Assembly (NCBI GenBank): GCA_040754625.1
Contig: JBFMCF010000084.1
Location: 1 to 39,516, forward strand
Direction of reading: 5' to 3'
From: a bacterium
GTDB taxonomy: Bacteria > JACRDZ01 > JAQUKH01
Length of the DNA stretch: 39,516 nt
Shown piece after piece: positions 1-39,516 of the stretch. The notes under the pieces were generated by a model. That model made no database searches and was not told where the DNA came from. It saw only the letters and a program-made list of their open reading frames with translations. The position numbers were made by a program, and so were the translations under genes. The stretch's first letter is position 1; each line of letters opens with the position of its first letter.

Positions 1-42
1 TTTGATCCATTCACGGGAGAGCTTGCTAACTTGTTTTTTCAT
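1..42 (-). CDS. Partial unidentified gene, N-terminus only
   Basis: Only the first 14 codons are inside the window; the gene runs leftward off the edge. The visible peptide is MKKQVSKLSREWIK, basic and soluble. The start is supported by a strong ribosome site on the minus strand (AAAGGAGG, eight bases before ATG). It lies just downstream of the truncated ATPase on the same strand, so the two may be co-transcribed. I do not recognise the family from so short a piece. Confidence 0.55.
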   Translation of the reverse strand, partial: MKKQVSKLSREWIK

Positions 43-70
43 GTTGATTACCTCCTTTTGGTAATCAACA
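42..70. promoter_or_regulatory. Perfect hairpin enclosing a ribosome site
   Basis: An exact 11-bp inverted repeat (TGTTGATTACC at 42-52, GGTAATCAACA at 60-70) with a 7-nt loop. Read on the minus strand, the loop and the 3' arm carry the AGGAGG ribosome site of the gene starting at 42, and the arm ends on the first base of its ATG. Folding in mRNA would hide the start. It could equally be a repressor operator. Confidence 0.6.
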
Positions 71-82
71 TCGGTATTTTAC

Positions 83-1036
83 TTATAAAGGGTTATGGGA
101 GCTGAAAATAACTCCCCGACCCCTCAGATAATTTACAATAAATTCAAGCCTCTTAAAATCCAATCCATTTTCAATTTCATCTATTAATATTAATGAAGGA
201 GGAATAAGTATTTGATTTTTTTTGAAAGGTACTTTTACAGACATCAAAAGATGCAATATTCTATAAATTCCATCCGACCAATTCACCTGATCAATTAGTT
301 TAGAAATAGATTTTTCTTTAAAGGCTAGGGTTTTTGTTTTAATCCCACTAATAACATTTTCAACAAAGTCAACATTTTCTATTAAATTGAAACATTTATA
401 AAATTCGTTTAACGTTTCATTATATATATCAGAAAATTCTTTTGACCAATTAAATAGCACATCTGCAATATTTGTTCCTTCACTATTGGGGATAATAGCA
501 TTTGGGGAAGATACTATTATTTCTCGAGATTTAGAAGAAGAAATATAAACTATTTTTGAAAAAAATTCATTTATGAGATTTATAGTAATATAATCAGGTT
601 CATTTATTGAAGAAATCGCAGGAATATTTGGGGGAATAAAAAAAGATTCCACTTTACAATTAGTTTTTTCGTTTATCAATATTTTCTCTTTTGTCGAAAA
701 TATTTTTTTATTATCACATATAATTTCCTCTTCATATTTATTTTTCCCATTTTCAGGTATAATATCAATCAAATAAACAATTCTCTTGTTTTTTTCTGTT
801 TCATGTATAAAAGTAAACTTTCCAGAAAATAATGTAATAATTATTCGAGGCCTATTTGAAACTAAACTGGATAAAAAATATAGTGTTCTAAGAAACCTTG
901 TTTTCCCTTGTGCATTATCACTAATTAGTAAATTAAAATCATCAATATTAAATGGTTTTACTATAACTTCTGTTTCTTTATTCTTATGTTCTTCTTTTAT
1001 TTCGATTGATTCTAATTTAAACCGTTCTTGGCTCAT
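83..1036 (-). CDS. AAA-family ATPase, truncated at the C-terminus
   Basis: A 317-residue P-loop ATPase of the AAA_15/AAA_21 type common in defence and mobile islands. Visible motifs are a Walker A-like SDNAQGKT (residues 39-46, Ser in place of the usual first Gly), a signature-like WSDG, Walker B LILIDE (282-287) with a following D-loop region, and the H-loop FSSHNPL at 311-317. The protein stops immediately after the H-loop, where relatives usually continue. It is far more AT-rich than its neighbours: lines 181-240 and 541-600 hold 14 and 9 G+C of 60, against 24 in 2581-2640. It has its own consensus promoter and no ribosome site. Likely acquired horizontally; partner or target unknown, and it may be a decayed gene. 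Confidence 0.75.
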   Translation of the reverse strand: MSQERFKLESIEIKEEHKNKETEVIVKPFNIDDFNLLISDNAQGKTRFLRTLYFLSSLVSNRPRIIITLFSGKFTFIHETEKNKRIVYLIDIIPENGKNKYEEEIICDNKKIFSTKEKILINEKTNCKVESFFIPPNIPAISSINEPDYITINLINEFFSKIVYISSSKSREIIVSSPNAIIPNSEGTNIADVLFNWSKEFSDIYNETLNEFYKCFNLIENVDFVENVISGIKTKTLAFKEKSISKLIDQVNWSDGIYRILHLLMSVKVPFKKNQILIPPSLILIDEIENGLDFKRLEFIVNYLRGRGVIFSSHNPL

Positions 1037-1045
1037 AATAATGAA

Positions 1046-1074
1046 ATTATATATGCAATAGCATATCTTGTCAA
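1046..1074 (-). promoter_or_regulatory. Exact consensus sigma-70 promoter of the ATPase
   Basis: On the minus strand, TTGACA (1069-1074), a 17-nt spacer and TATAAT (1046-1051) match the housekeeping consensus at all twelve positions. The ATG lies only 9 nt beyond the -10 box, so the predicted transcript starts about three bases before the start codon. Confidence 0.8.
1051..1066. promoter_or_regulatory. Palindrome inside the promoter spacer
   Basis: ATATGC and GCATAT form a perfect 6-bp inverted repeat around a 4-bp centre. It fills the gap between the -35 and -10 boxes, a classic position for a repressor operator. No regulator gene is visible beside it. Confidence 0.4.
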
Positions 1075-1126
1075 TATCTATGCAGTTTCAATAACTTTTA
1101 AGTTTGTTTTCCTGTAAATCAACCTG

Positions 1127-1222
1127 CTATTTTAACTCTTTCAAAAATCGTCTACCTGTTGCAGTTTTTATTTTCTCAATAGCACCGTTGCCATAGGATA
1201 GTGTTTTTTCTTTTGAATCCAT
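1127..1222 (-). other. Possible 31-codon micro-ORF or gene remnant
   Basis: A minus-strand frame from ATG at 1222 to TAG at 1127 encodes 31 mostly polar residues, including GNGAIEKIKTATGRRFLKEL. A GTGGGGT stretch upstream could be a weak ribosome site. It occupies most of the otherwise empty 1037-1258 stretch between the ATPase and the transpeptidase gene. It could be a small protein, the tail of a lost gene, or chance. Confidence 0.25.
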
Positions 1223-1258
1223 TCGGACCCCACTTTATCTTATTTTACAGAGATTTTT

Positions 1259-2347
1259 TTATTCTGTAATTTCCACTTCCGTCCCTTTAAATAATACAAT
1301 ACCGGATTCTTCATTTTTTATTTCTTCGCTTACGATATCATATAGTTCCTCGGCATCGGCGTTATGCATTCTGATACAGCCGTTTGTTATGTTTTGCCCG
1401 ATGATCGATTCATCGTTTGTCCCGTGGATCCCGTAACCCTTTGCCGATATTCCCATCCATCTTGTCCCGAGCCGGTTTTCAGGCGTATTCGGCTGGTAAA
1501 CCTTTCCTTCGAAATACCATGTGGGGTTGACCAGTTTCTGGTTGATGACAAATTTCCCTGTCGGGGTCCTGGAATCGTCCGCGCCGATTGCGATAAGATA
1601 TTTTTTTACTCTTTTATCGTTATTAAAAAGTATCAGAGACCTGTCGCTTAAATCAACTTTCAATTTAAGGTTTATTTTCGGGATGATGATGTCCTGGTCA
1701 ACAGACAGGTATTTAATGTCTTTGATACCGTTAACTTTTGCGAGGAGACCCGGTGTCATATTGTTTTTTATCGCGATATTTTGCAGGTTGTCGCCGCGCC
1801 GGATTGTGTGTTTTTTACCCTGGGACGGGTCCGGGTGAAAAAAAAGATAAAAGTTTATTTCGTCAAGAGACTTCTCGGCGTTTTTTGACGAGGGTTTATC
1901 GGGAAAAGTATTTATGACCCTATTGAAATAATCAGAGGCCTCATTCCATTTTTTTTGTTCTTTGTATATCTCCCCGAGGCCATACCATGCCTCGTCGATA
2001 TATTTATTTTCAGGAAAATTTTTAGCGACTTCAAGGTAAATCTTTTCCGCTTCAGCGCTGTTATTTAATTTTTTATACGCGTTGGCCCTTGTCACCTTGA
2101 CCTTTGCGGTAAAAGGGGTTTTCGGGTATTTTTTTTCAAGCTTCAAAAAGCCTGCGACAGCTTCTTCATAAGCGCCTTTTTGGTAAAGCTCCCAGTAAGG
2201 AACAAATTTTTTCTGGAGCCTTTCGTCAGCCTTGCCGCACCCGGCCGCGATTGAAATAAAAATCGCGAAAATAAGAAAATATTTTTTTGTTTTTAATTTG
2301 TTAATTGTTAATTGGTAATTGGTAATTGAATCAATCCTGTAACGCAT
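1259..2347 (-). CDS. L,D-transpeptidase lipoprotein with TPR and LysM domains
   Basis: A 362-residue lipoprotein predicted to make 3-3 peptidoglycan cross-links or attach proteins to the wall. After a hydrophobic segment comes a lipobox ending at Cys37 (IAAGC). Residues about 45-165 hold tetratricopeptide-like repeats similar to BamD/YbgF-type proteins, 178-224 a LysM peptidoglycan-binding domain, and 227-350 a YkuD catalytic domain with HGT at 308-310 and catalytic Cys324 in NGCIRM (Asn where Ser-His/Gly is more usual). The ATG at 2347 is supported by GAGGAG about ten bases upstream and overlaps the femAB-like gene by 17 bp, so the two are coupled. Oddly, residues 8-17 are encoded by a heptamer repeat array placed before the signal sequence. 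Confidence 0.9.
   Translation of the reverse strand: MRYRIDSITNYQLTINKLKTKKYFLIFAIFISIAAGCGKADERLQKKFVPYWELYQKGAYEEAVAGFLKLEKKYPKTPFTAKVKVTRANAYKKLNNSAEAEKIYLEVAKNFPENKYIDEAWYGLGEIYKEQKKWNEASDYFNRVINTFPDKPSSKNAEKSLDEINFYLFFHPDPSQGKKHTIRRGDNLQNIAIKNNMTPGLLAKVNGIKDIKYLSVDQDIIIPKINLKLKVDLSDRSLILFNNDKRVKKYLIAIGADDSRTPTGKFVINQKLVNPTWYFEGKVYQPNTPENRLGTRWMGISAKGYGIHGTNDESIIGQNITNGCIRMHNADAEELYDIVSEEIKNEESGIVLFKGTEVEITE
2301..2328. repeat. Heptamer array A (four 7-bp units)
   Basis: Two TTAATTG units followed by two GTAATTG units, head to tail with no gap. The array lies at the junction of the FemAB-type gene (stop codon complement at 2331-2333) and the transpeptidase gene, and is translated as part of the latter's N-terminus. 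Similar four-unit arrays occur at 20376 and 34567. Confidence 0.8.
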
Positions 2348-3401
2348 CTTTTGTTTCTCCTCTAATAGATATGTTTCTTAATTTAAAGTAAGTTTTTAAT
2401 CCTTTCTCAAAAAGATTATAATACAAGGAAGAATAAGGGATGTCAAATGTCCCGGGATATCTTGCAATCCTGCCTCCAAATCCTTTTTTAAATCTCCATA
2501 CGCCGTAAAGCGGGTGGTTTCCGGGGGGCGCGGAATTATCATCTTTGACATAGGGAATCCCCCAGAGGTCATATTCCTTAAAACCATTCGATTTTGCCCA
2601 TTTAATGACTTCCCAGTGCAGTAACTGGTTAGGCATTACTTCACGGTGAAGTTTTCTCGATGCGCCGTAAAGATACCAGATTTTCCCGCCAAAAGACATG
2701 ATAAACAATCCCGCAACCGGCGTTTTCTGATAAGAGGCGAGGAATAAATGGACCATATTGGCTGGATGGAAAACGTCCCATAATTTTTCGTAATAATTTT
2801 TGCTGTGAATCAGGAATTTTTTTCTCCGGCTTGTTTCATCAAGAATAGCGAAAAATTGCGCGAGGTCTTTTTTATTTTCCGCTTTTGTTATCTCCACCGC
2901 TTTTTTTTGAGCGATCCTGATATTGTAGCGTGTTTTGTTTTCAAATCCCGCGAAAAGCGTGTCCGTGTCTTTTTTTAAATCTATGACAATCGTGCACCGC
3001 GGCTGGATGTGTTTTTTGTTAACAAGGAATTCCTTTTTATCTAACGGCAATTCACCTTCAATTTCAGGTTCGATTTTCAGAAAAATAGACTTATATTTTT
3101 CCTTGAGTTTTTTGACTGAATCAAAAAAATCTTTATATAAATTTATGTTCTGTTCTTTAAATACAGGACCCCGCGGGACGTAAAAAAAGGTCTTTCCGGT
3201 GTAAGGTATTTTTCTTATGAAAAGGGTAAAAGCTGTGTTTATTTCGCCATTTTCAGAGACTGTTAACCGCGAAATGTCCCAGTAGCCGAAAGATTTCTTG
3301 AATTCCCCCCACTCAAAAGATTGTAAAAAACAGCCGTTATTTTTGATCAGAAAATTGTTAAAGATTTCTTTGTTTGAACCGTTTATTCCTGTGATTTCCA
3401 T
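2331..3401 (-). CDS. FemAB/FmhB-type peptidoglycan aminoacyltransferase
   Basis: A 356-residue cytoplasmic enzyme of the FemXAB family, which adds amino acids from aminoacyl-tRNA to the lipid-linked wall precursor. Family marks are PRGP near residue 80, the KTRYNIRIAQKK stretch in the middle, and the C-terminal blocks YLYGAS, LLHWEVIKWAK, YDLWGIP and WRFKKGFGG, typical of the acyl-CoA N-acyltransferase fold. Length matches single-chain family members. It is first in a two-gene minus-strand operon with the L,D-transpeptidase, which supports a wall role. No ribosome site precedes ATG 3401; a TATAAT box lies only 10 nt upstream. The amino acid donated cannot be told from sequence. Some family members act on other substrates. 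Confidence 0.88.
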   Translation of the reverse strand: MEITGINGSNKEIFNNFLIKNNGCFLQSFEWGEFKKSFGYWDISRLTVSENGEINTAFTLFIRKIPYTGKTFFYVPRGPVFKEQNINLYKDFFDSVKKLKEKYKSIFLKIEPEIEGELPLDKKEFLVNKKHIQPRCTIVIDLKKDTDTLFAGFENKTRYNIRIAQKKAVEITKAENKKDLAQFFAILDETSRRKKFLIHSKNYYEKLWDVFHPANMVHLFLASYQKTPVAGLFIMSFGGKIWYLYGASRKLHREVMPNQLLHWEVIKWAKSNGFKEYDLWGIPYVKDDNSAPPGNHPLYGVWRFKKGFGGRIARYPGTFDIPYSSLYYNLFEKGLKTYFKLRNISIRGETKDALQD

Positions 3402-3411
3402 TTGCTAAAGG

Positions 3412-3440
3412 ATTATAACATAACAAAATATTGTTTTAAA
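3412..3440 (-). promoter_or_regulatory. Promoter of the wall operon, leaderless geometry
   Basis: Minus strand TATAAT at 3412-3417 with TTTAAA (3435-3440, four of six consensus bases) 17 nt upstream. The ATG of the FemAB-type gene is 10 nt past the -10 box and has no ribosome site. Confidence 0.5.
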
Positions 3441-3494
3441 GGATTTTTGCGTCCAGGTATGCTAATATATTCTCATGCTTAAAACATTGCCTTT

Positions 3495-4214
3495 TTGTTA
3501 ATTTATTTGATGACAGCATCTAATTATGCGGCGGGAGATCCGGAAAAGGACGTTTTTTATAAAGGCGAGAAATTAGTTTATGATGTGACATGGAAAGGGA
3601 TAAAGGTAGGCGAAAATATTATTTACATAAAAGGGCGGGCGGAAATAGGCGGGCATAAGACATATCATATAGTAAGCGAGACTGCCTCGAAAGGAATTGC
3701 CGAACTGTTTTTCAGGGTCAGGGATAAGGAAGAAACCTTTATAGACAGCGAAACTTATTATCCATGGTATTATAAAAAGGACATAAATGAAGGCAGTCAT
3801 CATAACAAAGGCGAATACATTTTTGACGGCGGGAGGGAGACGGTTGTTACTCCTGGCGGGAAATATTCTATTCCTTCCGGCTGTCACGATCCTTTATCAG
3901 TTTTAATTTATTGCGGATTTCTTAAAATAGAAAAAGGCGAAGATATCCTTTTGAATTATGTGACGGACAAAGGCATAAGGACAATCAACGGGAAAGTTTT
4001 AAGAGAAGAAACTGTTAGTGTGCCCCCGGGAAGGTTTAAAACAAAGGTTGTTGAATTTAAGCTGAAATCAGGAAACCCGAATCAATTAAGGCTTTCAAGC
4101 AGTACCCTGCTGTGGTTTGCGGATAAAAACAGGTCACTTCCCGTTTTGGTAAAGTTCAAAACAAAATACGGTTATGTAAAATGTGTATTGAAAGATTATA
4201 AAATAAACGAATAA
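3495..4214 (+). CDS. DUF3108 family periplasmic protein
   Basis: About 239 residues with the DUF3108 pattern: an opening FYKGEKLVYDVTWKGIKVGE, a central RVRDKEETFIDSETYYPWYY, and INEGSHH before FDGGRET. The family is exported and of unknown biochemical role, often found beside envelope genes. The start is uncertain. The frame opens with TTG at 3495 (other choices TTG 3507, ATG 3510) and gives a poor signal peptide. An ATG at 3475 in another frame gives MLKTLPF; adding one T to the five-T run at 3492-3496 would fuse it to this frame and give a proper signal sequence. This could be a sequencing or assembly error, a real mutation, or slippage. Confidence 0.8.
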   Translation: MLIYLMTASNYAAGDPEKDVFYKGEKLVYDVTWKGIKVGENIIYIKGRAEIGGHKTYHIVSETASKGIAELFFRVRDKEETFIDSETYYPWYYKKDINEGSHHNKGEYIFDGGRETVVTPGGKYSIPSGCHDPLSVLIYCGFLKIEKGEDILLNYVTDKGIRTINGKVLREETVSVPPGRFKTKVVEFKLKSGNPNQLRLSSSTLLWFADKNRSLPVLVKFKTKYGYVKCVLKDYKINE

Positions 4215-4255
4215 AACGGTTTAAACGGTTTTATTACGAATTTTATATTTTTTTT
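4210..4255 (+). terminator. Weak possible terminator after the DUF3108 gene
   Basis: AATAAAAC (4210-4217) pairs with GTTTTATT (4228-4235) around a 10-nt loop overlapping the stop codon, and a T-rich run follows about ten bases later. The stem is AT-rich and the distance to the T run is long, so termination would be inefficient. Confidence 0.3.
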
Positions 4256-4303
4256 ATGATATATGCTGGAAAACGGTAAAAAACAGCACCCTGAAAAAAA
4301 TAA

Positions 4304-4332
4304 TTGTTTTTTTAAAAATGTTTTGATATAAT
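4304..4332 (+). promoter_or_regulatory. Promoter upstream of the yugP-like gene
   Basis: TTGTTT (4304-4309), a 17-nt spacer and an exact TATAAT (4327-4332). Transcription would begin near 4339, leaving a leader of about 60 nt with a good ribosome site. The rest of 4215-4397 is AT-rich with nothing else recognised. Confidence 0.6.
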
Positions 4333-4397
4333 AAACAAATTTGAAAATAAAAAATTTTTTTTATCTTCAAAATTAATAATTTAAGGAGTATTTAAGA

Positions 4398-5081
4398 ATG
4401 TTTCCATTTTTTGACCCGACAATGATTTTTGTATTACCGGCTTTGATTTTTGCGTTTTACGCCCAGTATAAAGTTAAATCAACCTATGATAAATATGCCA
4501 ATGTTAATTCAAGAAAAGGATTTTCAGGCGCGGAAGTGGCCGCGCAGATCCTCGCGCGGAATAACTTACATGTAAAAGTTGAAGAACAATCAGGTTTTTT
4601 AACGGACCATTATGACCCGAAAAACAAGGTTTTAAGGCTGTCGTCAGGCGTTTTTCACGGCCGTTCTATTTCAGCACTGGGAGTTGCCGCCCATGAAGCG
4701 GGACATGCGCTTCAGGACCAGAATAAATATGTTATGATGAATATCCGTTCATCCATTGTGCCCGCGGCAAACATAGGTTCCACAATGGCATTTCCTTTGT
4801 TTTTTATGGGATTTTTCTTTAAATACGGGATATTTATGGATATAGGAATAATACTTTTTTCTTTGGCGGTTTTATTCCATCTGGTTACCCTCCCGGTTGA
4901 ATTTAACGCCAGCAAAAGGGCAATGGTCACTTTGGAGGATAACGGATTCCTCGAAAAACAGGAGATAGAATCGGGCCGGAAGGTTTTAAATGCCGCGGCG
5001 TTGACTTATGTCGCCGCTACCGCGGTTGCCGCGATGCATTTAATCAGGCTTTTGATTTTAAGGAACAACAGGAGAGACTAA
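4398..5081 (+). CDS. yugP: YugP-type membrane zinc metallopeptidase
   Basis: A 227-residue membrane protein of the Zn_peptidase_2 family. Residues 5-25 are a membrane segment, the metal-binding HEAGH motif lies at 99-103, and a likely third ligand, Glu168, is in PVEFNASKRA. Two or three further hydrophobic segments lie at about 128-165 and 203-223. Length and motif order match YugP proteins, which are thought to cleave membrane or misfolded substrates; physiological substrates are poorly known. AAGGAG precedes ATG 4398 at good spacing. The stop TAA shares its last base with the next start codon, so the downstream anchored protein is translationally coupled and could be a partner. Confidence 0.88.
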   Translation: MFPFFDPTMIFVLPALIFAFYAQYKVKSTYDKYANVNSRKGFSGAEVAAQILARNNLHVKVEEQSGFLTDHYDPKNKVLRLSSGVFHGRSISALGVAAHEAGHALQDQNKYVMMNIRSSIVPAANIGSTMAFPLFFMGFFFKYGIFMDIGIILFSLAVLFHLVTLPVEFNASKRAMVTLEDNGFLEKQEIESGRKVLNAAALTYVAATAVAAMHLIRLLILRNNRRD

Positions 5082-5662
5082 TGCTGACACCCAGAAAAAT
5101 TTTTAAGGGAATATTGATAATTTTTATTGTTTATCTTATTAGTATTTCGATGGCAGTAGTTGAGGTCCTTTCGAGGGCGAAAGAGGCTTACAACGAAGGG
5201 AAAGAATATTTTGCTTTAGGCCTGGAATGGGAAAACAAAGGTGATATCCCAAAGGCTTTTGATTATTATATGCAGGCTTTATGGGCCCAGCAGACAGTAG
5301 AACAGATACTTACCTCTTATACAGTCAAAAAATTCCCGGCAAACGAAGTAAAAACAGGAATGATCCTGGCAGACCCCATTTACCCGGATGGAATACGCGA
5401 AGCCGAACCTACCAGGCAGGACCCGAAAGAGATGATAGCGGAATCATATATACCTTTAACCGGCGACCAGGTCATAAAGATAAAGGCAAGCAACATAGAT
5501 TATGTCCATGTGCCAAATGATTTTTCCCTTACCCAAAGAAGTAAATGGATTGCGTTATCTAAAGCCGAGATGCCGAAAATTAAAGAAAAAATAGAATTTA
5601 CAAAACCTAAATTTCCGGATGAAGGGAGGGACCAGAAACCGGCACCGGACGCGAAAAAATAA
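5081..5662 (+). CDS. Single-pass membrane protein of unknown function
   Basis: 193 residues: a basic N-terminus, one membrane helix at about 8-28, then a soluble domain. Residues 35-75 look like one or two TPR-type helices (EGKEYFALGLEWENKGDIPK). Residues about 90-145 (VKTGMILADPIY, then IKASNIDYVHV) resemble the DUF3391-like lead-in found before HD-GYP domains, but no HD domain follows, so this is only suggestive. The tail is charged and proline-rich. The start codon overlaps the protease stop by one base, with AGGAGAG six bases upstream inside the protease gene. Confidence 0.7.
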   Translation: MLTPRKIFKGILIIFIVYLISISMAVVEVLSRAKEAYNEGKEYFALGLEWENKGDIPKAFDYYMQALWAQQTVEQILTSYTVKKFPANEVKTGMILADPIYPDGIREAEPTRQDPKEMIAESYIPLTGDQVIKIKASNIDYVHVPNDFSLTQRSKWIALSKAEMPKIKEKIEFTKPKFPDEGRDQKPAPDAKK

Positions 5663-5667
5663 ATAAA

Positions 5668-7476
5668 ATGAAAACAATAACAATAATAATAATATCGTTA
5701 ATCTTTTCCCTTAAAATAACAGGGGCCGAAATAGACACCGCAGTTTATACGGATACCGCGGTTTATAATGATACAGTTTCCGTCCTTTCTAAAATTAGAA
5801 ATTCTAAAGATTATGATTTTGTGAAAAAGTATCTTACAGATAAAGACGATGAACTTAAAATCGCGGCTATTTATATATTGGCTGGCATTGACAGGAATAC
5901 AGCAAGTTCCGATCTGAAAAATATTTATGACAACGGTTCATATGAAGTAAAAAGAAATATCATTTATGCGCTGGGAGAGATGAAATTAGATGAAAATATT
6001 AATTTTTTGAAAGACAGGTTAAATCCTTCAGAAAAAAAGGATGTCAGTAATGAAGCGATTATCGCTCTGAAAAAAATAGATAGTGAAGAGATTATCAAGC
6101 CGTTAATAAACTTCATGAACCAGTTTCCAAAGAATGAATATCTTTTAAAATATATGCCGGCCCTGGGTGTTAAAACAATTAAACCTTTATTTTTAAACCT
6201 GCCGGAGGGCGATGAAGATGTTGCAGTCGCCACAAAACATATTTTAAATGAAATCCTCAATGAAAATACTTTTGATGCCTTAACGGAGATTTTTAAATTG
6301 TCTATAAGTGAGATTGACCCTGTTAAACGCCTGGCCAAAGAGCTGATTGAAGAGAGGAAAGAGGATGCTGTCGGGCCTGCAGTGCAGGTATATAAAACTG
6401 CGGACGGCGGGCTTAGAAAAGAATTGATAAATTTTTTATCCAACCAAACCGCCGGGCGGGCTGTTGTTGATAATTTAATAAATATCTGGGGTGAATTTAC
6501 GGATGATGAGAGAAAAATCGAAACAATCGATATCCTCAGTAATTATAAAATAGACGCGTATAGTAAATTTCTTTTGGATAACGTAGCTGGTTCTTCAGAA
6601 AGGGTGAAAGAACATATCTTGTCAAAGATGGAACCGAAAGATTTTTTTGCCGATAGAATTAATGCGAAAATAAGAGGAACTGACGATGAAAATACATTGA
6701 AATGTTATATAGATGTCTCGGTAAAATTAGGCGGCGGGGATTTTAACGGTTTGCTGGGATTATTGACTTCTCCGAAATATACTTATTGCGCGGAAGAAAT
6801 ACTGGTTAAGTTAAATGACAAAAATGTTGATAAAAATCTTTTAGATTATTTGGTTTTACAGGATAAAGCGCCTGTTTTTTTTAAAGATATTATTGAAAAT
6901 ATTTTAGTGAAAAGAGCGCCTCTTTCAATTGAAACTTTAATAGAAGGGTTAAAGGATAAAAATAAAATTGAAAGATGCGAAAAAGTATTGCTGCAAATGG
7001 GCAAGCAGGCGATTCCATATTTAATAAATGTTTTAAAAGAAGATGAGGATGAATTGCAGACGGCCGCGGCAGCGGAAATTTTTGAAAAGATGGGAAAAAT
7101 GACAGCTCCATATTTAATAGACGAGATAAAAGTGGAAGATTTATGGAGCAAGATGAATATCGCCGCTGTCCTTGTGAAATTCAAGAATAATCAAGTAATT
7201 CCTTCATTGATTGAGGTCCTTGAATCGGATGAACCCGGGCTGCAATACAGGGCGATTTACGCCTTGCGTGATTTAGGGACAACCTCGGTTTCCGAGCTTG
7301 TTAAAAGCCTTGATACTCCGAAAGAAAATACTTTTGTCGGGATTGTCCGTTCGCTGGGGGAGATTAAGGACAGGACGGCAGTTCCCGCTTTAAAAGAAAG
7401 ATTGGTTTTGGTCCAAAATGAAAAGTTAAAATTCGAAATAGAAAAGGCACTGAAAAAAATCGGTGAACCCCGGTAG
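5668..7476 (+). CDS. Exported HEAT-repeat protein
   Basis: 602 residues. Residues 1-20 form a signal peptide ending near ITGAE. The rest is a continuous run of about 30-40-residue alpha-helical HEAT/PBS-lyase-like repeats, visible as recurring patterns such as LKIAAIYILAGI, VKRNIIYALGEM, LQYRAIYALRDLG and TFVGIVRSLGEI. Such solenoids are protein-binding scaffolds; no catalytic motif is seen. It sits 5 bp after the anchored protein and 12 bp before the propeller protein, so all are probably one operon. No clear ribosome site precedes the start. The partner bound is unknown. Confidence 0.8.
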   Translation: MKTITIIIISLIFSLKITGAEIDTAVYTDTAVYNDTVSVLSKIRNSKDYDFVKKYLTDKDDELKIAAIYILAGIDRNTASSDLKNIYDNGSYEVKRNIIYALGEMKLDENINFLKDRLNPSEKKDVSNEAIIALKKIDSEEIIKPLINFMNQFPKNEYLLKYMPALGVKTIKPLFLNLPEGDEDVAVATKHILNEILNENTFDALTEIFKLSISEIDPVKRLAKELIEERKEDAVGPAVQVYKTADGGLRKELINFLSNQTAGRAVVDNLINIWGEFTDDERKIETIDILSNYKIDAYSKFLLDNVAGSSERVKEHILSKMEPKDFFADRINAKIRGTDDENTLKCYIDVSVKLGGGDFNGLLGLLTSPKYTYCAEEILVKLNDKNVDKNLLDYLVLQDKAPVFFKDIIENILVKRAPLSIETLIEGLKDKNKIERCEKVLLQMGKQAIPYLINVLKEDEDELQTAAAAEIFEKMGKMTAPYLIDEIKVEDLWSKMNIAAVLVKFKNNQVIPSLIEVLESDEPGLQYRAIYALRDLGTTSVSELVKSLDTPKENTFVGIVRSLGEIKDRTAVPALKERLVLVQNEKLKFEIEKALKKIGEPR

Positions 7477-7488
7477 GAATAAAAAAAT

Positions 7489-8385
7489 ATGAGAAACAAA
7501 AAAATATTACAGGTATTTATTGGAATATTGCTGTTTGCCTCTTTAGGATTTAAACAAAAAAAAGTAATAAATGATAAAATAAATTTTATTTATGCTGACT
7601 CGGTTAATAATATATGGGTTGGCGCATCCGGCGGTTTTTACAGGATAAAAAGTGCCGAATATGACAATGCGAAAAATATTAAAAAGAGCGCAGAAATAAA
7701 AGGGGCGGCTGAAGATTCGAAAAAAAACATCTATTTCGGTATCGGGAAAACAATCGTTTATTATAATACTGAAAAAGAAAATGAAGAAAAAATTATTGAA
7801 CCCGTTGGAATGGGCAGGCAGGATTCTTCTATAGAATGCCTGGCTATTGATGGAAAAGATAACTTATGGATTGGCAGGAACAATGATATGCTTGTAATGT
7901 ATAACGGGAAATCTTTTAAAACATTTCCTGTCTGGGATGTGGCAAGTATTGATTTTTCATCCTCGGGTGACACATGGGTTGGGGCAAAATCCGGGATTTA
8001 TTGTATAAAAAATGGGGCCCTGGAAGAATTTAACCAGGATAACAGTGATTTGCCGGATAATATAATTAATGATATTATAATTGATGATTATGATAATATA
8101 TGGATAGCTACGAATTTCGGACTTGTTAAGTATAATCGTCATATCTGGATAATTTACAATACGGAAAACAGCGAGCTGAAAAACAACCAGGTTACATCAG
8201 TTTATTTGGATAAAAATGGTTCCCTGATAATCGGAATGCATTCAGGGGACTTGCAAATAATAAAAAATAATAAATGGCAGGGACTGGATTTAGGGTTAAA
8301 AAAACAAACAATAAATACTGTTTTCAGGGATTCTAAAGATGTGTTCTTGTTAGGGACAGATTCTGGCTTAGTGATTTCTAAATGA
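7489..8385 (+). CDS. Exported beta-propeller protein (Reg_prop repeats)
   Basis: 298 residues with an N-terminal signal segment (about 5-22). Repeats of the two-component-regulator propeller type recur through the chain: VNNIWVGASGGFYR, KDNLWIGRNND, SGDTWVGAKSGIY, YDNIWIATNFGLVKYN and DVFLLGTDSGLV. In sensor kinases such propellers form the periplasmic input domain; here there is no kinase or membrane segment after it, so it is a free-standing secreted propeller, probably a binding protein. AGGA about eleven bases before ATG is a plausible ribosome site. It closes the operon that begins at the protease gene. Confidence 0.75.
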   Translation: MRNKKILQVFIGILLFASLGFKQKKVINDKINFIYADSVNNIWVGASGGFYRIKSAEYDNAKNIKKSAEIKGAAEDSKKNIYFGIGKTIVYYNTEKENEEKIIEPVGMGRQDSSIECLAIDGKDNLWIGRNNDMLVMYNGKSFKTFPVWDVASIDFSSSGDTWVGAKSGIYCIKNGALEEFNQDNSDLPDNIINDIIIDDYDNIWIATNFGLVKYNRHIWIIYNTENSELKNNQVTSVYLDKNGSLIIGMHSGDLQIIKNNKWQGLDLGLKKQTINTVFRDSKDVFLLGTDSGLVISK

Positions 8386-8462
8386 ACCCAGCCCTTTCTA
8401 AAAATAAAAGGAAGGATAGGGAAAATACCTTATGTTAAAGCTGTTATGGGAGGAAGGGCGGG

Positions 8463-8813
8463 GTGAATAAAAGATTTTATTTTCGTGTCCTTACGCTTTT
8501 ATATTTAAGTTTAATTTTTTATATTTCTTCCCTGTCACAACCTGTTAAATTACCTCCTTTCCCCGGTTTTGACAAAATAATTCATTTTTTTGAGTTCGGG
8601 TTGGCCGGATATTTGGTTTATAATTCAATTGATAATATCAAAAAAAACAGGGATCTTTTTTCTATTGTTTTTTCCGTTATTTACGGCGGGCTTGATGAGA
8701 TTCACCAGTATTTTGTACCCGGTAGAACTTGCAGCTGGACGGATTTTTTTGCCGATTCAATGGGTATAGTTTTTACGGTTTTAATGTTTGGCAGTTTAAA
8801 AAAGAAGTCATAA
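8463..8813 (+). CDS. VanZ-like membrane protein
   Basis: 116 residues, GTG start behind a GGGAGGA purine-rich site. Three or four hydrophobic segments carry the VanZ-family marks: FDKIIHFFEFG near residue 40, then DEIHQYFVPGR and WTDFFADSMG near 80-100. VanZ confers low-level teicoplanin resistance in enterococci; most chromosomal relatives have no known function. Preceded by a 77-nt stretch (8386-8462) with no gene, followed 5 bp later by hisS. Confidence 0.85.
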   Translation: MNKRFYFRVLTLLYLSLIFYISSLSQPVKLPPFPGFDKIIHFFEFGLAGYLVYNSIDNIKKNRDLFSIVFSVIYGGLDEIHQYFVPGRTCSWTDFFADSMGIVFTVLMFGSLKKKS

Positions 8814-8818
8814 AAATT

Positions 8819-10093
8819 ATGGAAAAAATTAAAGCGGTAAGAGGCACAAGGGATATATTGCCTGAGGAAGCAGGCAAATGGCAGTTTTTGGAAAGTAAAG
8901 CGCGGGAGTTTTTTTCTATTTACAATTATAAAGAAATACGGACCCCGGTTTTTGAAGACATCTCGCTTTTTATAAGGGGGGTGGGCCAGGGGACAGACAT
9001 TGTCCGTAAAGAGATGTATGTCTTTGAGGACAAGAAGGGAAGGAAATTATGCCTGAGGCCCGAAGGGACTGCCGGGGTCATGAGGGCGTTTATAGAGCAT
9101 AATCTGGGAATTGGAAACCCGGTTAATAAATTGTTTTATATCGGGCCTATGTTTCGTTATGAACGGCCCCAGGCAGGAAGGTATCGTCAGCATACACAGA
9201 TTGGCGTTGAGCTGATCGGGAGTTTGATCCCGTGTTTAGACGCGGAAGTCATCTCTTTGGCATACAATTATTTGAAAGATTTGGGATTGAAGGAAATCCA
9301 TGTCCATCTGAACAGTGTAGGGTGTTCAAATTGCAGGGGCAAGTATAAAGATATTTTAAAGGAAGAGCTTCATAAAAGGCTTAATGACTTTTGCCCTGAC
9401 TGCCAGGATAGGTTTAAATTGAATATTTTACGGGTTTTTGACTGCAAGGTTTTATCCTGTAAGGAACTTTTATCCGGTACTCCTGTAATTACAGATTTTA
9501 TATGTCCTGATTGCGGGGAACATCTCAGGGAGGTGGAAAAATATTTGAATCTGTTAAATGTTGATTACGAGAGAAATCCGAGATTGGTGCGTGGATTGGA
9601 TTATTACACGCGGACAACTTTTGAAATTATTTTCCTGGGTTTGGGCGCGCAAAACGCCCTGGCGGCCGGCGGCAGGTACGATAAGTTAATCAGTGAACTG
9701 GGCGGGGACGATGTCCCCGGGATTGGTTTTGCCGCGGGCCTGGACCGTATAATCATGGCCGTGGATGAAAGCAAAATTCCCTGGCCCGCTTTTCCTGCGC
9801 CGGATATTTATTTTGTTCCTCTTGGCGCGAAGGCTTATGATTATCTTTTTCCTCTCTGTCAAAAATTTCGCCTTAATGGTTTAAAATGTGAAATTGGATA
9901 TGATGAAAAAAGGCTTTTAAAGAACCATCTTAAAGAGGCGGATAAATTAAAGGCGAAAAAGGTTGTGATTATAGGTGACAGGGAACTGGACCGCGGAATA
10001 GCGATTATTAAAATGATGGATACAGGGGAACAGAAGGAAATAAAATTGGAAGAGCTATCACCAGGGGAGAAAGAACTTGAAAAGAACTCATAA
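8819..10093 (+). CDS. hisS: Histidine-tRNA ligase
   Basis: 424 residues, a normal length for bacterial HisRS. It charges tRNA-His using ATP. Class II motif 1 lies in IRTPVFEDISLFIRG, motif 2 in PMFRYERPQAGRYRQHTQIG, the histidine-specific blocks are LVRGLDYYTRTTFE and AAGGRYDKLI, and motif 3 is the GIGFAAGLDRI stretch. A central insert carries several cysteine pairs (CSNC, CPDC, CPDC) that may bind zinc. The frame is open upstream, but the ATG at 8819 fits family N-termini (MEKIKAVRGTRDILP). It overlaps the aspS start by 17 bp, a coupled pair common in bacteria. Confidence 0.97.
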   Translation: MEKIKAVRGTRDILPEEAGKWQFLESKAREFFSIYNYKEIRTPVFEDISLFIRGVGQGTDIVRKEMYVFEDKKGRKLCLRPEGTAGVMRAFIEHNLGIGNPVNKLFYIGPMFRYERPQAGRYRQHTQIGVELIGSLIPCLDAEVISLAYNYLKDLGLKEIHVHLNSVGCSNCRGKYKDILKEELHKRLNDFCPDCQDRFKLNILRVFDCKVLSCKELLSGTPVITDFICPDCGEHLREVEKYLNLLNVDYERNPRLVRGLDYYTRTTFEIIFLGLGAQNALAAGGRYDKLISELGGDDVPGIGFAAGLDRIIMAVDESKIPWPAFPAPDIYFVPLGAKAYDYLFPLCQKFRLNGLKCEIGYDEKRLLKNHLKEADKLKAKKVVIIGDRELDRGIAIIKMMDTGEQKEIKLEELSPGEKELEKNS

Positions 10094-11834
10094 TTGCGGA
10101 GAATTGCGTGAAAGTCATATCGGTATGGGTGTCACACTAATGGGTTGGACAAATACCCGCCGCGACCATGGCGGGTTGATTTTTGTCGATTTACGCGATA
10201 GATATGGAATGACCCAGATTGTTTTTAATCCGGAGATAAATGAATCTGTTCACAGCGAGGCCCATATTATTAGAGACGAATTTGTTTTGACAGTTGAAGG
10301 TAAAGTCCGGCCAAGGCCTGAAGGAACGATAAATCCGCATCTTGCAACCGGGCGCATAGAAGTTTTAGTAGATAAGTTAATAATTTTGAATAAATCACTG
10401 CCTCTGCCTTTTGCCCTGGGTGCTGGGGAAATGGTTGGCGAGGATGTCAGGCTCCGTTACAGGTTTCTCGATTTGCGAAGAATAGAATTGCAAAAAAATA
10501 TTTTATTGAGGCACAAGGTTGTAATGACCATACGTAATTTTTTAAACCGGGAAAATTTTATTGATATTGAAACACCGTTTTTGACCAAAAGCACGCCGGA
10601 AGGCGCGCGGGATTTTCTTGTCCCGAGCCGTTTAAACCAGGATAAATTTTACGCGCTGCCGCAATCCCCGCAGCTTTTTAAACAACTTTTAATGGTTTCA
10701 GGTTTTGAAAGATATTACCAGATTGTGAAATGTTTCCGTGATGAAGACTTGAGAGCTGACCGCCAGCCGGAATTTACACAGGTTGACCTGGAGATGTCTT
10801 TTATAGACGAGGAAGATGTAATAAATCTGACTGAAAATATGTTCAAGGCAATCTGGCGGGAATTGGGCAGGAAAGAATTAATTACACCTTTTAAACGTCT
10901 GGATTATAAAGATGCAATTTTAAAATACGGTTCAGATAAGCCTGATTTGCGTTTTGGTTTAGAAATTACCGGGGTAACAGGTATTGTTAAACTAAGCCAG
11001 TTCGAGGTATTTAAAAAGGCAATTGATTTCGGCGGCGTAGTCCGTGGAATTAAAATCCCGGGCGGGGCCGGTTTTTCCCGCCAGGAAATTGACAGGCTTA
11101 CTGAAGAAGCAAAGATTTTTGGAGCAAAGGGATTGGCATGGATAAAAGTTGAGAATAATGAATTTAAATCACCGATAGCTAAATTTTTCAGCCTTGAAAT
11201 TCTGACAAAAATAAAGTCGGAAATGGATGCCGAAAATGGAGACCTTTTGATTTTTGTTGCCGATAAAGTTAAAATTGTATGGCAATCTCTGGGGCACCTT
11301 AGAAACTTTTTGGCGGGAAAACTGAATTTAATAGATAATAAAAAAGATGAATTTTTATGGGTGGTGAATTTCCCGCTTCTGGAATACAGCGAGGAAGAAA
11401 AACGGTATGTCGCGATGCATCATCCTTTTACCTCCCCGGGGGAAAAGGCGGACCTCGGAACTGACCCGGGGGAAATTTCCGCCCGTGCCTATGATTTGGT
11501 TTTAAACGGCCATGAAATAGGCGGTGGCAGTATACGAATCCACCAGAGGGAAATGCAGGAAAAAATGTTTGAAATCTTAAAAATCAGCAGGGAAGAGGCC
11601 AGGGAACGGTTTGGATTTCTGCTTGAAGCGCTTGCTTTCGGCGCTCCGCCGCACGGAGGTATTGCCTTTGGCCTGGACAGGCTTCTTATGATTCTGGTTG
11701 GAACGGAAAATATCCGCGAGGTTATTGCGTTTCCAAAAACCCAGAAAGCAACCTGCCTTTTGACCGGCGCTCCTGATATTGTTTCTGAAAAACAATTAAA
11801 GGAACTGGGAATAGCAGTCGATAAAAAGATATAA
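10077..11834 (+). CDS. aspS: Aspartate-tRNA ligase, probably non-discriminating
   Basis: 585 residues, full bacterial-type AspRS: N-terminal OB anticodon domain, class II core with FRDEDLRADRQPEFTQVD (motif 2) and GIAFGLDRLLMIL (motif 3), and the bacterial GAD insertion in between. It starts at TTG 10077 with GGGGAG about nine bases upstream, inside the hisS end. His31 (RRDHGG) and Gly83 (PEGT) sit at the two anticodon-domain positions that, from what is known of bacterial AspRS, mark enzymes charging both tRNA-Asp and tRNA-Asn; discriminating enzymes such as that of E. coli have Leu and a charged residue there. If so, Asn-tRNA is finished by GatCAB. That specificity is inference. Confidence 0.96.
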   Translation: MKRTHNCGELRESHIGMGVTLMGWTNTRRDHGGLIFVDLRDRYGMTQIVFNPEINESVHSEAHIIRDEFVLTVEGKVRPRPEGTINPHLATGRIEVLVDKLIILNKSLPLPFALGAGEMVGEDVRLRYRFLDLRRIELQKNILLRHKVVMTIRNFLNRENFIDIETPFLTKSTPEGARDFLVPSRLNQDKFYALPQSPQLFKQLLMVSGFERYYQIVKCFRDEDLRADRQPEFTQVDLEMSFIDEEDVINLTENMFKAIWRELGRKELITPFKRLDYKDAILKYGSDKPDLRFGLEITGVTGIVKLSQFEVFKKAIDFGGVVRGIKIPGGAGFSRQEIDRLTEEAKIFGAKGLAWIKVENNEFKSPIAKFFSLEILTKIKSEMDAENGDLLIFVADKVKIVWQSLGHLRNFLAGKLNLIDNKKDEFLWVVNFPLLEYSEEEKRYVAMHHPFTSPGEKADLGTDPGEISARAYDLVLNGHEIGGGSIRIHQREMQEKMFEILKISREEARERFGFLLEALAFGAPPHGGIAFGLDRLLMILVGTENIREVIAFPKTQKATCLLTGAPDIVSEKQLKELGIAVDKKI

Positions 11835-11845
11835 AATTTTTTTGG

Positions 11846-11873
11846 TTGACAACTTATTAATTAATGTTAAAAT
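11846..11873 (+). promoter_or_regulatory. Sigma-70 promoter of the DUF4398/LysM operon
   Basis: TTGACA (11846-11851), a 16-nt spacer and TAAAAT (11868-11873, five of six). The ATG at 11884 lies 10 nt past the -10 box with no ribosome site, so the message is predicted to be leaderless or nearly so. The in-frame TTG at 11842 lies upstream of the promoter and is not a credible start. Confidence 0.7.
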
Positions 11874-11883
11874 ACAAATTAAG

Positions 11884-12864
11884 ATGAAAAGAAAAAATAT
11901 TTTTATAATCAGCTTAATATTATTGTTTGCCGGTGCCGCCTGCGCCCCGAATATGAAACAACTGGCCGAGTTAAACGGATATAAGTCCCAGGCGGAAAAT
12001 GCAATATCCGCGGCTAAAGAAAAAATAAAAATTGCCAGGGAAAAAGGCGCGGAAAAGTATTCCCCGGATAATTTGAATTCTGCAATGTCTTCCTTGAAAG
12101 AGGCAGAAAAATATTATAATACCGGGGTCCTTAACCATAAAAAATCATATAAAATAGCGAAAGAAAATTATTTGAATGCCATTAAATACGGGAATTCGGC
12201 GGTCAAATATGCCGATTTAGCCATAGAAATTTCGGAAGCGTCCAAAGTGTTGGAAGAAGCTGAAAAAGCTGTTGAGGAGGCAAAGAAAGCCGAAGCAGAG
12301 ATATACGCTTCGCAAAAGATAAGTAATGCAAATGCATCTTTAGGCCAGGCCCAGCAAAGTTTTAAATCAGGGAAATACGCCGAGTCAAAAGAATATGCCG
12401 AGAAGGCTATAAAATCCGCTGCTGACGCGAAAGAAGAAACAGGCGCTAAAAAAGCGGCCCTGGAAACAAAAACTAAACGGTTCGAAAAAGCTAAAAGCGA
12501 ATTAACCGATTCATTAAAGAAAAACGAAATAAGCAGTATTATCGAGGATGTAAAGGAAATAATATCGGCCGAAACTGATTTATTAAAATATAAAATGGAA
12601 ATCACTGAAAAGGAAGAAGAAAAAATCAGTTTAAAACAGGCGCTTGCAAAACTTAAAGAGAGTGACTCCGGCATATTGATTTTAATAGAGAAATATTACA
12701 AGGCGAAAAAAGACAGGGATGACGCGGAGAAAAAAGTGAAAATGGCAAGGGAAGAAAGAGATATGTTGAAAGAAAAACTTGCAAAATTAAAAGCAAAATC
12801 AGAAACAGTGGATGGGGAACTGGACGATTTGTTAAAAAAACGGGACGCTTTAATTGAGAAATAA
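11884..12864 (+). CDS. DUF4398-type helical lipoprotein
   Basis: 326 residues from ATG 11884. A signal sequence ends in a lipobox-like AGAAC with Cys20 as the lipidated residue. Two DUF4398-like segments follow (YSPDNLNSAMSSLKEAEKYY, then ASQKISNANASLGQAQQS), rich in Ala, Lys and Glu, and the last third is a long coiled coil (about 180-326). DUF4398 lipoproteins are outer-membrane associated and of unknown function, often next to OmpA or LysM proteins. The gene ends 3 bp before a double-LysM coiled-coil protein, which suggests the two jointly link outer membrane and wall. No enzymatic motif is seen. Confidence 0.82.
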   Translation: MKRKNIFIISLILLFAGAACAPNMKQLAELNGYKSQAENAISAAKEKIKIAREKGAEKYSPDNLNSAMSSLKEAEKYYNTGVLNHKKSYKIAKENYLNAIKYGNSAVKYADLAIEISEASKVLEEAEKAVEEAKKAEAEIYASQKISNANASLGQAQQSFKSGKYAESKEYAEKAIKSAADAKEETGAKKAALETKTKRFEKAKSELTDSLKKNEISSIIEDVKEIISAETDLLKYKMEITEKEEEKISLKQALAKLKESDSGILILIEKYYKAKKDRDDAEKKVKMAREERDMLKEKLAKLKAKSETVDGELDDLLKKRDALIEK

Positions 12865-12867
12865 AAT

Positions 12868-13521
12868 ATGAAAATAAAGAATTATTTTACATTTATTTTT
12901 GTTGTGTTTTTTGTTTTGGCGGCTGATATAAAAATATTTGCTGACGCTGAGTCCCAGGCTTTGACCGATGAAGCTAAGACTGTTCTTGAAGAGGCCATAA
13001 AAAAACTCCAGGATGAAACAAAAAAATTGCTGGATGAATATTCAAAAATCCAGGATGAAATAGACGCGCTTAAAAAGGAAATTGATGGGATGGACCGGGA
13101 TATTGTGTCAAAGACAGATGAAATTAAGACAGTTGAGGAAGAAATAAAAAAATTGAAAGAAAAACCCACGAAGTATAAGGTTATTAAGGGTGACTGCCTT
13201 TGGAATATTTCAAAAATTGAAAAGATATACGGGGACCCGTATAAATGGAAAAAAATATACTGGGCCAACAGGGATAAAATAAAAAATCCTGATTTAATTT
13301 ATCCTGACCAGGTTTTTGATATACCAAGGGGGATAATAGGCGCGGGGCCGCGGCCCACGGAATATGAAGTGGTCCCCGGTGACTGCTTATGGAAAATAGC
13401 GGGATTGGATAAAATCTATGGCGACCCGTATCAATGGCCAAGGTTATATAAAGCTAATAAAGATCAAATAACAGACCCAAAGCTGATTTATCCTTATCAG
13501 GTGTTTGATATCCCACGCTGA
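12868..13521 (+). CDS. Exported coiled-coil protein with two LysM-like domains
   Basis: 217 residues: signal peptide about 1-26, coiled coil about 30-100, then two tandem LysM-like modules. Module one (about 105-158) begins KYKVIKGDCLWNISK and module two (about 165-217) begins EYEVVPGDCLWKIAG; both continue with YGDPY and end QVFDIPR, so they arose by internal duplication. The expanded YGDPY-W-IY-AN insert is the long LysM form found beside DUF4398 proteins. It probably binds peptidoglycan and pairs with the upstream lipoprotein through coiled coils. It is last in the operon, followed by a strong terminator. Confidence 0.85.
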   Translation: MKIKNYFTFIFVVFFVLAADIKIFADAESQALTDEAKTVLEEAIKKLQDETKKLLDEYSKIQDEIDALKKEIDGMDRDIVSKTDEIKTVEEEIKKLKEKPTKYKVIKGDCLWNISKIEKIYGDPYKWKKIYWANRDKIKNPDLIYPDQVFDIPRGIIGAGPRPTEYEVVPGDCLWKIAGLDKIYGDPYQWPRLYKANKDQITDPKLIYPYQVFDIPR

Positions 13522-13552
13522 TAATGGCGATGGAAGAAACAATTTTTTTTAG

Positions 13553-13595
13553 AAAACTCTTATTATCCTGTTTAACCGATAGTAAGAGTTTTTTT
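13553..13595 (+). terminator. Rho-independent terminator
   Basis: A 15-bp stem (13553-13567 with 13578-13592, one G-U pair) with a 10-nt loop, ending in a seven-T run that begins within the stem. It separates the LysM operon from phoH. Confidence 0.85.
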
Positions 13596-13611
13596 GTTTT
13601 AACGTAAAAAA

Positions 13612-14565
13612 ATGGAAAAAAAGGTTTATTTATTAAATAATGAAATTGCGTTTTCGCTGTTTGGAAGCAATGACAGGAATATTAATATTATTGAAGAAAA
13701 ATATGATGTCAAGCTTTTTTTCCGTGGAAATGAATTAATAATAAAAGGGCAGAAGAACACTGTAGAAAAGGTATTTTGTATTATTGAAGAGCTTATTAAA
13801 TTGATTAATAGCGGGCATTCAATAAACAGGGATGAAATAGATTGTGTTATTAAATCGCTGCAGGAAGAGGAAATACTCAGGGCGTCTGATATTTTAAATG
13901 AAGATTTATCGGTCTCAAGGCGGGACAGGCATATAAAACCAAAAACTGCCGGGCAAAAAAAATATGTTGATGCTGTAAGAAAATATGATATAGTGTTTGG
14001 AATAGGTCCGGCAGGGACAGGAAAGACTTATCTTGCGATGGCAATGGCTGTTTCAGCGTTAAAAAACAAGGAGGTGGACCGGATAATTTTAGTCCGGCCT
14101 GCCGTGGAGGCCGGAGAACGTTTGGGATTTTTGCCGGGTTCCTTTAGTGAAAAAGTGGACCCTTATTTAAGGCCGCTTTATGACGCGATTTATGATATGA
14201 TGGAGATTGAAAAAGTACAGAGGTTTATGGACAAGGGGATTATTGAGGTCGCCCCCCTGGCTTATATGCGCGGAAGGACCCTGAATAATTCATTTATTAT
14301 ACTGGATGAAGCGCAGAATACGACTTCTGAACAGATGAAAATGTTCCTTACAAGGCTTGGTTTTAATTCAAAAACAGTTATTACAGGGGACATAACCCAG
14401 GTTGATTTGCCGTCAAACCGTAAATCCGGTTTGATTGAAATACAAGACATACTCAAAAATATAGAAGGGATTGCATTTATCTATTTCAGCGGGAATGATG
14501 TTGTCCGCCATGAATTGGTGCAGAAAATAATAGAGGCTTATGCTAAAAGAGAAATTAAAAGATAG
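13612..14565 (+). CDS. phoH: PhoH family RNA-associated ATPase
   Basis: 317 residues. A KH-like N-terminal part (about 1-80) is followed by the PhoH P-loop domain with Walker A GPAGTGKT at 132-139, VRPAVEAGERLGFLPG, Walker B FIILDEAQN and sensor region VITGDITQVDLP. PhoH proteins are cytoplasmic ATPases or helicases linked to RNA decay and ribosome quality control. It leads the widespread phoH-pgpH-ybeY order and overlaps pgpH by 26 bp. There is no obvious ribosome site before ATG 13612, which lies 17 bp after the terminator T run. Confidence 0.95.
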   Translation: MEKKVYLLNNEIAFSLFGSNDRNINIIEEKYDVKLFFRGNELIIKGQKNTVEKVFCIIEELIKLINSGHSINRDEIDCVIKSLQEEEILRASDILNEDLSVSRRDRHIKPKTAGQKKYVDAVRKYDIVFGIGPAGTGKTYLAMAMAVSALKNKEVDRIILVRPAVEAGERLGFLPGSFSEKVDPYLRPLYDAIYDMMEIEKVQRFMDKGIIEVAPLAYMRGRTLNNSFIILDEAQNTTSEQMKMFLTRLGFNSKTVITGDITQVDLPSNRKSGLIEIQDILKNIEGIAFIYFSGNDVVRHELVQKIIEAYAKREIKR

Positions 14566-16033
14566 ATTAAAAAAAAGCAAAATCATTTTGTACTCGGACA
14601 TAAAAGGCAAAAAAATTGAATCAAGGCAGATAGAGATTATCTTGTCCCTGCTTGTTTTTTTGAGCGTTGTAACACTGCCCGAGAAATTTCACCTTATGCC
14701 CATAATAGGAAGAATTATGCTTATATCGCTTTTTGCTTTTTTAAGCGGTATTTACCTGTATTTATTCCAGCCAAAGGTTTTTAAATCAGAATCAAGATTA
14801 CTTATAACCGGGTTGATTATTGTGGTTTATTTTGTTTTGATTAAACTGCTTTTCTGGATGGACATATCGATTTACCTGGTACCCGCGGCCATTATAGGTA
14901 TTTTAATATCCACCCTGTTAAATCCAAGTCTCGCATTTTTTATAAGTATCCTGGCGGGAATTCTTGTCGGGATAATGAATAACAATACATGGAATTATTT
15001 CTTTTTTCTTTTGCTGACTAACTGGATTGGCATTTTCGCTGTATTTCATTTAAAAAGAAGAATAAGTATCCCCCTGGCAGGATTATTACTCGGTATAGGA
15101 AACAGCGTGGTCATCTTAATTATAAATTTGCTCAGCAATCATTATTCATCTTTCAGGACATGGCAGGAGGTCGGGTGGGGTTTTCTTGGCGGGCTCCTGG
15201 CCATTTCACTATCAAGTATTTTATTGATTGTTTTTGAAAATATATTTAACCTGACAACAGATATCAGGCTGATTGAGCTGACGGATTTGAATCATCCCTT
15301 GTTAAAAAATCTCGCGCTGGTAGCTCCCGGCACCTATCATCACAGCATAGTTGTCGGGAACCTTGCTGAATCGGCGGCGGAGTCGATTGGCGCAAACGGA
15401 CTTCTGGCAAGGGCAAGCTCATATTTTCATGATATCGGAAAACTCAATAAATCAAAATATTTTTCAGAAAATAACACTATTAAAATACACGACAAATTGA
15501 CCCCGAATATGAGCAGCCTTATTCTCATTTCTCATGTAAAAGACGGTGTCGACCTCGCGCATCAATACAGGCTGAGCGAAGGATTGGTAAATATTATCAG
15601 GGAGCACCACGGGACAAGTCTGGTTTCATTTTTTTACCAGGAGGCTTTAAAAGAAAACCCGTCTGAAAATTTGTCGGAACAAAATTACCGTTACCCGGGT
15701 CCGAAACCCCAGTCAAAAGAAGCAGGGATTGTTATGCTCGCCGACATTGTTGAAGCCGCCTCAAGGACTTTGAATAACCCCACCCCTAACCATATTAAAT
15801 CAATGATTAACAGGCTGATAAATGAAAAATTGAAGGATAATCAATTGGATGAATGCGAGTTAAGCATGCGGGACATCACAAAAATTATGCAGGTTTTTGA
15901 AAGGGTTTTAATCGGAATATACCACAGCAGGGTTGATTATCCTAAAACTGAGGATATCGTTGATGAAAATATTGATAAACAACTGGCAAAAGTCAGCCAG
16001 ATTGCGTATAAAAGAATTAAAAAAAGTAATTAG
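14540..16033 (+). CDS. pgpH: PgpH-type HD phosphodiesterase lacking the extracellular domain
   Basis: 497 residues of the 7TM-HD family, which hydrolyses c-di-AMP to pApA. About seven hydrophobic helices fill residues 32-235. The C-terminal HD domain keeps all main signatures: TYHHSIVVGNLAE, the HD pair in YFHDIGKL, ISHVKDGVDLA, REHHGT and MLADIVEAASRT. Known PgpH proteins are about 700 residues, with a large 7TMR-HDED sensor between the first and second helix. Here that interval is only about a dozen residues, so the external sensor is missing. The start overlaps phoH, the end overlaps ybeY by 71 bp. Confidence 0.92.
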   Translation: MLKEKLKDRLKKSKIILYSDIKGKKIESRQIEIILSLLVFLSVVTLPEKFHLMPIIGRIMLISLFAFLSGIYLYLFQPKVFKSESRLLITGLIIVVYFVLIKLLFWMDISIYLVPAAIIGILISTLLNPSLAFFISILAGILVGIMNNNTWNYFFFLLLTNWIGIFAVFHLKRRISIPLAGLLLGIGNSVVILIINLLSNHYSSFRTWQEVGWGFLGGLLAISLSSILLIVFENIFNLTTDIRLIELTDLNHPLLKNLALVAPGTYHHSIVVGNLAESAAESIGANGLLARASSYFHDIGKLNKSKYFSENNTIKIHDKLTPNMSSLILISHVKDGVDLAHQYRLSEGLVNIIREHHGTSLVSFFYQEALKENPSENLSEQNYRYPGPKPQSKEAGIVMLADIVEAASRTLNNPTPNHIKSMINRLINEKLKDNQLDECELSMRDITKIMQVFERVLIGIYHSRVDYPKTEDIVDENIDKQLAKVSQIAYKRIKKSN

Positions 16034-16403
16034 TACTGTCCTGAAAGGCCTGGGGTCGGAAGAAGCCATAGTTGGAATCACTTTTGTTGATGATAAAACC
16101 ATTAAAGAGTTAAATAAAAAATACAGGAAAAAAGACAGGCCGACCGATGTTTTATCTTTTTATTTTGATAAGGAAGAAGCGTGTGGCGCGGCCGGGACGC
16201 GCCTCCTCGGTGACGTTGTAATCTCTGTTGAAACCGCGCTTCGGCAGGCAAAAGAAATAGGTCACAGTTTTGAAAAAGAACTGAAAATTCTTTTGATTCA
16301 CGGGATATTGCATCTTTTTGACTATGATCATATCAAAAAGAAAGATTTTGAAATTATGAGAAAAAAAGAAAAAGAAGTTTTTGCGTTGATAAAAAATATT
16401 TAA
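15963..16403 (+). CDS. ybeY: Endoribonuclease YbeY
   Basis: 146 residues from ATG 15963, chosen because MKILINN matches family N-termini and GAGG lies about twelve bases upstream; the frame is open further back. YbeY is a zinc metallo-RNase for 16S rRNA 3' processing and ribosome quality control. The metal site is HGILHLFDYDH (His113, His117, His123). The usual Gly in HGxLHLxGYDH is Asp120 here, a substitution next to the metal site. TDVLSFYF and LLGDVVIS are also typical. The gene overlaps pgpH by 71 bp, the last of the three-gene operon. Confidence 0.93.
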   Translation: MKILINNWQKSARLRIKELKKVISTVLKGLGSEEAIVGITFVDDKTIKELNKKYRKKDRPTDVLSFYFDKEEACGAAGTRLLGDVVISVETALRQAKEIGHSFEKELKILLIHGILHLFDYDHIKKKDFEIMRKKEKEVFALIKNI

Positions 16404-16428
16404 AGATAACCTCCGCCCCTCTCCGTTT

Positions 16429-17766
16429 ATGAATAAGCCAAAAATTAAAATCTTTGTCTGGATAAATATAGCGGTCCTGCTTGCCCTGATTTTTGTAAAT
16501 ATTTATCTGGAGGAAACAAAACAGGAAGACATAGAATCTGAAAGAAAATCTCTTGCCTCAGTTTATCCCGGGGCGGTCGGTTTTTCGGAAAAAAAAGGTG
16601 CGCCGCCTCATTATGAAGTTTATATGCTGAATGAAAAGGGGGAGAAAGAACTTGACGGGTTATGTTTCCTGTCAACGGATTTTGCCCCCGGTGTCAGGGG
16701 ATATGCGGGGAAAATAAAGATTTTGATAGGTATGGATAAAGACGGGCAGGTCAGGGGAATAAAAGTATTGTCCCACAATGAAACACCATCGTATATCCAG
16801 GAACTCCAGGGACCTGTATTTACAGACCAATTTAAAAAGATGGACCACCGGAGCGGGTTCAAGCTGGGTACGGACCTGGATGGTATAGCAAGGGCGACGG
16901 TGACAAGCCAGGCAGTTGCTTCCGCGGTTGAAAAATCCGTCAAACTCGCGGCGAGTAAATTTTTTAAACTCGAGGTAAAGCAGGAAGAACCATTTACATG
17001 GATAAATATTTTTAAAAATTATAATTTATATATAATTATTTTATTTTTTGTCCTGGCTGTTGTTTTTTATTTATACGGCGTAAGATACGGCAGGTATGTT
17101 ATATTAGCCGGCGCGATATCGTATTTTGGTTTTTTGGAGCTTAATTTTATTTCGATTATAGGGCTGATTAACATTTTCACAGGCAAAATTCCCAATATTG
17201 CCGCGAGTTTGTCATGGTATTTGTTGTTTTCTTTGGCATTTATTACAACAATACTCTGGGGAAGGATTTATTGCGGGTGGATTTGCCCGTTCGGCGCGAT
17301 ACAGGAATTTATGGGAAAAATAAGCCCTTTTTGCGCGAAAATAAATTATGAAAGCGAAAAAAAGGCCCGCCGGATAAAAAATTACCTGTTTCTGATTATA
17401 ACCGGGGCGGTATTTTATACGGGGAATATCGGTTTTACCAATTATGAGCCTTTTAACGCGATTTTCAGATTAAAAGGGCCGGTTTTTATATTTATTTTTA
17501 TTTTATTCTTATTAGTAAGTTCACTTTTTATTTTCAGGTTCTGGTGCAGGTATCTGTGTCCTGTCGGGGCATTTTTAAGTATATTGTCCAATTTTTCCAT
17601 TTTTTCTTTAAAGGCAGAAAAAGAATGTAGTTTGTGTAAAAAATGCGCGGGTAAATGCCCCGTGGAAATATGCGAAGTAGAAGAGGATGTTTTTATTGAT
17701 AAAGGGGAGTGTATTCAGTGTAACCTGTGCAGGGAAGAATGCAAAGAAAAGGCCATAGGGAATTAA
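16429..17766 (+). CDS. NosR/NapH-like FMN-binding ferredoxin membrane protein
   Basis: 445 residues: one N-terminal membrane helix (about 7-27), a periplasmic RnfG/NosR-type FMN-binding domain (about 30-180), five or so membrane helices (200-370), then a cytoplasmic end with two 4Fe-4S motifs (CSLCKKCAGKCP; CIQCNLCREEC). The NapH/NosR boxes CGWICPFGAIQEF and CRYLCPVGAF flank the last helices. Covalent FMN would attach to Thr157 in DGIARATVTS; the canonical SGAT reads ARAT. Such proteins pass electrons across the membrane from quinol or ferredoxin to periplasmic acceptors. No nos, nap or rnf genes are near; the octaheme cytochrome at 36700 is a conceivable but distant partner. No ribosome site is evident. 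Confidence 0.85.
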   Translation: MNKPKIKIFVWINIAVLLALIFVNIYLEETKQEDIESERKSLASVYPGAVGFSEKKGAPPHYEVYMLNEKGEKELDGLCFLSTDFAPGVRGYAGKIKILIGMDKDGQVRGIKVLSHNETPSYIQELQGPVFTDQFKKMDHRSGFKLGTDLDGIARATVTSQAVASAVEKSVKLAASKFFKLEVKQEEPFTWINIFKNYNLYIIILFFVLAVVFYLYGVRYGRYVILAGAISYFGFLELNFISIIGLINIFTGKIPNIAASLSWYLLFSLAFITTILWGRIYCGWICPFGAIQEFMGKISPFCAKINYESEKKARRIKNYLFLIITGAVFYTGNIGFTNYEPFNAIFRLKGPVFIFIFILFLLVSSLFIFRFWCRYLCPVGAFLSILSNFSIFSLKAEKECSLCKKCAGKCPVEICEVEEDVFIDKGECIQCNLCREECKEKAIGN

Positions 17767-17784
17767 TTTTAAGTAATAATTATT

Positions 17785-18456
17785 ATGTTATATAAATTAG
17801 ACCTTCATATTCACACGAAAGCCTCTAAATGCTTTAAAGATGAAAAGCTGAGCAATGCGGAAATAAATAACGCGATTGTAAAACAGGCGAAAAATAAAGT
17901 GCTTGATTTGATAGCGGTCACAGACCATTACACATTTAAAAATTACCAGGAGATAAAGGACGCCGCGCGAAAGGAAAATATTAAAGTAGTTCCCGGCATG
18001 GAGTTTTCCTTGAAGGCGAAAACACCTGAAAAAGTATCTTTAATCGCGTTATTTGATGAACAAATTGAACCGTTTCATTTGAAAAATAAAATCTTCTCAA
18101 GACTAAATATCCCACCCGAAGCCGAAGGAAACGGCTATTTTCTGATTGAAAACGGTATACCGGAAATTCTTGATATGGTAAGGGAAAATAAAGGACTGGT
18201 TTTTTCCGCGCACCAGGACAAAAATGAAGGCAGGATGTTATTTGTCCCTGATCTTGTAAAGTGCGGAATTAATTTGTTTGACCTCAGGGATCCTGCCGGA
18301 AAAGATGAATTTTCGGAAAAATTCAGCAAATATAATATTATCCCTTTAACTTTTTCCGACAGCCACAAAATAGAAGATGTGGGAAAATATTTTATGGAAC
18401 TGCCTCTGGACAAATGTTCATTTTTTGGGTTTAAAAATTATATAAATAGTTTATAA
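17785..18456 (+). CDS. PHP-domain metal-dependent phosphoesterase
   Basis: 223 residues of the PHP family related to histidinol phosphatase and 5'-3' nucleosidase TrpH. Metal ligand motifs appear in order: DLHIHT at 6-11, TDHYT near 51, GMEFS near 77, AHQD near 148 and DSH near 198. Substrates of stand-alone PHP proteins include nucleoside phosphates and small phosphate esters; this one cannot be assigned. Lies 18 bp after the NosR-like gene and 17 bp before the MEMO-family gene, probably one transcript. Confidence 0.85.
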   Translation: MLYKLDLHIHTKASKCFKDEKLSNAEINNAIVKQAKNKVLDLIAVTDHYTFKNYQEIKDAARKENIKVVPGMEFSLKAKTPEKVSLIALFDEQIEPFHLKNKIFSRLNIPPEAEGNGYFLIENGIPEILDMVRENKGLVFSAHQDKNEGRMLFVPDLVKCGINLFDLRDPAGKDEFSEKFSKYNIIPLTFSDSHKIEDVGKYFMELPLDKCSFFGFKNYINSL

Positions 18457-18473
18457 TATAGTAGAGGTGTATT

Positions 18474-19382
18474 ATGAAAAACAAAATTCTATTTCTGATA
18501 ATCATAAATTTGTTATTTTTTTTAAACGGCATTGACGGAAAAATGATAAGATACCCGGCTGTCGCGGGCCAGTTCTATCCCGCGGGAAAAGATGAATTGA
18601 TAAAGATGATAGACGGGTATTTATCTAAAGCCAATCCTCCAAAAATAGAAGGAACACTCCAGGGGTTAATCAGCCCGCATGCCGGCTATGTTTATTCAGG
18701 GCCTGTCGCGGGTTACGCGTATAAAATATTGCAGGATAAGAAATACAAGGCGGTTATAATTTTAGGGGCGAGCCACCATATGCCGTTTTCATACGGGGCC
18801 GTTTATTATCCTGACGGCGGGGATAATTATTTCCGGACGCCGCTTGGAGACGTAAAAATTAACAATACGATCCCGGGAAAGCTGTTAAAGAATAAAACTA
18901 TTTTTAAAGCAGATGAAAATCCGCACTTGCCCGAACATTCAATCGAAGTGCAGATACCGTTTTTACAGAGAGTTTTAAAACCGGGGTTTGAAATAGTCCC
19001 GATTTTATTTGGGACGGATTCGTATCAAATTCTGGAGGAGGCGGCAGGGGAAATTTATGAGGCAATAAAGGATGAAAATGACGTGCTTGTGATAGCGAGC
19101 ACGGATTTATCGCATTATTATGATTACAAGACCGCGCAAAAAATGGATAAGACAGGGATTGACGCCATTAAAACATTAAACCCGCTGGTTTTAATAGAAC
19201 CTGTAATAAAAAGGGAAACCCAGCTTTGCGGTTTGCCGGGGGTTTTGGTTGAAATGCTTTTAGCGAAAAAATCAGGCGCGAATAACGTGCAGGTGCTGAA
19301 TATGGCGAATTCCGGCGATGTTGAAATCGGGGATAAAAACAGGGTAGTCGGGTATTCGGCTGTCGCGATAACAAAAAAATAA
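18474..19382 (+). CDS. MEMO-family protein (AmmeMemoRadiSam protein B) with signal peptide
   Basis: 302 residues, MEMO1 fold related to class III extradiol dioxygenases. Family motifs: VAGQFYPAG, LISPHAGYVYSGP, GASHHMPF, EHSIEVQIPFLQ, STDLSHYYDY and QLCGLPGV. The His, His and Cys that bind copper or iron in MEMO1 are all present. Usual family members start at the MIRYPAVAGQFYPAG block; here 23 hydrophobic residues precede it, with AGAGGTG eight bases before ATG 18474, so the protein appears exported. ATG 18543 would give a cytoplasmic form but has a weaker ribosome site. AMMECR1 and the radical SAM partner are not in this window. Confidence 0.88.
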   Translation: MKNKILFLIIINLLFFLNGIDGKMIRYPAVAGQFYPAGKDELIKMIDGYLSKANPPKIEGTLQGLISPHAGYVYSGPVAGYAYKILQDKKYKAVIILGASHHMPFSYGAVYYPDGGDNYFRTPLGDVKINNTIPGKLLKNKTIFKADENPHLPEHSIEVQIPFLQRVLKPGFEIVPILFGTDSYQILEEAAGEIYEAIKDENDVLVIASTDLSHYYDYKTAQKMDKTGIDAIKTLNPLVLIEPVIKRETQLCGLPGVLVEMLLAKKSGANNVQVLNMANSGDVEIGDKNRVVGYSAVAITKK

Positions 19383-19406
19383 TATTTCTAAAACCATAAG
19401 AATATT

Positions 19407-19440
19407 GGATTACACGGGTTAGAGAGGGTTACACAGATGA
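19407..19440. repeat. Short imperfect tandem repeat
   Basis: GGATTACACGGGT (19407-19419) recurs 19 bp later as GGGTTACACAGAT (10 of 13 identical). It resembles the TTACACGGATT-type dispersed spacers of environmental bacteria. The second copy supplies the ATG of the next small gene. Confidence 0.4.
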
Positions 19441-19664
19441 CTGAAAAATCATGGAAAAGAATCTTTGTTTCTTCGATTTGGGTTGGAAGTGTCCTGGCTA
19501 TTTTGGGCTATTCGCAGTATATTTTATATTATTTTTTCAGGGACAAGGAAATATTTTATTATTCCGGGAGTTTTCTTTTTTTAAGCGGCATTTTCGTGCT
19601 TGTAATATCAATTATTATTGCCATAGTGAAAAGTGTTTATTTTATTTTTGATACCAAAGAATAA
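19437..19664 (+). CDS. Small two-helix membrane protein
   Basis: 75 residues with two hydrophobic helices at about 9-33 and 41-68 and short charged ends. No family recognised. The start codon falls in a short intergenic repeat; GAGAGGG about ten bases upstream may serve as ribosome site. It follows the MEMO-family gene by 54 bp. The composition and clean membrane pattern favour a real gene, but function is unknown. Confidence 0.55.
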   Translation: MTEKSWKRIFVSSIWVGSVLAILGYSQYILYYFFRDKEIFYYSGSFLFLSGIFVLVISIIIAIVKSVYFIFDTKE

Positions 19665-19701
19665 CTAAAATTGCTGACTTTCGAACCAATTATAATAAAA
19701 T

Positions 19702-20439
19702 ATGAAGGAAAATAGTCTAAAAAAAAATTACAGCTTGTTGAAAAAACATTCCAAAAATGCAGGGACGGTTTTGTTTGGTGTTGCCGACATATCGAAACTC
19801 AAGGAAGATTTTATTTTTGAGGACAGAAGCGTACTGGATAATTTAAATTATGCTGTGTCAATCGGGATGCCTCTGCTTGCGGGTGTCCTGGAAACTATAA
19901 GAGATAAACCCACGCCTCTTTATTTTCATCATTACAGGCAGACTAACAATGTCCTGGATAAGTTAACGAATGAGATTTCTCATTTTATACAGAATAAAGG
20001 ATTCAAGGCCATTCCGATTCCCGCGTCACAGATTATTGACTGGAAAAGGCAATTGGCGCAGGTATCACACAGGGTTATAGCCTATAACGCGGGGCTTGGC
20101 TGGTGGGGAAGAAATAACCTTTTAGTGAACCCGGTTTATGGCTCGAAGGCAAGATATGCGACAATACTTACCGATTTCCCGTTACAGGCTGACGGCCCTT
20201 TGAAAAATGGGTGCGGCGTATGTGTTAAATGTATTTCCGTATGCCCCACAAACGCTATTAACAAAGATTCAAGAAATTTTAAAAGAGAAGATTGCCTTGA
20301 AAAATTAAAAGAATTCGCAAGAATACCGGGCATAGGCCAGTTTATATGCGGGATATGCGTGAAGGTATGTGACGGAAAATCCAAAATTCAAAATTCAAAA
20401 TTTAGGAATAAAGTACTTTATGGGAAAAGAAATAAATAG
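19702..20439 (+). CDS. QueG-like iron-sulfur protein with altered C-terminus
   Basis: 245 residues related to epoxyqueuosine reductase and reductive-dehalogenase-like proteins. The conserved AGLGWWGRNNLLV and KARYATILTD blocks precede two 4Fe-4S sites: CGVCVKCISVCP, then a lone Cys in REDCLEK with CGICVKVC. True QueG uses cobalamin to reduce epoxyqueuosine in tRNA; this shorter relative may not. After the last Cys, where relatives usually read CP, it reads CDGKSKIQNSK: heptamer array B encodes the new tail, so the original end appears replaced. It overlaps the DUF4416 gene by 20 bp. No ribosome site; TATAAT ends five bases before ATG, too close to serve as its promoter. Confidence 0.8.
   Translation: MKENSLKKNYSLLKKHSKNAGTVLFGVADISKLKEDFIFEDRSVLDNLNYAVSIGMPLLAGVLETIRDKPTPLYFHHYRQTNNVLDKLTNEISHFIQNKGFKAIPIPASQIIDWKRQLAQVSHRVIAYNAGLGWWGRNNLLVNPVYGSKARYATILTDFPLQADGPLKNGCGVCVKCISVCPTNAINKDSRNFKREDCLEKLKEFARIPGIGQFICGICVKVCDGKSKIQNSKFRNKVLYGKRNK
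20376..20403. repeat. Heptamer array B (four 7-bp units)
   Basis: AAAATCC, AAAATTC, AAAATTC, AAAATTT in direct succession at the junction of the QueG-like and DUF4416 genes. It is translated as part of the QueG-like C-terminus. Confidence 0.8.
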
Positions 20440-20950
20440 CCCGCCGGTTAAATTGATTACCGCTATTTATACGAACCAAATAAATCTTTTCACTGTTATT
20501 GAGGAAAAACTCGCCGGGAAATTCGGCGACATCGATTCAAAAAGCGAAATATTTGATTTTAATTATACGGATTATTATGAAAAAGAAATGGGGAAGGATT
20601 TAAAAAAAAGATTTATTTCGTTTGAAAAATTAATTGAACCCCCGGAGCTTGCTGATATTAAAATATTCACCAACCATGTTGAATCTCAATATTTGAAGGA
20701 TAATAAACGCCGGGTTAATATAGACCCTGGGTATTTGACCCTCGCAAAATTAGTTTTGGCTTCAACAAAAGATTATTCACACCGTATTTATTTAAAAAGC
20801 GGTATCTACGCAGAAGTTACCCTGTTTTACCAGGATAATGAATTCAGGTGCCTACCATGGACATATCCGGACTATAAATCGGAGTTTGGCCTTTCTTTTT
20901 TCAAAAAAGCAAGAAGCGTATACCATAAACAAATAATATTAACAAAATAA
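20420..20950 (+). CDS. DUF4416 family protein
   Basis: 176 residues from ATG 20420. Family marks: SPPVKLITAIYT at the start, FDFNYTDYYEKEMG, KRFISFEKLIEP, then RVNIDPGYLTLAKLVLAS, KDYSHRIYL and CLPWTYPDYKS. DUF4416 is a small cytoplasmic family found in anaerobes, sometimes annotated as GTP-binding, without established function. The frame extends upstream through the heptamer array to GTG 20369, but that part matches nothing in the family and ATG 20420 gives the usual start. AGGAA lies about 13 bases upstream. Overlap with the QueG-like gene is 20 bp. Confidence 0.85.
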   Translation: MGKEINSPPVKLITAIYTNQINLFTVIEEKLAGKFGDIDSKSEIFDFNYTDYYEKEMGKDLKKRFISFEKLIEPPELADIKIFTNHVESQYLKDNKRRVNIDPGYLTLAKLVLASTKDYSHRIYLKSGIYAEVTLFYQDNEFRCLPWTYPDYKSEFGLSFFKKARSVYHKQIILTK

Positions 20951-20973
20951 CACTAAAATCTTTTATACAGCAG

Positions 20974-20991
20974 CCGATAAATTACTATCGG
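20974..20991 (+). promoter_or_regulatory. Hairpin beside the ribosome site of the LysM gene
   Basis: CCGATA (20974-20979) and TATCGG (20986-20991) form a perfect 6-bp stem with a 6-nt loop. The last bases overlap the GGGAG ribosome site (20990-20994) of the gene starting at 21001, so the fold could modulate translation. Confidence 0.4.
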
Positions 20992-21000
20992 GAGTGTTTT

Positions 21001-21846
21001 ATGAAAAAATATTTTATAGTCATTTTGACATTATTTGGGATAACCAGCTATTCCTATTGTGATTATGAGTTTGAATATATAGTAAAAAAAGGAGATACCC
21101 TCTGGGGTATTGCTGTTTATGAATTGAATATTGACCCGCTGGATTTTTCTAATTTTGTGGAAGAAGTAAAACAGTCTAATCCATGGATAAAAGACGATAA
21201 TTTTATTTACAGCGACAGGAAATTAAAGCTTTCACGAGAAGTCAATATAAAATACGCCGCTTCAGACAATATTAAAACTGATGCGATAATCGAAAGCCCG
21301 GAGAAAACGAAAGCGCCGTCAGAAAGTTATATAATCCAGAAAGGCGATTCATTGTGGAATATCCTGTCGAACAGATATAATTTAATGAATCCTAAAAAAT
21401 TGCGGGAAATTGTCAAATTATGCCTGGAAATGAATCCCTCGATAAAAAATCCGGATATCTTGTGGATCGGGGAAAAAATATTGCTCCCGGAGAACATGGA
21501 GTCCGGGAAAATAGAATCTGTAGTTTCCGCGGGCACAATTCAAAACGAACCGCTGCAAAATATCCTGAATGAGGCTGAAAACAAGTCGCCTGAAGAAGTA
21601 GATAAACTATTCTGGAAAATGCAGGATTATCAATTGGTCAAAAATTCTTTGATTGTAATAAGTTTCGGGAGGTATGAGTTAAAAGTAAAAGCAGACCGTT
21701 TATTAATACCTCAGAACGTGACTGCTGAAAATAAACAGGAATATTTAATAAATTATGTTACATCGCCTTCCAAGAGGACTTCTATCCATCTCAAAAACCT
21801 TCTTAAAGAAAAAAGCTATATTTTAGTTGAAATTATAGTAAAATAA
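21001..21846 (+). CDS. Exported protein with two LysM domains
   Basis: 281 residues. Signal peptide about 1-20, LysM one at about 26-78 (YIVKKGDTLWGIA), LysM two at about 108-163 (YIIQKGDSLWNIL), followed by a 110-residue alpha/beta region without recognised motif. The LysM pair suggests peptidoglycan binding in the periplasm. GGGAG seven bases before ATG sets the start. It precedes an rRNA pseudouridine synthase by 13 bp, so the two may share a transcript without sharing function. Confidence 0.85.
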   Translation: MKKYFIVILTLFGITSYSYCDYEFEYIVKKGDTLWGIAVYELNIDPLDFSNFVEEVKQSNPWIKDDNFIYSDRKLKLSREVNIKYAASDNIKTDAIIESPEKTKAPSESYIIQKGDSLWNILSNRYNLMNPKKLREIVKLCLEMNPSIKNPDILWIGEKILLPENMESGKIESVVSAGTIQNEPLQNILNEAENKSPEEVDKLFWKMQDYQLVKNSLIVISFGRYELKVKADRLLIPQNVTAENKQEYLINYVTSPSKRTSIHLKNLLKEKSYILVEIIVK

Positions 21847-21859
21847 TTTCAAGAATAAA

Positions 21860-22585
21860 ATGGCGCAAATAAGATTACAAAAATATCTCGCGGGGTGCGG
21901 TGTCGCTTCCCGGCGTCACGCCGAAGAATTAATGCGGTCGGGGCAGATTTCAGTAAACGGGGAAAAGGCACTGGCCCCGGGCGTTAAGATTGACCCTGAG
22001 AAAGATAAAGTATTTTTTAAAAACAAGCTGGTCACCCCTTTAAAAAAAGACAAGATATATTTGTTATTAAATAAACCTAAAGGTTATATTACTACCGCCA
22101 GGGACATTCATGCGGAAAAAACGGTTTTTGATTTATTGAAGGGGATAAAAGAAAAATTGTTCCCGGTAGGCAGGCTTGATAAAGATACAAGCGGTTTGCT
22201 GCTTTTTACTAATGACGGAGAATTATGCTACAGGCTGACCCATCCTAAATTTGAAGTCGAAAAAACTTACTATGTCGAAATAAGGGGGGAAATAGCAAAT
22301 TGTGATATCGCGTGCCTCGAACAGGGGATCGTAATTGAAGGGATTAAAACATCTCCGGCGAAAATAGAGATAATAACAAGGAATAAGAATATTTCTGAAA
22401 TAAAACTGACAATTCGCGAGGGCAGGAAACGCCAGATAAGAAAGATGATAAACAAAATAGGGTACAATCTTTCTGAGCTTAAAAGGATTAAATTCGGGCC
22501 TGTTACACTTGGGAATTTAAAGGAAGGAAATTTCAGGTATCTTGACAAAAATGAAATAGAAAAATTAACTTGTAAAAAAGGGTAA
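21860..22585 (+). CDS. rluB: RsuA/RluB-family rRNA pseudouridine synthase
   Basis: 241 residues. An N-terminal S4 RNA-binding domain (QKYLAGCGVASRRHAEELM) is followed by the catalytic RsuA-type domain with LLLNKPKGYITT, the active Asp in PVGRLDKDTSGLLLFTNDG, the KTYYVEI strand and the REGRKRQIRKM helix. It converts uridine to pseudouridine in 23S rRNA (RluB) or 16S rRNA (RsuA); RluB is the closer match by overall pattern, but site choice is not provable here. The cyclase gene starts 25 bp downstream. Confidence 0.92.
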   Translation: MAQIRLQKYLAGCGVASRRHAEELMRSGQISVNGEKALAPGVKIDPEKDKVFFKNKLVTPLKKDKIYLLLNKPKGYITTARDIHAEKTVFDLLKGIKEKLFPVGRLDKDTSGLLLFTNDGELCYRLTHPKFEVEKTYYVEIRGEIANCDIACLEQGIVIEGIKTSPAKIEIITRNKNISEIKLTIREGRKRQIRKMINKIGYNLSELKRIKFGPVTLGNLKEGNFRYLDKNEIEKLTCKKG

Positions 22586-22610
22586 TAGTGTTTAAAATTA
22601 TACGCGCATC

Positions 22611-24500
22611 ATGAGTAAAAACAAACGCACACATATTTATACGGGCCTCGCGATAAGCGTATGTTCTGTGATATTTGTTTTGCTTTTTACCACATACCTG
22701 CATTTCTTTGAGGATTTTGAACGAAAAACACTGGACAGCCGCTTTAATTACCGCACAGATTACTATAATACGAAATACAGGGAGGAATTTGAAAATATCG
22801 TTATTATTGAAATAGATGATGAATCAGCCTCAAAATTGGGCAGGATCAGTGAATGGCCGCGGGGGTATTACGCGAGAGTCTTAGATTATATAAGCGAAGG
22901 CGGGGCAAAACAAATAGGTTTTGATGTGGGCTTTACTGAGAATTCAAAAAATGCGGAAGAAGATAACCTGCTTATTGAATCTATAAAAGAGTCGGGAAAA
23001 GTATATTCCAGTTATTATTTTTCCTCGAAACCGGGAACTAATGATGAAATAATACGCCACTTCGGTTATTCTTTCGGGAATGCACTGGACACCGCTATTT
23101 ACTGGGAAAAATATATTTTCCCGCCAATCCGGGGGATTGCGCAAAATTCCAAAGGCGCCGGATTTATTAATTTAAAACAGGACCGGGACGGGATAGTCCG
23201 CCGTATCCCGCTTTTTATAAAATACGAAGACAAGGCATATCCCCAATTTGCCGTCAAGATGGCAATAGATTACTTAAATATTCCAAAAGAAAAAATTTAT
23301 CTTGAAAAAGGCAAATATTTTTATTTTGATACTATTAAAATTCCTGTCGGGAAAGATAACCAGATGCTTGTAAATTACGCGGGTTATTATGTTTTCAGGT
23401 ATATCCCCTTTTGGAAAATTTACGAAGAAATTGTGCCGAGGGAATATTTCCAGGATAAAACAGTATTTATAGCCGCGACCGCGGCGGGGGCCTATGATTT
23501 AAGGTCAACCCCGGTTAAAGAAATATCCCCGGGTATTGAAATAAACGCGAATGCTTTTTTTACTATAATAAATGAAAATTTTGTGTTACAATTAAATATA
23601 CTGCAGGTTCTATTTATTTCGGCGGTGTTAAGTATAGCTTGTTTTATTTTGTCCAATTATTTGTCCCTTTGGATATCAATAATAACGACGGCAATTTTAT
23701 GGGTCCTGTATTTTACAGCCGCGTTGTATCTTTTCAAGAATAATAGTGTCTGGCTGCCTTTGGTCAGGCCGACGCTGGTTATTTTTACGAGTTTCACCGG
23801 AAATTTAGGTTATAAATATTTAACTGAAAGAAAACAGAAAAAATTTATCCAGGACGCGTTCCAAAGATATGTTTCTCCCGCGGTATTAAAAGAATTGCAG
23901 GAAAACCCTGATAAGGTTAAATTGTACGGGGAGGAAAAAGAACTTACGGTGTTATTTTCGGATATACGCGGTTTTACTACATTCTCAGAGAATCTTTCGC
24001 CAAAAGAGATTGTGGCGGTTTTGAACGAGTATTTCACCAGGATGGCAAAGGTTGTTTTTAAATATGACGGGGTGCTGGATAAATTTATAGGCGACGCGAT
24101 AATGGTGATTTTCGGAGCGCCTGTAATCCAGGCAAATCACGCGGAAAGGGCGTGTTTATGCGCCCTTGAAATGACGGAAGAAGCAGAAAAATTTTCCAGG
24201 GAACAGGAAGAAAAAGGGAAACACCGGTTTAGGATTGGAGTGGGAATTAATACCGGGAATATGATTCTCGGCAATATGGGTTCGGAAACTAAAATGGATT
24301 ACACGGTTATCGGTGATAATGTAAATCTTGGTTCACGGATAGAATCGCTCAATAAAGACTATAAAACAAATATTATTATCAGTGAAACGACTTTTGAAAA
24401 AGTTAAGGATAAATTTGCTGTAAAAGATTTAGGCTGTGTTACTGTCAAAGGAAGAAAGGCTGAAACTAAGATTTATGAACTTCTGCAGGGGAAAAAATAA
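22611..24500 (+). CDS. CHASE2-domain adenylate cyclase
   Basis: 629 residues. One N-terminal helix (about 11-31), a periplasmic CHASE2 sensor (about 35-330; VVIIEIDDESASKLG-like opening, WPRGYYARVL), three membrane helices (about 325-405), then a class III cyclase domain (about 440-625). Catalytic residues: metal Asp451 (FSDIRGF) and Asp495 (GDAIMV), purine-specifying Lys491 and Asp563, transition-state Asn572 and Arg576. The Lys/Asp pair points to ATP, so the product is cAMP. It senses an unknown periplasmic signal. Its last 26 bp overlap the barrel-like protein gene, tying the two by translation. Confidence 0.92.
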   Translation: MSKNKRTHIYTGLAISVCSVIFVLLFTTYLHFFEDFERKTLDSRFNYRTDYYNTKYREEFENIVIIEIDDESASKLGRISEWPRGYYARVLDYISEGGAKQIGFDVGFTENSKNAEEDNLLIESIKESGKVYSSYYFSSKPGTNDEIIRHFGYSFGNALDTAIYWEKYIFPPIRGIAQNSKGAGFINLKQDRDGIVRRIPLFIKYEDKAYPQFAVKMAIDYLNIPKEKIYLEKGKYFYFDTIKIPVGKDNQMLVNYAGYYVFRYIPFWKIYEEIVPREYFQDKTVFIAATAAGAYDLRSTPVKEISPGIEINANAFFTIINENFVLQLNILQVLFISAVLSIACFILSNYLSLWISIITTAILWVLYFTAALYLFKNNSVWLPLVRPTLVIFTSFTGNLGYKYLTERKQKKFIQDAFQRYVSPAVLKELQENPDKVKLYGEEKELTVLFSDIRGFTTFSENLSPKEIVAVLNEYFTRMAKVVFKYDGVLDKFIGDAIMVIFGAPVIQANHAERACLCALEMTEEAEKFSREQEEKGKHRFRIGVGINTGNMILGNMGSETKMDYTVIGDNVNLGSRIESLNKDYKTNIIISETTFEKVKDKFAVKDLGCVTVKGRKAETKIYELLQGKK

Positions 24501-26238
24501 GGCGTTAATAATTCTTTGTATATTTAGCATTATCTTATCAGTAAATTTTGCTTACGCGCAAAATGATACGGCACAGATGCCGTTAAAAGATACACCGGGA
24601 CCGGTTGAAACGGAAACCGCATTTGTTACCGGTGATATTCAAAAACAGCAGGAATGGTATAATTTTGAAAAATATAATCTCGTGGGTAATTGGACATATT
24701 CTTTAACAAATATCAAAATGAATGATAATCTTAAAGAAGTCGGGAAAGACTACGCGGGATTGAATCATAAACTAAGCTACTTGTTAATGGGCACAAGTTC
24801 CGGGTGGGATGTTTCGAACCTTGCCGATTTATTTTATAATCCATGGAGAGACAGGCTTATTGCGGAAACATTCCGTCTGGAAGCGGCAAAAGGCGGCACA
24901 AATATTAATATAGGCGACTTTTACCCGAGCTATTCAAGTATTACATTAGAAGGTTTAACTATCCGGGGCCTGGGATTTAAAAGGGTCTATTATAATGAGA
25001 GGCTTTTAGTCCAGGCTTTTATAGCCCAGTCCCAGAAAGCGGTTGAACCTGTTAAAGAAGATAAAAATGGAAACTCGGTAATTGACCAGGGAGAAGACGG
25101 AAACGGGAATAATATTCTGGATGTAAAGGAAGGAGATTTCCGCCAGCATATGATGGGCGGCAGGATTGAAAATAAATTCAGCCGTAATTTTAGCGCGGGA
25201 GCAAATTATCTCGCGGGAAGAGATGATATTTCATCTATTACTAATCCGCAGTCCGCCGATCCCGTGTCCGGCTTATATCCCGTGTTAAACAACAAAGTTA
25301 TTGGGCTGGACGGCCATTTTCATTTTTTTGATGACAGGTTAAAGGTGGATTCCGAGTATGGGGAAAGTAATTACAGGAAAGGAGACAAGGACACTACATT
25401 CACTGACCAGGCGGTTAACGCTAAAATAAATTTTTTAAGCAAATGGCTGCAATCCAGGATTATTTACCAGAAGGTTGACCCGAATTACCACAGCGAGGGG
25501 AACCCTTACCTGGAAACGGATAAAAAAGGATATAATTTTGAAAATGAGTTGATTTTGTCCAAAAAGTATTCTTTGTCCGGAAATTATGAAAAATATAACA
25601 ATAATGTTAATAAATTGCCGGTTGATACAACTATCGTTACAAAGGAACAGGAATTCAAGCTCAGGTATTACCCTGAATCGGGAAGCAGGGAATTTAAGTA
25701 TAAAAAGACAGCTAAAAACGGTACCCGCGCCAATGAAAAAGACACAATAGATGATACGTATGGAATAACCATCCGGAAAGATTACAGTGAAGAGACATGG
25801 GTAACGTATAATTTACAATATATAAAATATAAAGATAACTTGCAGAATACCAATGATTACACAGGTTACTCGGCGTATCTGTCATGGAATTGGGATATAA
25901 AGAAAGATAAATTCAGTTTGATACCTTACTTTAATTATAATTTATATAAATATAAAAACCTGGACCAGAAGCAAATATATTATTTGACAAATATCCAGTC
26001 GAGGATTGTTCTCTGGAAAAACAAGTGGGTTTTGGTCCCATACCTTGAATATGATTATACAAGCCAGAACGGGAGTAAAATTCTTGAGAGATTCAGCCGT
26101 GACCTGGAATCAAAATTTTATTTGTCCCAGAGTGTTTCATTTAGTTTAAAATACGGTATATTGAATAATAATGATGAAAATAACAATCTGGATTATTCTA
26201 TGGAAAAAGTCGGCGGTGAAATCACAGCCGTATTTTAA
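24475..26238 (+). CDS. Putative outer-membrane beta-barrel protein with calcium-loop motifs
   Basis: 587 residues from ATG 24475; the frame is open further back but this start gives a clean signal peptide ending AYAQ. The body is rich in alternating aromatic and polar strands with many Tyr, Asn and Lys, and the chain ends GGEITAVF, a terminal Phe typical of barrel proteins. Residues about 196-220 hold two EF-hand-like loops (DKNGNSVIDQGE and DGNGNNILDVKEG). Similar barrels with an inserted DxNxNxxxD loop occur in uncultured diderm bacteria, function unknown. It overlaps the cyclase by 26 bp and is followed by the FecR gene after 30 bp. Confidence 0.7.
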   Translation: MNFCRGKNKALIILCIFSIILSVNFAYAQNDTAQMPLKDTPGPVETETAFVTGDIQKQQEWYNFEKYNLVGNWTYSLTNIKMNDNLKEVGKDYAGLNHKLSYLLMGTSSGWDVSNLADLFYNPWRDRLIAETFRLEAAKGGTNINIGDFYPSYSSITLEGLTIRGLGFKRVYYNERLLVQAFIAQSQKAVEPVKEDKNGNSVIDQGEDGNGNNILDVKEGDFRQHMMGGRIENKFSRNFSAGANYLAGRDDISSITNPQSADPVSGLYPVLNNKVIGLDGHFHFFDDRLKVDSEYGESNYRKGDKDTTFTDQAVNAKINFLSKWLQSRIIYQKVDPNYHSEGNPYLETDKKGYNFENELILSKKYSLSGNYEKYNNNVNKLPVDTTIVTKEQEFKLRYYPESGSREFKYKKTAKNGTRANEKDTIDDTYGITIRKDYSEETWVTYNLQYIKYKDNLQNTNDYTGYSAYLSWNWDIKKDKFSLIPYFNYNLYKYKNLDQKQIYYLTNIQSRIVLWKNKWVLVPYLEYDYTSQNGSKILERFSRDLESKFYLSQSVSFSLKYGILNNNDENNNLDYSMEKVGGEITAVF

Positions 26239-26268
26239 AAGAGGGTGAATAGGAGATTTAAGGATAAT

Positions 26269-27813
26269 ATGTCAAAAAATAAATTTTATATTATATTCTT
26301 AATTTTAACAACTATGCCAATAACCCGTATTTTTGCGGCAAAAAACACAAAGGATGAAACCCAGGTCATTTATTACGAGGGTAAAGCGGAGGCTAAAAGG
26401 GCGCAGAAAGAGGAATGGGAAAATGTCAAGCTTAAAATGATGCTTTATCCGAAGGACAGGGTAAGAACAAAACTCCAGTCTAAGGTTGAATTAAAACTCC
26501 CGGACAACAGCATATTTAATATCGGGGAAAACACGACTTTTGATATACAAAAATTATTTACGGATAATACGTCCGGTGCTAAAAATTATTCTTTTAAATT
26601 GTTTGTCGGGGACATGGTCGGGAATATTGAAAAATTAAAAAAAGGGGACACCTTTGAAATAGAAACACCTGTCGCGCTAGTGGGCTTCAGGGGGACAACG
26701 GTATTTATTCATGTGGAGCCCAATGGGGAAACATGGATCGGGATGAGGAGAGGTTCAGGTTATATCCGTTCGATAAAGACAGGCGGTGAACAGGTGATTG
26801 AAGAAAACTTTTATTTTCTGCTCGGCACCGACGGGGCGTTTATCGGAAGCGGGGTTTTATCAGGGAGCGATATTGACCGTTTTAAAAACCTTGAGAAAAT
26901 AAAGGGCGAATTGATTAAAAAAGGCGAAGTAACTCCTCCAAAAATTATCTCAGTTGAAAAAGATAAAAATTTGGCGAGTATCAAGGGCCAGTCCGACCCG
27001 GCAAGCACAATTTATTTGGTTTCTTCCAGTGGACAGTCTCTTACAACAGCGGCGGATGAAAACGGCAATTTTACTTTTAAAATAAATTTTGGCGAAGACA
27101 CATCGCCGCCTGTAATTAAAATCACAACATCCGAATTTGGGAAAAAAGCCACAAATAAAAGGAATTTAAAAATAGTCGGATTGGTGGTTGATAAATTTGC
27201 GGCAGGGGTCCTGAATTTAACTTTTACGTCCATGAACAAGGATGGAGAAAAAAGCATGCAAACTCCCTACAAATTGGATGTTTCGAAAGAAGGCCTTAAA
27301 TTTTTTATCAACGGGGAAGAGTCTGATGTGAACGCAGGAGTCATAAGTACAACCTACATGCTTAACGAAGGAAGAAATGTTCTGGAATTCAGGGCAGTGG
27401 ACGGGGCAGGAAACGAGGCCAGGGAAACAAAAATAATTTATCTCGACACGATGCCTCCTAAAATATTAAATTTCAATGTTACTCCGTATAATATCAAACT
27501 GGAAGACACTGTGGAAATTTCAATTGAGGCACAGGATGAAGTTTCTGAAATGAAAAAGAACACCTTGCTGACTTTAACTCACCCAAAAGGGGCTTCATTC
27601 CAGTTGAACATGCCGTATGATTATACTTTAAAGAGATACACGGCCAGGCTGACCCCGGGTGAATTTGTTAAAAATGACCAGTTTCTTACAAGAAGGGCGG
27701 AAGGACAGTGGAAAATATCGGCTGAACCGGAGGATGAACTGGGGAACAAAACACCGAAACGTTTCGGATATTTTAACGTGATTGATTTACCTCCTCCTCC
27801 ACCGGACAAATAG
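26269..27813 (+). CDS. Exported FecR-domain protein with Ig-like modules
   Basis: 514 residues from ATG 26269, chosen for the signal peptide (ending RIFAA) and AGGA just upstream; GTG 26245 is an alternative. Residues about 60-175 form a FecR domain, with RVRTKLQSKVELKLPD and TPVALVGFRGTTVF, the usual TPxAxxGxRGT hallmark. Then two or three Ig-like beta domains (PPKIISVEKDKNLASIKGQS; SPPVIKITTS; DTMPPKILNFNVTPY) and a proline-rich end. FecR domains transmit periplasmic signals in TonB systems; free-standing ones with CHASE2 cyclases are a recurring but poorly understood pairing. Neighbours on both sides lie within 30 bp. Confidence 0.85.
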   Translation: MSKNKFYIIFLILTTMPITRIFAAKNTKDETQVIYYEGKAEAKRAQKEEWENVKLKMMLYPKDRVRTKLQSKVELKLPDNSIFNIGENTTFDIQKLFTDNTSGAKNYSFKLFVGDMVGNIEKLKKGDTFEIETPVALVGFRGTTVFIHVEPNGETWIGMRRGSGYIRSIKTGGEQVIEENFYFLLGTDGAFIGSGVLSGSDIDRFKNLEKIKGELIKKGEVTPPKIISVEKDKNLASIKGQSDPASTIYLVSSSGQSLTTAADENGNFTFKINFGEDTSPPVIKITTSEFGKKATNKRNLKIVGLVVDKFAAGVLNLTFTSMNKDGEKSMQTPYKLDVSKEGLKFFINGEESDVNAGVISTTYMLNEGRNVLEFRAVDGAGNEARETKIIYLDTMPPKILNFNVTPYNIKLEDTVEISIEAQDEVSEMKKNTLLTLTHPKGASFQLNMPYDYTLKRYTARLTPGEFVKNDQFLTRRAEGQWKISAEPEDELGNKTPKRFGYFNVIDLPPPPPDK

Positions 27814-27821
27814 TGTAAATT

Positions 27822-30800
27822 ATGGGAAACATATTATATTTTAAAGTAAATTTTATGTGGAAAAAAATTATATATATTTCTTTTTTGCTGTTTTTATTAT
27901 TATATAAATACAGCTACACAGCGGCTCCGTCTATGGCGGGCGGTTCAGGCCACAGCGCGATCATAAAATCAGACGGGACATTATGGACATGGGGATATAA
28001 TAACAAAGGGCAATTAGGGGATTCAACAAACATAGGTAAAAATATGCCGGCCCGGTTGGGAAATGATAATAAATGGGTGTTACTTTCCGCGGGGGACAAT
28101 CATACTGCCGCTTTAAAATCGGATGGGACCTTATGGACATGGGGGTATGATTCCTCCGGCCAATTGGGAGACAGCTCGAACATTGATAAAAATTACCCGG
28201 TCCAGATAGGAAATGACAACAAATGGTCATTGATTTCAGCCGGTGGATTGTATAATGCGGCTTTAAAATCCGATGGGACATTATGGGCCTGGGGTGATAA
28301 TACTGTCGGGCAATTAGGGGATTCAACCAATACCGGCAAAAATACGCCGGTTCAAATAGGGAATGAAAATAGCTGGATATTGGTTTCAGCAGGATACCAG
28401 CATACTTTGGGTTTAAAATCCAATGGGACATTATGGGCATGGGGATTTAATTATTCCGGCCAGCTGGGGGACAGCACAGGCGGAGTGGAAACTGATAAAA
28501 ATTATCCAATCCAGATAGGAAGTGATAAGAAATGGGTATCAGTTTCAGCAGGGGAGTTTCATTCTATAGCTTTAAAATCAGATGGGACATTGTGGACATG
28601 GGGATTAAATGATTACGGCCAATTGGGAGATTCGACAAACATGGATAAAAACGCACCGGCCCAGGTAGGAAGCGATAACAAGTGGATATTTATTTCAGGC
28701 GGATACCAGCATACCCTGGCTTTAAAATCCGATGGAACGTTATGGTCCTGGGGACGCAATACTTTCGGTCAGCTGGGGGATTCAACAAATATTGATAGAA
28801 ATACACCGGTCCAGGTAGGGAATGATAATAAATGGAAAACAGTCATTGCGGGGTATCAGCATAACATAGGCATAAAATCAGACGGGACAATATGGACATG
28901 GGGATATAACGTATATAATCAACTGGGAGACAGTACAAATATAAATAAAAATTATCCGGTGCAGATAGCAAGAGATTTTAGATGGAGCGAGGCTTCATCG
29001 GGAATTAATCATTCGACAGGCTTAAAATCCAACGGGACAATATGGGCCTGGGGTGATAATTCTTATGGCCAGTTAGGAGATGGTACAAATGGGGACAGTG
29101 ATATACCAATCCTGATTGATAGTAATAATGTGTGGACCGCGATATCCGCGGGAGGCAATCATACAATTGGTTTAAAATCCAACGGGACAATTTGGGCCTG
29201 GGGTTTTGATTCTTCCGGCCAATTGGGCGACAGCGCAAATATTGATAAAAATTATCCAATCCAGATAGGAAGTGATAACAAGTGGGTCTCAATCCTGGCA
29301 GGAGGGAACCACAGTATCGCTTTAAAATCTGATGGAACGTTATGGTCGTGGGGGTACAACTTTTACGGCCAGCTGGGAGACAGCACAAACATAAGTAAAA
29401 ACTATCCCGTTCAAATCGGGACTGATAATAAATGGGTGTCAATATCAGCGGGATTTTATCACACAATAGCTTTAAAATCGGATGGGACATTGTGGGCCTG
29501 CGGATATAATTTGTTCGGCCAGCTGGGAGACAGCACAACTTCAAGCAAAAACTATCCCGTTCAGATAGGAACTGATAATAAATGGGTTAAAGTGTCAGCG
29601 GGAGGCAACCATACCACAGCGTTGAAATCGGATGGGACAATATGGGCCTGGGGATACAATCCTTACGGCCAGTTAGGAGACAGCACAAATATTGCTAAAA
29701 ATTATCCCGTTCAAATCGGGACTGATAATAAATGGGTGTCAATATCAGCGGGGGATTATCATACAATAGCGTTGAAATCGGATGGGACAATATGGGCCTG
29801 GGGGTATAATTATTATGGCCAGCTGGGGGACAGCACAGGCGGAATAGAAACTGATAAAAATTATCCCATCCGGGTAGGAACCGATAATAACTGGGTTTCA
29901 ATATTTGCCGGGTGGGCCCATAACATTGCAAAAAAATCCGATGGAACATTGTGGTCATGGGGATATAATGATTATTATCAATTAGGAGATGGGACGTGGG
30001 CCGACAAAAATTATCCAGTGCAGATTTATAATGAACCGCCTGCTGTTTATTTAAACGCAAATCCTTTGTATGGCAGTCCTCCTTTGAACGTTAATTTAAT
30101 TGCTGAAGCAAATGACCCTGATGGAGAGATTGTAAGTTACGAATGGGATTATGAAGGTGATGCTGTTTATGACACAATGACAACGGACAGCACAATAAGC
30201 CGTGTATACAATACGACTTCTTATTTTGACATTTATTATCCAAAGGTCCGGGTTACGGATGACGGCGGTGCAACAGGTGAAACTTTTACAGCGGTGATGG
30301 TCTTTAATATTTTAAACCCGCCTACTGCCAACAGCCCGGTCAATGAAAGCAAATTAACCGATAAAAGGCCGAGATTGACTGTAAATAACACAAATAGCGC
30401 TTTTGAATACCCGTTGAATTACTTTTATGAAGTTTATACTGATTCAACGTTTACAGTGCTTTTTGACAGTTCGGTTGCGGTCCCCGGGAATTATTCTGAT
30501 TCAACAAATTCATGGACAGTTACGAAAGATTGTGTATACGGGACAAATTACTGGTGGAAATGCAGGAGCGCGCTTGAATCGACAGCTATTTATAGTAATT
30601 GGATGGCAACATCTGCGTTCAGCGTCGGGGAAATTGATAACACCCCGCCGGGTATCGACAGTGTTTATATCGTTGACCCTTTTAATACTGCGGTTGTGGT
30701 GAATTATTTTAAAAACGGGCAGGCGCAAAACGGGCTGATATTCGCTAAAATAAGTGATAATGTAGATCTTGGCAGCAGTATTATTTTTAAATACAAAAAA

Positions 30801-32255
30801 AACGGGGAGTCAAATTCAAATTTTATAGAAAAAATTATTAATATTGATCATGATATTATAATTCGCGGCAGTATAATAAAAAGCATCGTAATTTTGGCAT
30901 CAATAGATGCCGGTAAAATTACACCAAGCGGTATTAATTATATAATCGAAGTGTTTGATATGGCGGGCAATAAGACTGTAAAAAATGGATATTTGCGGAC
31001 AGAAGTAAATAATTACAAGATTGTTTTTCCCACCTGGACATGGAAGATGATTTCATTTCCGTTGTTATTGCTTAATGAAAAAAGTTTTGGATCTGTGCTT
31101 GGCCCTTTGGGAGACAGGAGGGTCTATAAATGGGATCCTTTTAAGAAAGAATATTCCAAAACATATGATACAACTTTTGAACCTGGAGACGCTTTCTGGT
31201 TTAAAATCAAGGAAGATATCCCGTACGATTCAGTTCAAATCAAAGTAAACGGTATCTCGGTTGATCCCGGCAATGTGCCTGTTATTAATTTGCCGCCGGG
31301 CTGGTCGCAGGTCGCAAATCCATATTTTTATAAAATTGCAAGTTCAAAGATCAAGGTCGGGCAGGATACTACAGAGCTCTATGTAAGCGATACGGCAAAT
31401 ATATGGGTGGAAAACCAGTTTTTAACATATGATTTTGACAGTTTAAGCGGCAAGAGGTCATATTTGGATTTAACTAATATTACGCCGGAGATTGGTTTCT
31501 GGATGAAAAACAGGAGCGATAAAAACATAAACATTATTTTTCCCCAGTTAGATGCGGATGCAACAGGCGCGATGGCGGTGAATTCTCCTTCGCATAAAAT
31601 AAAAAACGATGGATGGGGGATAAAATTGACAGTTCAGACAAAGAATTATATTGATACAAACAATTATATCGGTTTTATGCCGTCTGCAAAAAATACTTAT
31701 GATTATTTTGATTTATCAGAACCTCCTCCTGTTGATGACGAAGGTATTTCCCTTTATTTGCCGCATACAGACTGGGGACGGGATAACGGGAAATACAGGA
31801 CTGACTACCGTGCATGCGGAGAATATGGAATTTTTAATAAGACAAATTTTGATTTTATAGTCGAAGCTTATAGAAAAGATACGGCAATATTATCGTGGGA
31901 AATCATTAACCCGCCGGTTAATTACAATCTTATTCTTTATGATAAGAAAGATAATAAAAAGATAAATGTTAATGACATGAAAAACTATTCGCTTGGTTTC
32001 ACAAGCACTGATATAAAGCGTGAATTCAGCATAATTATCGAATGGGACAATATCTTCCCGGTAGATTCCCTGGGGATGTCGGATTTAGACTTAAATCGCA
32101 TAATTGACGGTGAAGACCTTTCGATTTTTAGTCAAACATTCGGGAAATCGCAGAATGACGGCTATTGGAACCCTGACGCGGATTTAAACAAAGACAGTAT
32201 AGTAGACGGAAGCGATTTATATATTTTAGGAAACAATTTCGGAAAAAATTATTGA
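27822..32255 (+). CDS. Giant secreted RCC1-repeat, PKD and dockerin-like protein
   Basis: 1477 residues (1466 if ATG 27855, which gives the better signal peptide MWKKIIYISFLLFLLLYK). Residues about 40-740 hold fourteen RCC1 repeats of about 50 residues, each with SDGT(L/I)W-WG-N--GQLGDST. Fourteen equals two seven-bladed propellers; the join between repeats 7 and 8 is irregular (IARDFRWSEASSG). A PKD domain (about 742-830, SYEWDYEGD), a fibronectin-like stretch, and a domain with WTWKMISFPL and GWSQVANP follow. The C-terminus (about 1415-1477) has two calcium loops, DLDLNRIIDGEDL and DLNKDSIVDGSDL, of dockerin type. Probably cell-surface or secreted, binding proteins or glycans. Starts 8 bp after the FecR gene. 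Confidence 0.85.
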   Translation: MGNILYFKVNFMWKKIIYISFLLFLLLYKYSYTAAPSMAGGSGHSAIIKSDGTLWTWGYNNKGQLGDSTNIGKNMPARLGNDNKWVLLSAGDNHTAALKSDGTLWTWGYDSSGQLGDSSNIDKNYPVQIGNDNKWSLISAGGLYNAALKSDGTLWAWGDNTVGQLGDSTNTGKNTPVQIGNENSWILVSAGYQHTLGLKSNGTLWAWGFNYSGQLGDSTGGVETDKNYPIQIGSDKKWVSVSAGEFHSIALKSDGTLWTWGLNDYGQLGDSTNMDKNAPAQVGSDNKWIFISGGYQHTLALKSDGTLWSWGRNTFGQLGDSTNIDRNTPVQVGNDNKWKTVIAGYQHNIGIKSDGTIWTWGYNVYNQLGDSTNINKNYPVQIARDFRWSEASSGINHSTGLKSNGTIWAWGDNSYGQLGDGTNGDSDIPILIDSNNVWTAISAGGNHTIGLKSNGTIWAWGFDSSGQLGDSANIDKNYPIQIGSDNKWVSILAGGNHSIALKSDGTLWSWGYNFYGQLGDSTNISKNYPVQIGTDNKWVSISAGFYHTIALKSDGTLWACGYNLFGQLGDSTTSSKNYPVQIGTDNKWVKVSAGGNHTTALKSDGTIWAWGYNPYGQLGDSTNIAKNYPVQIGTDNKWVSISAGDYHTIALKSDGTIWAWGYNYYGQLGDSTGGIETDKNYPIRVGTDNNWVSIFAGWAHNIAKKSDGTLWSWGYNDYYQLGDGTWADKNYPVQIYNEPPAVYLNANPLYGSPPLNVNLIAEANDPDGEIVSYEWDYEGDAVYDTMTTDSTISRVYNTTSYFDIYYPKVRVTDDGGATGETFTAVMVFNILNPPTANSPVNESKLTDKRPRLTVNNTNSAFEYPLNYFYEVYTDSTFTVLFDSSVAVPGNYSDSTNSWTVTKDCVYGTNYWWKCRSALESTAIYSNWMATSAFSVGEIDNTPPGIDSVYIVDPFNTAVVVNYFKNGQAQNGLIFAKISDNVDLGSSIIFKYKKNGESNSNFIEKIINIDHDIIIRGSIIKSIVILASIDAGKITPSGINYIIEVFDMAGNKTVKNGYLRTEVNNYKIVFPTWTWKMISFPLLLLNEKSFGSVLGPLGDRRVYKWDPFKKEYSKTYDTTFEPGDAFWFKIKEDIPYDSVQIKVNGISVDPGNVPVINLPPGWSQVANPYFYKIASSKIKVGQDTTELYVSDTANIWVENQFLTYDFDSLSGKRSYLDLTNITPEIGFWMKNRSDKNINIIFPQLDADATGAMAVNSPSHKIKNDGWGIKLTVQTKNYIDTNNYIGFMPSAKNTYDYFDLSEPPPVDDEGISLYLPHTDWGRDNGKYRTDYRACGEYGIFNKTNFDFIVEAYRKDTAILSWEIINPPVNYNLILYDKKDNKKINVNDMKNYSLGFTSTDIKREFSIIIEWDNIFPVDSLGMSDLDLNRIIDGEDLSIFSQTFGKSQNDGYWNPDADLNKDSIVDGSDLYILGNNFGKNY
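27937..30030 (+). repeat. Tandem RCC1-coding DNA repeats, about 150 bp period
   Basis: Fourteen degenerate units conserved at DNA level. Bases 29404-29452 and 29704-29752 are identical over 49 nt, exactly 300 bp (two units) apart, showing recent duplication or conversion. Units 4 and 13 share an insertion encoding GG-ETDKNYPI. Confidence 0.85.
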
Positions 32256-33454
32256 GGTTTTAATATTCTGCTTTCATTTTCCTGGTAAATCCAATTGATA
32301 CTGACAAGAATAGAAGTTTGGCCTACCTCTGCGCCTTCAACATACGTAACCTGCAATTTTGCATAACGGTTATTATTATTTCTCAGACAATAGCTGTGTC
32401 CGATAACTACCGCCGCGCTTTCAGAGTATCCTGTTTCAGGGGCCTCGCTGATTTCGGATATCTGGATTATTCCCATATCCTGTATTGCGCCTCCCGGGAC
32501 ATATAATGATAAAGTATTCCCGTTTTTTTTGACACCAATATCGCCTTTTAATGTTTCTTTTTTATGAAAATATTCTGTTGAGAAATCAAAAGATTCATCA
32601 GGAATAAGATTGACTGTCCCGCCCTTTAATACCCCGTAATCTTTAGATAATTGTTTTACAGCGGATGAATCAAAAAATATCGGGTCCCCGCCTGTTTGAA
32701 TTATGAAATCATTTTCAAAAATATAAACTGATTTTCCAAAATAATGTTCAACATTATTGTTTTCCCTGTATTCGGAAGATTTTGTCCAATCAAAAACTAC
32801 TTTAAATTTTGCTGAATCAATTCTGTTAATTTCAAAATTTTTTAAAGTAAACTTGATATTGCTGTATTTTTTAAATTCCATATTGAATTTATCCTCTATT
32901 TCTTCATAACGGTTATCATCCGAATCCGCGTAGGAATTAGAAAAATATTTCATGAATAAAGAAGGGTCTTTGTTATCAAATGCAATTGAAAAAATATTTT
33001 TAACCAGTTCGGAATAATGCTGCTCGGGGTTTTTTAAATAAGTTACCGGGTATTCATTGAATATTTTCATTCCGGCATCATCATTGGTTGAAATGCGGAC
33101 ACATAATATATATGTTTTCTTGTCTTCAGGTTCAAATTCGTAATAAAACGATTTTGTCAAAGTTTCCCACAAATATCCTGAATCTAATGATATATCAACA
33201 ATGGCAGAAGAGAAATAATTTTCGGGGGGGATGACGTTTAAATAAATTTTGCCCCATTCTCCGAGATTTTCAGGGGTCAGTATTATTGGTTTATTTAAAA
33301 TATTGCCTATAATATTGACCTTGAAGGAATTGACATCAATTTTCTTATTTAATGGGGCGGGTATCGCGCGGGGAGCATATTCTTGTAGCTCCTGGGAGAA
33401 GGCGATATTTATTATAAATATAAATGAAATAATTATTAATATAAAATATTTCAT
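32249..33454 (-). CDS. Secreted protein of unknown function
   Basis: 401 residues with a signal peptide ending AFSQE (about residue 20). Residues about 140-235 (SLFMKYFSNSYAD, then FKVVFDWTKSSEY) resemble an NTF2/SnoaL-like fold; the rest is beta-rich without recognised motif. It is notably AT-rich. It is convergent with the RCC1 gene, their ends overlapping by 7 bp (32249-32255), and divergent from the biotin operon. No ribosome site or terminator is evident. Transcription-level interference with the RCC1 gene is possible. Confidence 0.7.
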   Translation of the reverse strand: MKYFILIIISFIFIINIAFSQELQEYAPRAIPAPLNKKIDVNSFKVNIIGNILNKPIILTPENLGEWGKIYLNVIPPENYFSSAIVDISLDSGYLWETLTKSFYYEFEPEDKKTYILCVRISTNDDAGMKIFNEYPVTYLKNPEQHYSELVKNIFSIAFDNKDPSLFMKYFSNSYADSDDNRYEEIEDKFNMEFKKYSNIKFTLKNFEINRIDSAKFKVVFDWTKSSEYRENNNVEHYFGKSVYIFENDFIIQTGGDPIFFDSSAVKQLSKDYGVLKGGTVNLIPDESFDFSTEYFHKKETLKGDIGVKKNGNTLSLYVPGGAIQDMGIIQISEISEAPETGYSESAAVVIGHSYCLRNNNNRYAKLQVTYVEGAEVGQTSILVSINWIYQENESRILKPQ

Positions 33455-33509
33455 AAGTGGAGCAGATTATCTTATTTTTTATGTATTGTCAAGCATTAAT
33501 TTGAATTTA

Positions 33510-33540
33510 TTGTAAACCATAATATTTAAGTAGTTGACAA
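33510..33540. promoter_or_regulatory. BirA-like biotin operator
   Basis: TTGTAAACC (33510-33518) is an exact half site of the bacterial biotin operator. The opposing half AGTTGACAA (33532-33540) reads TTGTCAACT in reverse, 7 of 9 symmetric. The 13-nt gap is shorter than the 14-16 nt common in known sites. The right half covers the -35 box of bioB, so bound BirA would block transcription. Confidence 0.6.
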
Positions 33541-33562
33541 AAAAACATATAATGGATATACT
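33534..33562 (+). promoter_or_regulatory. bioB promoter
   Basis: Exact TTGACA (33534-33539), a 17-nt spacer and TATACT (33557-33562, five of six). ATG 33588 lies 25 nt beyond. The -35 box overlaps the operator-like repeat. Confidence 0.75.
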
Positions 33563-33587
33563 CTTTGTCATTAATTTAAAATTATAA

Positions 33588-34577
33588 ATGAATAAAAATA
33601 TATTAATTAAAAATCTTGAAAATAAAATCAATAGAGATATTGACATAAATAGAAACGAAGCGGATGAAGTGGTTTCAATAATTAACGAAATACCTTATGA
33701 AATATACCGGTTTTCAAACAGCATACGTGAAAAATATTTTGGGAATAAAATCAATTTATGCGGCATTGCGAATGTGAAATCGGGCAATTGTTCAGAGGAT
33801 TGCAAATTTTGCGCGCAGTCCGGGCATTACCAGACAAGTACTGTTGTTTATCCCCTTGTGGACGAGGGAAAAATGCTCGCGGGGGCTGAAGCAGTAAAAG
33901 GATTAAAGGCAAGCCGTTATGGTTTAATAACGAGCGGGTGCAGGATAGAAGGGGGAAATGACCTTTTAAAAATAGCATCGGCCGTTAAAAAAATAAAAAA
34001 AGGCATAAATATTGAACCTTGCGCTTCACTGGGCGAATTGGATAATGAAGCTTGTATAATATTAAAAGAGGCAGGTATAACCCGTTATCATCATAACCTG
34101 GAAACATCGAGAAATTATTTCCCGAATATCTGCACCACACATAGCTGGGATGACCGCGTCAAAACCGTAAAGATCGTGAAGAATAACGGATTACAGGCAT
34201 GTTCAGGCGGAATTTTTGGGATGGGGGAGACATGGGCCGACCGGCTTGATCTTGCTTTTGCGCTGCGGGAACTGGGGGTTGATTCCGTCCCTTTAAATTT
34301 TCTTAATCCCATTCACGGCACACCGCTGGAGAAACAAATTCCCTTAAGGCCGAAAGAAATACTTGCGATAATTTCTGTCTTCAGGATTATTTTACCGTCA
34401 AAAGATATCAAGGTATGCGGGGGACGGGAAAAAAATCTCAGGCAGCTTCAAAGCTGGATGTTTTATGCAGGGGCAAGCGGAATGATGATAGGAAATTATC
34501 TTACTACCGCGGGCAGGGACCCGAAATTGGACTGGGAGATGATTGAAGACCTGGGAATGGAAATCCGTGAATCGTAA
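33588..34577 (+). CDS. bioB: Biotin synthase
   Basis: 329 residues. Radical SAM enzyme that inserts sulfur into dethiobiotin. The 4Fe-4S SAM cluster ligands are Cys68, Cys72 and Cys75 (NCSEDCKFCAQS); YHHNLETS, SGGIFGMGE, NFLNPIHGTPLE and the C-terminal CGGRE with the sacrificial-cluster Arg are all present. First gene of bioB-bioA-bioD. Its TAA stop lies inside heptamer array C, so the array sets the protein end. There is no clear ribosome site before ATG. Regulation by biotin is suggested by the upstream operator-like repeat. Confidence 0.96.
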   Translation: MNKNILIKNLENKINRDIDINRNEADEVVSIINEIPYEIYRFSNSIREKYFGNKINLCGIANVKSGNCSEDCKFCAQSGHYQTSTVVYPLVDEGKMLAGAEAVKGLKASRYGLITSGCRIEGGNDLLKIASAVKKIKKGINIEPCASLGELDNEACIILKEAGITRYHHNLETSRNYFPNICTTHSWDDRVKTVKIVKNNGLQACSGGIFGMGETWADRLDLAFALRELGVDSVPLNFLNPIHGTPLEKQIPLRPKEILAIISVFRIILPSKDIKVCGGREKNLRQLQSWMFYAGASGMMIGNYLTTAGRDPKLDWEMIEDLGMEIRES

Positions 34578-34594
34578 ATCGTATACCGTAAATC
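34567..34594. repeat. Heptamer array C (four 7-bp units)
   Basis: GTGAATC, GTAAATC, GTATACC, GTAAATC with no gaps, at the bioB-bioA junction. It contains the bioB stop codon (34575-34577) and ends 5 bp before the bioA ATG. Confidence 0.8.
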
Positions 34595-34599
34595 GAAAA

Positions 34600-35952
34600 A
34601 TGGACCTTGAGGAAAAAGATAAAAAATATATCTGGCATCCTTTTACACAGATGAAGGATTATTGCTTGGGAAAACCCCTTATAATAACAAAGGGAGAAGG
34701 TGTATATCTATATGACAATTACAATAGAAAATATATTGACGGAGTTTCATCCTTGTGGCTTACATTGCACGGGCATCAAAAAAAAGAATTGGATAACGCG
34801 GTCAAATCACAATTGAAAAAAATTGCTCACACAACGCTTTTGGGTTTGTCTCACCCGGCGGCCATTGAACTTGCCGAAAAGCTTGTTGGAATCGCGCCAA
34901 AAGGGCTGACGAAAGTATTCTATTCTGATAATGGCGCGACCTCGGTGGAAATTGCATTAAAAATTGCCTACCAGTACTGGAAACAAAAAACCGGCCCGCG
35001 GACAAAAAAAGAGAAATTTATCGCTTTTAGAAATTCCTATCATGGCGATACAATCGGCGCAGTAAGCGTCGGCGGGATAAGTCTTTTTCATGGCTGCTAT
35101 AAATCACTGCTTTTTGAAACGATATTCGCGGATTATCCTTATTGTTACCGCTGTGAAGGAAAACAATATTGCAAAGAAATAAACAAAAGCCAATGTGTGA
35201 AAAAAATTGAAAGGCTGATTAAAAAAAATAGTAATGAAATTGCGGGTTTGGTTATTGAGCCTTTAATACAGGGTGCGGGCGGGATGATTGCTGCGCCGCC
35301 GGGTTTTTTGAAAGAAATTAAAAATATTTGTTCTGAATATAATGTCCTGCTTATTGCTGATGAAGTAGCTACGGGGTTCGGGCGGACAGGAGCAATGTTT
35401 GCGTGTATGAAGGAAGATGTTGCGCCGGATATTTTATGCGCGGCCAAGGGAATTACCGGCGGGTATCTTCCTTTAGCCGCGACCCTTGTGACGGAAAATA
35501 TTTATAAAGCTTTCTGGGGTGATTATAAAGATAAAAAAACATTTTTTCATGGGCACAGTTATACCGGTAATCCTTTGGGGTGTGCCGCGGCACTTGCAAA
35601 TTTAGAGGTTTTCAGGAAGGAAAATATTATTGAAAAGTTAGGCCCGAAGATTAACTGTTTTACAAAACTTTTGGAAAAATTCCGGGCACTTGAACATGTG
35701 GGAGACATTCGCCAGTGCGGAATGATGGCTGGGATTGAACTTGTGAAAAATAAAAGTTCAAAAACTCCTTATTTGTGGGAAGAGAAAATTGGGATTAAAG
35801 TGACAGAAGAATCCCGGGAAAACGGGCTTATTATACGGCCATTGGGGAATGTTATTGTATTAATGCCGCCCCTTTCTATTTCAAGAAATGAATTAAAATC
35901 AATGATAGATATTGTTTTTAAAGCGATTAAAAAAATAACGAATGGGGAATAA
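34600..35952 (+). CDS. bioA: Adenosylmethionine-8-amino-7-oxononanoate aminotransferase
   Basis: 450 residues from ATG 34600; fold-type I PLP enzyme making 7,8-diaminopelargonate. Family marks: IWHPFTQM, GVSSLWLTLHGH, FYSDNGATSVEIALK, DEVATGFGRTGAMF and the PLP lysine Lys283 in CAAKGITGG. A small Cys-rich insert (YCYRCEGKQYCK) is typical of one BioA subgroup. TTG 34543 would add residues from the heptamer array and matches nothing in the family, so ATG 34600 is preferred despite lacking a ribosome site; reinitiation after bioB (22 bp gap) is plausible. Confidence 0.95.
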   Translation: MDLEEKDKKYIWHPFTQMKDYCLGKPLIITKGEGVYLYDNYNRKYIDGVSSLWLTLHGHQKKELDNAVKSQLKKIAHTTLLGLSHPAAIELAEKLVGIAPKGLTKVFYSDNGATSVEIALKIAYQYWKQKTGPRTKKEKFIAFRNSYHGDTIGAVSVGGISLFHGCYKSLLFETIFADYPYCYRCEGKQYCKEINKSQCVKKIERLIKKNSNEIAGLVIEPLIQGAGGMIAAPPGFLKEIKNICSEYNVLLIADEVATGFGRTGAMFACMKEDVAPDILCAAKGITGGYLPLAATLVTENIYKAFWGDYKDKKTFFHGHSYTGNPLGCAAALANLEVFRKENIIEKLGPKINCFTKLLEKFRALEHVGDIRQCGMMAGIELVKNKSSKTPYLWEEKIGIKVTEESRENGLIIRPLGNVIVLMPPLSISRNELKSMIDIVFKAIKKITNGE

Positions 35953-35998
35953 CTCCCCCTTTATCCCCCTCTTTTAAAAAGAGGGGGCGGGGGGAGTT
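35951..35998. repeat. Nested G/C-rich hairpin repeat between bioA and bioD
   Basis: Two nested inverted repeats: outer AACTCCCCC with GGGGGAGTT (9 bp), inner CCCCCTCTTTT with AAAAGAGGGGG (11 bp). It begins at the bioA stop. Its right arm supplies the only ribosome-site-like GGGGAG before bioD. A related element in opposite orientation lies at 39451. Resembles dispersed REP-like elements. Confidence 0.75.
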
Positions 35999-36009
35999 GG
36001 GGTTTATTT

Positions 36010-36648
36010 ATGCCAGGTGTATTTATAACAGGGACTGATACGGGTGTCGGCAAGACCATAATAAGCGCGGCATTAGCTTTTAGCTTGAAAAAGAAATCCG
36101 TTAATGTGGGTGTTATGAAACCTGTTGCGAGCGGCGGCATAAAAAAGGGCGGCCGCTTTGTTTCACAAGACGCAGTTCTATTGCGGAAGGCGGCTTCTGT
36201 GGATGACCTGGCAGGGCTTATTAACCCCGTCTGTTTTAAGAATCCGCTCGCTCCATATCCAGCCTCTTTAATTGAAACCCGTGGACTCAATTTAAAAAAA
36301 ATATTTTTATCATATAGAAAACTGAGTATTAAACATGAATTTATGGTTGTTGAAGGGATAGGCGGCGTCCTTGTCCCGATAAAGAAAAATTATTTTGTTA
36401 TTGACCTGATAAAAAAAATGAATTTGCCTGTAATTGTAGTGTGCCGCACGGGTCTTGGCACCATTAATCACACGCTTTTAACTGTAAATATTTTAAGAGC
36501 AAATAACATTAAAATATTATGTCTTGTTTTTAATAAGATGTCATCTGAAAAAGACCTCTCTGAAAAAACTAATGCCCGAATAATAGAAAATATTACCGGA
36601 TTGAAAGTCATAAAATTTCCATTCCTGCATTTAAAAAAAATAAAATAA
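36010..36648 (+). CDS. bioD: Dethiobiotin synthetase
   Basis: 212 residues. ATP-dependent ring closure of 7,8-diaminopelargonate with CO2. P-loop GTDTGVGKT at 8-16, KPVASGG, the second nucleotide-metal block VVEGIGGVLVPI and CRTGLGTINHTLLT are the family signatures. Third gene of the biotin cluster; bioF and the pimelate genes are not here. It lies 58 bp after bioA across the hairpin repeat, which may reduce read-through or stabilise mRNA. Confidence 0.95.
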   Translation: MPGVFITGTDTGVGKTIISAALAFSLKKKSVNVGVMKPVASGGIKKGGRFVSQDAVLLRKAASVDDLAGLINPVCFKNPLAPYPASLIETRGLNLKKIFLSYRKLSIKHEFMVVEGIGGVLVPIKKNYFVIDLIKKMNLPVIVVCRTGLGTINHTLLTVNILRANNIKILCLVFNKMSSEKDLSEKTNARIIENITGLKVIKFPFLHLKKIK

Positions 36649-36699
36649 TTGATTGATTAAATAATGCCGATACAATTTATATTAAATGAAGGTATTATT

Positions 36700-37947
36700 T
36701 TGAAAATAATAAAATTATCTTTAATTTTTATCCTGACGGGTATTTTTCTTTTTAAATCGTATATAAAGGCCTCTGAATGCGTGGGGTGCCATACCAAAGT
36801 TAATCCCGGTATTGTCGCCGACTGGCAGTTAAGTAAACACAGCAATAATGATATTGACTGCTCTTTTTGCCATGGGTTAGAACATAAGTCAGAGAGGGAT
36901 GTTGAAAAAGTCCAAATGCCGACAACAGAAATCTGCGATAATTGCCATGAAGAACAAGTAAAGCAATTTAAAAACGGTAAACATTCACTGGCATGGATTT
37001 CAATGAATGCGATGCCCACGGCACACTGGCAGCCAAAATCAATGGTTGAGGGGATGAAGGGCTGCGGTGGATGCCATAAAATCGGGTTAAAAACCAAGGC
37101 GGAAATACGGGAGTTAAAAAAGGAAAGCCTGGGATATGGAATAGCTTCATGCAGTGTATGCCATACCCGGCATACTTTTTCAAAAGAGGAAGCCAGCCAG
37201 CCACAGGCCTGCCAGACCTGCCATATGGGATTTGACCATCCCCAATGGGAGATGTATTCTTTCTCCAAACACGGTGTCAGGTATTTATTGAAGCAAAATA
37301 AAACTCTTCCTGAATCTATTGCCGCTCCTGCATGCCAGACCTGCCATATGCAGGACGGTAATCACAATGTACGGACAGGGTGGGGATTTTTAGGAGTGAG
37401 GCTGCCTCTGCCCGATGATAAACAATGGGCTTCGGACCAAACGGTTATTCTCCAGGCCCTTGGCATTCTTGACCCCGGCGGGAAGCAAACGGACAGGGTC
37501 AATATTGTAAAGGCGGCCAATCTATTCAGATTAACGGAAGACGACTGGCAGAATGAACGTAATAAAATGATAAAAATCTGCAGCAAATGCCATTCAAAAA
37601 ACTTTGCAAAAAAGGAATTGGAAAAAGGCGACCAGATTATTAAAGAAGCGGATTTTCTGATGGCTGAAGCGATCCGGATAGTTGTAGGGTTATATCAGGA
37701 TTCAATACTTCCGAAACCAAAAAATTACATTTATTCTTTCCCTGATTTGCTCACATTCCATGATGCACCGACGGTAATAGAACAAAAGCTGTCAGTGATG
37801 TTTTTAGAACACCGCATGCATACTATACAGGGCGCGTTTCATGTCAATTATGATTATGCAATGTGGTATGGATGGAGTGAAATGCAGAAAGATTTGACAG
37901 AGATAAGGGCAATGGCTGAAAACTTACAGAAGGATTACAAAAAATAA
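36700..37947 (+). CDS. Octaheme cytochrome c, hydroxylamine oxidoreductase-like
   Basis: 415 residues from TTG 36700 (AAGG seven bases upstream; signal peptide MKIIKLSLIFILTG to about residue 25); ATG 36664 has no ribosome site. Eight CxxCH heme motifs at 27, 54, 79, 122, 151, 171, 212 and 294, followed by a heme-free helical C-terminus (about 305-410). Heme count, spacing and the C-terminal helices match the HAO family; heme 4 (CGGCH, 122-126) would be the catalytic position. Whether the Tyr that cross-links to it in oxidative HAO is present (candidates in NYDYAMWYG, 383-391) needs alignment. Members without the link reduce nitrite or hydroxylamine to ammonium. The next gene is an ammonium channel. 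The physiological direction is inference. Confidence 0.85.
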   Translation: MKIIKLSLIFILTGIFLFKSYIKASECVGCHTKVNPGIVADWQLSKHSNNDIDCSFCHGLEHKSERDVEKVQMPTTEICDNCHEEQVKQFKNGKHSLAWISMNAMPTAHWQPKSMVEGMKGCGGCHKIGLKTKAEIRELKKESLGYGIASCSVCHTRHTFSKEEASQPQACQTCHMGFDHPQWEMYSFSKHGVRYLLKQNKTLPESIAAPACQTCHMQDGNHNVRTGWGFLGVRLPLPDDKQWASDQTVILQALGILDPGGKQTDRVNIVKAANLFRLTEDDWQNERNKMIKICSKCHSKNFAKKELEKGDQIIKEADFLMAEAIRIVVGLYQDSILPKPKNYIYSFPDLLTFHDAPTVIEQKLSVMFLEHRMHTIQGAFHVNYDYAMWYGWSEMQKDLTEIRAMAENLQKDYKK

Positions 37948-38006
37948 AAATGAAAGCAAAATTACAGGTTACCAGAACCCGTTATTTTTTACTTGTATAA
38001 GCAGAA

Positions 38007-38020
38007 ACACATTGATGTGT
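38007..38020. other. Palindrome in the cytochrome-amt gap
   Basis: ACACAT and ATGTGT flank TG: a perfect 6-bp inverted repeat, possibly an operator. A second palindrome, TCAATTGA, lies at 38094-38101. The 37948-38129 gap also has a short open frame (IDVSDSEMTKAFISMKIGRG) without a good start, and no convincing promoter. Confidence 0.3.
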
Positions 38021-38129
38021 CTGATTCAGAAATGACAAAGGCGTTTATTTCGATGAAAATCGGAAGAGGCGTTTTTTTTTGCCTAAAATTTACTCAATTG
38101 AATACACAAATGAATAAGGAGTGAACAAA

Positions 38130-39359
38130 ATGATTAATTCAGGAGATACAGCGTTTGTTTTGATTTGTGCGGCGCTTGTGATGTTAATGACCCCGGGTCT
38201 CGCGTTTTTTTATGGCGGGATGGTGCGTCGCAAAAATGTGTTAGGGATACTTATGCAGTGTTTTATGATTTTGTGCGTTTTGAGTATTGAATGGGTTTTA
38301 TACGGTTACAGCTTGTCATTCGCTCCCGGCACAAGTTTTCTCGGGGGGCTTCAGTGGTTCGGTCTAAACGGGGTGGGTTTTGAGCCTTACGCGGATTACG
38401 CGGCTACAATCCCGCACCAGGCGTTCATGATTTACCAGGCGATGTTTGCCGTAATTACTCCGGCTTTGATTATCGGGGCCTTTGCCGAAAGGATGAAATT
38501 TTCAGCGTTTCTTTTATTTACAATTTTGTGGGCGACAATTGTTTATAACCCTATCTGCCATTGGGTATGGGGAATCGGCGGCTTGTTTAGAAATATGGGG
38601 GCTTTAGATTTTGCCGGTGGAACAGTGGTGCATATAAGCGCGGGCATTGCCGCACTGGTTACAGCGATTTTGATAGGCAGGCGCAAAAACATAGAACACA
38701 CTACGCCGACTCCGCATAATCTGCCATTTATAGTTTTAGGGACGGGCTTATTATGGTTCGGATGGTTCGGATTTAACGCGGGCAGCGCCCTTGCCGCGAA
38801 CGGATTGGCGGTAAACGCGTTTGTCGTCACTAACACCTCAGCGGCCGCCGCGGGCTTGACCTGGGCGGTCATAGAATGGTTGAAAAACGGAAAACCCACA
38901 ATGTTTGGAACAGTAAGCGGCATTGTCGCGGGCCTTGTCGCGATCACTCCGGCCGCGGGATTTGTCAGTGTTTTGTCCGCGATTTTAATAGGAATGTTTG
39001 TAAGTTTAATATGTTTTTTTGCCGTGAGTGTCTTAAAACCCGCGTTAAAATATGACGATTCGCTGGATGTTTTCGGAGTGCATTGCGTGGGCGGAATTTG
39101 GGGCGCGCTGGCTACGGGATTGTTTGCCTCAAAGGCGGTAAATCCCGCGGGGGCGGACGGCCTGTTTTATGGTAATCCAGGGCAGTTGTTAATCCAGTTA
39201 AAAACTGTGTTGGCTACGATAGTCTATTCATGTGTGATGACTCTTGTTATATATAAAATAGTAGATTTATTGATTGGCATGCGCGTTACTGAAAAAGAGG
39301 AACTTATGGGGCTTGATCTTACCCAGCACCATGAAAGGGCGTATACGATTCTCGAATAA
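38130..39359 (+). CDS. amt: Ammonium transporter (Amt/Rh family)
   Basis: 409 residues, eleven membrane helices, full length. The pore twin histidines are His168 (GGTVVHISAG) and His318 (DVFGVHCVGG), numbers equal to those usually given for E. coli AmtB. FYGGMVRRKNVL, the GAFAERMKFS block and WFGWFGFNAGSAL are typical. Amt conducts ammonium into the cell. ATG 38130 is preferred over GTG 38121 because AAGGAG (38116-38121) lies eight bases before it and overlaps the GTG. No glnK follows in the remaining 157 bp. It follows the octaheme cytochrome by 182 bp. Confidence 0.96.
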   Translation: MINSGDTAFVLICAALVMLMTPGLAFFYGGMVRRKNVLGILMQCFMILCVLSIEWVLYGYSLSFAPGTSFLGGLQWFGLNGVGFEPYADYAATIPHQAFMIYQAMFAVITPALIIGAFAERMKFSAFLLFTILWATIVYNPICHWVWGIGGLFRNMGALDFAGGTVVHISAGIAALVTAILIGRRKNIEHTTPTPHNLPFIVLGTGLLWFGWFGFNAGSALAANGLAVNAFVVTNTSAAAAGLTWAVIEWLKNGKPTMFGTVSGIVAGLVAITPAAGFVSVLSAILIGMFVSLICFFAVSVLKPALKYDDSLDVFGVHCVGGIWGALATGLFASKAVNPAGADGLFYGNPGQLLIQLKTVLATIVYSCVMTLVIYKIVDLLIGMRVTEKEELMGLDLTQHHERAYTILE

Positions 39360-39367
39360 AAATAAAA

Positions 39368-39388
39368 GGGCAGGTTTGGAACCTGCCC
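39368..39388 (-). terminator. Hairpin terminator for leftward transcription
   Basis: GGGCAGGTT and AACCTGCCC form a perfect 9-bp stem around TGG, a strong fold. On the plus strand no T run follows, but on the minus strand the stem is followed by TTTTATTTTTATT. So it best fits a terminator for a leftward gene beyond the window, while possibly also protecting the amt mRNA end. Confidence 0.6.
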
Positions 39389-39450
39389 CTGATAATGTCA
39401 AAATAGGTATGAAAGGAATGAAAGTTTTGAAACGGGGTAAATTTTAGATT

Positions 39451-39490
39451 TCTCCCTTTAGAAAAGGGAGATTAAGAGGGATTTGAGAGA
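39451..39490. repeat. REP-like hairpin element, second copy
   Basis: TCTCCCTTT (39451-39459) and AAAGGGAGA (39463-39471) form a perfect 9-bp stem, then TTAAGAGGGATTT follows. The reverse complement of the 35951 element has the same plan: a stem, then ATAAAGGGGGAGTT. Both look like members of one dispersed family. 39491-39516 holds nothing recognised. Confidence 0.55.
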
Positions 39491-39516
39491 ATTGGCAAGT
39501 GTATTTAACACGATAA

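Follow-up and report, generated by a model that had tools for sequence, protein, structure and literature searches.

The cyclase, the outer-membrane barrel and the FecR-domain protein encoded side by side in this locus form a real module that recurs across many phyla, and the giant RCC1 protein encoded behind them is, as judged from sequence, a local add-on rather than part of that wider module. The window, a stretch of 39,516 nucleotides, carries the four genes on the same strand at 22611-32255 in the order CHASE2 cyclase, barrel, FecR and giant RCC1 protein (Table 1). We favor, with somewhat better than even confidence, a model in which the first three genes encode an envelope-spanning sensor with cAMP output. 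Because barrel, FecR and CHASE2 cyclase are kept together across many phyla, they probably report outside conditions as cAMP.

Table 1 Features of the four-gene locus, in window positions
Feature	Position	Strand	Basis or detail
CHASE2-type class III adenylate cyclase, 629 aa	22611..24500	+	Pfam CHASE2 E 1.7e-54, Guanylate_cyc E 7.2e-32; one genome copy
Periplasmic CHASE2 sensor domain, residues 22-337	22674..23621	+	Pfam coordinates
Cytoplasmic cyclase domain, residues 443-623	23937..24479	+	Pfam coordinates
Outer-membrane beta-barrel, 587 aa	24475 (ATG)..26238	+	Signal peptide, C-terminal F, AlphaFold, Foldseek
Periplasmic protein with FecR domain and an Ig-like part at the C-terminus, 514 aa	26269..27813	+	Pfam FecR E 2.6e-10; signal peptide
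CCSSD-like relay fold, residues about 30-210	26356..26898	+	AlphaFold; most 10-residue blocks at pLDDT >=85
Giant secreted surface protein, 1477 aa	27822..32255	+	14 RCC1 repeats, sub-threshold PKD match, signal-like N-terminus
Exchangeable head, 14 RCC1 repeats	27930..30050	+	Repeat period of ~50 residues; 150-bp tandem arrays
Locus-specific conserved tail, residues 969-1412	30726..32057	+	Match to the fourth protein of the congener G001
Dockerin-like end, two D-x-D/N-x-N-x-x-I/V-D-G-x-D loops	32058..32252	+	Sequence; similar tails on other G000 and G001 proteins

Locus layout and the module across phyla

The tight packing described in the earlier note is confirmed by the coordinates: the cyclase and barrel genes overlap by 26 bp (24475-24500), and gaps of 30 bp (26239-26268) and 8 bp (27814-27821) separate barrel from FecR and FecR from the fourth gene. 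Since the same order is equally tight in a congener (genome G001; -23, +58 and then +1 or -50 bp depending on the start codon), the spacing is not due to chance. The run of short spacing starts before the cyclase, not at it: in both species a pseudouridine synthase gene lies 25 bp upstream of the cyclase, and another gene lies 13 bp before that one. A sequence scan, with 81 promoter-like sites (46 in shuffles) and 14 terminator-like sites (11 in shuffles), did not mark out transcript boundaries. Three of the four products are indeed exported, as had been noted, but this is ordinary for an envelope locus.

The barrel family was built by profile, with 12 members and later 50 loci; the contig scan that gave the 50 loci was seeded with three closer barrels, and the same scan with the window barrel alone as query returned no matches. 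The window barrel is linked to this family by phmmer and HMM searches (E 8e-11 to 1e-107; full-length E 1.6e-33 to locus L212). A barrel-only scan located the family in 50 named genomes of KSB1, Neomarinimicrobiota, Calditrichota, Ignavibacteria and Bacteroidota, and wherever the contig continues, FecR is encoded upstream of the barrel (46/46 loci) and a CHASE2 protein downstream (43/43). Among eight strong profile members independent of the seeds, five have FecR beside the barrel; three have neither FecR nor cyclase alongside, and three have FecR and no cyclase. An alignment of 12 diverse barrels yielded no scannable motif.

The wider operon shares with the window a homologous barrel family, FecR and a CHASE2 cyclase in one tight operon, but its gene order differs (X > FecR > barrel > cyclase), its barrel carries an extra N-terminal Ig-like part and its FecR is short, at about 230 aa. 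The fourth partner there is a small secreted protein, X, present in 46/46 loci. The window has the unnamed-family barrel with FecR and CHASE2 cyclase adjacent, whereas it lacks X upstream of FecR; X was not found in either genome of the window genus, G000 (that of the window) or G001. Homology of X to the Ig part of the window FecR or to the fourth protein was rejected (profile E > 1).

The recurrence of CHASE2 with FecR, which the earlier note had pointed out, holds: FecR lies near 32 of 104 CHASE2-cyclase loci, compared with 0 of 329 background ORFs. Most CHASE2 cyclases nevertheless occur without this partner (at 72/104 loci, FecR is absent from the four nearest same-strand genes), a pattern that had been proposed as grounds for rejecting a coupled unit and that does not extend to the cyclases beside this barrel family. 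FecR-barrel fusions adjoin CHASE2 cyclases at four loci (L070, L071, L075 and L137), with a fifth fusion, at L143, on the opposite strand, and such fusions also adjoin those cyclases from other phyla that are most similar to the window cyclase (40% identity). The coupling proposed for all four genes therefore stands for cyclase, barrel and FecR, which keep together (43/43 and 46/46) and whose cyclase and FecR are single copies in the genome, and fails for the giant RCC1 protein, whose head is replaced in the only congener. Likewise, the neighborhood search recovered the three-gene set across phyla and, among the loci fetched, not the four-gene order with RCC1.

A predicted envelope-spanning sensor

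The cyclase is predicted from its sequence to be an adenylate cyclase with cAMP output. Hydropathy indicates a single N-terminal transmembrane segment followed by a hydrophobic multi-pass block (residues 323-375), which together with the Pfam domains places CHASE2 outside, the transmembrane segments between and the cyclase domain inside. The catalytic residues D451, D495, K491, D563, N572 and R576 are intact by motif and by alignment to CyaC, covering the metal aspartates, the adenine-selecting Lys/Asp and the transition-state Asn/Arg, and the nearest PDB structures to the cyclase domain are the catalytic domains of CyaB and CyaC. G000 encodes no other class III cyclase (PF00211) and no other protein with a CHASE2 domain.

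The barrel had no match in a Pfam scan, and its family has no Pfam name. Its AlphaFold model is all-beta with ~20 long antiparallel strands, of modest confidence (mean pLDDT 62), and its top Foldseek PDB matches are outer-membrane porins and AlgE (E about 1e-7). A TonB-dependent receptor was ruled out, as Pfam finds neither a plug nor an STN domain.

The FecR protein is the only FecR in G000. Its FecR domain matches the PupR CCSSD in 6ovk, a structure solved in complex (Foldseek rmsd 2.5 over 137 columns, E 6e-6), and also 4m0h. The family name and this fold would suit a classical cell-surface-signaling anti-sigma role, with the cyclase as a separate system; the earlier note, too, had spoken of a FecR signal-type protein. 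We consider this highly improbable: Pfam and sequence revealed no DUF4880/anti-sigma domain and no inner-membrane helix, a signal peptide takes the place of the cytoplasmic domain, and the protein is secreted with the CCSSD-like fold as its only regulator-type part, so that it is not an anti-sigma factor. Furthermore, no ECF sigma factor or STN-type TonB transducer was matched by Pfam among the window proteins scanned (three ORFs lay outside the scan), and the genome's sole FecR adjoins its sole cyclase. The locus shares with FecA-FecR-FecI and PupB-PupR an outer-membrane barrel and a periplasmic FecR/CCSSD fold, but it lacks their anti-sigma domain, TonB plug and STN as well as a sigma factor, and its output is a cyclase.

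In the sensor model, the barrel would respond to something outside or in the outer membrane, the FecR protein, with its PupR/FecR periplasmic signaling fold, would carry the state of the barrel across the periplasm to CHASE2, which in turn would set the activity of the cytoplasmic cyclase. The likely cAMP readers would be the genome's cNMP-binding proteins, with five matches: three proteins that consist of the domain alone, one MscS-type channel that carries it and one cNMP-GAF regulator; none of the five is a CRP-type DNA-binding protein.

By analogy, the closest precedent is NsrA-CyaK of Sinorhizobium meliloti, in which, as reported, the response of CyaK, a CHASE2 cyclase, to an external protein depends on NsrA, an outer-membrane barrel (PMC7529298, PMC13001267). 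The likeness, which includes CyaD1 and CyaD2, lies in an outer-membrane barrel linked to a CHASE2 adenylate cyclase and a FecR domain; NsrA joins FecR, TPR and barrel in one protein, whereas the window encodes separate proteins, and the system as described reads out through Clr, a CRP-type regulator, with no RCC1 or X protein. The gene immediately before the pSymB CHASE2 cyclase encodes a FecR-TPR-barrel protein of 1219 aa, which we infer to be NsrA from its position and its fit to the described layout. The barrel profile does not detect this barrel, and the precedent is therefore architectural. A cluster of CHASE2 cyclase, FecR, TPR and phosphodiesterase is described in Campylobacterota (PMC9239204); compared by description, the likeness is a CHASE2 cyclase together with an outer-membrane protein that carries a FecR domain, but the cluster adds a phosphodiesterase and a TPR protein and has no RCC1 protein. 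In the Burkholderia BiofilmReg operon a CHASE2 protein also adjoins a FecR-domain protein, but there CHASE2 belongs to a histidine kinase and the FecR domain to a LysM protein, and no barrel is described (PMC5192318). Related barrel/cyclase systems are thus on record, which qualifies the earlier note's statement that no described system with all four is known.

The fourth protein and its rival readings

The 14 RCC1 repeats of the fourth protein probably form two seven-bladed propellers. Its RCC1 head is 58% identical to a protein encoded at another G001 locus, while the fourth protein of G001 itself has a PKD/beta-helix-like head, not RCC1, and matches that of the window at 57% identity over residues 969-1477, the tail alone being common to both. 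The conserved tail had no match elsewhere in the five genomes searched. A universal four-gene unit is ruled out, as the RCC1 protein is not conserved, and the sense-and-display system suggested earlier survives as a recurring envelope module with a cyclase, without RCC1 as a constant member. We suggest that the fourth protein would be secreted, its tail constant and its head exchangeable, and that cohesin lipoproteins probably anchor it to the cell surface by the dockerin-like end; it may serve the sensor as an environment-facing adaptor or as displayed cargo.

It is quite possible, though we lean slightly the other way, that the fourth gene is a passenger with no relation to the sensor, coding for a dockerin-tagged surface protein and lying behind the sensor operon on the same transcript. 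The replaced head fits this, as do the similar dockerin tails that several further proteins carry and the cohesin domains of both genomes (4 in G000 and 12 in G001); moreover, no RCC1 partner was seen at the fetched cyclase loci outside the window genus. Against it, the fourth gene keeps both its position and its 440-residue tail in the two species, and the wider family always has a different secreted protein, X; the kept tail and the constancy of X suggest a slot in which a secreted partner has a function. A passenger would be compatible with the sensor model for the first three genes.

The flow could also be reversed: barrel, FecR and fourth protein would form a complex for surface assembly or export, and the cyclase would only monitor its periplasmic assembly state as an envelope-integrity checkpoint, with no extracellular ligand. 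The exporter AlgE among the barrel's nearest matches, the secreted cargo encoded right after FecR and the resemblance of the FecR protein's Ig-like part to the biofilm adhesin Bap point in this direction. However, barrel and FecR are retained where the cargo differs, other phyla need no large cargo gene, and NsrA is reported to function as the receptor of an external protein (PMC7529298), which makes this reading unlikely.

More broadly, and only tentatively, barrel, FecR relay and CHASE2 cyclase might constitute a general class of transmembrane receptors, of which NsrA-CyaK would be a fused member, with an exchangeable accessory secreted protein in a fixed slot (in most phyla X, in the window genus a giant protein with conserved tail and swapped head). 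If so, the ligand-facing part would evolve by head replacement. What CHASE2 senses is mostly unknown, as stated for a CHASE2 kinase (PMC5192318), and a conserved barrel and FecR relay, encoded next to a CHASE2 cyclase in many phyla, would account for the access of a periplasmic sensor to the outside. The module would generalize the single experimental case, NsrA, and would assign a testable job to the unnamed barrel and X families, for which cultured hosts exist, e.g., Melioribacter.

The locus and its genome

The window is one entire contig of a 2.7 Mb genome (G000) from a small phylum, and the four reading frames, coordinates and spacings that an earlier note had claimed for the CHASE2 cyclase, barrel, FecR and RCC1 genes were all borne out when we re-read the sequence. 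The cyclase combines CHASE2 with a class III catalytic domain whose catalytic residue set is complete. The barrel had no match in a Pfam search, and no Pfam name was found for its family; AlphaFold builds it (mean pLDDT 62) from long antiparallel strands that follow one another, and Foldseek returned porins and AlgE for this model. FecR is a secreted protein whose second half is Ig-like. The fourth protein ends in a dockerin-like segment, and its sequence also holds 14 RCC1 repeats and matches PKD weakly.

The searched genomes included one congener (G001) and two more genomes of the phylum. The gene order is identical in G001 and the flanking genes are the same: a pseudouridine synthase gene lies upstream, and downstream come a convergent gene and the biotin genes. 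Identities are 82% for the cyclase, 69% for the barrel and 71% for FecR. In the window and in G001 alike, the convergent gene shares 7 bp with the end of the fourth gene.

G000 encodes no PF00211 protein and no CHASE2 protein other than this cyclase. The FecR protein is the sole one with a FecR domain in G000, and the same holds for FecR in G001; CHASE2-class cAMP signaling, if the organism has it, runs through this locus. G000 has five cNMP-binding proteins that could read cAMP, one of them an MscS channel carrying a cNMP domain; no CRP-type DNA-binding domain was seen among the five by eye. At L220 (contig C52 of G000), a channel of the MscS type that has a cyclic-nucleotide-binding domain at its C-terminus is a possible cAMP target.

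Features of the window by position
Feature	Position	Strand	Remark
PhoH and 7TMR-HD hydrolase pair	13612-16033		ordinary housekeeping cluster
Four-gene locus	22611-32255	+	
Barrel start codon (ATG)	24475	+	gives 26-bp overlap with cyclase gene
Dockerin-like tail of fourth protein	32058-32252	+	
Convergent gene	32249-33454	minus	401-aa secreted protein, no convincing Pfam match
Multihaem cytochrome	36664-37947		secreted type, immediately after biotin genes

FecR, barrel and cyclase across phyla

CHASE2-cyclase relatives are present in 155 of 290 genomes searched, and the neighborhood counts rest on about 100 fetched loci (104 scored). FecR lies within four same-strand genes of the cyclase in 32/104 loci against 0/329 distant ORFs, and 20 of these 32 loci also have a barrel-like gene. 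At L070, L071, L075 and L137 the two are fused as one protein next to the cyclase (FecR confirmed by Pfam); L143 holds another fusion near a CHASE2 cyclase, but on the opposite strand. In all five, the FecR domain is N-terminal and the barrel-like part C-terminal. The window barrel is homologous to barrels next to other cyclases (phmmer E 8e-11). The family has the common motif GD-x-x-P-x-x-S-x-L-x-L-x-G-x-x-V-R-G, and profile searches extended it to members outside the profile at that stage, with E values no higher than 1e-13.

Scanning named genomes with three barrels alone as queries returned 50 loci, mostly from KSB1, Neomarinimicrobiota, Calditrichota, Ignavibacteria/Melioribacter and Bacteroidota, as judged from the record titles. 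The earlier note had proposed one coupled unit and a cross-phylum search for its gene order; FecR, barrel and CHASE2 were indeed found together, in the order X, FecR, barrel, cyclase (median gaps 10, 26 and 20 bp). FecR and X each occur in 46/46 loci with upstream sequence (the FecR of L240, which the ORF filter had missed, was identified by manual reading and is included), and a CHASE2 protein lies 3' of the barrel in 43/43 loci whose contig continues, four of them clipped at the contig end. X is a secreted family of ~350-430 aa with motifs P-x-F-x-W and Y-x-W, encoded directly 5' of FecR (L234-L283, L093, L123, L169, L122, L111, L201 and L200); a Pfam search gave no match, and it was not found in G000 or G001. 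A wider profile search gave eight strong barrel members outside the seeds. FecR adjoins 5/8 of these and a CHASE2 protein only 2/8, and therefore FecR-barrel is the tighter pair outside the core group.

A proposed route from barrel to cAMP

PupR makes contact with an outer-membrane transducer in the periplasm, through its C-terminal cell-surface signaling domain. Our FecR domain model (residues 30-210, pLDDT ≥85 in most blocks) matches this domain by Foldseek (6ovk, rmsd 2.5). Signaling from FecR to a sigma factor is unlikely because the anti-sigma part is absent from the window protein. In Sinorhizobium, the response of the CHASE2 cyclase CyaK to an external protein requires the outer-membrane barrel NsrA, described with its barrel at residues 600-1200 (PMC7529298, PMC13001267). 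On pSymB, a 1219-aa FecR-TPR-barrel protein is encoded immediately 5' of a CHASE2 cyclase gene, and from its fit to that description we infer that it is NsrA. Since its barrel gave no detectable match to the window family profile, we treat NsrA-CyaK as a likeness to the window system in working and architecture only. Given this precedent and a PupR-like FecR fold lacking the anti-sigma part, we favor, with some reservation, a path in which the barrel would signal to FecR, FecR to CHASE2, and CHASE2 would set cAMP production. The pairings of FecR with CHASE2 and of a barrel with a CHASE2 cyclase are each on record (PMC9239204, PMC5192318, PMC7529298); our literature search, covering few subscription journals, found no earlier account of X, of the family to which the barrel belongs, or of the X-FecR-barrel-cyclase operon as a conserved arrangement.

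The fourth protein

The fourth proteins of the window and G001 have in common only residues 969-1477 (57%) and the PKD stretch (37%). In G001 a PKD/beta-helix-like head (PKD by Pfam, beta-helix by eye) stands in place of the RCC1 head, and an RCC1 head 58% identical to that of the window lies on another protein at a different G001 locus. Because the head is replaced and the tail kept, the sequences identify a constant-tail, variable-head protein. Cohesin-domain matches number four in G000 and 12 in G001, at least three of the latter on proteins in which a lipobox could be recognized by eye, and display of the fourth protein at the surface via cohesin lipoproteins is plausible. The fourth protein may be an adaptor, cargo or a passenger. 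Small single-cohesin-domain lipoproteins are encoded next to large dockerin-tailed surface proteins at L225, L227 and L231 of G001; such lipoproteins and the dockerin tails might form a lipoprotein-anchored cohesin-dockerin display system. RCC1-repeat proteins are many in G003, another genome of the phylum (contigs C321, C349, C307, C315, C149, C288 and C47), and the window genome has only one.
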